Part shown: positions 1 to 64,000 of the stretch, one piece after another
How the letters are laid out: each line of letters starts with the position of its first letter
Numbering within the stretch: position 1 is the first letter of the stretch
NCBI RefSeq assembly: GCF_000003815.2
Contig: NC_049992.1
Coordinates: 8,368,920-8,432,919, forward strand
Length of the DNA stretch: 64,000 bases
Reading direction: 5' to 3'
Source of the DNA: Branchiostoma floridae
Taxonomy: Eukaryota > Chordata > Leptocardii > Amphioxiformes > Branchiostomatidae
Translations under genes and position numbers: made by a program
Notes under the pieces: generated by a model
Told to the model about the DNA's origin: nothing
The model's database searches: none
The model's input: only the letters and a program-made list of their open reading frames with translations

Positions 1-801
1 TGCCTATCACTACAACATCAACTCTTCCAGGAGCAATAATTACACATAACTTGTACACATAACATACACAACATATAACATGTCATTCACAATATCATTA
101 GCTGTGCTTCACAATTGTGTTTCATTACCTGCTGTCTAAAGATCTTGAATGTACTAAAGGTTTGTAACTCATGTGCTAGTTCGTTCCATTCAGAGCTGCT
201 GCTCTATATGTGAAAGATTTCTTAAGACTATTTATCTTTTGTTTCTCAGTTCCAAAGTTGTTAGGTAGCCTCTGAAATCTTACTAAATCACAATGTTAAT
301 TAGGGAGTAAGGCCGAGGTTACTATAAAGCCATTACAGACTCTCTCAGGCTGTTTTCTTTTAACCCTTAAACTGCCAAACCCGGATATATCTGGCACACC
401 TATACATGTCCTGTGTGCCGCACCCAGATATATCCGGGATTGCATATTCTCCCGAAGTAGCAGCTTTGCGGACTTCGGTCTTGTTCGGGGGTTTCTTTTT
501 GGAGGTCAGCGGCCAAGCCTGGCACTGATAGCATTTTATAGGGCTGAAACTCTGGCAGTTTAAGGGTTAAGTTATTACATTTCATTTATTCTTTTAAGTT
601 CTTGCCATTTTCTTGGTACATTTATCTCTTAATATGGGCCAGATTCCTTCACCAGTCAGTAGTGATTAATAATAAATCAATTTGTACATGTACATGTAAT
701 AAGAAAATGGGGGCAAATTGAAATACTTTGACTTAATCAGGCTAAAAGGAGTTTGTTTTTAAATCTTAACTTGAACTTTTACACCTCTACTATTTGTCCA
801 G
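1..801. other. Non-coding stretch left of first visible exon
   Basis: No exon with family similarity is visible before 802. The first visible exon starts inside the protein and needs one base from a preceding exon, so this is intron of the oxidoreductase gene, hosting the piggyBac-like MITE at 360-570. Confidence 0.6.
360..570. mobile_element. piggyBac-like MITE with TTAA target duplication
   Basis: The element is bounded by TTAA on both sides, and its termini CCCTTAAACTGCCA and TGGCAGTTTAAGGG are perfect inverted repeats. TTAA duplication plus a CCC-starting terminus is the piggyBac signature. The 211-base interior has a second inverted pair around a GGATATATC core and no transposase reading frame. 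It lies in an intron of the oxidoreductase gene or upstream of its visible part. Confidence 0.8.
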
Positions 802-1725
802 ACTGGCGAGAAGCTGCGGACAGGGAGAAGTTTGCTGACTGTGTTGTCATAGCAACCCCAGACCAGCTGCACAGGGCTCCCGCGGTGGCCTTCGCTGATC
901 GTGGCTACCATATCCTTCTGGAGAAACCCATGGCAGTGAGTTCAAACAGCCTGAACTTTAAAGTTTCTTAATAAGACCACAATAATTTGATTTGTTGATC
1001 CTTTAAGTGTTTGAATAAAAAATGAATGATACTTTTAAGTATCATTTAAAACCAAAACATGAAAACTACATGTTTTCTGCCCAGCCCTCTGTTTTTACAA
1101 TGTCCTTTGCTAAAGTGTTAATTTTAGATGCCTGAGTTGAGATTCACTCTGTTTCAGTTAATTTTCTATTGTCTAAAATTCAAATCCAGACCATGCAATG
1201 ATAACATTGGTTCATTGGTATACATGCGGATATAAAAACAGTATTAAAATGTACATTTGTTAAAAGTTATGAATTATTGCAGCTGTAAATTCATTTATTG
1301 TTGGGAGCACCTCATTTCATGCAGACTTCATCTCCTTTGGAGGAAAGCTAATTGTTTTTGCATGGTTTTAAGTTTGCGGGTGAAAAAATTCTGTAGTAAT
1401 ATAAATAACAAGTTAACGTTAAAATGTTTTAACAGTGGGGAGGTCACCATTAAAAAAAACACAGCTACGGAAACATTTAAGGGTTTCTGATGTGTACACT
1501 ATATGCATGATCTACTGATGGTAATATTGTCTCCATATAACGTCAGGTGACAGAGGAGGACTGCAGGCAGATTGTGTCAGCTTGTAAGAGGAACAGTGTC
1601 ATCCTGTCGGTGTGTCATGTGCTGAGATATTATCCACCTGTGCAGAAGATAAAGGTGATTATAGACTGATAGAACCTGACATTGTGTATGTTTGTTTCCT
1701 TGCTTCATGATACATGTACACCTAA

Positions 1726-1809
<84 letters not shown>

Positions 1810-4800
1810 TGATACAGACAAATTCATCTTTTCTAATGTTTTGTAGGAACTGATTGACAGTGGTGCCATAGGAGATGTAGTCAACATCAACCACATGGAA
1901 CCGGTAAGATAAAATTCAATGTTTCTTTCTTTGATACCTGAATGATATAAAAATGATATATAACCTCTAGTTAGTTAATAAAGTCCTCCCTGCACCAGAT
2001 GGTGCATAGGGCAATGCCCATCTCATTTTCAATAGCCCTGGGCCACACAACTTTGTGCAATCACTAGAGCAAGGGGCTAGTCCACTGGTATTGGCATGTG
2101 TATGATCAACCACTGTACTAGTAACTGTACTCTTTCTCAAATGCAGGGGATCAAGCTCATGACATACCAACCGACTGCAAGGCAAGCACTCTACCCACGC
2201 AGCCATTGCATTCCTCTATATGACCTCTAAAAGCTGCCAAATATCAATGATGACCCTTACCTTTCTATAATCAATTTTCAGGTTGGTTTCTGGCACTTTG
2301 CACATTCCTTTGTACGCGGCAACTGGCGGAACACGACAGGAAGCAGCTTCTCGCTCCTGGCCAAGTGCTGCCATGATGTGGACCTCATTCGCTACTGGCT
2401 CACAGGGTCAAGGTCAGGTTGTCACTTCTTTTCATGGCACAGTTCTATGATATAATATTTCTATTTAAGATCAATTCTCATGATTCCAACCTGTGCCAAA
2501 ATACATCATTGTCATAGAGGCCTTCTCAAGATTGTCTTGAACACCATTATCAGAACTTATGTAGCTCAGATGCTGCATTGGTACATCTCTTTGAATCACT
2601 CTGAATTCATGATTTTTCTCGTGTGGCGGTATTGTAGCATCAGATTCTGGTGGAATTATGAGAGTTAATATTATACTGTACATGTATGTAGCAGCTGCTA
2701 CAATATAGTTCTGGAATGTTCCAACTCAGGACTGTCATCTGACAGTATGTAAACTTCTCCATGCTGCCATCGTGAAAAAATTGGTAGCCAAACAGCTACA
2801 TTTTGTACATGTAGTTATAAAGTTTAAAATGATATGATACTTTGTAAAGCTGTAAGCATTATTTCTATATTTGTGCAGGTGTATCAAGGTCTCCTCCTTT
2901 GGAAGTCTCCTTCACTTCACACCTGAAAACAAGGTGAGTTCACAATAAAGATTTAGCTTCCAGATGTACTAACTGAATGCATGAAAAATGTGCACAGCAA
3001 ATAAAACGAACTTCACTAACTGCAATCCAATGCCCCAGCCTATATATTTACAAAACAAAACAAAAAGAAAGAGCAGCTTAAACTCAGACACAACAAAAAG
3101 TACACTACAAACTACAAAACAGAAATATATGTCAATACATATCACGGTAGTGAATCTGAAAATTCTACTAAATAGTAAAGAATAAAATATGTGAATCTCT
3201 GATACCCACGTTCAATCCGGTGGAGCTAGCGTAGATGACTTGCATCAAGTTGATCACAACCAACTGAAAATACCTGAGATGCATTGGCTTCACTGATAAT
3301 ACTGGTAGACATTATGTAGTCTTGAATGAAAGTTAATCTGTGATGGTAGTCAACATCATGTTACAATTTTAAAATTTATATCCGTACACAAAATAAAGCA
3401 CTTATAACCAACCAGCTTTCGATCAGTCCTCTGATCCTTATCAAGTTGAAATGACCCAAAACCTAAGTCACACATCCAGACCGGAAGTGTGACATCAGCA
3501 AGGGGTCAAAGGTGCTTGGAAGTCGGTATCAGCCCCCGTCTCAGTTTAAGGAAGTACACTACCAAAAATGCTTTTTCTTGTTTATCTTGTTTGGCTTCCT
3601 CACAGAAAATTTGTCTTCCGGGAAGAAAATTATTCTGTCCCCAAGAAATGTTAGAAAAATGTGCTTGTCCATGGGGCAAGCAAATTTTTTCTTGTTAAGT
3701 TTTTGAGAAAATTTGAGATTTGTTTTCTTGTATTTCTCAAAATTCCCTTTCTTGTTTATCTTGTTTTGCTTCCTCACAGAAAATTTATCTTCCTGGAAGA
3801 AAAAAAATTGTAGTATTTCTTAAGAGTTGAATCTGGCTAGAAAAAAACAAGAATTTCTAGAATTTTTTTCTTCCATTGTAAGAAAAAATAAGAAGATTTT
3901 GCTTAAATGTCTAAAAAAAATTTGTAGTTTCTCGTTTTGCTTAAATTTTTTTCTACATTTTCTTCTGCAAGAATGTTTTTCTTCGTACAAGAATTGTCCA
4001 TGGGGTAAGCAAAATAAGAAAAAAATCATTTTTGGTAGTGTAGTAGTCTTGTTCCCTCCAGCCTGCAGGTGCAGCCAGCAGGTGTCTGGACTGCCAGGTG
4101 TAGAACACCTGCCCATATTCTGCCAAGAAGATCTACCTGAGGAGAGTTGAACAGGTGAGACAGTAAGTCTTAAATGGTTGGACATAAAATTTCATCAAGA
4201 TACAAAAAATGTAACTGAATAGGGCAGTTTATGTTTTGAGATGATTTGGAAGTATTTAAAAAATTTGTAAACTTATGTAAAAACTTGTAACGTTACCGTA
4301 GTTTGCCTTTATCCGTAGGGTAACCTATATCCGTTGTATCTTAAATAGGGTATTTGGGGATCATTATGTCGATTGAAGGTTGTTTCACATTGCAATATTT
4401 TTAAAATGTTGACATTTGAATTCCACATCGTTGACCTGAAATTTCTAAATACCCAGTTTTTTTACAACAACGAATCTAGGTTACCCCACAGATTAAGGTG
4501 AACTAGCTTTGTAAGGCCCACGGATATTGTTTATTCTGATTTATTGGCTCCATCTCTTATATCATGTTTTAATTGTCTTTCTGTAACATTGCCACTGTGT
4601 TTTATATATTGTCAGGGCCAGACAGGCTGGCCTGTCAGCGTGGTGTGTCCTCAGGAGCCTGTGGACATAGAGAGCCTTACTGAAGCACTGAGGACTGGGC
4701 CATATGGACGCTGTGTGTACGAGTGTGACAATGATGTCATATCCAATCAGGTAACCATACAAATCAACAATGAAGAAATATGTTCTGGCTCGTAATGTCA

Positions 4801-7644
4801 CACTCTATGGAGGAATCGAAGAATGAACAACATTTCAAAACAACAACAAAGACATTCTTTCTCCATTCTGTTGCTTTTTTAGAGTGTGACGTAATGATGT
4901 AAAGGAGGGACATAACTATCAAGACAAAGCAGATCTTGACTGATCAAAATTTGAAAGTCGTGATGAAATGGTCAACATTTGGCAGCAAATGCAGACTATT
5001 TCCCTCCCGTCATGATGCAGTCCTGAATATTATACAGACCACCTGAAGTATCTTTTTGTACAGATGTTTTTTGTTTGTTTTCAGGTTGTGAATTTTCAAT
5101 TTGAAGGTGGTCAGACGGCGTGTCTCAACATGGTGGCCTTCACACAGGAGATCGGCGAGCGACAGACCAGGATTGCAGGCACCAAGGTTTGCCTTAGATT
5201 TGTTCAAAAAGAGCTAATGTTCAAGAATTGATGCCTCATTGAATGTGATAACCATTTAAGTTGTTTCCTTCTATCCTAATTCAGTTGCAGGACATCTTTT
5301 AAGTTGAAAATTAATGAAGAGGCTAACTTAAAGGTGACGGATGCTACATTTTAAAAACGCTAAAAATGCAATTCATTAGTCACATTGACACTCAGGCTGT
5401 AATTTCATGTCATTCTCCTAACTTACTTACTTGTTACTTGATAAGGTCTCCCAGCTAGCCTGCCATTATTGTTCTAGATCCGAGAACCATCAAATTACAT
5501 GTGTGCAGCCTTACCATGTTGTGTCCATCTTTCCAGGGTGAGCTACGCTGCTCAGGTGCAGGTCCTGTCTACCTCTATGACTTCCTGAAGCAGGAAGAGA
5601 CAAAACATGACTGTGCAGCAGCGCCATCTAGCAGGATGGGGGATATGCTGCACGGTGGAGCTGACTTCTTCCTCATGGATGCCTTTGTGAAAGCCATACA
5701 AGTAATAGTCAAACAAACATGAAGTAGGCACCAAACTAGAGACAAAGGTCCCTCCATAGGATTCATGTAAACTGTATGATAGAATCCTCTAGTAGAATTT
5801 ATGTTTCTTTGCTAAAACAGATTATTTTGTAGTCACAATTTGAGCAGATTATTATTCGACTGAGCAGAGCACTTTGAACTATAAATGCAGCTTAAATTCA
5901 CATATCTGATATTTGTGACAAAGTTATCATATTGACCCCGAAGCTTTGTTGAAATTTGAAAAATCTTGAGATTTATAGCAAAGATCTTGAGATCTTGTTT
6001 TAAATTTTTAGATGTTTTGACATGATCTTGAGATGTTTTGACTTGATCTGAAATTTCATGACTCAATCTTGAGATGTTTTTAAAAAATCTTAAGATGCTT
6101 TGCAAATTTGAAGATATTTTGCCAGTTGCTTTGAAAAAGGTCCCATATCTCAAGATCATCATAATTATCTGGAAAAATCTTGAGATCATTTCAAGGAACC
6201 TTGAGACTTAATGAAAGATCTTAAGATTGTTATGAAAGATCTCAAGAATGTCTCAAATTGCCTCGAAAAATCTTGTGATTTACCAAAAATTGTTGAGATT
6301 GTTTTCATTTTCAATGAGGCAGAAGGACTCCTGCTGGGGATCATTATGATCCGTTGGGCAACAGAGAAGTTCTTCTAAAAATATGGGATATGTAACATCT
6401 ATTATCATAATACCGGTACGTTTACGACGATTTCTCTAGCCATACTGATTTGACAAATTGTCAACGCATCATTTTCTCCAGTTACATGTTGCTGTTATAG
6501 GTTACCCTTGCCACTTCTTCTGTGTAACTTTTCTGTCACTCTTGTCCTGCTAAAAACGTAATATTGTAATTGTAACACGCCGCGGAATTACACGGCAAAC
6601 GGGCGCGTGGTTGGGAGGGGGTACAAAATACCGGTAGGAAGAAACACGGCACAATTAACTGCCGCTATGTACATTTATACATCCTCTGATGTTCCTTCCT
6701 TTTCTGTCAGTAAATGCATAAAACATAAACCTGCATGAGCATAAAAAATGTCATGAGAAAACGGACGTATACTGTCAAGAATTTTCATTTAACTCCTGTC
6801 CGTCACAACCGCTATGACGTAACACTTCACTGCTAGCGTAGATATAAAAATGGCGGGAAAATGGCTGCGTACGTTCAATTTTGCCCATTCAGTCGTAGAT
6901 CCGGGCTATTATGCAACGGTTCTTCACACTTTTACATGAGTTGTAGGTCACCAACAGAAATTCAAGATTGTTGTTGAATCATGTTCGTCTTGTGCCGTGA
7001 GCATGTGTAATTATGATCTATAAATTTGGCAATGAATGTGACAGTGTGTTCGTCCCACGACGAGCTGCCTACCCCGAAAAAGATACTGAAAACTTTTGGC
7101 CTTGTTGTCTTCGAATGCATTGTTATCGATGCTTTGTAAATGATGTATTGGGCACCTAGATGTCTGAAGTGTGCACAGCTCAGAAATAACTATTGTTGCA
7201 TGTGTAGATCTCTTTAAGTTCGAGTATTTTTAATCTACCGGTATAAGTCTTACTACCGGTATTATGCCAATGCATGTTACCTTTAAGCTGTAAACAGTCA
7301 AAAGTGTTTTTCCAAAGTCCAGAGGACAATGATAATCTGCTCACTGTAGACAAAGAGTTGCTGTTTCGAGTTTTATATACAAGAAACCATTTTGTTATCA
7401 AATCAACCAAATGGCCCCGAAAAATGTCATCCCTTAAATACAGAGTTCAATGCAATTGAAAAAAATCACTGACCTTTCCTGAACGGTTGATGAAATCTGT
7501 TTCCAGAGCGGTGACCGGTCCCACATACTGACGGGACCACAGGACACCCTGCAGAGCCATCTACTGGTGTTTGCTGCTGAGCAGGCTCGACTTCAGGACA
7601 GGGTCATCAAAATAAACGCAGACGGCTCCTTCGAATTCTGCTGA
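802..7644 (+). CDS. Gfo/Idh/MocA-family oxidoreductase, 5'-truncated by window, ten exons
   Basis: Exons with consistent phases: 802-935, 1547-1654, 1847-1903, 2282-2412, 2879-2933, 4062-4154, 4616-4750, 5085-5186, 5537-5701, 7507-7644 (stop TGA), about 372 codons. The family uses a Rossmann NAD(P) domain and a C-terminal beta-sheet domain to oxidise or reduce sugars or related polyols. Seen here: the coenzyme-domain motif ILLEKPMA in the first exon with the conserved Lys, a [13 protein letters not shown] block, [17 protein letters not shown], and [13 protein letters not shown], the likely active-site His/Asp region. Exons 6-8 carry a CPYSAKK and a [14 protein letters not shown] block typical of one branch of the family. 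The N-terminal GxGxxG exon is outside the window. An in-frame TAG at 4101-4103 interrupts exon 6 although the conserved frame continues on both sides; the locus may be a null allele, a decaying gene or an assembly error. The substrate is unknown. Confidence 0.88.
1729..1807. repeat. (AT)n microsatellite
   Basis: About 79 bases of uninterrupted alternating AT, in the intron 40 bases upstream of oxidoreductase exon 1847-1903. Cruciform-prone and probably length-polymorphic. Confidence 0.97.
1975..2215 (-). repeat. tRNA-derived SINE, minus strand
   Basis: Read on the minus strand from 2215, the head contains an A-box-like TGGCTGCGTGGG followed by GTAGAGTGC and a B-box-like AGCTTGATCCC at tRNA-like spacing, then an unrelated body ending near 1975 at an AT-rich tail. 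It lies in the intron between oxidoreductase exons 3 and 4. Confidence 0.6.
3557..4040. mobile_element. TA-flanked MITE (Tc1/mariner-like), 484 bp
   Basis: Termini CACTACCAAAAATG and CATTTTTGGTAGTG are perfect 14-base inverted repeats, each flanked by TA. The interior is low-complexity, built of T-rich then A-rich copies of TTTCTTGTTTATCTTG-like and AAGAAAAT-like sequence, with no coding capacity. The right end is at 4040 and the next exon starts at 4062, so the element has replaced the usual branch-point zone of that intron. Confidence 0.8.
4101..4103 (+). other. In-frame TAG inside oxidoreductase exon 6
   Basis: Exon 5 ends in phase 0 and exon 6 starts in phase 0 with [13 protein letters not shown], then TAG, then [17 protein letters not shown]. 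Both halves fit the family in the same frame, so the stop is a point change (for instance from GAG) and not a frame error. A reading through this position is needed to reach the conserved C-terminal domain. Confidence 0.8.
4291..4512. mobile_element. Foldback MITE, family also at 60.98 kb
   Basis: Arms around GGGTAACCTATATCCGTTGT on the left and its diverged complement around AGGTTACCCC on the right enclose about 220 bases. The same arms, with better conservation, delimit 60981-61202. No open frame. This copy is in the intron between oxidoreductase exons 6 and 7. Confidence 0.6.
5945..6310. repeat. Degenerate tandem repeat of a CTTGAGAT-type unit
   Basis: The phrase ATCTTGAGAT and close variants recur about every 17-30 bases across the stretch, in the last intron of the oxidoreductase gene. 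Confidence 0.75.
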
Positions 7645-7895
7645 ACACAGCACACTTCTTTTTAAACCCTCAAAATACACCCAAACAGCTTCTTTAGCTG
7701 AACACAACACACTTCTTTTCAACCTCAACTACAATTAAGACAGAGCCCTCAAAATACACCCAAACAGCTTCTTTAGCTGAACACAACACACGTCTTTTCA
7801 ACCTCAACTACATGTAAAGACAGAGCCCTCAAAATACACCCAGACGGCTCCTTCAGCTGAACTCAGCACACTTCGTTTTCAACCTCCAAGCATTT
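7621..7895. repeat. Tandem array derived from the oxidoreductase stop-codon region
   Basis: The end of the CDS, GACGGCTCCTTC then a TGA context and AACACAGCACACTTCTTTT, recurs downstream with a period of about 79 bases. CCCTCAAAATACACCC occurs at 7667, 7746 and 7826, and the last unit again contains GACGGCTCCTTCAGCTGAAC. The array therefore straddles coding sequence and 3' UTR. Confidence 0.85.
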
Positions 7896-9098
7896 ATAAA
7901 TGCTTGAGAGGAAGTACTCATGCTTTTTTGGTAGCTGATAGTGTGATGACAGTCATGGCAGTAGGAAAAGACCCAGTCACTGACACAGATCTTCCAGCTC
8001 ATGTATTGGGTTTGTGGGGACAATTAGCTTTTAAACTTTGGTGTTAAAGGCAATTATGCTTTTTTGGGGCACCTGTACATCGTACAACTTGAAATGTCAT
8101 TTCTGACATTGCCAGTACTCAGGAGAATACAGCTTGCACCCATTAGTGTGGTGACACCTTAAAATTTTACATATTATATATATTACAGAACTATCTTTAC
8201 TGAGAAGTACATGTCATTAATAATTATATGACATGGAGGGAAAAGAGCTTTTAGAAATTGGTGTTTTTTCAGGGAACATTTACTGTATAACTTGACATGT
8301 CATTTCTGACACTGCCAGTACTCAGGACAATACAGCTCATACACACTCAGTACTGTAACACCACACAATACTACATGTAAGTAACTATTTTTTATTGAGA
8401 AGTATATATCATTAATATATAATATGGTATTGACAATATACATTGCATTAGGTTCTTCCATTAATTATAACAAATTAACTGATACACAATTCAAGAAGTG
8501 TTCACATCCTTTGTACAAAAATCAAAATTGATAACATTTCAATTCTTTTCTTCTACATATATCAACAATGTACGTAATGGCTTTAATATTCTGATTAATT
8601 CTCATAAAATTTAATGATGCATATTAAGTACAACATCATTTGTATTCAATAATCAAACTCAATGTATTACTGCAATAGGGAATAATGTTTGCAATGGTCT
8701 TCTAAAAGTTACTTTGGAATGGTGCAATAAAATATCTCATTTCAATTGAGAGTGAAACTTATCTTCCAAGTACTGTATTCTATAGATGTAGTTATGAAAG
8801 GTGTTATAAAAATTTATATAAAGAGGTATCATGTGACTACGTTTAAACTTACAAAGAAATAGTCGCAGAATTCTCTAGATGTTGAAAGGATCAGTGTAAA
8901 ATTGAAAATATAAATTCTTTAGAAATATACAAATCTTTTCGCTCAACTTCACTGTTTAATCAATAAAATCTGTATAACATAACGTGTAATATACTTTGCT
9001 ACACATATAGCTGTGACACTTTGCAAAAGAATTACTGAATGATGTCAACTGACAACATTGCCTTTGTACGACTCCAGCAGGCTGCTAGCTGCTGTACT
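7645..9098. other. Convergent intergenic/3' UTR region
   Basis: This lies between the stop codons of gene 1 (plus) and gene 2 (minus). It holds the stop-region tandem array, a diverged tandem duplication at about 8020-8425 (GTCATTTCTGACA, GCCAGTACTCAGGA and GAGAAGTA recur about 195-205 bases apart) and AT-rich sequence. AATAAA occurs at 8727, but I cannot assign a poly(A) site with confidence. Confidence 0.6.
8020..8425. repeat. Diverged tandem duplication, about 200-bp unit
   Basis: Two copies share in order AGCTTTTA..TTGGTGTT, TGTCATTTCTGACA, GCCAGTACTCAGGA, ATACAGCT and GAGAAGTA..TCATTAAT. Spacing drifts from about 220 to 195 because of indels. Confidence 0.8.
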
Positions 9099-12000
9099 TT
9101 AAGACCGAGTCTCTTCCTCCACAACATGCCTGCTGTCATCTGTACCAGGCTGCCCATACACTGTGGAGGGAAGTATTAAATAAATTAAGGATCAGCAAAT
9201 GTGATTGCTCCGCCTACCGTAATGCAGGACAACTACACTGATTTGTATGTAAAACACAGCTCTCCCATACATGTAGGCTGCATGAGCAACCTCTACCAGT
9301 AGCACACATACTCCAATCCTAGCCTCTGATACTGCAATTGGTATTGCTGACCGCTAGACCACAGCATGATATTCAATGATCATACCTTCGTATAACATGT
9401 ACATGTATCTTATCTTTTAAGCTTGGACGTCAACCACACCTATCTATTTCATTGGTACATTTTGAAATAAGAATCTAACAAGAGGACAACATATAAGCAG
9501 CAAGCTTGGTATCCAGACACCATTGCCTCTATTTGGTACTCTGGCATCCAACAAAGAGAAAACGAAGCCGAGGGAGACCAAAATTCACGTTCATTGACAA
9601 CCTGAGATCTGATACCAATTAATTGAAGTGAAGAAAATAAAGTCCTTAATAGAGGATAGAGCAAGATGGAGAACACTTTCAAGCCTGGTTTGAGCGGGAG
9701 TATTTTGTGAAGTAAACTTGGAGGAATACTTGAGTCTGACTATACTTAACTACCGTACTGAAACTGTGTGTAATAATTATAAATAAAAGTAAAGACTTCC
9801 ACTCAACAGAAAGTTTAGGTTGTTTATCTCCAGTACCTTAGAACTTACACACTAAATTGGTGTGGCCTAAATGTTGCTGCATTAAATCCATACCTTTCTC
9901 CTTAAGTCCATTGCCAAAGTTGCCCCAGACTTTCCATGTGACCATCAGTACTAAGGAGTGGACGAGACAGGCAGCGATACCGCAGGCAATGGCTGCTGCA
10001 GGCACCAGGTTAGCATCTTCAGGTGTGGGATCCTCATGTTTGTTGTGGAGCTGTTGGGCAACCTGAGGTTTCAATTTAGCTCAGTTTATTTTTTTTTCTT
10101 ACATGACACACAATGTCACCAAGCACAGTTAGTGTAGGCATCTCGCTGGATAGTTTTGATGAACACAATGTGAAAAAGTTAGGTGTGACGGATCATTCAG
10201 TGTAATATAACCAGCTGCTGCCACGCCATGTGCCTGTGAAGCTGGTGTGTTACACCGAAGGGCGATTAAACCAGCAATATAGATTCAGATACAGTATACT
10301 ATTATCATAATACCATCGTATCTATGGCAATTTTTAAAAGTAGTGCAGTTCACCCCTAAACACAGTTGCCTCTACAATCATGTCAAGTGATGTTGCAATT
10401 TTTGGATCTTAATCCACTGGCAATTATCTATCATCCATCCATGTATCTGTCTCTATGTCCATCCATCTGCCCATCCATTAATTAAGGGTTAATGACCCGC
10501 CCCAAGGTGTATGTGGTGTCATAACGCCTGGTCCTTTGCTATAACCACCGAATAAAACCACCGAGTGAGCGAAGATAAACCATGTATCTCAAGCTCCATC
10601 TGCCCTTACAGCTGTCTTAAGCACGAAGAAGTTGAACCTGTATGTAGGGAATGGTGTGGGTGTAAGAAAGGTAGTAGAAGAACGTTCTAAGAACGCTTCC
10701 GTTTAATGCCTGTCTAAGAAGGTGTAGTATACAAACGCGTTCAAGATTTTGAATAAAATTGAGTTCTTCGTTTGTCCGTCTACCACCATGTTTTGTTTGT
10801 CCTAAACCCACTGCAACAACCCAAAAATCAGGGAAACAACATCACCAACCACCATTCCCTACATGTACATACTAGTATACATTAGACTTTATAGATGTGA
10901 TAAGTAATCGTACTTAGAACTAACTTTATCATCTTCGAATGTACTAAGCTTGTAAGATCATAAACATACAATAAAGGTCTTCATTCATTCATTTATTAAT
11001 CAATCTAATCTACTTGTAGATAGTAGCTGTACAGATGAACATTTATATGAAAGTTCCAGGTACATACATCCACCATCTTGTAGATGATGTAGGCCGGCTC
11101 ACACCACCACAGCAGGAGGAAGATGATGACCAACACTTTGCTCTCAAATCTCATCTACATGATGCACAGGTGGAAGGAGGGAGGGTGATATGTTTAGGAA
11201 TGTATTAAATTTTACATTTCTCTTAAAAAGTAATTATCATCATCAAAATGCAATGTGCTTGGAATATGAAGTTCACCATGGGTTATGAATGTTTGAAGGT
11301 TAGGAATGTACTTTATATAACGTTATACTTTTTTCTTTTATGCATAAGCTAAGTCTTCAGCAGCACTCATACCTGTTTCTTAACTTACCGACAAGTACCC
11401 CAGTGTGGCCCATACCAACACAAACACAGTCCCCACAGACAGCACAATGATGTCTTCAGTGATCAGTTTTGTTCCATTGTTCATCACCAACACCACCATG
11501 GAAAGCTGTGGAAAGAGAGAATGCAGAATTTGTGAACCTTGCAAACAAAAGGAGTAAAAACTGATCATCATAGTGATCTCAAACCAGCTTAGCTCAAACA
11601 AAGAGGTTAACTTGGCTCAAAAGAGTTAATTGAAGAGATATTATAAGCTAATCTTCCACTGGTAATGACAGAGAAGACAGATGCTGTTAAAAGTATTTAC
11701 AGGTTCACTCAGACTGTACCAATGAAATTCCTCTAGTTTGTAACAACTATAATGAACAGAAGATCATGGCTCAGTGTCCCATAAGAACGTTGACCCTTTG
11801 CAGTAGCTTACATGTACGGTGAGTAACACAGCTATGGGATTCAGTCTCATGACTTCTTGGTCCATATGCAGGGTCATTAACCCATTGGACTATGCAAGGA
11901 GTAATATGCTTGGAATATGAAGTTTATTGTGGGTTAGGAATGTTTGGAAAAGACTCACCTCCAACTGGAAGTCCAACTTCAGCAAGGCTTCATTGAAGAA

Positions 12001-15000
12001 GGTCAGGTCACACATGTCTATATAGTATATAATTTTGTCAACAACAAAAAAATATTAGTCAGGTAACATTATACAATGTATTGTGTAGAATTCACTGGGC
12101 TGAAGTGGCCAAAAAGGCAGTAAGCCCCCTTTGCAATCTTGTAACTAGTTTATAGCTCAGACAGCTCATACAGCTACAGTCAAACCTGTCTATAGTGGCC
12201 ACTCAAGGGACTGGTCAAAATTGGCCACTATAGAGAGGTGGCCACTATAGAGAATATGCTAATTAATTGACCACAAGCAATAAGTTACACATGGTTTTAG
12301 TACCCAATGATCTTTATTCACATAATACAGTACTGTACATGTACTGCAATGATTTTTACACTATATGTATTAAGAAAACAAAAGCTATAAAAAGTTTTAA
12401 ATGTTCTACAGTTGATATTGTCTGAAGAGACCAGCATCGTCATCTTTCGTCTTGTATCCTTTGATACTTCGCCGTCCGTGTGTTCCCGCTCGCGTTCACA
12501 CGTCAGATTCGCCCATTATGCTAATGTGGTACTCACAAGAAAAGTCACGTCATTTTAGACTTATCTCTTAATAAATGTAAGAATAAAATCCATCATAGTC
12601 TGAAGTTCATATCATTTTCTCTTTGTAACAATTTATTTAGAAATTTTTGTGATGTGAATTAACCTAAGCGATAGTGTATTAGAACGTAACTTTAACACAA
12701 TTTACCTCCGTAATATTGGTGTCGTCTATTGACCTTATATGACCTCGTTTGTATGGGTAGCGCCAGTTTACGAAGTTTTGTTTTGAAAATAATTCAAAGA
12801 GGTTTTAAATCCGGCGTAGGGTGACGATACGGCCGCTGTATATGGCCGAACGCGTGCCGAAACATAGATCAGCGGTCCGCGTGGCCGTAATCGGCAGTGT
12901 TTTTGTACCTGCGGGACCGGAAATCGTGTGGCCGTGGCCGCGTTGGACAGGTGGCCGCTAAGCCTATCTCTTAATCATTACAAATCCAAGGGACCGACAA
13001 AAAGTGGCCACTATGGACAGGTGGCCGTTATGCAAAGGTGGCCGCTAATACAGGTTTGACTGTACTAGCTATGGGCCTGACTGAGTGAATGAGTGAGAAT
13101 GAAACAGTTACCCTGTAACTCTGCATTGGCCCCCACTGTTCTGAAGATCAGGTTACGTGACTGATAGAAGGACACCAGGATGTAGACAGCCAGGGGGACG
13201 ACAATCACAGAGACCACCACCACCAGTATCAGCCGCACCTAAATACCACACACACAAACACATGCTGTCTGTATAATGTCTCTATATTACATATTACCTC
13301 CCTTACACACACAAACACATGCTGTCTGTACAATGTCTCTATATTACATATTACCTCCCTTACACACACAAACATATGCTGTCTGTACAATGTATTAAAT
13401 TCTCTTACAATATTGCATTACTGACATCTTTGGTCTTACATATCTCATCCTTTAAACCACATGTTTGACTTAAGCCTCTATCAGGCTCTGTGGATCATAG
13501 GTCAAATAGTAGAAATTGGACAAAAAAAGGGAATATTGTACTAGGGGAGTCAGTTCTCGACCCACTATGGCCAGCCAACTCCCCAAGCACACTATTCCCT
13601 CTATTTGTCCAATTTCTACTCTTTGAACAACGATTTGCAGAGCCTGGTAGAGGCTAATTTTTGACAGCAAATTTGAGCATGTCAAAATTTTCACAAGGGA
13701 GTTCAAAATATCACACCTAGTAAAAAATGCGAAATATCCTCTTTGATGTCATACAGCCAAACTAGACAGTTATGGCAAGACAAGACATAAATGTGACATA
13801 GAACACTGCAAGTTTTGATTCAATGAAATTTTCAACATACCAACTTTACAGCATGTTCAGTGGGGTTATCCCATCTTGGCTTCTCTGCATAGTTGACAAT
13901 ACAATAGATGAGGACAATGACGTCTGCTATGATGAAGATGGCAACTTCATAAGGCCGCTCCCGCATCAAGCCATGGACAACGAAGATCAGGCATGCAACT
14001 GTTGGGAGAGAAAGTAAATCTTTTAATGCCTTGACAGGTAATGTGCCTTTGGCAGAACTCTTGTTGCGTTTGTTACATCCACACATCCTACCTTTCATGC
14101 AGTTAAATACTGCAAATGCAGAAATGTTTGCGATAGTTTTCTGTTGGGGTTTTTGCAGTGGCTGCTTCACCACAAACTCAAAGCCACCATAAACATTTTT
14201 CCATGACAGCATGTGACTACTGTATGTGGGGGGTATACACTTTAATCAAAACCACCACAAACACTCATTTTGCAGCTTCTACAAAATTAAATTCCTGCAA
14301 ACTTACAATCATACATTTACAGAAGTCTTCACCTATTGAGAGTAATGATTGGCATTTTAGAAAATACTTGCCTAAAATATATGCAAGAGCTCTGATTGGC
14401 TCATATCTAAACTTTAATGACATGGTGATAAGGTTCAAGCTCAATCTCATACATATTTGATACCTGACATAGGAAATGACACAAGGGCAAAACATTACAA
14501 TGGGGACATGTATATGGGACACACTATTCAGCAGGATGGTGATCGGAGGAGGAAAGCAGAGCTAGAATTGGATTGGATGGGTTTGTGTGTATGAACAAAG
14601 GCTATGACCCACCTGTGTTGATGATGAGGACCAATGCAAAAGTGAAGTCTGCAGTTGTCTTCTCGACACTGGTGAGTCTGTAGATGGTCAGCCCCAGGGT
14701 GGCTGCAAGGCCCAGGATGGTCAGAACCAGGAATAGTAACTCATGCTTCTCCAGAGAGCCACAGGACCTGGTCTGGGATGGGAGAGATCAGCAACAGCAA
14801 AACACTTTCAGCAACAGCAAAACACTATCAGTAACAGGGAAATGCTGTCAGCAAAAGGGAAATACTGTCAGTAACAGGGAAATGCTGTTAGCAAAAGGCT
14901 AGGAAAACATGGTTAGCACCAGCGAAAAGAAAACATATTAAACACTGGAGACAGGGAAACACATAGGGGAACATAGTCAGCACCAGGGACAGTGAAACAC

Positions 15001-16396
15001 AGTCAGGGACGGGGAAATACAGTCAGCACCAGGGACAGGGAAACACTGTCAGCACTAGGGACAGGGAAATACAGTCAGTACCAGGGACAGTGAAACACAG
15101 TCAGCATCAGGGACAGGGAAACGCAGTTAGCACCAGAAATGGGGAAATACAGTCAGCATCAGGGACAGGGAAATATAGTCAGGGACAGAGAAACAGTCAG
15201 CACCAGGGACAGGTGAGCATCCGTGCACATAATCACTCAAAACCACTGCAAACAAGAGCCCTGTCTTCAATATTGTGTTGCTTCAAACTCTTTCCCACTC
15301 CTTATCAAGACATCCCAATGAACTTAAACTAATTTACAGTACATGTATTATTTAATAACCCTATGACAGAAGGAAACATATAGAAAGCAATGACAAATTT
15401 GAAAGTGGATTTTTTTTCAATTCTTGCCAAAGTAATGGACTGAGATGAACATAATAGGAAAAAGAAAGTATTAAGAAAATGGTAATGTAAAAGAAAATAG
15501 CTGGAGTGAGTCTGCCACGATGGCTACAGTGACTCAGCAACCCTGAAATGTGCCTACTAGTAGTGGCTCCCATCTGTTCATGTAATCATGAGTGGGCAAT
15601 GTTTTCCTGGGTTTCTTGCTAATATTGTACTTTGTACTTTGCCTAACATTGACGTATGATGTACATTATGTTTTTGTGGCACAATGTATCGGTTACGTTA
15701 CAAAATCTAAGTTCTACACCATCATTCTTTAATTTCGCATTATACATATCATTTTAAAAGAAAATCAGACTTCGCAAAAGCATCCGAAACTCACACAATC
15801 TCCTGTTTGCCTCAGCAAGCCGAGGTTGTTATTGTATCTGACACAAGGTGGGCGGGGTACGTAAGATAAGGTCGGGCGCACCTGTTAGAGTAAACACCTG
15901 ACAAGTCCTAACCAAGAGTTTCTCCCCCTCAGCTACAGCACGTGGTGGTCTACTGTGACTTATCGTCACGTTTTCTACTTTGGATCGTTAGCTGTACCTC
16001 CGTTACGTTTATACTACTTTACATGAGCAAATAGAGAGACCCAGAACTTAGCAGAAAACCCCTTCCCCTCAACTCAGATTTTCACGTGACAGTTATGTAT
16101 ACGTGACCTGAAGCATGTACAAACGTACTTTACCTGTAAAAACAAGTAACTAGAGATGAGAGTAACATAGCAAAACAAATTGGCTCTAAACGTTCCAGAC
16201 AGTAATCGTACTGTAAATTGTTAGCTTACAATAAATCAGGACAATATCCACGCTATAATTTTGAGGGGGAAATGGAATCCCCTCGCTTCCTCACACTTAC
16301 CGGACCGATGGCAGTTTGTTGTGTCGCATGGCGCGGTTTGGTCAAATCACTGATAGTTCGCGGTCTCTCCTCGTTCTCTGACTCCGAATACATCAT
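9099..16396 (-). CDS. Seven-pass membrane protein of unrecognised family, complete, nine exons
   Basis: Exons on the minus strand: 16396-16301, 14772-14613, 13998-13841, 13238-13112, 12017-11959, 11505-11389, 11154-11068, 10062-9894, 9160-9099 (stop TAA). All junctions are GT-AG with matching phases and total 344 residues. A polar N-terminus (MMYSESENEERPRTISDL) precedes seven hydrophobic segments: LLFLVLTILGLAATLGLTIY, FTFALVLIINTVACLIFVV, VAIFIIADVIVLIYCIVNY, LILVVVVSVIVVPLAVYILV, DIIVLSVGTVFVLVWATLGY, VLVIIFLLLWWCEPAYIIY and AAAIACGIAACLVHSLVLMV. The tail is acidic and ends VVEEETRS. A membrane location follows from the hydrophobicity; no GPCR signature (DRY, NPxxY) is visible, and I do not recognise the family. 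Two adjacent ATGs start the frame; the second (16393) has A at -3 and may be the real start. Its introns hold a pogo-like element, MITEs, a LINE remnant and minisatellites. Confidence 0.85.
9490..9720 (+). mobile_element. LINE ORF2 3'-end remnant
   Basis: Plus-strand conceptual translation gives KRKRSRGRPKFTFIDNLRSD, a stop, and after a frame change EDRARWRTLSSLV. The GRPxxxFxDxLxxD and EDRxxWR pattern is typical of the C-terminus of non-LTR retrotransposon polyproteins. It is short, broken by stops and lies in the last intron of the membrane-protein gene. Confidence 0.6.
10190..10290. mobile_element. LINE 3' fragment (copy of family at 50.7 kb)
   Basis: The string from AGTGTAATATAACCAGCTGC to GAAGGGCGATTAAACC closely matches sequence at 50715-50790 that follows a recognisable LINE ORF2 end, and shorter pieces at 24577-24620 and 59745-59790. 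Shared core: GCTGGTGTGTTAC. Confidence 0.65.
12177..13062. mobile_element. pogo/Tigger-like non-autonomous DNA transposon, 886 bp
   Basis: Left end CAGTCAAACCTGT and right end ACAGGTTTGACTG are perfect inverted repeats flanked by TA. A CAGT..AAACCT terminus with TA duplication is the pogo/Tigger style of the Tc1/mariner superfamily. Subterminal GTGGCCACTATAGAGA repeats occur in both arms in opposite senses. No intact transposase is seen. It sits between membrane-protein exons 4 and 5. Confidence 0.75.
13248..13425. repeat. Minisatellite, about 62-bp unit, three copies
   Basis: The unit ACACACAAACAYATGCTGTC continuing with TGTAYAATGTCTCTATATTA repeats about 2.8 times immediately upstream (minus-strand sense) of membrane-protein exon 13238-13112. 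Confidence 0.9.
13473..13655. mobile_element. Foldback MITE, family also at 44.36 kb
   Basis: Arms AGCCTCTATCAGGCTCTG and CAGAGCCTGGTAGAGGCT are imperfect inverted repeats, with internal arms TAGAAATTGGACAAA and its complement. 44357-44490 has the same plan. Confidence 0.7.
14110..14322. mobile_element. Old MITE of the CTGTAAATG family
   Basis: Left end TACTGCAAATGCAGAAA and right end CATTTACAG resemble the better-preserved copy at 38990-39171. The interior has GTTTGCG / GCAAAC arm sequence. Diverged. Confidence 0.55.
14795..15215. repeat. Minisatellite with CAGCACCAGGGACAGGG core
   Basis: Units begin as CAGCAACAGCAAAACACT, pass through CAGTAACAGGGAAATGCT and become GTCAGCACCAGGGACAGGGA in roughly 28-base steps. 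It lies in the first intron of the membrane-protein gene. The core is shared with the array at 34135-34580. Confidence 0.9.
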
Positions 16397-16560
16397 GGGT
16401 GACTGATAAAAATATCACTGAGGGGTAAATATTTACAACAAACGAAGAAAACTGGCGCGATCGACTAACAAACTGCGTGATCACTTCTCAGTTTCGACTT
16501 CCGGGTCTGCATAGTCTCGTGCGATCTCGCGATGGTTGTGTCTACAAGCGAGAGTTCACT
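16397..16560 (-). promoter_or_regulatory. Probable TATA-less promoter of the membrane-protein gene
   Basis: Immediately 5' of the start codon, on the minus strand, the sequence is CpG-richer than its surroundings, with an ETS-type CTTCCGGG (plus-strand 16498) and TCTCGCGAT near 16530. No TATA box is visible. Placement is by position and motif only. Confidence 0.45.
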
Positions 16561-17276
16561 GTTGTCGAAAACTTTTATTTGACAACGGACAAACATTCCT
16601 TAACATATTGAGTAGTAAACGTCACTTCCTTTTCCCATGTTGACATGGTGAAGTACAAAGATCAACAGTTATCAATCAGGCTCTTGTATGACCTATTAAA
16701 TGGAGGGGTACATCGGTTTGACACAGAGAAGCAGTGCTAGCTCTGAGATGTATTGATTTAGTTCCCAACATCTGCTTGGAGACAAGCAATGACTCTGACA
16801 ACACCGGATATCCCAGGGGCAAGAATTAATAGGCTGTTTGGCTGCTGAGCGGTGTTACTATGCCATGATCCCAAAATAGCTGCAGCAAGGACTTCTCTGA
16901 TGTGATTCTCTAAAACAAAGGAACTTCTAAACAACATAGCCAAACTATAGAACTGATTAAGCTATCAATAACATCAACAATTAACATTACAGGTATCAAT
17001 ACATGCACAGCGGAATACTGCATTTGTATTCACGTATTTCTTAGCAATGAAACATGTTACATATGATCTACAGATACTTTATGTTTTTTCTTAATGTTAG
17101 TTTCATTGCTTCGTTTCTTCTCTCAATCGATAACTTTAGCCATCTATCTATTCATTTGTCCACCATCTAGTACATATCTACATGTAGTCTATCTATCTAA
17201 CAATCTATCTATCTGTCTGTCTTTCGTTCTTTCTTCCTCATGTTTTGCCTGTATGGTTCAGTCGTTCTGACTTCAA

Positions 17277-17394
17277 TAGCCTGGTATCCAGCCGTAATAT
17301 ATAGCTCCCGAGTCTCTTCTCTAGATCTCTTCTTCGTAATTGCGAAGAGGAGAGAAGAGACTCGGGAGCTATATTACGGCTGGATACCAGGCTA
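17277..17394. mobile_element. Foldback element, copy 1
   Basis: Arms starting TAGCCTGGTATCCAGCCGTA run about 50 bases and meet at a short loop; the other end is the complement ending GGCTA. Nearly perfect pairing. Copy 2 is at 18565-18677. Confidence 0.9.
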
Positions 17395-17956
17395 GTTCTG
17401 AATTGCATTTATTAGTGCTTCCTGCCTCTTCATCGCGGGCCCACTATTATCCACAGCAGACTTGAAGGCGCACTTCCGAATTGTTGTAGCAGTCTTTCCG
17501 GTGAACTACTCCGAAGTTATGGTATATTTAGCAACCCACAAAGGTGGAACATCCTTTTCGTGTTAATAATTGTTCCTTTTTCTTCTTTTCTTAATCCCAA
17601 CGGACGTAGAGCTCACTGCATCGGAAAGGCCATAGTTATATGACACATCGTTTTAAAATGGCACAATAACATTGTCCTCAAATCCTGTGGTCCTACCCTC
17701 TACCGGTATCATGTAGTACTGGTATTACGCTTAAGTGATCACCTGCATATCTGTCACACCTCACACAAGGTGTATCGTCTTGGGTTGGCTGTAAGTAAGT
17801 TAATGAGTGGCTAAAATCTTAAAATTTTCACATAAAGCTATCTTTACATCTGTTTCTATCTACAACTATGTATCTGTATATGTTAAGACTGACATGCATA
17901 TGTTGTTACGGGTATGGGGCTCACTATATGTGTAAGAGAACGTTCTCTCCCTAAAG

Positions 17957-18144
17957 GCGCGGTCAGATAGGTCGTGCGATCGTCATTCGATTTTGATGCC
18001 AAAGGATTTTCAAGCAGGCCAAAACGGCATTTTGTGTACCAAGACATGTACAGTTGAACTTTGCAGGAGACGTTCATGATTGTCTTTAAAAATGCCCGAA
18101 GCTATAGCGATCATACGACGATCGCACGGCCTATGTGACCGCGC
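17957..18144. mobile_element. MITE with about 28-bp inverted ends
   Basis: GCGCGGTCAGATAGGTCGTG on the left pairs with CACGGCCTATGTGACCGCGC on the right with two mismatches; the GCGATCGTC continuation also pairs. Flanks CTAAAG and TAAAAG suggest a short TAAA-type duplication. Confidence 0.7.
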
Positions 18145-18186
18145 TAAAAGAGATCGTGTGTGTCGAGACGAGAAGAGCCGACGACA

Positions 18187-18405
18187 GAAAATCTTCAAGC
18201 AGATATTGAGAGGAAGAATCGTTGTGTCACAGAATCGAGGAGAAAGACTTGCCTCCCAAGATGTGGTTTGAAGACGGTTTACGATAATACACAGTCGTAA
18301 AAAATCTTCAAGCAGATATTGACAGGAAAAATCGTTGTGTCACAGAATCAAGGAGACTTGCCTCCCAAGATGTGGTTAGAGGACGGTTTGCGATAATATA
18401 TGGTC
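18187..18405. repeat. Tandem duplication, 112-bp unit
   Basis: AAAATCTTCAAGCAGATATT to GACGGTTTRCGATAATA occurs twice head to tail with few differences. Confidence 0.9.
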
Positions 18406-18564
18406 GTTTTGATCCCAAGAAAACCTGAGGAAATTCGAGCCTATCTAGACTTTTCATTCAAACATCCTCCGACCATGACATTGCATTAGCTCCATGCGCC
18501 TGTGTGATATGGACATGTTCCCAGTACTGTCGCGGCACAGGAAACGCACTTTGTGATGCCGGAG

Positions 18565-18677
18565 TAGCCTGGTATCCAGCCGTAATATAGCTTCCGAGTC
18601 TCTTCTTTCCTCTCTGGTAATTTGCGAAGAGGAGAGAAGAGACTCGGGAGCTATAATTACGGCTGGATACCAGGCTA
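18565..18677. mobile_element. Foldback element, copy 2, with 9-bp target duplication
   Basis: Same arms as copy 1. ATGCCGGAG stands directly on both sides (18556-18564 and 18678-18686), a perfect 9-base target-site duplication, which is the length made by Mutator-like elements. Confidence 0.85.
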
Positions 18678-18849
18678 ATGCCGGAGCTTTCTTTTGCCTC
18701 AGGTTTGGAGAAGAGGGGTGTCAGTTTTCAGATAATTTTCTTTGTGTTACTAAGCTAAGGATGTTACGATTTCTTTTATTTTCACGAGCGACTTCTTAAC
18801 TTGTTAGTCTGTGACCAGAACCTCTGGTCGACAGACTTTTAGTTTTGTC

Positions 18850-19945
18850 TGGTTTTCGCGCGTTCGCAGCTGTATCTATATGTTCCCATTGTCTGAATTC
18901 TATGTGGTTTGGCAGGTCCTCTGTACTGAGGTAGACGATGATGCACGTGGATTTTTTTGGCAGCAGGTGGTTTTAATATGGATGTTATAAAAATAACACC
19001 CCTACAAAATGTTCATCTTCCGGTGTATTGGTCCAGATTCCCTGTATGTGGGTCATGCGGTAATTGATATTGTCAAGCAGATACGTGGTTTTATTTGATC
19101 GTCAAAGTTAAGTCGCGTTCGCACCTATAACTGCATGTTCCCGTTGTCGCATTTGTACGTTGTTTGGCAAGTCCTCTGCACTGAGGTTGACGATGATGCA
19201 CGTTGTTTTTTTCGCGGCTGCCGGTTTTATTATGGGTGTATAAAAATAACACCCCTACAATTTGTTCATCTTGCGGTGTTTTGGTCCAGGGCCGCTTTGT
19301 GTGAGCCTTGCCATAATGAAATATTGCAAGCAGATGCGTAATGTTTTCTTGTCGTCAAACGCGCGTTCGCACCTGTATCTGTAGTTTCCGTTGTCGCATA
19401 CGTTTGTGGTTTGGCAGGTTCTCTGCACAGTGTTAGACGATGACGCACGGTGTTTTTTTTGTCGCGCTAGTTTTTTTGCTTTTGGACAGACGGGGACAAT
19501 GTGGCACTGCACTCAAGTTTTTTGTAACTCAAGTTTTTTGTAACTTATATTAACAGTGCCACATACACGGTACAGACAGAAGGTAAAGGTAGTCTTTTAC
19601 CTCCCCGACCGAAGTCAGGTACCCATTTTTACCCCTAGTTGCTTTCAGTATGGATGTAATAATGTCAGATATCACCCCTTGTATTTGTACGTTTCACGAT
19701 GTATTGGTACAAGTCTGCTTGTTCAAGCAGATGCGTGATATGTACATCAATTTTACGCGCGTTTTCATCTGTATTTGCACATTTCCGTTGTCGTTTTATC
19801 ACGTTTACGCGTGGTTGTATTTGTATCTGTATGTGCTCTGTCTAAATCGTATGTGGTTTGGCAGGTCCGCTATGTACACTGAGGTTGTCGATGATGCACG
19901 TGGGTTTGTTTTGGCGGTGTATTTCGGTTCTGGACCGCTTTGACA
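18850..19945. repeat. Degenerate array of about 250-bp units
   Basis: CGCGTTCGCA, GTGGTTTGGCAGGTCCTCTG, GACGATGATGCACG, ATAAAAATAACACCCCTACA and CAAGCAGAT recur in order at about 250-base intervals starting near 18858, 19111 and 19361. A fourth diverged unit lies after a SINE-like insertion near 19500-19640. Confidence 0.85.
19500..19640. repeat. SINE-like fragment (same family as 33.7 kb)
   Basis: GGCACTGCACTCAAGTTT and GGTAAAGGTAGTC are shared with the body of the tRNA-headed SINE at 33676-33893. Confidence 0.55.
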
Positions 19946-20490
19946 GTTGTTCACCTTTCTCGAAATATGTTGGATATTTATTTTACCATTCACACAAGTT
20001 GCTCAAAATTCGTCAAAATCTGTGACCAGCTGTGACCAGCTGTACATGTTGTCAACAGCTGCGACCAGCTGGTCATGATATTACAAGCAAAATTACATAT
20101 ACCATCTATTTAACACCATGTTTAAATACATAAAGAATATAAGCAAACAACATGCACAAAGAACATAACAACCAACAAAATACCAAACCAACGTCACAGA
20201 CTATGTTACCTACGGTCACTTGTTTGTGTTTTAACCAGTCAGCTTTTATGTATTCTTTTGATCATGAGACCATATACATACTCCTGACATCATTTACCAT
20301 TGTTCCCTCACCCTTTCCATGGAACACGTCATGACAAATGTAGACACTATTTACCTCAGACCTAATTTACCTGAGTATGTTCTTCCGGTGACCCCGCGGT
20401 TCACCAAACCTACCCTGACCACCCCTACACCTTAATGATCTCGCCCGAAATCAGGTAAAATAATCTGCATGTCCCAAACAAAGAGGACAA

Positions 20491-20518
20491 TGATGTCATC
20501 CTATAGCGGCTATATAAA
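20491..20518 (+). promoter_or_regulatory. TATA box with upstream CRE/AP-1-like site, astacin gene promoter
   Basis: TATATAAA at 20511-20518, with TGATGTCA at 20491-20498, a CREB/ATF-like site. Both precede a candidate first exon by the expected 25-30 bases. Confidence 0.6.
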
Positions 20519-20540
20519 TCAGACCGGCGACTCGAGTCTT

Positions 20541-20707
20541 CAAACAACTTGAGGAACGGGACTAAAGAACGTCAGCATAATAGCTACACAAGATTTCTTT
20601 ACTACCGTCGACTTTTCACCTCGAGAGATAGAGAAGTTTAAGATCTGGGACTGCAACAACAAGTGTCTCCACCTGATTTATTTAGCCATTCTACAAACAG
20701 GGATAAG
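20541..20707 (+). other. Probable non-coding first exon (5' UTR) of the astacin gene
   Basis: The interval begins about 30 bases after the TATA box and ends at a good donor, ATAAG|gtgaga. It has no long open frame. The next plus-strand exon is the signal-peptide exon, whose acceptor is probably the CAG before 23769. The exact transcription start is inferred. Confidence 0.5.
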
Positions 20708-23700
20708 GTGAGAAACAAATGCTTTTCTTTCTTTCTTTGTTCACATAGAAAAATGTAAAAACTAATAGTAAGAATACAGGAGTTGTAACAAAATTTCCCC
20801 GCTGTGCCCCTAGGGCTTTGTGTGCGAAAACTTAAAAGCCGCTATAGCTGCAGGACGCTGGCGTGGCGACAAAGTTTGTGGCATTTTTCTGAGGTGTTGT
20901 CACATCAATCTGTTTGGCATTATCTTGGAGCCAGCATGGTGTAACTGTGCTATCTCAGATCAGCATACATTGGTATAACCAGGGGGCAGGTGCCATAGCC
21001 TGCAACAATACTGTTTGGCAGGCGTCTGGGGTGTAGTTACTAGTATGTTATAATTACCGATCATCTTGTATGGGAAAAGCGCGACAGTTTTATTGGTCAG
21101 GGGTTTGCGCCACTTAAACTTAGTAGAACTTTCTTTGCACGGTGAAAGTTGCTGACGAGAACTTATCACTAGGTTGTTACCTTAAGTTTTCCGCACATAA
21201 TGTCGCCGACTGTACTTGTATATGGGCTATAGTCACGTGTCCGGATATAGAAATTAAAGGATATAGGTGTACCCTTTCTTGGAACGACCCTTAAGAGAAC
21301 GTGAAGACAACAACACAGCGGGACGGTGTCTTAGAAACCTGCCAACAAAATCTTAATCCTGCTAGGTGACCACAGCTTTGATAAGTTGGAATTTTCTGCT
21401 GACGTTGCCAGGTTTTTGGCGCCCCTGCTTAAGTTAAATTAGGTAAAAGATCGACACCCACCCCCGTGTCGTATCTTCCGTCAAAACAGGATGACCTTAA
21501 TGCCGATTATACAATTACTTCGTACCTGGCGGAAACTCTCGAAGAACCGTCGCATTTACGCACATCCGGTCGGCATTCCGGCGGCCGTCGGGGAAATCTC
21601 ACCTGATTATTACAGGTCAAGTACCCCAACCTAGCTACTAGACAGTTGTAGAGACTGTTTCATAACTTTAGACAGGTAAAATCTAGGCCAAACTACAGTG
21701 TGTCAAATATATGATCGCAATTTTGAGCAATCTATTATTTACATGAAATGCCTTAATTTTAAGCAGAAATACCACGCTATCTTTTGAGGTCGACGTGAAT
21801 AAACACTATAGAAGACTCGCCAAACACCTCTGGCCAAACAAACAGATTGTTAATCCGTCAAACTTTGTGGCATTGTTCTGTCCTACCGTGACGTCACTCG
21901 CACAAGCCCCGCCCCCTCTCTGCGATTGGTCCTAAGTGTGTATGATCGTGGTTTTGAAGATTTTAAACACTGTTGGATCCCTTCACAAGTATTTATAATT
22001 GACATACTATACTTTTTTTCATTTTTGTATTGAATGTGCATTCAATGTGCACGTGTGAATTACATCTGCAGCCAAATTGGGCATAGACAGTTAAAATTAG
22101 AACAACATTTTGATTTTATTGTTTAGATAATATCAATAAAAGGTATAGATAATATTGATGAAAAGTCGTTGATATTGTAGTATCTTGATATGTCAGATTA
22201 CTAGAAGTATTCAAAACAGGCTAAGGAAAAAATAAGGAGGGACAGCATAACACTTGAACATTGTACTCAAGAGATGATCTTTGAGCTTAGGTATAAAGAA
22301 GCAAACAGACGACACTGTCAGTCATATGGTCTGGTCACAAACCTCAACTGCTCTGCGCACAGTTGTTCAAAACGACTTCCTGAGTGAGTGGGGTGGACTA
22401 TAGGACTACAGGGGTAAGCATGCAGTCTTTCGACATCCATTTAGGACGTACTTATCTTAGGAGATGTTTACGACAGCAGACGATAGAGAGTATTCTGTGG
22501 ACAGTTGTAGCTGTGTCGTACAGGATTTAGATCTCTTGGTGTCGGGAACGGTTCTTATAGATCCTACTCTGGTCGACTAGACTGTTGAATCGATGAAAAC
22601 CTTCCGTGGCAAAAGAACGTACGGTGAAGTTGACCGTGTCTTTCAGTCCGATACTTAGATAGTACTGTGTACTTTGTAAAGATTTTTCATGCTTTGCACA
22701 ACATTTGCAAGTGTTAGCCAGTCTGGTGTTAGCGTGGTTGGGTCAATACACACTGAGCAAAGTCTAACTTCTATACGAGTATGTTATCAATTGATAGCAT
22801 TGTCCTCATATGGAGGTCATGATTTCTCAATTTAATCTCTTTGGGGCTTGAAAACCCCGCCGTGAAGATGTTAATAATATGTCGGGGTACTTTTTGGCTT
22901 TTAAGAAAGATAATGCACTTATGGAAATGTTGTTTGACACAATAGAGAAGGGGTTCCAAAATGACGCACTGAAATGAATGTCCAACTCAATCTCATGCTG
23001 TTGTTACCTCCGAGAAACGAAAGTTTTGTAGTCGCTTGGTACATATGTATGCAGGGCTCGAAATACTGGGTGCATGTGCACCCAGGTGCACCCATAATTG
23101 GAGCTGTGCACCCAATTATTTTTTTGGGTTTATGTAGGTAAAGATATCAAAGTATACTAGCATTCATCATATTCTTGAAATCTAAGTGTTAGAAAGATAA
23201 TGAAAATGTCTGTCATTGTACTTGTTTAAGAATTTGATAGCATGTAAGTACTATGTTTTGTTATTAGGTTTTTCTGACATTCTACTTGAATTCAAGTGGT
23301 GCACCCAATTTTTTAAGCTAAATGCACCAGTGCACCTAGTCCCAAAAATGAATTTCGAGCCCTGGTATGTGAAGGTCGTTTACTAGTATGTCCACACTTC
23401 CGGTATTGACATTTGAATGTTAGTCACCTTCACACTAACATAAAGATTGAGTCAAAGTTGGTCAAACTTCAGTCATAAATGAGTCATGACAGAGATTTTA
23501 CAGAAGAGGCTACTTATTCATGTGGAGGTATTGTTTAAAGTCTGCATATTTATCTAATGCTGTTGGCTTGATACAGATCATTTGGGTTAAGAGAGATGTC
23601 GCTAGTCATACATTACATTTTACATTTTCATATTATGGTTGGTCGACACTTGTTATATATTACATGTTATCTCGTATATCTAACAGTAGAATAAATGAAG

Positions 23701-23768
23701 GTGGATATGAAAATCACAGACCTCTTTGTATATTCTTCTACCGGAAAATCTCTGCACTCGTGACGACA
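20708..23768. other. First intron of the astacin gene
   Basis: No coding exon is visible in about 3 kb. It holds a hAT-like MITE at 23052-23364. The rest is unique-looking sequence with no motif I can assign. Confidence 0.45.
23052..23364. mobile_element. hAT-like MITE with CAGGGCTCGAAAT ends
   Basis: CAGGGCTCGAAAT and ATTTCGAGCCCTG are perfect inverted ends, with GTATG directly repeated outside. The CAGGG terminus is hAT-like, although a full 8-base duplication is not seen. The interior has repeated TGCACCCA motifs. Confidence 0.7.
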
Positions 23769-23781
23769 GAGGGTAGAAGAA

Positions 23782-23911
23782 ATGGAACTGATGAAGGTTC
23801 TACAGGTGGTTGTCATGGTGATGGCGGCCTGCCTGACCTGTCATGCGCAGAACGACCCGAACAATGACAACATGGGCGCCTTTGAACGGATCCTCGCTGT
23901 CTTCCAAGGAG
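23782..23911 (+). CDS. Astacin gene: signal-peptide exon
   Basis: Opens with [18 protein letters not shown]; the hydrophobic run and small residues before QNDPNND fit a cleavable signal peptide. G at -3 and G at +4 support the first ATG; a second Met at codon 4 is possible. Ends in phase 1 with donor gtatgt. Confidence 0.85.
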
Positions 23912-26900
23912 GTATGTCATGTTTTGTCTTGTACAAATAAACATTCAAACAGTGGGAATTAACTGATGTGTTATATACATAGATATGGATTGCTTATACT
24001 GAATTAATGGTACAATCATGCGTTTTGTCATTATTGTCTTCGAGCTGAAATTCGCCTGCCCTACGTTGCATTAAACGGATTTGCCTATTCTAATTTATAA
24101 CATTATATTCATTGCTTATCATAAATATGTTCTGACCAAGCCATCTATTCAGAGCGACTAGCAATTGCCATTAGTACAGAGCAACATATTAACATTCAAA
24201 CATTCCATTCCATTCCCTTTTTATCNNNNNNNNNNNNNNNNNNNNNNNNNNNNNNNNNNNNNNNNNNNNNNNNNNNNNNNNNNNNNNNNNNNNNNNNNNN
24301 NNNNNNNNNNNNNNNNNNNNNNNNNGCGATCCGGGCACAGATCAGGAACAGGGAGCTGGGCGACGAGGTCGCCGCCGCCGCCTCAGCACTGGAGACACAC
24401 CGCTGGCCCAAGGGCATCATTCCCTACACCATCGACTGCAGTCTGCGTAAGTTTGATTGAACACAAAAAGTGCCAAGTCCCTTTAAGCACTAGTTGATTT
24501 TTCAAATCTATAACGTAGATATTGTCTTGGTCTATCCTATCACTTGCCAAGTCACAAGTGTCGATAAAAACTGGATAGGTGTGTTACGCCGAAGGGCGGT
24601 TAAACCGGCTATATAGGTACTATAGTAGTAGACTTGCGCAGTGTTTAAGGACAATGTGTAGATACACATACAGAAAACGCCATTAACTTTTACGTTGATG
24701 AAGGTTAGACATCCATGTAATAAGACTGCAGTCTGCGTAAGTTAACCAAAAGGCAGTTACTCAATTATATCAAACGACTGGTAATGATTTTGGAAACGGT
24801 CAGATGTTTCAGACAACGTCCGATGTCTTTCGTCAGTGACACTGGACTGGAGAGATCTTGTTGGAGAGACGTTTTTATATTCTAAAAAAAGTGCCGTGTT
24901 CCATTAAGCACTAGTTTATTTTTCAAATCCTACCAGTTCAGTTGCCAAGTCACAAGAATTGATTAAAACTTTATTCAGTTTTACGTCAATGAAGGTTAGA
25001 CAACCAGGTAATAAGATACGCCAAAAAGCAGTTACTCAAACAACTGGATTTTTTGGAATCATTTCAATTGAATCTTGCAAGTTTGTAGTTAACGTTACCT
25101 TTCATCGGTCGCCACCGTCTGTTGGTATATGACCACGTTAAGACATTTTATAACTGAGTTTCCTTTTCCATTTATCCAGAGGCCCTGCCCGACGCGCTGG
25201 TCGCTATCCGGGCTGCCATAAGAGAGTGGGAGGCCAAGACGTGTTTGCGGTTCGTCCAGAGGACCTCGGAAGTAGACTACGTCGAGTTCTACAGAGGACG
25301 ATAGTGAGATATTTTGTCTTCTTAACTTAGCTTTCATTTTTGTGTGTGTTTAAGTGCGCTGGCACGCGTGTGTTTGTGTGTGTGTGTGTGTTTGTGTGTG
25401 TGTGTGCAGGGCTGGGTGTGGGTTTGTGTAAGTGTGTGCGTCTGTGCGCGCATGTCTCTCTCTCTCTCTCTCTGTGTGTGTCCGTGTGTGTATTTTTCTG
25501 TGTGTGAGGGCTGAATGTGTTCTTGTATGAGTGTGTGTGTTTATGTATGTTTGTCTGTTTGACGTGTATGTGTATGCATGTTTATCTTATGGGCTGGGTC
25601 TGTACTTGTGTGTCTGTGTCTGTCTGTCTGTGTGTGTATATGTATCTTTGTGAGTGCGTAACATATAACCCAACTATTTTCCCAGCGTTGGTTAGATGAA
25701 GGTTAGTTTCTTCATAATCCCTGATCTCGTTTCAGTTGCCAAGCCCAGGTTGGCCGTATCGGCGGTAAGCAGTATGTGTCGGTAGGGTACGGCTATGAGT
25801 TCACACACCTCTGTGTGTGCATGTGTGTCAGTGTGTGTCATGAGTGTTTCGGTGATATTATAATACCGCTGATCTTGTTTCAGTTGTCAAGCCCAGGTTG
25901 GCCGTATCGGCGGTAAGCAGTATGTGTCGGTCGGGTACGGCTGTGAGTACACACACGTGAACGTGCACGAGATCGGACACGCCATCGGCTTCTGGCACGA
26001 GCAGTCCCGACCGGACAGGGACGACTACATCGAGGTCCTGTGGGCTAACGTCGATCCTGGTATCTTGATTTTTTCATTATTATTTCTTGTTTGCCACAGG
26101 TTCAATGGCCCATGCACACATCTAAAAATGTTACCGACAATATCTACATCATAGTACAGGTATATACAATAACTACTTACGAGCAGCGATATGAAGCGGC
26201 CTTTCACGGTTTGCGTACAAGATGACGATATCGAGGCCAAAATAAAATTAGAGATACCATATTCCTAGCATAATGACTAGCACCAGTAATAACTAAAGAG
26301 GTGCATTGAAACATACACAACTACAACAAGAGTTCTGAGACCGCATACCTCCAAATACTATACAGATGACTTGCACATTTCCATGATATGTGCACGATAT
26401 GTGCTTTACATAAAATAGCGTAAAGTAAATTGTCAAGTACATTTGGATATACTCACAAAACAAAGCTTGATTAAACCCTGTCCGTTCCCTACTGATTTTG
26501 TTTACAACGTCTGACACATTCTCCAGCCCTGAGGGAGCAGTTTGAGAAGTACGACAAGGAAGACGTGAACGATTTCGGCGAGGAGTACGACTACGCCTCC
26601 ATCATGCACTACCCCTTCAACGCCTTCTCTTCCAACGGCCGGAACACCATCCGAGCGCTCCGACCGGTGGAGAACCAGCCCTACATAGAACTCAGCGAGT
26701 CTGACGCCAGACAGGTCCAGCTCATGTACGACTACTGTAACGGTAAGGGACTCGTGTGTGGCTTGCTTAAGGTGTTTGTATGAACCGTGAAAGGAATTTT
26801 TGTGTCAGGAAGCTCATCTGTTCAGATGTTTTTTTCTGAGATTTTAAAGTTTGGATGGTCGACAATAAAAAAAAATCACCTAAAAATGCTTCACTGTACT

Positions 26901-29900
26901 CCCGGTCGTCATCAGATAATTGACCTTGGTATGAGGTGCCCTAAAGTCGATACCGCCAAACGTTAAAGGTTCAGAGAGCTTTTATAGATTCTACATTTTG
27001 TACAGGATTTCACAAGGCTTCTGCTTTTATTGTACATCCAATTTTTCTTGTTTCAGACCGCGATGATGATGATCTGCCCGAGCCTGAGAACAGAGGTGAG
27101 TAACAGAACTTTTTGAAATATCTGAAAATGCACTAAAAAAAAACCTTTGGTGACAAAGAAATTACAAAACCCTTCGGTGACAAAGAAATTGCAACTCACC
27201 AGTCTAGATGATTTATATTCATCAATCAATCAATTGATCTACTTGGCATTTAAGATTTAAAAATTAGTCGTTATCTACATGTACAATTGGACCAAAGTAC
27301 ACGTACGAAATCGACACTTCCACTTAACTTGCAATTCTTTTTTCATTTCGCAATGATTGTTAGTGGCGTCCTTAACCCACAGGGAGTTGTAGAACTAGAA
27401 GGGTCTTGAAATCGAAAGTGCCATCTTCTGAGAGACGTTTGAAAAGTTAATTGATAATCTGGCCCAATTTAGGCAGCGCTGCTTTCAAATCATCCCCAAG
27501 TGTCGGAATAATCCAATGGGTTGTGCAACATAGTCCATTTTGTTCTTCATCAGGGAAACTCACCATAACTTGTAAATGTAATGAGAAAAAGTTTCAGCAT
27601 AGATTGCCAATTGATGTTAACCCGCCTTGATTGGTCTGAAGTTTCCATGGTAACATGATTTGTCCCCGCCCCAGCCTGTGACGACCTGCACGCCCAATGT
27701 CCCACCTGGGCGGAAGCTGGAGAGTGCGAGAACAACAAGAACTGGATGCTGTACAACTGCAAGACTAGCTGCGAGACATGCGGTAAGTTAACGCATTGAA
27801 CCGTATCTATATCTGTTAGTGATTTCCGTTGTCCAAAACTTTATTTCCTCAATATGTGAGGGTAGAAGAAGAAGAACGACGTACAATGTATGGCAATCTG
27901 TATATACATAGGAATTGAATTATGTACTATTGCTAGAATCTAATCAATCTAAGATAACCCAATTTAATCTAATCTAACGGTAGAAACAATCTAGTTAATG
28001 TTATACAATACTTCCGAATGGTAAGTCAATATAGCAATGTCTCGTTTTTGCAAGTTGTACATATATATGAATTGATCTAGATAACGCTATATGCGTCAAA
28101 TTCGAAAATTAGATAATGATACTCAACACAACATACTGTCAGACAGATATTCGCAAATTAGATAATTGTCTAACAGTCAATTGTATCTTTATTTGATCAC
28201 AAACCCGTTCTTATTGTCTTTTTTCACAGACGGCCCCTGCCTGGACACCAACGTGAAGTGCCCTCAGTGGGCGCTAGAGGGCGAGTGTGAGGAGAACGCG
28301 GAGTGGATGTTGCTGAACTGTAGACTCAGCTGCGAGAGCTGCAACTACGACAACGTTCTCGCTGAATGTAAGAAACCTGACGTATTTTCAAAAAGAAGTT
28401 ATTTTCAAAAAAGTGAAATCGCAAATATATTTTCAGAAATGTCTTTCAGAAAATATCTTTCAGAAAATATCTTTCAGAAAATATCTTTTATGAAAATATC
28501 TTATAAAGTATCTAACGATAAAGTATCTACACACCAAAGTATCTAATGATAAAGTATCTAAACCCCAGAGGACGTCGACACACCATGGCCCTTATTGGTC
28601 AATTTTGTTTAATATTGAGACGTAAGACGTGAATTTTCCGTCATGATCATGTAGTTTTTCTATCTACTTATTCATCTTCAGAAACGACTGGGTGGTCCTC
28701 TCAGTCAGGCACAGACTGGTTTCTAAAGGATTCTAGCGTACAAAATAAATAGCATAAAGTAAAGAAATACTCAGAACTTGTCATTGCGAACCCTAACTAT
28801 GAGACATGTTGCTCTGTCCCACAGTATCTGCCCTGACCATGCCAGTGGAGGCCATGCCGCCGCCCGCGGATGGAGAAATGACCGGGGAAGAACTGGCTGG
28901 CCTGCGCAAGGGACCGCTCGGCAACAATAAGAAGTGTAAGCTATTGTAGTTACTACCTCCGTTAGAAACACGTAGATGTTGTTTTCGGTGTGTTTATCTA
29001 TTGGTCTAAGCATGTGACAGTTTTGGTCTGTGTCCGCATTACAGTGTGATAGGCTGTAAGTGGGAATGTTGTAATGACATACTTGGAGAACTGGAAGTCT
29101 GATTGTAGTTTGGTCTCTCTCACACCAAAGAGCATTCCTATAGGGTATCAAGTAGTTTTCTAGAAGACAGCATGAAATGAAACATTGTAAGGGATGATTT
29201 CAATAGTCTCTAGACAGATTTATCAGAGGCATAAAATAGTATCAACGATGGCTAAGGAGTGTAGCTGGCCAAAGGGAGTCATCAGCCACTGGGTAGCCAA
29301 ACACACTCCTTGCTAGGCCGGCTTCACTCTGGCAGCTTTTGATACTGTCTTATGCTACCGTAGGATCTGCTTGGAGATTAGATGTTTAAGTCGCGCGTTT
29401 AAACCGTTGTCTGAAGCGCTCTAAAAGTCCTACAACTGTTTTACAACCCCCTCCACAGGGCTCCGGTCCTACCGTGTGGTGAACAACGCCTGCATCCGGG
29501 GCCATAACCAGCTGGGAACCCACCGCGACACCACCCTCAGGCACTGCGTCAAGCGCTGTGACGATGACGACAGGTAAGCTAATATAAATATCACGCTTTT
29601 ACATGATTAGTTGTCATGGCAACGTGAACATTGCTGACGAAAGCTGGGGAATAGGGTTGTCATTGCATGCAATGGTATAAAATTGTGGGCCATTGAGCTG
29701 TATTCAAGTACAAAGTCAAAGTCAAATTTCGGCTGTAGCCATCGTCAGTGTCAAATGACCAATCGCCGAATTCTGTGATCTTTAGAACACGCGGCATCAG
29801 CTGCTGATAGTTGAGCATGCAACAATGCTAACCACCAACACAGATCAACGTCCAAGTTAGAAATATAAATTTAAAATATCCTTGCCTGTTTTAATTAAGA

Positions 29901-32900
29901 CAGGCAAACACGAATAGATATATTTATTGAAAAATGGGTCTTATTTTATTCTTTTTTTTTCTGACAGATGTAAGTCGTTTGACCACGTGCCCAGCGAGCG
30001 CCACTGTTCCCTGTCCTTTGACACACGTGACACTGCGCCTGACGCCTTCAAGGCCTGCGACCCCGCCTGGAAGAGAATCACTACCTACTACGAGAAGAAA
30101 CCAACAGAGCCAGAACAGGAATCGTCAGAAGAGGAGGACGAAGATACCTTTGCATCCGGTATGTATCGCAGACTCGTATATGTATAAATTGTCCAAAAAC
30201 AATCGAAATTAGCGACGTTGGCAGCCTGATTTGGTCCCTTGCAGAAGGACGTTTCTGTCAGAAGTTCCGCTAAGGCTAAAAAAATAAGCTGGTGTTATGC
30301 ATACTATCAAGGAAGCAGAATGTATGATGGGTATTTCCGTTCTTTCAACTGTCTCTGTCTTGTAGCTTGGTGTCTACGACTCTTCCTATCTATCATCTTC
30401 TCTACAGTATTGTTCTACTGTCTGCATTGTGTGTGGGCCAAAGGTTTGACATATACAGTTAGACTGCGTTAGAGCTTGACGAATGAAAAGCAACCGTATG
30501 TGCTGTTAACCTTTTGCTAATCAGACGCGTGGTGGCAAAAGCGATAGAAATATTTGACTAATCAGAGACGTAATAACAAAGTATTGGAAACATATGACCA
30601 AACAGAGACGTATTGACGAAAGCGCTGGAAATCGGTGACCAATCAGGGATGGTCGTAACAAATCCACCTGAAAGCTGTAGCCAATCAGAGTGAAAAAACA
30701 ATTCCAGAACGGATGTTGAGATATACCATGAAACAGTGGTGAAGCGCACTCCAAAATAGAATGAAAATTAATATAGTGCACCATAATAACAATGTCGTGA
30801 TATATAGTTTTTTTCGGTCGTCTGAATTTTTTTTCTTCTTTTTTCTATCTTGTAGTTATGGACGGGTTCTATGTCATCACGAACACCTGTCTTAAAGGCC
30901 GGTCCCAACTGGCCATGGGGAATTTCTATGAAGTGAGCGTCGAGCAGTGCGCTGAGAAATGTGCGGAAGCAGAAAGGTAGGAAACAAAGAAAACAACACA
31001 AGTGTGATCGAGTAGGTTGGCCTGGGTCTCGGTGTCAAGCCAAATTTCTGCCCCAGCCAAATATTTGCCCAGCTCTGCTTGGGGGTTAAGTATTCCTGAG
31101 GGAGAGAAGTACGTGTCGTTCAAGCATATCAGTGTAGTTTTGGAGAAAGGGTCACACTGGGAAGGCTAACCCTAACACTAACCCAACCCTAATCTTATCA
31201 TATGGCCCTAACCCAAACCCTGACTCAACGCATGCGCACAACCACCTTAGCAATAATCCGACGTAGCAAAAACTTGACTACACAACGGAAGGGGGATTGT
31301 ATGAAAATGAGATCTCGAGAATAGTCTAGAACGAAAGATCTTTCAAAACAAGATTGTAGTAAAGCTTACCCTACAAAATACCTCTACATTTAGTATTGAG
31401 AAAAGACAAACCTTCTATATAATTGTTCCTAATACAAATGCAAACCTTGATATTACCACGCGACAGAGTTTCACCGAATCTTGTCCGCCCATGTCCGCTT
31501 TAGATACCGCTTCTTTAACTACGTGACGATAGATCTGTAAAATTTTCGCAAAGCTTACCCAATATATTATCTGTAATTTTGATAATGAGAAAAGACAAAA
31601 TGTTAACCGCGCGAAATAACCAGATCAAGAGTTTCACCGACCGAATCTTGTCGGACCATGTCTGCTGTAGATGCCGCTCCTTCAACTACGTGGCGACCTA
31701 CCGTTCGTGCCACCTGTCCATGGATACCCGCGCTACGGCTGTGGACGAGTGTCTGGAAGAGTACAGCGTCATCTCCGACTTCTACGAGAAGAAACCTGAA
31801 GGCACGTGATGGCAGTCTCTATTCTTGATCTGAAATTTATTTGCTTATACTTGGATGCCAAGTATTCATTCGCGCATGCGAGATACAAGTTTGCGACACT
31901 GATACTTAGAAATGTCTTTTTGATGGAGGCGATGAATGAATCAAATTACAATATGACGATGACAAATATCGTGATCAACAACGTATTTTACCCTCTCTTT
32001 TTTACTTTTTCCTCTATCTGCATGTTCTTTCTTCTCCCGTCAAACACATGAACTTGACTTATCAGACACAGATTCACTGTTCCTATTCTATAACATGTTC
32101 TCCACAACTTAGTATGTTCAAGCAGAGTCCTTTCCAAATTCCAAAATACGCCTTTTATCAAAGTGATCCATCGTGACTTTGCCCTTTGCGCTGCCAGTCA
32201 AATGTATCATGACTTTTCATAGTATATTCTATGGCTTATTTGATAATTTATTTAAAGCACTTAAACTTTATCAGTTTGATCTATTTTTACCCCACAGTTG
32301 AGTTCCTGTTGATCGAGGAAGCATGTATCCTGGGTAAGAATCAGCTGGGTTCGTTTTACGGCCAAACCGTAGAGGAATGTCAACTGCGGTGCGGACAGAA
32401 CGAAAGGTGAGATATCTGCAACGCACTATGTAAAAAATATGTACTTATATTGTTGTTAATAAGTATCCTGTCCTTGTCAAATTCCATTTGTATTGTCTCT
32501 GTTTTTTGTCGGCAGGGCTAGCCCTTTGTAATAGCCACAGTATATTCGGCCAGCACTGGCTGTGCATGCTGAACAGCCAAACCAAGAAATAACTAAAGGT
32601 AGATAAATGAAGAAAAACTCTGCAAGGCGTTATATTTACTAATCTTGACTGTGTGATCTGCAAAATTAAAAGAAAAACAACGATGAAATGGCACTGAAAA
32701 TTTTTTTCTTTCCGCTAGGTGTCTCTCCTTTGACTACGTGAGCTCGTACCGTTCCTGTCACCTGTCTACGGACAACAGGCACACTGCCCGGGCGGCGTTC
32801 GAGAGCTGTCCGGCGTGGTTCAGCCCGCAGTCAGATTACTACGAGCGCATTGTGGACGGTGGGTTACATTATTCCTTTCTTTTAAACAACTTTTAAACAA

Positions 32901-35900
32901 AAACGAGTTGTGTAAGACCAGACAGGATGGTTAGTTTACCTTTTTGACGAATTGACAAGAAGATGCACATTATAAATAAAGGCCATCGTATTACATGTAA
33001 CCAAGGAGCTCTCAAAAGCTCCTTGATGTAACTGATTCATACTTGAGTCTGCATCTAATGCCTTTGTAAACAAGCCACGCGTATTAGATTTTGCACCACT
33101 CTTTGTAGAATGAGAAACAAGCCTCTGTACCTGTCTGGTTTATAATGACAGTATCATGTGAGGCATCAAAGTCAGGCTCATAGTGTCTGAAGTGATATGA
33201 CTCATTAAGACAATTCCAATGGAGCAATTCTTATTACTAGATTGACTAACGTTTTAAATCCTCTTTTCAGGAACTGACCCAGTCATCACTGAAGCCCCCC
33301 TCCCACCGACTACTACAGTTCCTCAAACAACGACGACGACCACGACAGAAGCACCGACAACAACGACCACCACTCGGCGCCCTACCGAGGCCCCCACCAC
33401 TGGTCCTCCCGGCACCAAGCCTCCACCCAGGCCCACACTGGCACCAGGTTCGTTACTGGAACATTAAAACCTGCAGTTTATTTCAATCTTTACACAAAGT
33501 TTGGAAATAGTTGAAATTCTATCTACAGTAAGGGCCATGTTTACTTTTGCCGTAAATTAGTCCTTTTGCCAAGTTTAAAGTCTTACCACATGATTGAAAT
33601 AGACTCTCTGAAGTCAAACGCTTGACATTGCACCTCCATCATAATCAACGCAAGGTTTTTTTATTTGCTTCCGGATGTGGCACTGCACTCAAGTTTAGCA
33701 ACTTATCTGAACAGCGCCACAAAATATAGCGAGGAGGTAAAGGTAGTCTGGTATCCAGTTCTACACCTGGGTGAAGTGAGGAAGGTCGTGTAAATTGTCT
33801 TTACTCAATGGTACAACGTCGAGGAATGGCGGGTATCGAACTCTGGACCTCTAGAATCTGAGCCAAACACTCTACCCGCTACGCCACAAATGTACACGAC
33901 GCGACTAAGTTTATCTGATTGGTGTACCCAGGTTCCTGCTCAACTCCGCTCGGCCTTGGAAAGGAGAGCGGCTACTCCCTGCCTGACGAACAGCTCTCCG
34001 CCTCCTCCAGTCTGGACTACGGCACCTGGGACGTAGGAGCGAAGAACGCCAGACTTAACTTCGAGGACGACTATCAGAGGTATGATACCCTCTCTGTCGG
34101 TGTCGAAAGTACATTGGGACACTGGTCTTATAGGTGTTTAATTCAGCACCAGGGACAGGGGCACCAGTTTAGCGACGCCAGTTTTGTCCATGTTAGCTAA
34201 TAGACTGAATAAAGTATCAAAGTGTCATTCAGCACCAGAGACAGGGGTACCAGTATTGTTGGGTATAATTCAGCACCAGGGACAGGGGTACCAGTACTGT
34301 TGGTTATTATTCAGCACCAGGGACAGGGGCACCAGTGGTGTTAATTAGCGCGAAGGGTACAAGACGGACAGTATAGTTGGTGTGTCATTCAGCACCAAGG
34401 ACAGAGGCACAATCAATTTATTATATTGTTGTTTTGTGCCATTTAGCACCATGGACGACTTACCAATTCTTGTTTTGTGCCATTCAGCAAAAGGGCACCA
34501 GCATTGTTGGTTATCATTCAGCACCAGGGACAGGGGCATCAGTCTTGTCGATATGTGTCATTCAGAACCAGGGACAAAGGCACTTATGGTATCAAACTTT
34601 TTAGTGGGAAAACAATACCAAGGCCAGGAACTGTTTCATTAATCATACATATACATAGTTTCACATACATTTAACTGACTTTGGACGATGTTGTGTTGCT
34701 AGGCAACGCGTGGGTGCGTGGTGCGCGGCCAGCTCAGACGCCGGGGAGTACCTGCAGATAGACTTGGGCCGTACCAAACTGATCACAGGGGTGGCCACAC
34801 AGGGACGAGACAAGTACTTCGAACACGTCAAGTCGTACACACTGACCTACAGCCAGGACGGGAGGATATGGAGAGAGTACAAGGAAGGTGGAAGGACAAA
34901 GGTAAGATGGTATAACTTTTGTTAATTTAATTCCTTCGGCCTCTTGGCCTAGTTGGTTTTTTTGAAAGGTATTTTAAGAAGATGGTGACGTTGTCACTGT
35001 TGTCGTTGTCGTGAGAATAACTTGGTGAAAAGAAGAATTTTGAAGACCATGAGACAAGTGAAGTTTCATATTTGCACCTAGGAATTATCAAAATATTTCT
35101 ACCTTCTAGTAGACCAGTTACCAGTATCTTAACTTAAAAGATTTCTTTCACAATTTGTCTATTAGAACGATTGTGAAAGGGGATTGTTATCCCCATTTTG
35201 TGCAAAATTAGCATCAATGTTCTGTGTGACTCTCTCCATAGGTGTTTGAAGGGAACTGCGATCACGTGACACCGGTAACCAATCAGCTGCCCTCGCCCAT
35301 AACGGCCCAGTACCTGCGCATCGTTGTGGTGGACAGCAACTTCCCGTGCATGCGCGCTGAGCTGTACGGCTGTGACACCGCAGGTCAGTCGGCAAATCTT
35401 CAAACTTACAAAAAATCACTATGAATTGGTACCGTCTTACATTTATTCAATGATTGTATTGTACGTTGTTATGGTTGCTAGCCCCCTTCGCAGACTTATA
35501 TGTATGGGCAGTGGCAGCGCGTGGCGTATATTTTTATTTTCTGGAGCGCTGATTGGAAATTTTGGGTTGTAACAATTTGCAGTACCAAAGACTAAGGTTC
35601 TCTATGCTGGGTGCTGCAAAACACCCTCTAGGGAACCGTAGCCGATATTGAAAATCTCAAATCAGCGCTCACCCAGAAAAGATAAACGCCACCACTACAA
35701 AATCTGCAAAGGAGGCTGGTGTTGTGCATTTGATGTTCAAAAATGTTAAGAAAGATTTGTTGAAAGAAACGTATGTCAATCAATCATTTTCATCTTTGAT
35801 TTAAGATGGTGAGACGCCTTCAGATGGCGACAACCCCGGAGACGGTGACAACCCTGGGGACGGGAACGACCCTGGGGACGGTGAGAACCCTGGAGATGGG

Positions 35901-35951
35901 GGCGATGACTACTATGACTACTATGATGACACTGATCCGGTCATTCCTTAA
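23782..35951 (+). CDS. Secreted astacin metalloprotease with 2 ShKT, 3 PAN, F5/8C and acidic tail
   Basis: Exons: 23782-23911, [gap], 24326-24446, 25180-25303, 25884-26059, 26527-26743, 27057-27095, 27675-27782, 28230-28367, 28825-28935, 29459-29573, 29968-30158, 30856-30976, 31671-31801, 32298-32406, 32719-32858, 33271-33447, 33932-34079, 34703-34901, 35242-35383, 35806-35951. About 927 residues are visible; phases agree throughout outside the gap. The start ATG opens a signal peptide (hydrophobic [17 protein letters not shown]). The astacin domain carries the zinc site [19 protein letters not shown] and the Met-turn SIMHYP, so it should be an active zinc endopeptidase of the extracellular space. 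Downstream domains are typical protein- and carbohydrate-binding modules, suggesting targeting to matrix or glycan. Part of the prodomain is lost in the assembly gap. One intron needs a GC donor (31802). The substrate is unknown. Confidence 0.93.
24226..24325. other. Assembly gap (100 N)
   Basis: Exactly 100 N, the usual placeholder for a gap of unknown size. It removes the upstream part of the prodomain exon: coding sequence ([14 protein letters not shown]) is already open at the right edge. Confidence 0.99.
24724..24743 (+). pseudogene. Duplicated exon end with donor site
   Basis: GACTGCAGTCTGCGTAAGTT repeats the last 13 coding bases and donor of exon 24326-24446. It is part of a larger diverged duplication in the intron: AAGCACTAGTT..TTTTTCAAATC and GCAGTTACTCAA recur near 24485/24906 and 24756/25028. 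Confidence 0.8.
25320..25660. repeat. GT-rich microsatellite with CT run
   Basis: Interrupted (GT)n with a (CT)n block near 25453-25474, in the intron before the duplicated pseudo-exon. Confidence 0.95.
25715..25807 (+). pseudogene. Truncated duplicate of the astacin zinc-site exon
   Basis: An acceptor and the first 24 codons of exon 25884-26059 are repeated 148 bases upstream: CAG at 25735, then a frame reading [20 protein letters not shown]. The copy reads GYGYEFTH where the real exon reads GYGCEYTH, losing a Cys that pairs in the astacin fold. It runs into GT-rich sequence before the HExxH site. The acceptor looks intact. Confidence 0.92.
25884..26059 (+). CDS. Astacin gene: zinc-binding exon
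   Basis: Holds the [16 protein letters not shown] segment and [19 protein letters not shown], whose three His (25966-25968, 25978-25980 and the later HE) and Glu are the zinc ligands and general base in astacins. Confidence 0.95.
26527..26743 (+). CDS. Astacin gene: Met-turn exon
   Basis: Contains [20 protein letters not shown], with the Met-turn and conserved Tyr, then the C-terminal [12 protein letters not shown] that closes the catalytic domain with its last Cys. Confidence 0.95.
27675..28367 (+). CDS. Astacin gene: two ShKT domain exons
   Basis: Exons 27675-27782 and 28230-28367 each encode one six-Cys ShKT module: C-x7-C ..WA..GEC..N..WML.NC..SC..C. ShKT modules following an astacin domain are common in cnidarian and nematode enzymes, where they act as binding or regulatory units. 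A short acidic exon (27057-27095, [13 protein letters not shown]) links to the protease. Confidence 0.9.
28430..28560. repeat. Short tandem repeats in ShKT-downstream intron
   Basis: About four copies of ATCTTTCAGAAAAT, then about four of AAAGTATCTA. Each of the former contains a TTTCAG that resembles an acceptor. Confidence 0.8.
29459..30158 (+). CDS. Astacin gene: PAN/apple-like domain 1
   Basis: Two exons (29459-29573, 29968-30158). The first reads [24 protein letters not shown], the second [19 protein letters not shown] then an acidic EEEDED tail. Cys pattern and C-L-S strand fit the PAN/apple fold. It is linked to the ShKT pair by exon 28825-28935. Confidence 0.82.
30515..30695. repeat. 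Tandem repeat with CCAATCAG-like core
   Basis: About four units of 41 bases, each starting CYAATCAGAGACGT and containing AAAGCGCTGGAAAT variants, in the intron between PAN1 and PAN2. Confidence 0.8.
30856..31801 (+). CDS. Astacin gene: PAN/apple-like domain 2, ends at a GC donor
   Basis: Exons 30856-30976 and 31671-31801. Reads [24 protein letters not shown] then [20 protein letters not shown]. The second exon ends GAAG|gcacgt; only this GC donor restores frame to the next exon, since the nearby gt sites give stops. Confidence 0.85.
31168..31228. repeat. Degenerate telomere-like (CCCTAA) tract
   Basis: Runs such as CTAACCCTAACACTAACCC and CCCTAACCCAAACCCTGA lie in the intron of PAN2. Short and imperfect. 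Confidence 0.7.
31361..31540 (+). pseudogene. Truncated duplicate of the PAN2 second exon
   Basis: The segment from AAAGCTTACCC through GAGTTTCACCGAATCTTGTC, an acceptor (TTTAG at 31503) and the exon start is repeated about 189 bases downstream, where the real exon begins at 31671. The copy would read [12 protein letters not shown] then stop, against [12 protein letters not shown], so a conserved Cys is Tyr here. Confidence 0.9.
32298..32858 (+). CDS. Astacin gene: PAN/apple-like domain 3
   Basis: Exons 32298-32406 and 32719-32858: [25 protein letters not shown] and [20 protein letters not shown]. It has the same intron position and phase (phase 2, before the conserved C-x-SF) as PAN1 and PAN2, showing that the pair of exons was duplicated as a unit. 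Confidence 0.85.
33271..33447 (+). CDS. Astacin gene: Thr/Pro-rich linker
   Basis: A 59-residue spacer of [19 protein letters not shown] type, a likely O-glycosylated stalk between the PAN domains and the discoidin domain. Confidence 0.9.
33676..33893 (-). repeat. tRNA-derived SINE, minus strand
   Basis: On the minus strand, TGGCGTAGCGGG (perfect A-box pattern) is followed about 30 bases later by GAGTTCGATACC (B box), then a body that includes ACCTTCCTCACTTCACCCAG and ends near GTGCCACATCC. No acceptor-stem pairing is visible, so it is a SINE head and not a tRNA gene. Confidence 0.7.
33932..35383 (+). CDS. Astacin gene: F5/8 type C (discoidin) domain
   Basis: Three exons (33932-34079, 34703-34901, 35242-35383) give a complete domain: [20 protein letters not shown] at the start, [46 protein letters not shown], then [11 protein letters not shown] and RAELYGC. 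The first and last Cys form the usual closing disulfide. Such domains bind phospholipid or glycans. Confidence 0.95.
34135..34580. repeat. Minisatellite with ATTCAGCACCAGGGACAGGG core
   Basis: About eight copies, 40-80 bases apart, in an intron of the discoidin domain. Variation includes GTACCAG and GCACCAG tails. The 16-base core AGCACCAGGGACAGGG is shared with 14795-15215. Confidence 0.9.
35480..35717. mobile_element. Foldback MITE in the last astacin intron
   Basis: Left arm AGCCCCCTTCGCAGA..TGGCGTATATTTTTATTTTC and right arm CAGAAAAGATAAACGCCA..TCTGCAAAGGAGGCT pair over about 80 bases with mismatches. No coding capacity. Confidence 0.75.
35806..35951 (+). CDS. Astacin gene: acidic repeat tail and stop
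   Basis: Encodes GDNPGDG-type repeats ([20 protein letters not shown]) then [15 protein letters not shown] and TAA. The tail is strongly acidic with clustered Tyr, a context that resembles tyrosine-sulfation sites; sulfation is an inference. Confidence 0.92.
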
Positions 35952-36312
35952 GATGCAGTACCTTTACGTTAAGATTCTCAAAACATAGTCGTCCAGATAC
36001 GTTAAAAATTCTAGTATTTGAAAGCTAGCTATCGGAACTCAGGTCAGAAGAATGAGCCCCCCCCCCCCTTATGTCTGAATGGAACAGACCCTTTTCCCAC
36101 TCAGAGCTTTATAACCAATGGTCGGTGTAAGTTATAGTGTATTGGGAACAAGACGATATCATCAGTTGGAATTGTATGATGATATGCAGTAGGGAAATCA
36201 AACAACACATGGATGATTTGTAATGAACCAATTGTAGGGCATTTATGCCATGATAAATGAATGATATCTCTATACAGAAATGGTCTATACAGAAATTATT
36301 TGAGACATCTGG

Positions 36313-36318
36313 AATAAA
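36313..36318 (+). terminator. Candidate poly(A) signal of the astacin gene
   Basis: AATAAA about 360 bases after the stop codon, in AT-rich sequence. It is the first canonical hexamer I see downstream. Confidence 0.45.
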
Positions 36319-38328
36319 TATATGATTTATACAAAAATTAAGTCATGATAACATTTTTAATAATTAAGAACATGGCTTTTATGTGTTATATTTACAGGAA
36401 ATCGTTTGATCTTTTTGTGATGAATTTAGTCGATTATGCTGTATTTGTTTATATTTCAAGACGCGTATATGTCGGTGATGACATGTGTGACAATTTCTTC
36501 ATTGTTTACAGATAGATGACATAAAATTATCTCTTAAACCTTATGTAGCCTACTTTATTTCATTACGATGCGACAGAGGGAGGTATATTGAAAAATAGGT
36601 AAATCGTAGCTTAAATATTTGAAAATGAAGATGTGTCAATCTCAGTACAATAAGCCCTTTGGGCATTTTTCAATAACGCAAATAAATGAATTTTGTCACG
36701 TATATGTCCTGTCGCCATTTTGTTTTTCATTTGTGATAAATAGCGTTCCCTCGCCATACTGGGTCTACATTACGGGTTTCTCGGGACCACGGACAGATGG
36801 GATAGCATGCTACCTTCCTCCTTCAAGTATCTTAAGAATTATGACATTGGCGTAGCTTTTGATACTCAATCAAAAATGTATCACAATCGAGCATAAAATG
36901 GCATAAATAACCAGTATTTCAGTGGTCAGATCGTCTGCGTTAAACGTATTTTGCCTTCTTCACATTATATAACGTTATATACATACATGTAGATAAATAG
37001 ATGGATACATATATGTAGGGAGAGAGACATGTAAATAGATATAGATAGATATGGATAGATAGATATATACTTATATAAGAATGACAATAAATGACCAAAC
37101 TTACTTTTTCTAGCATAAATAACACGTATGTTGGGTGGCCTGTCTGTTATTGGAACACATGAACCGTATATAGATAACGAAAAAATTTTGATGAATTGTC
37201 AATAATGCAAACAGATAGCTCTCCCGCTCCATGTACTGCCGCCAATCTTTCATCTATCATTTAAAGAAATGGGTTCGTAGATATTTATCCATGATACAAA
37301 TGTAATATACATATCATAACCTTTCTCACCCCATCAAATATCATGTAACTGTGAACCTCGGGTGGCTCTCTAATCCTTATTACAGGTGGTGATTGTTGTG
37401 AAAAAGATAATCACCACTCACACTTAGTCTAGTCTTTGGAAATCAATAAGCCCTTATTATTGTATCATAGACCGCGACTGTTGCCGATGCCGCGGTATTG
37501 GTGACATGTTTTACAATGTGAAACAATAGTATTTATTGCTAGTATCGAAGAATCCTAAATAGACACATTCAAAGGTTGTACTAAAGTTACTGGTAGGAAA
37601 CATAAAACAAAGCGTCATGTGGTTTGTCCTTACATACTTTACCGACCTGAGGTCGGTACCAGGTTAGTACATATTTCACCCCATATAACCCTGTCTAACA
37701 TTGCTTTATAGGGCCTAGGGGTCTGTTCTTGGAATCGAGAGCTGCCAGAAAAAAAGTAATTCAATTCCCTTCCAACATCTTCTTGATAATCTCGACTTGT
37801 TTGTTGAAAGCCAGAGATATGCCCGTGTGACTACCCTACGCCATATATCACCTTGTTAAAAATTAACGATAAGTTAATTACAACAGGCCACCTTTTTACA
37901 TTACAGTGGACAGTCAACTAACCGCAAGTAAATTTCAAGATGGCCGACTTCGGTGAACACTGTATCTGTCATACTGTGGTACGTTTGGGATAAAATTTGC
38001 TCGTTTTTGGAGTATCGGTGAACAATCGTGACCGGCGGTATGTCCAAAACGTGGATTGATTTCCAGGTCAAACTTTAAAAAAAAACATTAGTACGGATTC
38101 TACTGACATATGTTTATACTGAGCTTCACGTACGAAGTACGTTTTGCACTAAAGCTATAGGCCTTCCCCATAAAAGCTGTACAAATCAAGTCATAGATAT
38201 TTCTTAGCCTCCAAGTTTTCTTTTTTCTTTAAATTTCTTTTGACCAATTGCAAATCAGACCACTGGCAAGACCCCTTTCATAATTGTTTGGTTTTGTAGG
38301 CTGGAATAAGTGCATGTAGTCTTTAAAG

Positions 38329-38927
38329 CCCCCTTCACACGAGAGCACGAATGAGCCGGAATGCCGTCCGAATGAATTTTTTTTTCTATTCGTGGCAATT
38401 CCTTGCAATTCGTACTGTATTCTAAACATTCTTACTGCATTCGAGATATTCGTCCCCGTTTTTTTTGGCTGGCTCGAAAGTTTTTGACATGTTAAAAACT
38501 GTCGAGGTGCATTCGAAGTGGAGAAATGTCGAATGGCATTCGTAGTGGATTCTTAGTGTATTCTAACTATTCTAACTGCAGTCTGACCGCATTCTACGGC
38601 ATTCCAACATTATTCGAAACATTCTTATCTCATTCGATGGAGAATCGAAACGGCAAGCCACCTCGAATCCTGTCAGAATGTGGTCGAAAGAATATCTCGA
38701 ATGCCGTAAGAATGTCTAGAATGCACTACGAATTCCCAGGAATAGACAAGAATTTTCATTCTGACGGCATTCCGGCTCATTCCTTCTCGTGTGAAGGGGA
38801 TTTAATTATAAGGTCCATTTGGAATTCCCACCCGAATGGCCCCGAATGTGATACGAAGTTTGCAAATAATTCACTCCGGCTGGTTCGGCTTGATTCCTGC
38901 TAATTCGATTTCCATGTGAAGGCCCTA
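38329..38927. mobile_element. Composite foldback element, one outer arm missing
   Basis: The inner pair CCCCTTCACACGAGA..GGAATGCCGTC (left, 38329) and its complement ending near 38799 bound about 471 bases. To the right follows an outer arm ending ATGTGAAGGCCCTA at 38927. The element at 46307-46926 has both outer arms, so this copy lacks the left one. Confidence 0.75.
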
Positions 38928-38989
38928 TACGTAATGATGATTTTATCAACCAGTTCACGATGTGAGAAGGGCGTTAGAGTACAGCACTA

Positions 38990-39171
38990 CTGTAAATGTA
39001 TTTAATTTCGCGGGGATTTAATTTCGCGGTAGTGGGGAAAAGAACTTTTCGCGGTGGTTCGCGGTAGCACCATGCACTGTAGTCTCTTACTGCCATGGAA
39101 AATGTTCGCGGTGGTGTTAAGTTCGCGATGAAGCGGCCACCGGTGCACCGCGAAAGTTTCTGCATTTACAG
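38990..39171. mobile_element. MITE with CTGTAAATG ends and TTCGCGG interior
   Basis: CTGTAAATG and CATTTACAG are inverted ends flanked by TA. The interior repeats TTTCGCGG in both orientations. An older copy is at 14110-14322. Confidence 0.8.
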
Positions 39172-40028
39172 TATCAGGTATAACGCCACTGGCATTTACA
39201 TGCGATTGAAAAACACAAATTTCCTACGTCATAGTACGACTGCGTCTCCATAACAACCAGATTAGCGGATAAGAATTGAAACCTTGGCCCCTGGTAATGT
39301 CGTTTCCAACTGAGGTAATCAAATAAGTCTGGTGGTGGTCTGTATTTCCTGATGTGATTAAAATTATATGCTTTGTCTCTCAAATATGCATGCAGACACG
39401 GAGGTCTATTAATAAGAAAGAACCCACGCCTTTGAAACGCCATAATTGAGTTATTTACTCTTAGAAAATGACGGCTAATAGAGCAAGCAGAAATAACAAG
39501 TTGTCTCAAAGGAATTCTATGATAGGTCAAACGTCACGTGACGGGATGCATTTACTGATTGATTCTGAAGTGTGAGCAGAAAAGCATCTACCCGTCATTT
39601 AGACTGACGTAGTTTTTGAACTGTTTATTTGTCTCTGTCAGAGAAAAAATGGAACTTGCGTTCTTTTACTTTCTATTAAATCTATGAAATAATGCCTTTT
39701 GCTTATTCAATGTTTTATGGCCTTAATTCTATTTACTAAAATCAATAATCTGAGGGTTTCGTAAGTTATAATTCATCTTTAGGAATAGGGCAAATCAAAG
39801 ACCGGACTTTTAAGGTTTATTGTTTTTGTCTGTTTCAGGAAGTTCAAACTTGTATTGTACATGTAACACACTAACAAAGTAATGCCGTTTTTATTTCACT
39901 ACGATTTTTTCTCTCATCATTGACACTCTCTATATCTCTAGTCTTCATACCATTGTTTTAAACCGTATTTTTTTTTATCAGCGTATCAACTGTACTGATG
40001 GAATTGACTAACAATTTACGGTGGTAGT

Positions 40029-40109
40029 GACTTTCCGGAAAGTATACATCACCACAGTTTATCAGAAGAGGACTTTCCGGAAAGAATATGTCGCCACGGT
40101 TCATCAGAG
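40029..40109. promoter_or_regulatory. Tandem pair of TTTCCGGAAA palindromes
   Basis: A 42-base unit, GACTTTCCGGAAAG then ATCRCCACRGTTYATCAGA, is repeated at 40029 and 40071. Each palindrome offers ETS-type CCGGAA on both strands and a spaced TTC-GAA resembling STAT sites. It stands about 400 bases upstream of a CpG-richer stretch. Confidence 0.5.
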
Positions 40110-40439
40110 AGGGGAGGGCCTCGTCATTGCGTGCGAACTTGGCGGCCGCCGACAGCCTCCTGAATAAAACATCACTTCCCGATGAGATCTTCTCGTCTTA
40201 ATTCTACCCGACACGAGCGGAGAGTGTCTCGCCTTGCGGCCATCACCAAAGGGCCAAGATCACGGCAGAGGTCACCCGGTGCCACACCCGTGGAGACCAA
40301 CACAAACTTTCCTGGCTCTGAGATTTAAACAGTCCTTCATCGATCGCCAGAGTGCAAACGACCTGTAGACATGAAAGCGCTTCTGATGTAGGATGACGTC
40401 ATACCCCCAGGGGGAGACACCCCACCCATCCGAGGGCAG

Positions 40440-40700
40440 CCCGTAACCCCTCTCATCACTGCTTAAAAGTGAAAGTGCGGGCACGTGACCGCCCGCTTGG
40501 GGTCCCAGGGTATGAATGTTTCATGGCGCTCTGTCGGTGGAGTGTGTGAGTGACGCGGTGAGCAGGCGTTCATCAGTGATGTGGGATTACAGCGGCGGAG
40601 ACGGCAGGGCTTTATTCCATTAGAGCCGGGGTTTAACACCGCTTCGGATCTCCAGCCGTACACTGACAGGGCTGAGGAGCATATGGTACCCGGATAAAGG
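40440..40700 (+). promoter_or_regulatory. Candidate promoter and non-coding first exon, possibly of the transporter
   Basis: A CpG-richer block with an E-box in GGGCACGTGACC near 40478, lacking TATA, ending in a donor-like ATAAAG|gtacgt near 40700 and CACCAG|gtaaga near 40741. The nearest plus-strand coding exon is the transporter exon at 53060, whose exon carries an acceptor at 53003, so an upstream non-coding exon must exist. The link is inference. Confidence 0.35.
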
Positions 40701-41224
40701 TACGTATTCGTTAAATCACCTGAAGTTTTCGTATCCACCAGGTAAGAAGGGGCCGTATTACGTATACTGGTTCTCAGCCCTGGCGTACATACAATTTATG
40801 TGTATAGATATCTATCGTCAGGAAATGTTGTTTTCTTTTGTAGGCCGCTCATATGGTACCCGAATAAAGGTACGTTTTCGTTAAATCACCTGAACTTTTG
40901 AATTCGTATCCACCAGGTAATACGAGCCGTAACACGTATACTAGTTCTCAGTCCTGGCGTACATACAATGTATCCGTACGTGTATAGACATCTATCGACA
41001 GGAAAATGTTGTTTTCTTTTGTAAGCCACTCGCGTGGTAAGGTACCCGGATAAAGGTACATCTTTGTTAAATCACCTGGAGTTTTCGTATCCACCTGGAT
41101 ATCAGCTGCCAGGTGTTACGAGCCGTATCACTTATACTGTTTCTCAGCCCTGGCGTACATACAGTACATCCGTAGGTGTATTAAGTTCAGGAAATGTTGT
41201 TTTCTTTTGTAAGCCGCGCGCGCG
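40680..41224. repeat. Triplicated donor-like segment, about 170-186 bp unit
   Basis: GGTACCCGGATAAAGGTAC starts units at 40685, 40855 and 41041. Each continues with TTAAATCACCTG, GTATCCACC, CTGGCGTACATACA and GAAAATGTTGTTTTCTTTTG variants. Confidence 0.92.
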
Positions 41225-43600
41225 GTGTTGCGAATTGTCGTAAGCCTGTACCTGGCGCAAAACATTAGAAAGGATTTAGCGAAGTGCTTAAGTGATGACT
41301 GCTGTAGATACGTACGCTTTCCTGACAGCTTGATGGGTTGTAGGCTTGAAAAACTCCCGAGGGGTGGTTAGAAATTATGGGATTCTCTGGGCGTTGAAAG
41401 TGGTTTTAAACCCTTCTTGTTGGCTATTTTGGATCTTTGGATCCGTTAGCGCTAGAAGAGAAGGAAGCAGCCTTCGTTTGGTTGAGCTCGAGTCTCATGG
41501 TGACTGTATGGGACCTTCTCTGACCATTGTTATATCCTAAAAAGGTAATACTTCCACAGGGCGACCGTCAGCATTCGGTCAAAGTTGTGAGTCACTTCCG
41601 TCCTTGTACATGTAGTCACTGTGGTGTTGTAGGTTTTGTGAACTAGTAACCTACGAGCATACATGTATGTGCGGATCCTGCCTATTAATAACTGTTTTAA
41701 GCCTGTTTTCGCAAAATTAAGTACAATTTTCTAGTATCGTTGTATCTAGGTGGAGCTGAGCCGTTAATAAGTGTAATGCGATAAAAGAGTACTAAATGTT
41801 GCAGAACAGGCGTGAACACTGACAATGATCTTAGATCTACTTGGAGATTAGGTTTTATGCAGCGACGCTTATCCTGTGGATTTCTAGCTATAGAGTTTTC
41901 AAGCTAATGGCCTCTATGCATTTGTCACGGTTGTCCGTTTTAGTGTGGAGACTTATACACAAGGCGTTGTAAAAAGTTCTCTTCCTCAGAGCCTGTTAAT
42001 GTGTATTCTGAAAGCTAAAGAAAGTACAAAGGATGTCTTTTCATTCGCTTGTCGATGTTTTTTTCGCTACAGCGAGTGGGAAGGCGATTTTTCACATTTA
42101 TCCGGTGGATGTGGTACCATACCTTGTTAATTGCTGGTTCGATGTCAATTGCATTTAGATCGTTTCGGAGCAGGCAGTGCGTTAACTGGGCGTACAGTAT
42201 TTTTAGACGGTAAAGTTGTTGCATATCTCGTTTAGATAATAGTGATAAGTTCATTGCAAATTTAAATTATTGCTAGAGGGCTTATTGCAAGTGACATGAA
42301 AGGGGACAGACAAATAGTAATGTGTCTTAAAAATTCATTCGAACAATTACAAGCATCACATTTTTAGATAATGAAATAACATGGTAGCAAATAGTATTTT
42401 TCAAAATGTATTCACGGACAGTTTTCGTGATAAAGTCAAAACAAAGAACCATTATGATTTTGCTGGCTTTTGTTTTGTAAGAAAACCATTAAAATGTCAA
42501 TCTGTCAAATTGGAAAAACATAACATCTTCATGGATTCCCAGAATCGCAGAAAGCACACAAGCCAAAGTAGCTTTTGACTTCAGAAGAAAATGTACCGCG
42601 TAGAATATGTGATGGTATATTTACATCCAATACCAAAAGATAAACGCCAGCAAAGCTAGGTAAGTCATTTAAGTGCTTTCTTCACACAGTGACGCACTGG
42701 GAGTTTCAGGCTAATGGCCTCTGTGCATTTGTGCAGTCCGAGGCGTTTTAGTGTGGAGACTGATATGTTGTTAAGGATACACAACTTATCTTCCTCAGAG
42801 CCCGTTAATGTATCTTCTGAAAGCTCAAGAAAGTACAGAGGAGGTCTTTCCCTTTGCTTGAGCTCGCCTGTGATTTTTTTTACCCGGCCAAATTGTTTAT
42901 AAGTAGGGTAATGTCGCCCGTCAGATCATCGATCAAAGATTCTTGTCTACAATTACGCGTGTCCAGAACGATCATCATTGCCGAAACGCATTAGGACAGG
43001 ATAAGATAAAAGCGAAAATGTCTTTGATTGTTCAGGTAGTAATGGTGATGAGGACTTCCTTCCTCTCGGTTCTTGGGCCCTTAAATCTTCTCTTTAAAGA
43101 TGATTGGAAGGTGCTGCTTTTTAGCTGCCTACGCCATCCTCCTACTGCTTACCAATGTGCTAACGAGGAGTCCGTGGCCTGGCTGCAGTACTGGCACGGA
43201 ACGATATGATTATGACCAATGTGTGAGGGTCAGCGATCACAAATCATGGACTGCAGATTTGAAAAACATTCTTGGGGAATTTTCAGATGAAGCACTCTGT
43301 GGCATTGAAATGTTTGTAGTGTACAGTAGTTGCTGAGTTCGCTTTCCCCCATTTTCTTTGTTGATCTAGGGTTGGAATGCTTGTAGGGTAGTTACTGCAG
43401 CGCTTGCTTTTCCCCTTTTCTTATCAGGTTTTACTGTGTGGATCACTCCCTACGGTTTGTTATTATAGTTTTTTTTTTTTAAATTTCATTATGTGCTTCT
43501 CGGAAGCGTCCAATGATGAAGACTTGGTGAAATCCACACTGACAACAGAGCCTATCTACACACCCTAAAGCTCCATGATGACAAATGCAACAACAACTCA
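41225..43600. other. Non-coding stretch with a dispersed 160-bp direct repeat
   Basis: No supported exon. Two related segments, 41897-42060 and 42706-42870, share CTAATGGCCTCT, GTGTGGAGACT, TCTTCCTCAGAGCC and CTGAAAGCT. The rest is unassigned. Confidence 0.6.
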
Positions 43601-43660
43601 CTTTGATCCCCTCACGTTCCACAGTCCATTATGGGGCGATGCCGGCGCCGATTTTACCTC

Positions 43661-43688
43661 GTTACCATGGCAACCGTGGCTTTATAAG
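43661..43688 (+). promoter_or_regulatory. Perfect RFX X-box next to a TATA-like element
   Basis: GTTACCATGGCAAC at 43661-43674 matches the palindromic X-box consensus bound by RFX factors; CTTTATAAG follows at 43680. The surroundings are GC-rich. No gene start can be assigned, so this may be an alternative promoter or enhancer. Confidence 0.5.
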
Positions 43689-44356
43689 CCCCACATTCCA
43701 TTCAGAGGAGTAGGGGGAGTAAAGGTCCCGGATGGTGCGTGCTGCCCCACTTGATCTCGCGATAATAGATGAGACCCGGCGTGACCTCATGCACGCTAGC
43801 CGGCAGGGTCAAACAGGTGACGATCAGAAAAAAAAAAAGTGCTGTCCAAAAAGTTCATATATGGATTTGCTTTGCGTGCTAAGTACCCTGTATTAGATGG
43901 CTCGCTTGTTTCGTAGAATTTCAATGAATCTTTGTAAAATATGGAATCCGCGTAGATTTTTTTATTTTATTTTTTTTATTCACATTTATTTAACGACGAT
44001 TTGACAAAAAGCAAAGTTGCTTATCTGAGTCTTCTCCTCTTACACATGACAAAAATAAGGACACAAATACAAAATAACGAACACTAAATAACATAGTCAA
44101 AAGATAATGATAACGACGTGAAAATAAACAAGGAATCAAGTAACAGAGTGAACGTGCAGCTGGTTTACAAACTTAGGAATAATAAAATAAGGCTATATAA
44201 TCAACTAAAACTAAAAACGACCTGTCTGTTGGATGAACTTAAATACAGCATCAAATAAAAGACAATTTTGAATGGGAGATAAGAGTGCATTTCCCCTAAG
44301 TAGAGTTGAACATACAATATTTTCAGTGGTGTGTCTTGGGTCAAATGGTAAGATTA

Positions 44357-44490
44357 ACTCTACCAGACTCAGGGTCGCCGGAAAACAGTAGAAATGGAAC
44401 AAATAGAGGAGTTAGTCGGCCAGAGGAGTATAGCAGGACTCTATTTGTTCCATCTCTACGGTTTTCCAGCGACCCGTAGTCTAGTAGAGA
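44357..44490. mobile_element. Foldback MITE (family of 13.47 kb)
   Basis: CTCTACCAGACTC on the left and GTAGTCTAGTAGAG on the right, with long inner arms GTAGAAATGGAACAAATAGAG and its near complement, form a hairpin of about 134 bases. Confidence 0.75.
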
Positions 44491-46116
44491 CAAACCTAGC
44501 ATGTGAATGGATTCGGAATAGCAAGAAGTTGTACAATTTAGGGGAAGTGAACAATCGATATGTCGAGAAATCCCGTCAACACCCTCATTACAACTTCAAA
44601 TTTCCCCTGGGCGGTCTTCCTACTTACTTTTAGCAACGCACACACCAATCAAATTATCCTTTTTACATCCATGTGGTTTGAAAATGCAGCGTGTGCAATC
44701 GGAAAAATACATCCCGTTTTCTACCTCCATTCTTTTGCTGTTGAGAACTGTGTCCAAAATGGTGCTTTGCTAAACTACGGAGTACCTCATGTATAGTATG
44801 CTTCATGAGAATATAGGAAAGATCTAAAAGATGTTAGACTGACATATTAAGGAGCTCCTGTTCACTATCACAGTACGTCTCTCTTCTTCATCTTGTCGTA
44901 CCTTGGCCTTACAAGCAGCTGGAAATCGGTTTATTTCGCTTCATCGCAGTAACCCAATTTGAAAATAACCAATATTTCCCTAGCTCATCTCTCGTTGCAA
45001 CTACACCACAAATCATCATTTATCTTACAAAATACCCCTTGGATATTTTGCCAGTAAATTTTCTGCAGATCGCTACATCAGATCCTACCTTTCCTAGATG
45101 ATATGCCTCCAGTCCTGTGTATTAAGGGTTTATTAGAATGGTACGCTGAAAACCGACAAAACAAAGCTCCAGGGAAAATATTCCATTTTGAATCACAGCT
45201 AGGAGACATTCTTTCATCCATTTGATACCATGACGTTAGAGAAAGCGTGCGACTTGTAAGAGGACCCTCTGGAAATAGGACGGGACTGAAGATAACAGAT
45301 CAACAAGGAAGAATTGAACACTTGAACACTGTGCCTGCCTCTTCTCTGCCTTGCAAAGGTGTATTCACCTTCCTGCAGTGGACGAAATCTGCCATATAGA
45401 AAACAATTCTGTAGCATCGTTGAAGAGGTTCCTCAGTCACGTATGAATACAGTTAATCCAATTTTCTTCAATCAATTCTGTAGCAAGGTTGAACTGCAGA
45501 CTTTAAAACAAAGGGGAAATTGGGCGTACCCAAATTTGTAAATGTTTGTTTGTTTGTTTGTTTTGTTGCGATCTCCATTAGTGTTACACGATTACATAAC
45601 TATTCTACCTGGAGTCCAGCTACATTAAAACGATGAAAGGAACAAAACTTATACAATCAGTACACACAAATGGTCAGCATTAGTTGTCAAGGAACGAGCA
45701 ATCCACTGCTTCTATTACGTCACTTCATACCAATGCAGTTAGATCCCTGCCATTTACCGCTATTGGTAAATCACACTTTTCGTGCAATCGGAAACAGAAT
45801 ATGTTGCACAATTCTACCATATTCTAGTCTCCTTCTTCATTTTGGATAAGGAATATAAGCAAATGTCTAGGTGTATAAATTATAAATAAGACACAGTCAG
45901 TTCTACTCTAAGTCTACCATCATAAGCTATATACCAGTTTTCTTTCGATATTGAGCCCGGCCTTCGGATTCCCCTGGAGTTCCTTTATATCATCCGCCGT
46001 GGAACGATCAAAAGATCCCTCCGCCCTAACAAATGATGATGGACTTGTGCCGGAAGCGTCACGGGGTCAGTCTGCACGCGTTTCCATCCATCACCCTCCA
46101 CCAGCGGGCTCCGTTA

Positions 46117-46303
46117 TAGGGGGGTCTGCATGGGGGGTTCCGACAACGCTTTACGCTGAGGACCCCCCCCCCCCCCCTACGTATTACGCTAAATTTGGTC
46201 GCCTCGCTACGAATTACGTAGATAAGATGATTTTCCCTACTACGAGTTACGGCAAATACAAATAGGCTGCCTACACCTTACGGAAAAGAGCATGCAGACC
46301 CTC
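46117..46303. mobile_element. MITE-like repeat with AGGGTCTGCATG ends
   Basis: GGGGTCTGCATG near 46121 and CATGCAGACCCT at 46291 are inverted ends. The interior has four CTACGNNTTACG motifs and a C14-type run. It ends 4 bases before the next element at 46307. Confidence 0.55.
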
Positions 46304-46306
46304 TTA

Positions 46307-46926
46307 CAGGGCCTTCACACTGAAACCGAATCAGCAGGAATCAAGCAGAACCAGCCGGAATGAAGGATTTACAAAATTTGTGCCACATTCGGGTGGGAAT
46401 TCCAAATAGACCGGATACCTGTTCAAACGAGAGGTGGAATGAAAATCCTTGTATATTCTTAATCTTGGGTTCGTTCCTATATTCGTAGTACATTATAGAA
46501 ATACTCACTACTTTCCAGATATTTGTTTTCATTCTTGTGACCGGCCGGTTCTCCATCGAATGAGATCAGAATGTTTCGAATAATGTTGGAATGCCTTAGT
46601 TTAAGAATACACGTTGTATGCCGTTCGATATTTCTTCACCTCAAATGCGCCTCGAAAGTTTTAAACATGAGAAAAACAGTCGGGACGGTCACAAGAATAG
46701 GCACAAATTTCTGGAATGCAGTGAGAATTTCTGGAATACACTACAAATTCCTAGGAATAGAAAATAATTTTCATTCTGACGGCATTTTGGCTCATTCCTT
46801 CTCGTGTGAAGGGGATATAAGGTCCATTCGGAATTCCCACCCGAATGTGGAACGAATTTTGCATATACTTAATTCCTACTGGTTCTGCTTGATTCCCACT
46901 AATCCGGTTTCAGTGTGAAGGCCCTG
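46307..46926. mobile_element. TA-flanked foldback element, 620 bp, full outer arms
   Basis: CAGGGCCTTCACACTGAAAC and GTTTCAGTGTGAAGGCCCTG are perfect inverted ends between TA dinucleotides. Arms pair for about 120 bases and include CATTCGGGTGGGAATTCC. Related to 38329-38927. Confidence 0.85.
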
Positions 46927-47217
46927 TAAGGCTCTGCAGCCGGGCCCGATGACGACCAATCCCGCCAACAGTGGGGTGATAGACCCCGGTGTCACCTGGA
47001 GTCATTACCGGATGGATTTTCCATTATTCCGAGGTTCAGCCTGATTGTTTGATAACAGTCTGTGTCCCGCTGGCATCCTATGGAAAAGAAAAGAGCGGGT
47101 CAGGGTTGCAATCATTTGTGTTTGGAGTCCATATTCCGGCTCTATCCAGTGTCTGGGTCGATTGGAAGTGCCCACGTCTGCGTTACTCAAATGGCAGCTG
47201 GTAGCAGCGTTAAACTG

Positions 47218-47480
47218 TCATTATTTGTTCATGTCGATGATATGAAACTTTTTAGATTGCACTTTTCGGAACCAGACATATAACCTTAAAGCCTTAAATG
47301 GCACAAACATACATACCCATTCATTCAACTGGACAAACTTTGATTCATTATTTGTTCATGTCGATGTTGTGAGGTTTTAAAGATTGTACTTTTGAGAACC
47401 AGACAGTCATTTAAACCAACCTTAAATCCTTGAATGGCACAACCATACATATCAATTCAATCCAGTGGACAGAAAAGGTA
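47218..47480. repeat. Tandem duplication, about 130-bp unit
   Basis: ATTATTTGTTCATGTCGATG to GGCACAAMCATACATA occurs twice head to tail. Confidence 0.88.
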
Positions 47481-48384
47481 GCACCAACTTTGCAATAGCA
47501 TGATTAGACTGTCAGTAAACCTCTAGCTCTACAGTACATAAAGGGAGAAAGAATTAAACAATGATGATTTGATCTAGAAATATGACAAGAAGCAATTTTG
47601 TTATGCAATCAGCACTCCGCTCTGTAACACTGTTGTCGTGTTGATCGAGGAGATTTGTGTGTTAAAATATGTCAAACGTAAACTCACTTCCCAAACATGT
47701 CGAATTATAGACATTTATAAGAAAGTATGTGTGAACTAATTGGTGACACAATGGAAACGAAATTCGTTTGTAGTAGATACACTATAGCCACCATCCGGTA
47801 AGTAGTAAAAGTTTATTGCAAATTCATGGTGAACAAAATCAAATACATGAGGTGATTGAGAACAGGTAAATAATCTAAATTCTAACATGTGAAGATTACT
47901 TGATTGTATGTGCATACAGAATATCGAATACGATTCTAAACCTACATTACTATTGCGGGGTTTGACTTCTTTGAAAACAATTGAAAATGAAATGTCCCAC
48001 ATTTTCTATGATAGGTTGATTCGGTGATCTTAGCAGGAAGTGTGTCTTCTGTATTTTTTTCTAACAATGACAAGTATGTCGATGGTCATGCCAAGCACAT
48101 TCGTGCGTTGAAAAAATTGCCGACCATAAATGTGTTTTCTTTTCCCAATCCATGTCTCTCGTTAGGGAGGTGCAATAGATTTTAACAGCCACTGCGGATA
48201 AATTGGACGTTGCGGACAGAATCTGGTCAATACTTCACCCCAATTATTGCGAGTTGCGACGTATTGACCAAACACATAATCCCTGCGGTACTCTCTGGGC
48301 TTTGCCTGGATTTCCTCACGACTCGGTTCTGATGCGCTGTGAGCAGATGATTGAGCGTGCTGCCAGATGTGGACTGGTCTGACA

Positions 48385-48905
48385 ACAGTCGGTTCAAGTT
48401 CCTACATCTTTCTTACTGTCAGGGTGGACTGACTAAGGCTTAGGTCACATTTCCAAAACCGGGGCCCGGACTGGTAGCTTACGAGAGCGAAAAGAATGGT
48501 ATGAAAGACATCAAAATATACAAAATGTCAAAATAAGATCCATGTGCATGATATGTGTGTATTTTCAGGTATACACCTTGATTTTTCGTTTCTTAAAACA
48601 TCCCGCCCGGGCCCCGGTTTGGAAATGTGACCTAAGCCTAATAGGGTCTCAGCTGCTTTATGTACTCTGTGTGTACTCTGCATTAACGGATGCCTGAAAA
48701 CAGTAATCACAGAAAAGCCTGCAGAACAATTAAAATCTCTTGTTAGGGTCGTACAAACTATATCTTTCTTACCATCAGGACGGCCTGACTAATAGCGTCT
48801 CAGCTGTAGTTGCGCTCTACTCTTCATTAACGGATGCCTGAAAACAGTAACCACAGAAATTACTGCAGAACAAATACAGCTCTTGTTAGGGTCTTATAGA
48901 CTACA
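48385..48905. repeat. Tandem duplication (about 154-bp unit) split by a MITE
   Basis: Unit 1 (48398 onward) and unit 2 (48757 onward) share ATCTTTCTTACNRTCAGG, TAATAGNGTCTCAGCTG and AACGGATGCCTGAAAACAGT. Unit 1 is interrupted by the element at 48437-48638. Confidence 0.9.
48437..48638. mobile_element. PIF/Harbinger-like MITE with TAA duplication and an empty site nearby
   Basis: GGCTTAGGTCACATTTCC and GGAAATGTGACCTAAGCC are perfect inverted ends, flanked by TAA (48434-48436, 48639-48641). The sister repeat unit reads CCTGACTAATAGCGTCTC uninterrupted, giving the pre-insertion state with a single TAA. Confidence 0.92.
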
Positions 48906-50389
48906 CATGTGAATGTAGATGAATAAAACTGCAAATACCCTACCTTCATACATGTAAGCTCCAACAGAGGCTTTATTTGTCTATTAGCTGTGATACAAAT
49001 TTCTAAATATTGTACACTGCTAGTCTACCTGGACATGCATAAAAGTACACACATCACATAACGTAACACATACAAATACTTGCAATTATTTACAGTACAA
49101 ATCATTCCATGTAGATATGGATCTATATATGAAAGTCTAGATCTTCTTAATGGTATTAGTTCTCGTTTTTGGTAGTCTGTATGTGTGCTTGCTGGTATGA
49201 CGTATCTTGTAACTGTGTTGCTGTGTGACAGGAGACAAGTTACCTTTTTGCAATAGAAAAAAAAGGTAAACTTTCAAATAACATGTCAGTAAGGTTTGAC
49301 ATTAGAAACTAGTTCGTAGTGCCTTGCGATAAGTATAGCTTCAGATCATCAACAGACAACCACAACTTTAACGTCGTTGGATGAGTTAGGGACTGGCTGT
49401 GTTCATTCAAGACATTCAACGCAAACCGCAACAAGCATTACGCATAAGCACCCTAACCATGGCCATTCCTCATACGCTTGCGAGTCTAAAGCTTGATCAT
49501 CAAGTATTTTACGTAAGGGTCATTGCCTACAGCAGTTCAGTAGAAGCCTTCACACCGCGTCAGACATCCATGACAGGCATTCATCACAATAGTTCCGGGC
49601 ATTTAGAGCTATCTGCACATCTTAGGAACATCTTCCAGTATCACAGCACGTCCCACTGCTGATAGACATCTTGATGGATGTCTCAATTACTAAGGATCTT
49701 AAAGAGATGAGATGATGTATGTGTGTATTCAGGAAGGATTCTACAGGATCATACAGTGTCAAGCACATCCTGAGGTTGGGAAGTTTTTGGTCCCGATAGA
49801 AAGGTCTCCGTCAATATTGTCTGGCAGACACTTCAACACGACATCTCTTGGTGCTGCTATGATTATACAGGTTACTGCTAACGATTTTTCGAATGTTATC
49901 GAAAACAGTTTGAGGAAGCCCGATGTTAGATGGTAAAACAATGACTTCCTTTGTCGTAGACACCACTAATTCTAGACTTGCACTACAACTAAAGCAGTTA
50001 CTGTGTTCATTGGTAGGGTCTGTCATTATACCGGTGCTCTTGCGTAACCGATATGACAAACCCACTCATAAATATGTATGTATGTATGTATTCATAAATA
50101 AAATGTACTTCATGTTGTTATTGCAGGGTGTTGGTATTGATTATCACTGAATATTTTCGAATTCAGTTACATTCTCCGTTAATCGGGTTCCAAGACAAGC
50201 AATGAAGATATCCACTCTAAAATTTATCGTCCAAAACCCCCAGTCCCATTAGGATGTAAGTCAGAGAATTTGATCACCAGATAGGACCGTGTTACATGGC
50301 GGCCATGACCTCCCTGTACCCTCTCCTGGTACCTGTAGACGGACTGGCTGATAGAGACAAGATTATCAGACGTGGCGTCCAGCCAGAAA

Positions 50390-50790
50390 CTGGTTTGTTT
50401 ATGGTCATGTATGGGCGCAATATGCAGTATAATAAGATGCAATGTGGAACCTGTGCATGTACGAGGAAAGGCAAGGATAAACTGAAGAGAGTGCAGAACC
50501 AAGCTGCCAGATTCTGTACAAGACTGGGGCTGGTTTGTTTATGGTCATGTATGGATGCAATATGCAGCACATAACAGTATGGGACCCATATATAAGAAGA
50601 AATAAAAGGACAAACTGGAAAGGCTGCAGAGTCAAGCTGTCAGATTCCGTGCGAACAACCATGACAGGGGTGCTCGAATCACGAAAATAAAGACAGACCT
50701 GCAGTGGATGTCACTCGAAGTGTAATATGACCAGCTGCTGTCCCGCCGCGTATCTGCGCAGCTGGTGTGTTACGACGAAGGGCTGTTATT
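50390..50790 (+). mobile_element. LINE ORF2 3'-end fragment with internal duplication
   Basis: Plus-strand conceptual pieces KDKLKRVQNQAARF, KDKLERLQSQAVRFRANNHD and ITKIKTDLQWMSLEV match the C-terminal region of non-LTR retrotransposon reverse transcriptases. GTTTGTTTATGGTCATGTAT recurs 138 bases apart, so the fragment is internally duplicated and contains stops. Confidence 0.72.
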
Positions 50791-51423
50791 CTCCTTGGTG
50801 TATTATTGCAGCCAGTAGGTACCCAATCTGAACAATGAGGCTGTTTAAGTTCTTCATGCACATCCTCCAACACGGGACCCCCGTTTTACGTCCCTTCCGA
50901 AAGACGAATGCAACGACTCGAGCCGACTCAGGCCCACGGATCCATTGGATCCAGATGGTCAAGCAGCGGGGTTGCATTACCGTTCGGCCACAGAGACATG
51001 CCTTGTAGCGTATAGCGATCTAACAAAGAGAAAATGCCACAGCTCACAAGAAGCGCGTCAGCTATCGCCATGTGCGTCAGCCCACACTATCAGCGAATGA
51101 ATCTTGCTTTTGATTCAGGGTAATGGCTGTTGGATACGCACAAATTAATACTGGATCTTGGTTTGACGGAGGAACTATGTTGGCAGTTGCAGCACTTTCA
51201 ACGAGGAAGTCATGAATATGGCGAGTTTTCAATAAAGCTATATTTGTTTGATGTATACCAGACAGATATAGAGAGTCAATGAAATATGTAACCATGGGGT
51301 TGAGACCTGGCTTGTTGTTGATGTATCTTAGATCTTCTTGCTTTTGATATCAGTCTGTCCAGTTTTCCATTGAAGAATAGAATCATACATCTGTAGAACT
51401 CTACATCTACTTTTATGTTGTTA

Positions 51424-51708
51424 AAAAACAGGGGCATCGAACGAGTGCTGAACTCCATGTTTACCGATCAAACTAGCTGAAGTAGAGTGCTTCAATTTGA
51501 CAGAAGTACAAAGTGGCTTTATTTCAAGCCTGACTTCTAAAGCTATCGTATAGACGACAGCTACAAAAACAGGGGCATTAAACGAGTACTGGCCTCTATG
51601 CTTACCCATCACACTGAAATAGAGAACCTCAATAGGACAGACGTACAAAACTGGCTTTATTTCAAGCCTGACTTCTAAAGCTATCCTATAGACGACATCT
51701 GCCTATCT
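51424..51708. repeat. Tandem duplication, 141-bp unit
   Basis: AACAGGGGCAT to TAAAGCTATCSTATAGACGA occurs twice, with TGGCTTTATTTCAAGCCTGA identical in both. Confidence 0.93.
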
Positions 51709-52084
51709 TTTCTGTTTCATGTAGAGAGATGAGGCATCGTGAAATGTGATTATCCGCCGGCGGGCATTGATACTTATCCACCTCCAGACAGCAGAAATCT
51801 ATCAGCACGATAGCCATCTTCGTCACCATGGCGACGTCTACGCACTTACACCTCAGCTCGTCGATCTTCACAGTTTCTTCAATTGTTACTTATGGAGAGG
51901 ATTAAGGAGTTTGACAGCATCGGGAATGTATAGTGGTGTAGGATCCCCTATAGCCTACATGTGTGATTTATCCTACGCGCACTTTTAATTTCTGCTGTTC
52001 AAACATGATGTTGATCATCCGTATTTTTCTTATTTGTCAAATGGAAAGTGTCATTAGGATTTATATGTAGTGCTACGATGTACC

Positions 52085-53003
52085 AGGTGATATGTCTTTT
52101 AATTCAGGTGATCAGAGGGAGGGATCGTTTGCCGGTCAGTGGAAATACTTCTTCACCCACAACATTACGAAATGGAACCGTGGAAAAACTGGTTTCTATA
52201 GATCAGTTAAACTTCAAAGTTCAAACAATTGTCTTCAGTATGGCAGACATTCTGGTGCATAAGGAAAACCATGGCTTGTATGATTTGACCACTCTATTCC
52301 CTTCCCAGGTTGCTTGCCAAGTTCTTTTAATAGCAAGCTGATGAGAGACTAGCACCATGAAAAGTGGCACCTTCGAACATTTGGTTAAGGTTGTGGTAGA
52401 CATTCTGTCGCGAAAAAGCAACATCGACTTGTATAATGGACAACTCTCTTCCCTTTTCAGGCAGCTTGCCAAACTGTAGCAGGTAAATAAGGAATTGGCA
52501 ACCTCCGACATCTGCAGCTTTCATCATGAGACATGACCAAGTGCTTCCCGTAAGTTGGGGATGAGAGAAAGGCAAGGCTCCAAGCAAAGCTGCATCTTCC
52601 AACAATTGGCAAACATTCTGCAGCAGCAAGACGAACACGGCTTGTACAATTTGACCACTCTATATCTTTTTCAGGTAGCTTGCCAAGCTCTCGCAGGTTC
52701 ACGAGGAATTGGTAATCTCCAACAATTGCAGCTTTCATCATGACTAAGTACGATGAGAGAGAGAGAGAGTAGCAAGCAACGCTGTATCTTTCAACATTCT
52801 TCCTAAGCAAGACAATCACGACTTGCATGATTCGACCTGCTATATTCTCTTTTCATGTGCATGTAGCTAGTCGTGTTCCACTTGCTGGTGAAGAAAGAGC
52901 TGCAAAGCTAAATCTCCCAACAGTTGATGAACATTCTGCCGCAGCATAGCTAGCAAGACAATCACGATTTATGTAACTCTACTACTTTGTTTTCTCTTTT
53001 CAG
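52085..53003 (+). repeat. Array of decayed copies of the transporter's acceptor and first coding exon start
   Basis: Acceptor-like ends occur at 52107, 52308, 52460 and 52674, a broken one near 52855, then the real one at 53003. Copies share TAGCTTGCCAAG after the acceptor, GCAAAGCTGCATCTTCCAAC, TTGGCAAACATTCTGC and CACGGCTTGTACAATTTGAC. The real exon reads TAGCTTGCCGTG, GCAAAGCTGCGGCCATCTCC and TGTGGCAAGCGTTCTGCCGC at the same offsets, the last being coding. Confidence 0.85.
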
Positions 53004-53059
53004 ATAGCTTGCCGTGTTCCACTCGCTTTAGTGAAGCAAAGCTGCGGCCATCTCCCAGC
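53004..53059 (+). other. 5' UTR part of the transporter's first coding exon
   Basis: It follows an acceptor with a strong pyrimidine tract (TTTTCTCTTTTCAG) and leads to an ATG with A at -3 and G at +4. Confidence 0.65.
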
Positions 53060-54120
53060 ATGGCGAAAGTGTGGCAAGCGTTCTGCCGCACCAAGACCAC
53101 CACCACCCGAGACCTGAAGGACACGGAGTTGTCCCGGTGCCTCGGGGTGTTCGACCTGACGGCCCTCGGGATCGGCAGCACCCTCGGGGCTGGGATATAC
53201 GTGCTGGCTGGGCAGGTAACATAAAACCATAATTTTCGCCACATAAAACCAGAACTTTCGGTACTTTCGACCAATTGCTGACGTCACGTATCCGCACGAT
53301 CACACGTTGATAAGATCACCTGTCTGCAACTCTCGTTCTGAAGTGACTGGTCATCAGTATTAATCCTGAAGAAGGCCACAGTGGTCGTTGAAAATTTGAC
53401 CCGTGTAACGTTATACATTTGTGTTGGAAGAACGTTTAGCATTGTACTGTGATTACTACAAACACAGATGAGATTCCATGAATGAATTCAGATACAATAC
53501 TCATCTTTAACTGTATTTGTACGTGTGGTTGAAATTGCATTTCTATGTTACGCAATGTTGATTTGATTACATACAGGACATCCGAGCGCGCATCGATTTT
53601 ACTCCATTAAAAAGTTTTCGACCATGCTATTAATAGTTACAATCGGCTGTAAAATGAGCACACATATGCCGTAAATTAACAAAGATATCGGAAAATTCAT
53701 ACTAATGTCATAGAATCCCAAGGTAAATTCCAAAGTGAAGAACAAAAATGAAAAATCTATACATGATGTAGTTCGGTATACGTTTAGTCTTTTGTTCAAC
53801 CTTTCTGACCACTTAGATTTAATAATGAAGGCAACTTTTTTGGCCAAACGTTTTATGTATTTGCACGCTCGAATCAGCTTGGGGGTTCCCAAAGGATGCC
53901 CTCCACATAATCAAATCTACATGGCCTTACATCCAGTGCCGTCCTTTGTATTTTCAAAGCACTACAATTAGCATTTGCGGCTGTGAATAAGTCTTTGTTG
54001 TCTTATGAACAAATTGATGACACAGTTCCCATCATCGCCCTCCCCAGGTGGCCAGACTGCAGGCCGGACCAGGCGTGGTGCTGTCATTCCTCATCGCTGC
54101 GCTGGCCTCGCTGCTGTCAG
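53060..54120 (+). CDS. SLC7-type cationic amino acid transporter, first two coding exons
   Basis: Exon 53060-53215 starts [19 protein letters not shown], then [20 protein letters not shown] and AGIYVLAGQ, the first transmembrane segment of CAT proteins with the unwound GxGSTLGAG substrate-binding motif. Exon 54048-54120 joins in phase 0 and reads [20 protein letters not shown], the second segment, ending in phase 1 with gtacag. The N-terminus and motif order match SLC7A1-4 cationic amino acid transporters of the plasma membrane, which carry arginine, lysine and ornithine; which paralogue is unclear. No further exon is visible to the window end, so the next intron exceeds 9.8 kb. The start is supported by context and family length. 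Confidence 0.88.
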
Positions 54121-54585
54121 GTACAGCTTGATTTATGGACGAATTAACGCATCATATATCATTAATAGGGTCCAAATCACAAGATGGTAGTTGATGATAT
54201 ATTGTTGATACAGTTGGCAATATGAGACTATTTCACATGGTGTTATGATAAACAATGATAAATTATCATACTGATGATGGAAACGTGAAAACTCAACGAA
54301 ACTGATGAAAATGACACTGATTACGAACTGTAAAATCATGTATGTTTCTATTCACGTTAAATGAATTATCCACTAAAACAACTATGCTCTCCGAGATCAT
54401 AAGTTTTAAAGTGTAATCACGTGCTAGAAATTGATTATGTATGTTGAAATAAGCAGAGATTTTAATGTACAACAAGACGCAATTCAGCCCCTGGCTGCCA
54501 GAACCGTAATGATAAACCATTTTTGATTGATTGATTGATTGATTGAGTGACCATAACACAGGAAAGGGGAGATTAAGAGAAGTAG

Positions 54586-54653
54586 ATTTGAGCTGTATAT
54601 ATATTTTGATTGACCTTCACTTGAGCTGTATATATATTTTGATTGACCTTCAC
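54586..54653. repeat. 33-bp direct duplication
   Basis: TTGAGCTGTATATATATTTT followed by GATTGACCTTCAC occurs twice in immediate succession without a mismatch. Confidence 0.95.
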
Positions 54654-55856
54654 ACAAGAAAGGGTATTAAAAAAACGATCTTAGCAGAGCAAGGCGCAGA
54701 GCAATGCGTGATGATATTACAACAGCAGAAATGATATTGACAAGGTGATATTGAGGACTGATAGAAACTCCTCATGTCTCGCCGGGGACGAAGAAGATAA
54801 GTAAGTACTGACAGCAGAGGTAATTGAATTGCCATTACAAGAGACAGAGACATGACAACTACTTTGATGTTAGCCGCGATTATATTGGATCTTCTCAACA
54901 CGTATCAGAGGTCTGGATTGTCAATAAATCATTATTACCATTAATATGGCAGTACCATAGGGTACAATAGGGGATGGAATTATCATTTCATAAACAAAAT
55001 CTTCAAACCGAAATATTGTCAAAACATATGACCTTCATAAAATTTCATGGAGATATCCACGTGCTTCGTTTAAAATGACACGGTCTCCAATAAATTTAGG
55101 TTTTACCTTAATTCCGTAGACGTACTGTTTGATTTCTCCAATCAAAATGTAAGTCAAATCAAATCAAATCAAATCTAATCAGGGAAAATCAGGGTAGCTT
55201 CTGCATGATTCATGTTGAGTCTAAAGGACATTTCGGGCAATGCCTCCCGATAGAGTGTTTGTAAGTTCTATGACACTCAGGAGGGTGATAAACTGTTACC
55301 AGATCACCCTGGTCTCACAAGAAATCTCACGGCACTGAAGCCTTTTCACACAAGCCTCAGACGAGAAAGAAAGAACGAATCATACTGAAGCGTTTTCAGT
55401 GGCGTCACTGAAGGTGAAGTTTACTGAATAACAAAGTTTCACCTCAGCACAGAGAAGCTACCCTACTGAGGAAGACTTGATGAGATAAATGTCGATATTA
55501 AAGGATTTTCTTTCCCGCTACGATGTTTCCTGTATGGCTTAGAGATGCGTTTGTCATGGGATGAATATTGATCACTTGGAACCATAAAATGTGCCAATTA
55601 TTTCTGATTTATTGCTCCAGGGATACGTTACTTATTCTTCCTCCGAAGTAATGACGAACGTAAATTAAGACTAGTGTCTTCTTTCTTTAACTCTACCGTT
55701 CATGGTATATCTTATTCATCAGAGATGACAACGCGACTTAATATGTAAAGTAGTTACAAAAATTCAGGCGATGGCTCTGTTTACGTCATATCATAATGAG
55801 AAATACCAAACGTTTTCCTTAATTGTTGATAAGATCTTCAAATCCCCAAAAGGTTG

Positions 55857-56094
55857 TAATACCCCGGTCACATTATCCACGATCTTCAGGCGTCAAGATA
55901 GAAGATCGGCCATATTTAAGATCGACAGGGTGTTGCGCGTATTTTTCAACTGAAAACCGTCCCTGTCACATATAAGCCATACTTTGTACCTTGTACAATT
56001 GTTGTGCAATAAAGTCATAATTATAAATGAGGCTCGGGCGATTACCGAACAATCGTCGTCCGATCGATTTTCGCCAAATGTGACAGGGGTATTA
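55857..56094. mobile_element. MITE with TAATACCCC ends, 238 bp
   Basis: TAATACCCCGGTCACATT and AATGTGACAGGGGTATTA pair with one mismatch. GATCG-type motifs occur in both halves. No coding frame. Confidence 0.78.
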
Positions 56095-59000
56095 GGACAC
56101 GCTCTGTTTAATATCGATGCTACAAGGGGTATGTATCGTGACTATTACTGTCCACATGGGATTGAAACAATTGCCAAACGCAGCAAGATACATCATTGAT
56201 TTACGTTTACCAACAGGGGCCAGGTCATCGTAATCTTCCTTGCAATGTGTCAGAGACAGCCGCATTTGCAATTCGTCACTTACTTTACAGATATTCGATA
56301 AGTGAAAAGTTCATCGCTGCTTTGTACAGACTGTGTGTCCTCGTATGTACTCCACCTTTGAGCTTTGTATTGTAGTCTCCATCAGACTAACTTACCACAC
56401 TCTGGCCAACAAGAAAAACTTATCCTTGTCTGTTAATGTTCAACCTGTCATAGATTACATACGTTACATGTATGAAAGTCATATAATAGAAAACATTAGA
56501 ATTACTGATTTTCCACGTTGATTATGCAAATTACGTGCTAATCTACATAATTCCATCTCGTTGTGTAATCTCTTTACAGGCTACTTGGATCGCGAATATC
56601 ACTGAACTTCGTCGTTCCTTGCTTCAGTCAAGGAAGTTTGATCAAACCTCTTTGCTTCAGTCATCCTCCTTGAAATATTCTAACAAAACACCACTGAGGT
56701 TCCTGAGCAAGCTGCTATGGAGCAAAACCCTACACCATATTTTCTTCACATTTACGAAAAGCTATCTGCCAATCACTTTCCTGGCCAATAATTCACCCAA
56801 TATTGTCGCCAAATTTTTAACCCCTTCGGGAAGCCTGATTTAGGCTATAGTTGATGTAACAGCTCCTATGGTTTTGTTTATGCATCGCATCACCTCTTGA
56901 GATAATGAGGGATTACTTGTATATTTGCCATATTAGATGCATGTCGTTTGAGACCTATGATCTACGCTTTAAAAATACATCTGCTCGTTGCTCGTGAAAG
57001 CTGCCGGAGAAATCCACATCTCCGGTTGCAAGACAAATATACCCGAGTATCACTTTTAAAACAAATATTATAGCAGTCTTAACCAACGTCTAATAGTTGC
57101 TTGCAATACAATATTGGTATTTTTCCAAGCTTTGGGCATTTCATAAACTGGCTAGGGTAAAATAATCGCAACATTTCCACTTGCACTTTCGACAGTACAT
57201 AGGATTGCACGGTTTCCATTGCGGTTCAACTATTCTTCTTGTATTCCGTATTTTTCAGAGAAATTTTTAAAGTGCAAATATTTTAGAGACAATTATTGAT
57301 TAAGACTAAAATAGACTCCATTAAAACAATATTACTCTATGTATCAAAAGACATTTTGAGATGACTTCGTATTCCTTGGATAGATTAACTTCATTTGTAC
57401 CAGGCATTTACTGCCAGAAAGTGCGCACGAAAACAATTTTTCACTGGGCGATATTGGCTAGGGACCCGCTGCAGATACAAAATTCTATGTATTGACTGAA
57501 GTAAGTTCCAGAGGGAACTCATTTAGTGCTAGTTTCCAATAAAGGTGTACGTGTTCATGCACAGCAAACAGGTAATAGGGCCCACGGCGTGCAAGTCAGA
57601 CAAGAATCTCAGCGAGGAAATTAACAGTAAAAGTACGGCAAGTAAATTAAAGCCGTGGCTCCACCAGAATGATAGAAAGACTGAATTCAGGAGGGACTCG
57701 CAAGACGCGAGCAAGAATTATCAAATGCTTTGACGAATGATAAAGAGGAGGGGGCTCTTAATGTCAAAAATTGAAAATGTCGGCATGAACAAATACGCCC
57801 TTCGGCATTTGTCGTTGGTTGTCATACGATTTTGATGTTGCAGGATTTTGTATCAGACTGTTTGTGGCAGAAACAACCGATAACACATTTTAAGATATCC
57901 TTTTCTGCAACAAGGCAGCTTAATTCTGTACGACATATACAACTATATATATGTCACGAAACTACCCTTAGGTTGTGATCGTAAGACTTTCGTACGACAA
58001 ATGTGATCGGGCCAAACCTTTACACTGAAATGTATACATTCGTAATGTTTATTCATCATCAGATGCAACAACCTACAAACAGGTAAGTGCTTTGTACAGA
58101 AATCAATTTTAGATGGGCGTAGGACAGAAAATCCAGGAGCTTAGCAGCGTTTGTTGGTGTAATCACCGTCATATGTCAACCTGTCATTCACATGTTTAGG
58201 GTCACGTACAGAGGCCAGATCCTGCGATACGACAAATCGTTATTGCGATAAAAACATGTAGCTGTAACTTGTTGAACCTGATTTTAAGATAACCCGTGGA
58301 TGCTGATTTATAACGGCATGGATCATAAAAAATCTTAGTTGCGCCAGCTTGTTACTGTAGGAGCTTATTTATCATATCAACAGTAAACGTTCTTGTTTCA
58401 ATTGTTTCGGCATAATATCCATTCTTTTAAACTTAACATTGGTTTTCTGCAAGGCAAAAATCTTTGATAACAAATATTGCATAATCTTGTTGTTTCATTT
58501 ACTAGTACTTGACAACTTGTTCTTATAGTCTGCACCCTGCAATGATTTCGGACTAGTACTCCTGGTAACGTAATGAAATATGCATGATTTCAATGTTTCA
58601 ATGTATGATGTTCTACGTTTTCCGTCGCAGGCCCAATCAGCAGACAAATGCCTCGTTTGCGATTCCATCCCATGCAGCCCAAAATTCATTACCTGGCATC
58701 ATTTTAAGTCCATTTGGGACCTCCGTCAATCACGTCGTTACTGGTCTCTGATTACTGTTTGGAGTTGTTAAAGCTAAATTGCTTCTCTAAGTGGCAGAGT
58801 TTCATCTAAAGTTTACTCTGACTGTCTTCTATTCATCAAGTCAAATGTCTGTTGTTTAGGTTGTAAAGAGAATTGTAAATATTTGTGACACTGTGCTTCG
58901 CAGCAGATTCTATGCCTTGCTATTAGGGTATGCGTTTTGGTTGTAGATTGTTCCACAGTTCAGGCAAAGTACGTAACTGCGAAGGGAAAAAAAGGACATA

Positions 59001-60980
59001 AGTCAGAATGCTCCAAAACATTCAAAACCTCTCCCCTTACTTCCGTTTCATTCTATTCACACAATTCATCAATCTAATTCGTGACAAGGATAACGCCATT
59101 GCTGCCAGAATATCATCGCATTGCCATGAAGCTTGATGACGGTTGTGCGAGTTCAACTGCTAAAATGCGTTCATCCTTTACGATCCAATCCTACAAGGAA
59201 TTAGATACTAATGATATGCGCATATTGGCTTTTGTAAAATCCATTACAATACACGGATGTCAGAACAGGGCGGCGCCGAAGGGAAATAACCCGGGAAATT
59301 TGTCAGGTCCTGTCGAGCTCTTCGGGGCTGTCTGCACCATGCTCAGCCGGGGATGCACGTCGAAGCAGCCTTGTTGACGATCATTATTCACTTCCGCATC
59401 GTTTGTCATGTATGATATTGGCCCAGAGCGTACATATTCAGCTATGATGCATATTATTCAGCTGGCAGTCATAATCCGCTGTCGAATATTATATTGCCTG
59501 AAGACACGGTCGCTGCACTGAATACAAACAATATCGATCAGCTTAGCACTTATGAAACTTACGGCGTCTAGTTTTGAACTTCATACTTCTTACCTGTCTT
59601 GAGTAAGAAGTAGATTTAGGAAAGTTAGATCCGTAAAAGTGGGAAATAACTCTTGATGTATGTTTCTGATACTGGGACTTCTATTCAACAAATATATTAG
59701 AGAGAGAGGGTAGAATTCACTCTCTCACATTTTCATATGTCATGTGACCAGCAGCCGAAGCGTATCTGTCAAGCTGGTGTGTTACATGTAATTCAAAAGC
59801 CGATATGCCTTGACATCATATCATATTCATATATAGAATATATGATCAATATGGCTCGTAACAGCTAGAGTTTAGTTACGCCGAACAGGACCCACGCATG
59901 TTCACCCTTTGTCTGCTCCAAATTCGATATGATCAATCATAAGATTAGCCATGCTAATTATAGGAAGGAAATGACATTAGTAGCCACAAATAAGATTTCG
60001 CTGTTTACGTGAAATCGATTAAGTCTCCGTGTAACCGATTTAGTTTCCGTAGATAAGTTCTTGCGATAGTCTGCGAGCTCTGTAAATAGCTCTATTGTCA
60101 GTGAAAAACATGCTGCATTCCTGTCGACATTAATGTAGGCTTTGTAGCCATAGTATAACCATAGTCAATAAGGTAATTGACAAGACTAGATTAGTATTGA
60201 TCATTCCCCACAAAAGTACTAAAACATAGTACTCGTCATCACAGGTCCAATACTCCAAAACTACATCTAAAATGATATATAGAATTTTGAAACAAGTCGT
60301 TAGAATTAGACATCTGTGCTTATACTCAATAGACACGTTAGAGTTGAAACTATCAATTGGTATCAGAATGGGTGCTTATATACTTTGTTTGAATAAAACA
60401 TGAATAACCAAGCAACTAACCAAGCAACCATTCAAAACAAAGACAACTTTCTACCCATAGCGAAATTTGATTGGTATAACTTAAGCACAAGTAGCTATAG
60501 CCTCATCTAAAGCTACGAGCGATGTACCTTGGTGATGGATTTACTGACGAAAGATTGACTGCGTGAAATAGAATTAAAGAGAAGCAGCAAGAAAATAGCT
60601 CATACGCCAATGCAGACGTGCGGTGCATGAAGCTTAAAACCGCCCGGGAACTCATCGTTGCATTCGACTGGAAAACCTGGTGAGTGGAGAGGGTCGGGGT
60701 TACAGCCAAGGCTATGGGCGAACAGTCAACTTCGTTACAGCCATGACAGCTTCACTTCTGCAGCGGTCCGTTACAATCAATGTAACCAATGAGGTCAGGT
60801 CATTCCACCGGCACTGCGGTAACCCGGGGACGTGATCGGGCACTGGCAGTTGGCGATCTATTTTTGATGGTTACGCACAGGCGCAGTCTGGATGGAACTG
60901 CAGTCTGCCAACGGCAATGTCATGGTCATCAGATAGCCATTCTTCTGGGCAGATCCGCGTCCACAGCCTCTCCAATAAAA

Positions 60981-61202
60981 AAGCTAGTTCAAATTAATCC
61001 GCGGGGTAACCTACGTCCATTGTCTTCATAACCAAGGTATCTACGGCCAGTGATATCAAGTCGATGGATGGTGGTTTCAAACTGCAATGTAGTGAAAATT
61101 TGCAATTTGCAACCATCGTCAGTCTATGTGATATCCCTGGATAACCTGTTTTTAACAACAACAGATATAGGTTACCCCGCGGATAGAGGTGAACTAGCGT
61201 TA
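60981..61202. mobile_element. Foldback MITE, family of 4.29 kb
   Basis: The left arm with ATCCGCGGGGTAACCTACGT and the right arm with ATAGGTTACCCCGCGGATAG are inverted. GCTAGTTC and GAACTAGC lie outermost. Confidence 0.78.
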
Positions 61203-62624
61203 CTTCACAGAGGGTCTGCTACAGCAGACTGAGACGTACATTGCGTGGTGGCCTCTAACCAACTGTCGGACAATCAGAGAATTGCCTAAATGCTTTCTTC
61301 AGGTAAAACCGATTCTCTCAAAAGCCCTCATGGCAAAGAATGCCCAAAATGAAACGCTCCTTAGTCTTTCCAGACACTAACAGCAAAGTTGTCTTGATGA
61401 GACGTCACATCTAAGTGCTCAATACGAGCGCAATTACTTCGCACACTGCTGAGATTGCCTGCCTGTGCGTACTGCTGTGTGTGCTGCCCTGAGGGGGTGC
61501 ATGAGGCGGTTATTGATGACTCTAATATCTGGGTTTGTGCGGAGCATTACTGCAAGTACCGGGGGAACCGATCCCATTCCTGTCCGTTCCAGTTGATAGA
61601 AGCGCGCACAACAGGCAGTTAGAGCGCAAAACTTTCCCACAGAAGTCATTAGAGAGTCTCTATTGAGCAATTTAGCTTGCTGCAGGCCGCTAAACCGTTT
61701 CCAGTACACTATGCATTCATTGTAGACAATCATGTATCGATGACAACTACTTGATTCAATGTGCCATAATGGTCCTATTTGTACAGTATATGGGTACATG
61801 GCACCTATCAATCTTATCCAGTCTACTGTCGGTATCTATTTGAAAAAGTGAATGCAGGAGTTAAGGATTTTGTGAGTTTTAGAACCAAAAAATTAAAACC
61901 ATTATGACCATTGTTTTGCGGGCGACACCCAGTAACGTTAGGTGAAGGAGAAAGGAAAAATTAACAATTGAGCTGCGTCCTGAGGTGTGCGGATCAACTT
62001 GTTCTGCAGAAAGTCAGATTCCCACTTCATTCTGGTTTAAATTAGAAGGGACTCCTCATCAACTATTTTGACAATGTCTCCGAAGATTTTATAGCTAGCT
62101 CTGATCACATTTCACCATTGTTTGTCTTGCCACTGACCTACTGATCTTCAAAAGGACATTAAATGGAAAGTAATGACTACAATGACTTGAAATCCAAGTT
62201 GCGCTACATATGGATAAAAGACTGCGACTGTTGATTATGCTCAGAAATTTTGATTCTGCACCTTAATTCTTAGAACGGTTCTGACCTTATTGATCCCCAT
62301 CCTACACGTTGCTATTATATGAAATATGCTATCAGCATTAATTGGCATCGTTATGTGTGCTCTAATTTTCCGAGTTAGATTTATTTTCTTTGTTTCGCTG
62401 TTCTCCTTTTACCGATCTACAAATCAATATCTTTATGAGTTGGTAATTATTTGAATGACCCAAGAGGAATATATTAATCACCAGAAATGGAAAAAAAGTT
62501 GATAATCTGGCTCTGACTGGTAAGCTTGCTTTGAAATTTGCATATTGAAGTCACAACTTGCTGAAATACGATCTTGTTATTTTGAAATCTGGTGTAATCT
62601 ACGTCACATAGCAGCCTGGTCACG

Positions 62625-62755
62625 TACGTCAAGTTGTTTGGGGGTAATTAGTGAAAGTTGTTTCCGGTTGTTTGGGGTGATTAGTGAAAGTTGTTCCCAG
62701 TTATTTTCGGTAATTAGTGAAAGTCGTTTTCGATCGTTTTCGGTAATTAGTGAGA
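62625..62755. repeat. Tandem repeat, about 34-36-bp unit, four copies
   Basis: GGTAATTAGTGAAAGTYGTT recurs at about 36-base steps. Because the period is a multiple of three in part, one frame shows a repeated VISES motif; I see no other sign of coding. Confidence 0.9.
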
Positions 62756-62799
62756 CCCACGATCGTTGAACAGTAGCAATTTGAGGATAGCATTTTCAT

Positions 62800-63125
62800 A
62801 GCCATGCTTGTGTCTGTCCGACAACATTCATCTGTTACTGACAAGACTGTCCTAGATCCCTGTCCACGGTTGGTTCTGTCACAGCTTACTTGAAAAGTCT
62901 GCCACATCAAAATCGTACAACGACCTACGACAAACATCGTACAACAACTAACTTCGTATCGTACGTACGAGCATTAACTTCTGGCAAAAATGTACGTCTG
63001 CTGCAAAGTTCAACTGTCTTGGTACACAAAATGTTGTTTTAGATCATTGTCGGTGGGTTGTTCTGTCACCTTCCTGCCTTGAGTATTCTAATTTCTACTA
63101 CATCAAAATCGTACATCAACCTACC
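62800..63125. repeat. Diverged tandem duplication, about 190-bp unit
   Basis: GGTTGTTCTGTCAC-like, then ACATCAAAATCGTACAWCRA and CCTACSA occur twice. Confidence 0.75.
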
Positions 63126-63799
63126 AATATGAACACACCATCAGCAACAGATTTACCACAGAATACATAAAGCTAAAAGTTGTAATCTCTTGGCTAGCTC
63201 TTTTTATTTCAGCTATTACATCTCCTCGACTCCATACGGCTGAAAATCCAATATGGCACGGTACAGCAAACGGCAATAATATTCTATGACTCTGCGGTGA
63301 CCGGTACGTTCCGAGTCTTTCCGGTTGAGTTACTCCCTCACTTTCCCTTGACTGCACAGAACTAGTTTCTACCAGACTGACTACGCTGGCTTTCAAAGGG
63401 AGAATAATTTACCAGGGAAAATTTGCTACCATAGGAGTTACTAGTAGTCGGCCGCGCAACCGGAGGGTAAACATGAACCTAAGCGTGGACTGACTCCCCT
63501 GGCCAATTTCCCGATTATTTTGCTGACTCCTACGATCCCCGTGCCCCCGTAGGAAGGCCTGGTGGGGGCTAGCACAGGACCATCTGCCAGCAGCCTTAGC
63601 CCCTACCATAGCTCTTGGCCGAATAGTAATAGGGAAGTTTAGCCATGTTAGGAATGAAAGTCTAGTAGGAGTTAATTGGCCTAGGAGTGAACTGACCGGC
63701 CGTCGGAGTTGTCGCCGACTTCAAAGATGTCATGAAACTGATCCGCTCATTTTCTGTACAAAGGCAGTAGTATTGCCAGTAGACAGGGGTGCCTAAGCA

Positions 63800-64000
63800 T
63801 TTGCACGAACCCTATGAAATTCGTGCGAATATTATGTGATACACACGAATCACTATGCGAAAACGCACGAATATTATGAAATTCGCACGAATCACTATGC
63901 AAAACGCACGAATATTATGAAATTCGCACGAATCACTATGTGATTCACACGAACCTTATGAGATTTGCACGATCCTTATGCGAAATTGCGCAAACACTGC
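63800..64000. repeat. Minisatellite of about 21-bp alternating units, running off the window
   Basis: Two alternating half-units, CACGAATCACTATGCGAAAA and CGCACGAATATTATGAAATT, repeat about nine times to the last base. Confidence 0.95.

Follow-up and report, generated by a model that had tools for sequence, protein, structure and literature searches.

The locus raises the question of whether the modules readable between positions 23782 and 35951 belong to one polypeptide or to two neighboring genes. These modules are a zinc protease of the astacin family, two ShKT domains, three PAN domains, a Thr-rich stalk, an F5/8 type C (F5/8C) domain, and an acidic tail. The window, i.e., the whole 64-kb stretch of DNA analyzed, corresponds to C14:8368920-8432919 in the genome searched (513,431,437 bases, 431 contigs). 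Judging from the sequence, the modules are real as a series and probably belong to one gene.

Exon model and domain composition

The model comprises 20 coding exons on the forward strand (Table 1), the ends of which were picked by reading and then spliced in a script. The product downstream of the assembly gap, composed of 19 exon pieces, is a single open chain of 883 residues terminated by the stop codon at 35949-35951. The frame is kept at all 18 junctions among E2-E20, an agreement that is partly by construction because the exon ends were selected by reading. With the beginning of exon 2 lost in the 100 N, neither the E1/E2 junction nor the propeptide's switch residue, a zinc-blocking Asp in astacins, is readable. 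The exon 1 product opens with a stretch of 23 residues containing the initiator Met and finishes with VFQG and one base of the next codon. All 18 readable acceptors are AG, and the donors are GT in 18 of 19 cases, the other being GC after exon 13 (31801; AAG/GCACGT). A GT donor a few bases past the end of exon 13 was rejected, as it puts a stop into exon 14. The introns between the modules are in phase 1 (10/10), and those within the PAN repeats are in phase 2 (3/3), a pattern typical of exon shuffling. By motif reading, TATAAA is found at 20513 and a possible 5' untranslated exon at about 20540-20708. An intron inside the F5/8C domain harbors, at 34227-34336, a tandem repeat with a 41-bp unit (2.7 copies).

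Table 1. Features of the predicted astacin gene, in positions of the window
Feature	Positions	Strand	Evidence
Exon 1: ATG, hydrophobic N-terminus (likely signal peptide, by reading), propeptide start	23782..23911	+	
Assembly gap, 100 N, over the 5' part of exon 2 (propeptide)	24226..24325	.	
Exon 2, 3' part: propeptide end and mature protease start	24326..24446	+	Splicing, Pfam
Exon 3: astacin catalytic domain	25180..25303	+	Pfam, PDB match
Exon 4: astacin zinc site (19 residues)	25884..26059	+	Pfam, PDB match
Exon 5: astacin Met-turn SIMHY, catalytic domain end	26527..26742	+	Pfam, PDB match
Exon 6: short acidic linker	27057..27095	+	
Exon 7: ShKT domain 1, six Cys	27675..27782	+	Pfam; C11 counterpart 75-77%
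Exon 8: ShKT domain 2, six Cys	28230..28367	+	Pfam; C11 counterpart 71%
Exon 9: Pro/Glu/Gly-rich linker	28825..28935	+	Weakly alignable C11 exon in the same place
Exons 10 (29459-29573) and 11 (29968-30158): PAN domain 1 and acidic Glu/Ser stretch	29459..30158	+	Pfam
Exons 12 (30856-30976) and 13 (31671-31801): PAN domain 2; GC donor on exon 13 in the model	30856..31801	+	
Exons 14 (32298-32406) and 15 (32719-32858): PAN domain 3	32298..32858	+	C11 counterpart 65-73%
Exon 16: Thr/Pro stalk, 23 Thr and 15 Pro in 58 residues	33271..33447	+	C11 Thr-rich stretch in the same place
Exons 17 (33932-34079), 18 (34703-34901), and 19 (35242-35383): F5/8C (discoidin)	33932..35383	+	C11 counterpart 56-75%
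Exon 20: acidic tail, end (15 residues), stop	35806..35951	+	
AATAAA, candidate 3' end	36313..36318	+	Motif alone

The GC content is 58.6% across exons E2-E20 (72% at third codon positions) versus 38.5% across the introns. A codon model was trained on E2-E8 and tested on the 13 other exons (E1 and E9-E20) against 2000 non-coding open stretches. Eleven of the 13 lie over the 95% point of the null distribution (-0.05), while E12 (-0.06) and the Thr-rich E16 (-0.18) lie below it; only E10 surpasses the top null value.

Pfam searches of the spliced product give a complete astacin catalytic domain (E 1.1e-53, profile positions 1-187 of 189), two ShK stretches C-terminal to it (E 3.5e-10), three PAN_1 stretches (E 9.3e-22), and a whole F5_F8_type_C domain (E 4.3e-25, profile positions 1-127 of 127). 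The sequence-only reading had proposed all these modules in this order in one frame. The order is borne out by the four Pfam families, whose matches extend across junctions, and the modules are readable in one frame with the exon ends selected. CUB, EGF, MAM, and MATH domains are absent from the product at E ≤ 0.1.

Astacins are defined by the motif HEXXHXXGXXH followed by EXXRXDRD (PMC9848320, excerpts), and the 19-residue stretch of exon 4 conforms to it. The Met-turn SIMHY with the zinc-binding Tyr is intact in an 11-residue stretch of exon 5. The earlier claim of an apparently active zinc site agrees with both motifs. By eye, the core Cys residues of the predicted pairs C42-C198 and C64-C84 are present at all four places, and an additional Cys is found within YTIDC. 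Six Cys residues are read in each ShKT domain and in each of the three PAN repeats. The closest solved catalytic domains in the PDB are 8a28, TLL1, and BMP1, of which 8a28 is the Limulus astacin (PMC9848320, excerpts). The closest solved ShK domain is 2mcr, labelled probable zinc metalloproteinase (5.6e-05), and the PAN match is weak (plasma kallikrein, 0.00068).

The F5/8C domain matches factors V and VIII best in the PDB. Phospholipid-binding F5/8C domains have long hydrophobic loop spikes. Factors V and VIII carry extra residues in two loop regions relative to the F5/8C domain of the window in the PDB alignments, so that these alignments give no indication of lipid binding by the latter. 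The Thr/Pro stalk is possibly O-glycosylated. The last exon encodes 14 Asp residues and a YYDYY cluster, which we take to be a possible tyrosine-sulphation site. No hydrophobic anchor or transmembrane segment is found at the C-terminus by reading.

A second locus with the same order of modules

A profile search of the genome for astacin gives 80 exon matches on 14 contigs. Among them are astacin exons on contig C11 (22813162-22814878, reverse strand; profile matches and the last piece read). On the reverse strand, these exons are followed, in the stretches of C11 that were read (22797000-22806999 and 22809400-22813199), by two ShK domains and a linker exon and then by PAN, a Thr-rich stretch, and F5/8C, which is the order in the window. 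Identities with the window are 75-77% for the first ShK-like domain and 71% for the second. The number of PAN domains on C11 is at least one (one in the stretches read, 22807000-22809399 being outside them); its pieces show 65% and 73% identity, and PAN 3 is the nearest in the window. The F5/8C exons show 66%, 75%, and 56% identity, the 56% piece being incomplete because it ends at the edge of the stretch read. The exon resembling exon 9 aligns weakly and occupies the same position, and the codon position of its GT donor agrees with that in the window. As far as readable by eye, the two loci share the positions and phases of the splits that interrupt PAN and F5/8C or surround the ShK exons.

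In the comparison of C11 with the window, pN is smaller than pS in all seven exon pieces (303 codons). The overall dN and dS are 0.25 and 1.16, giving dN/dS of about 0.2, with single dS values up to 2.2, near saturation. At the level of these sequences, the ShK, PAN, and F5/8C exons are under purifying selection. This selection and the second, unlinked locus make the chain deserving of a direct RNA test.

Among the matches listed (150 of 1089 candidates scored, by eye), F5/8C within 20 kb downstream of a same-strand astacin is found only in the window gene and at C11:22797387-22797572 (reverse strand). PAN and F5/8C modules like those of the window occur only behind the C11 astacin among the 36 loci examined; none of the 34 other loci has a window-like PAN or F5/8C at E ≤ 0.01, eight of the 34 covering just 3.2-3.6 kb. 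The set takes in the downstream DNA of some, not all, of the astacin loci matched. A PAN family search of the genome missed the split PAN exons of the window itself, so that this search cannot count such genes.

Proposed role and the number of messages

We consider it fairly probable, as a whole, that the product of a single lancelet gene is a secreted zymogen held by its tail at an extracellular surface or matrix, and that the chain was built by phase-1 exon shuffling and tandem copying of PAN. In this account, all exons would be joined in one message to yield a secreted astacin zymogen, and the propeptide would be removed after secretion. The ShKT, PAN, and F5/8C domains would attach the enzyme to a surface or matrix outside the cell, such as a cell coat, mucus, or a basement layer, with the Thr/Pro stalk as a spacer between the F5/8C anchor and the rest. 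Docking would restrict cleavage to proteins held at the docking site. It is proposed because of what PAN and F5/8C domains do in known proteins. A secreted, tail-docked zymogen is the most likely form of the product. In BMP1/tolloid enzymes, exosites are borne by the CUB and EGF domains (PMC9848320, excerpts). The chain may have originated by shuffling of phase-1 exons together with tandem copying of the two-exon PAN unit. If true, this would be a clear case of a protease acquiring a long docking tail through phase-1 exon shuffling.

The tail could also bind food particles or microbes instead of the animal's own matrix, in which case the product would be a free digestive or defense protease. 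We regard this as possible, on the unlikely side. It accords with the C-terminus without a hydrophobic anchor and with the observation that ShKT-astacins are mostly reported from gut and barrier epithelia (PMC9848320, excerpts); however, nothing here distinguishes it from docking on host surfaces.

A single gene may instead give alternative products. A short protease-ShKT form would end just past exon 9, or by read-through of exon 8, beside the long PAN-F5/8C form, or the chain would end after PAN 2 via a GT near 31806. At both loci, the frame continued beyond the exon 9 donor meets a stop after four to five codons; at C11, this stop past the linker exon has two AATAAA motifs in the roughly 55 bases that come next. 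The frame of exon 8 stays open into the following intron as far as 28546, intronic AATAAA/ATTAAA motifs occur at 28744, 32665, 32975, and other positions, and a GT competes with the donor of exon 13. Such motifs are, however, frequent by chance, AATAAA and ATTAAA amounting to 77 on the forward strand of the 64-kb window, and we think this alternative unlikely.

More doubtful still is that two neighboring genes, an astacin-ShKT gene with exon 9 read through to the stop and a PAN-F5/8C gene, were co-duplicated to C11 and are falsely joined here. Neighbors are sometimes joined in lancelet gene models, and novel lancelet domain chains have been argued to be often gene-prediction errors (PMC4967905, excerpts). 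False joins can look convincing where the introns are in phase 1, and the stops past exon 9 at both loci, with AATAAA next at C11, would suit the end of a first gene, as would the motif at 28744, which lies upstream of exon 9. As for the start of a second gene, the window has two hydrophobic ATG frames, both weak and each with a phase-1 GT, one at 28546 in the intron upstream of exon 9 and the other at 30320 in that upstream of exon 12. Hydrophobic ATG frames are plentiful at C11, where the 5.5 kb read ahead of PAN contains several, five of them with a phase-1 GT. In contrast, the window intron between exons 9 and 10 (28936-29458) contains no ATG frame of at least 18 residues with a hydrophobic start by the hydropathy threshold, so that a separate secreted PAN gene would be without an evident start there, and neither AATAAA nor ATTAAA is present in it. 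The equal codon phase of the exon 9 donor at both loci also argues against two genes, as a terminal exon would not need it, and so does the restriction of such PAN and F5/8C modules to the C11 astacin among the loci examined. The sequence-only reading had named separate genes for the protease-ShKT and PAN-discoidin parts as the case that would overturn it. The findings against two genes make this case less likely. The order at the unlinked C11 locus favors one gene without proof, because a duplicated pair of neighbors would give the same order.

It is very improbable that the chain belongs to a cephalochordate subfamily of surface-triggered zymogens, which would unite PAN/apple and F5/8C domains on one zinc protease and act independently, as humoral or barrier enzymes drawn to wounds or microbes.

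Relation to known proteins and duplicated exon pieces

The predicted single message shares the order of astacin and then ShKT domains with the ShKT-astacins of nematodes, Hydra, tunicates, and lancelets, for which the PAN trio and F5/8C tail are not described in the portions of the literature consulted. ShKT, PAN, and FA58C are already listed among the astacin-linked domains, and ShKT-astacins are named in lancelet (PMC9848320, excerpts), so that the novelty is limited to a new combination of modules. Every module is known, and the combination is probably new within a known enzyme family. No description of an astacin, a ShKT pair, three PAN domains, and F5/8C in one chain was found in the titles, abstract starts, and passages of the astacin literature covered. 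The portions available of PMC11788884 and PMC11175523 contain nothing about such a chain, and PMC6071037 contains none of the terms sought.

In the BMP1/tolloid enzymes and the meprins, too, an astacin is put in its place by additional modules. BMP1/tolloid enzymes have CUB and EGF domains and meprin has MAM, MATH, and a transmembrane segment, whereas the predicted product has none of these four domains at the threshold given above and no hydrophobic C-terminus. Cnidarian Polydom has PAN adjoining FA58C in one secreted chain; unlike in the window gene, neither astacin nor ShKT is mentioned for it in the excerpts of the source (PMC12549020). Plasma kallikrein and factors V and VIII share PAN/apple repeats and F5/8C, respectively, as docking modules, and these are a serine protease or cofactors in contrast to the zinc protease here. 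In vertebrate clotting, PAN/apple (kallikrein) and F5/8C (factors V and VIII) sit in separate proteins.

Three exon-like stretches on the forward strand flank the gene in the window, all without a Pfam match above the cut-off. That at 801-908 weakly matches an oxidoreductase family (GFO_IDH_MocA), with an E of 0.033 that misses the cut-off, and those at 53078-53215 and 54036-54116 resemble an amino acid transporter when read.

A partial copy of the intron end and the 5' half of exon 4 lies at 25721-25808, 148 bp upstream of the original (25869-25956), with 94% identity over 88 bp. It was rejected as a real exon and resembles the lancelet duplications called "mirage", in which intron-exon boundaries are copied and which have been reported for B. 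floridae (PMC3087553, excerpts). Such duplications seem to occur in this window. Repeats of protease-exon pieces, mostly with 130-175 bp spacing, are also observed at the astacin loci L015 (8780-9619), L016 (2178-2818), L002 (2256-3062), and L036 (3-544, reverse strand). At L015, the repeated piece is part of the zinc-site exon; the unit of 138 bp is present in 5.6 copies, and the frame is kept through several of them. In an array of astacin genes at C4:18.55-18.61 Mb (L009, L010, L011, L018, L019, and L020), ShK exons that may either end the preceding gene or begin the next lie upstream of protease exons.
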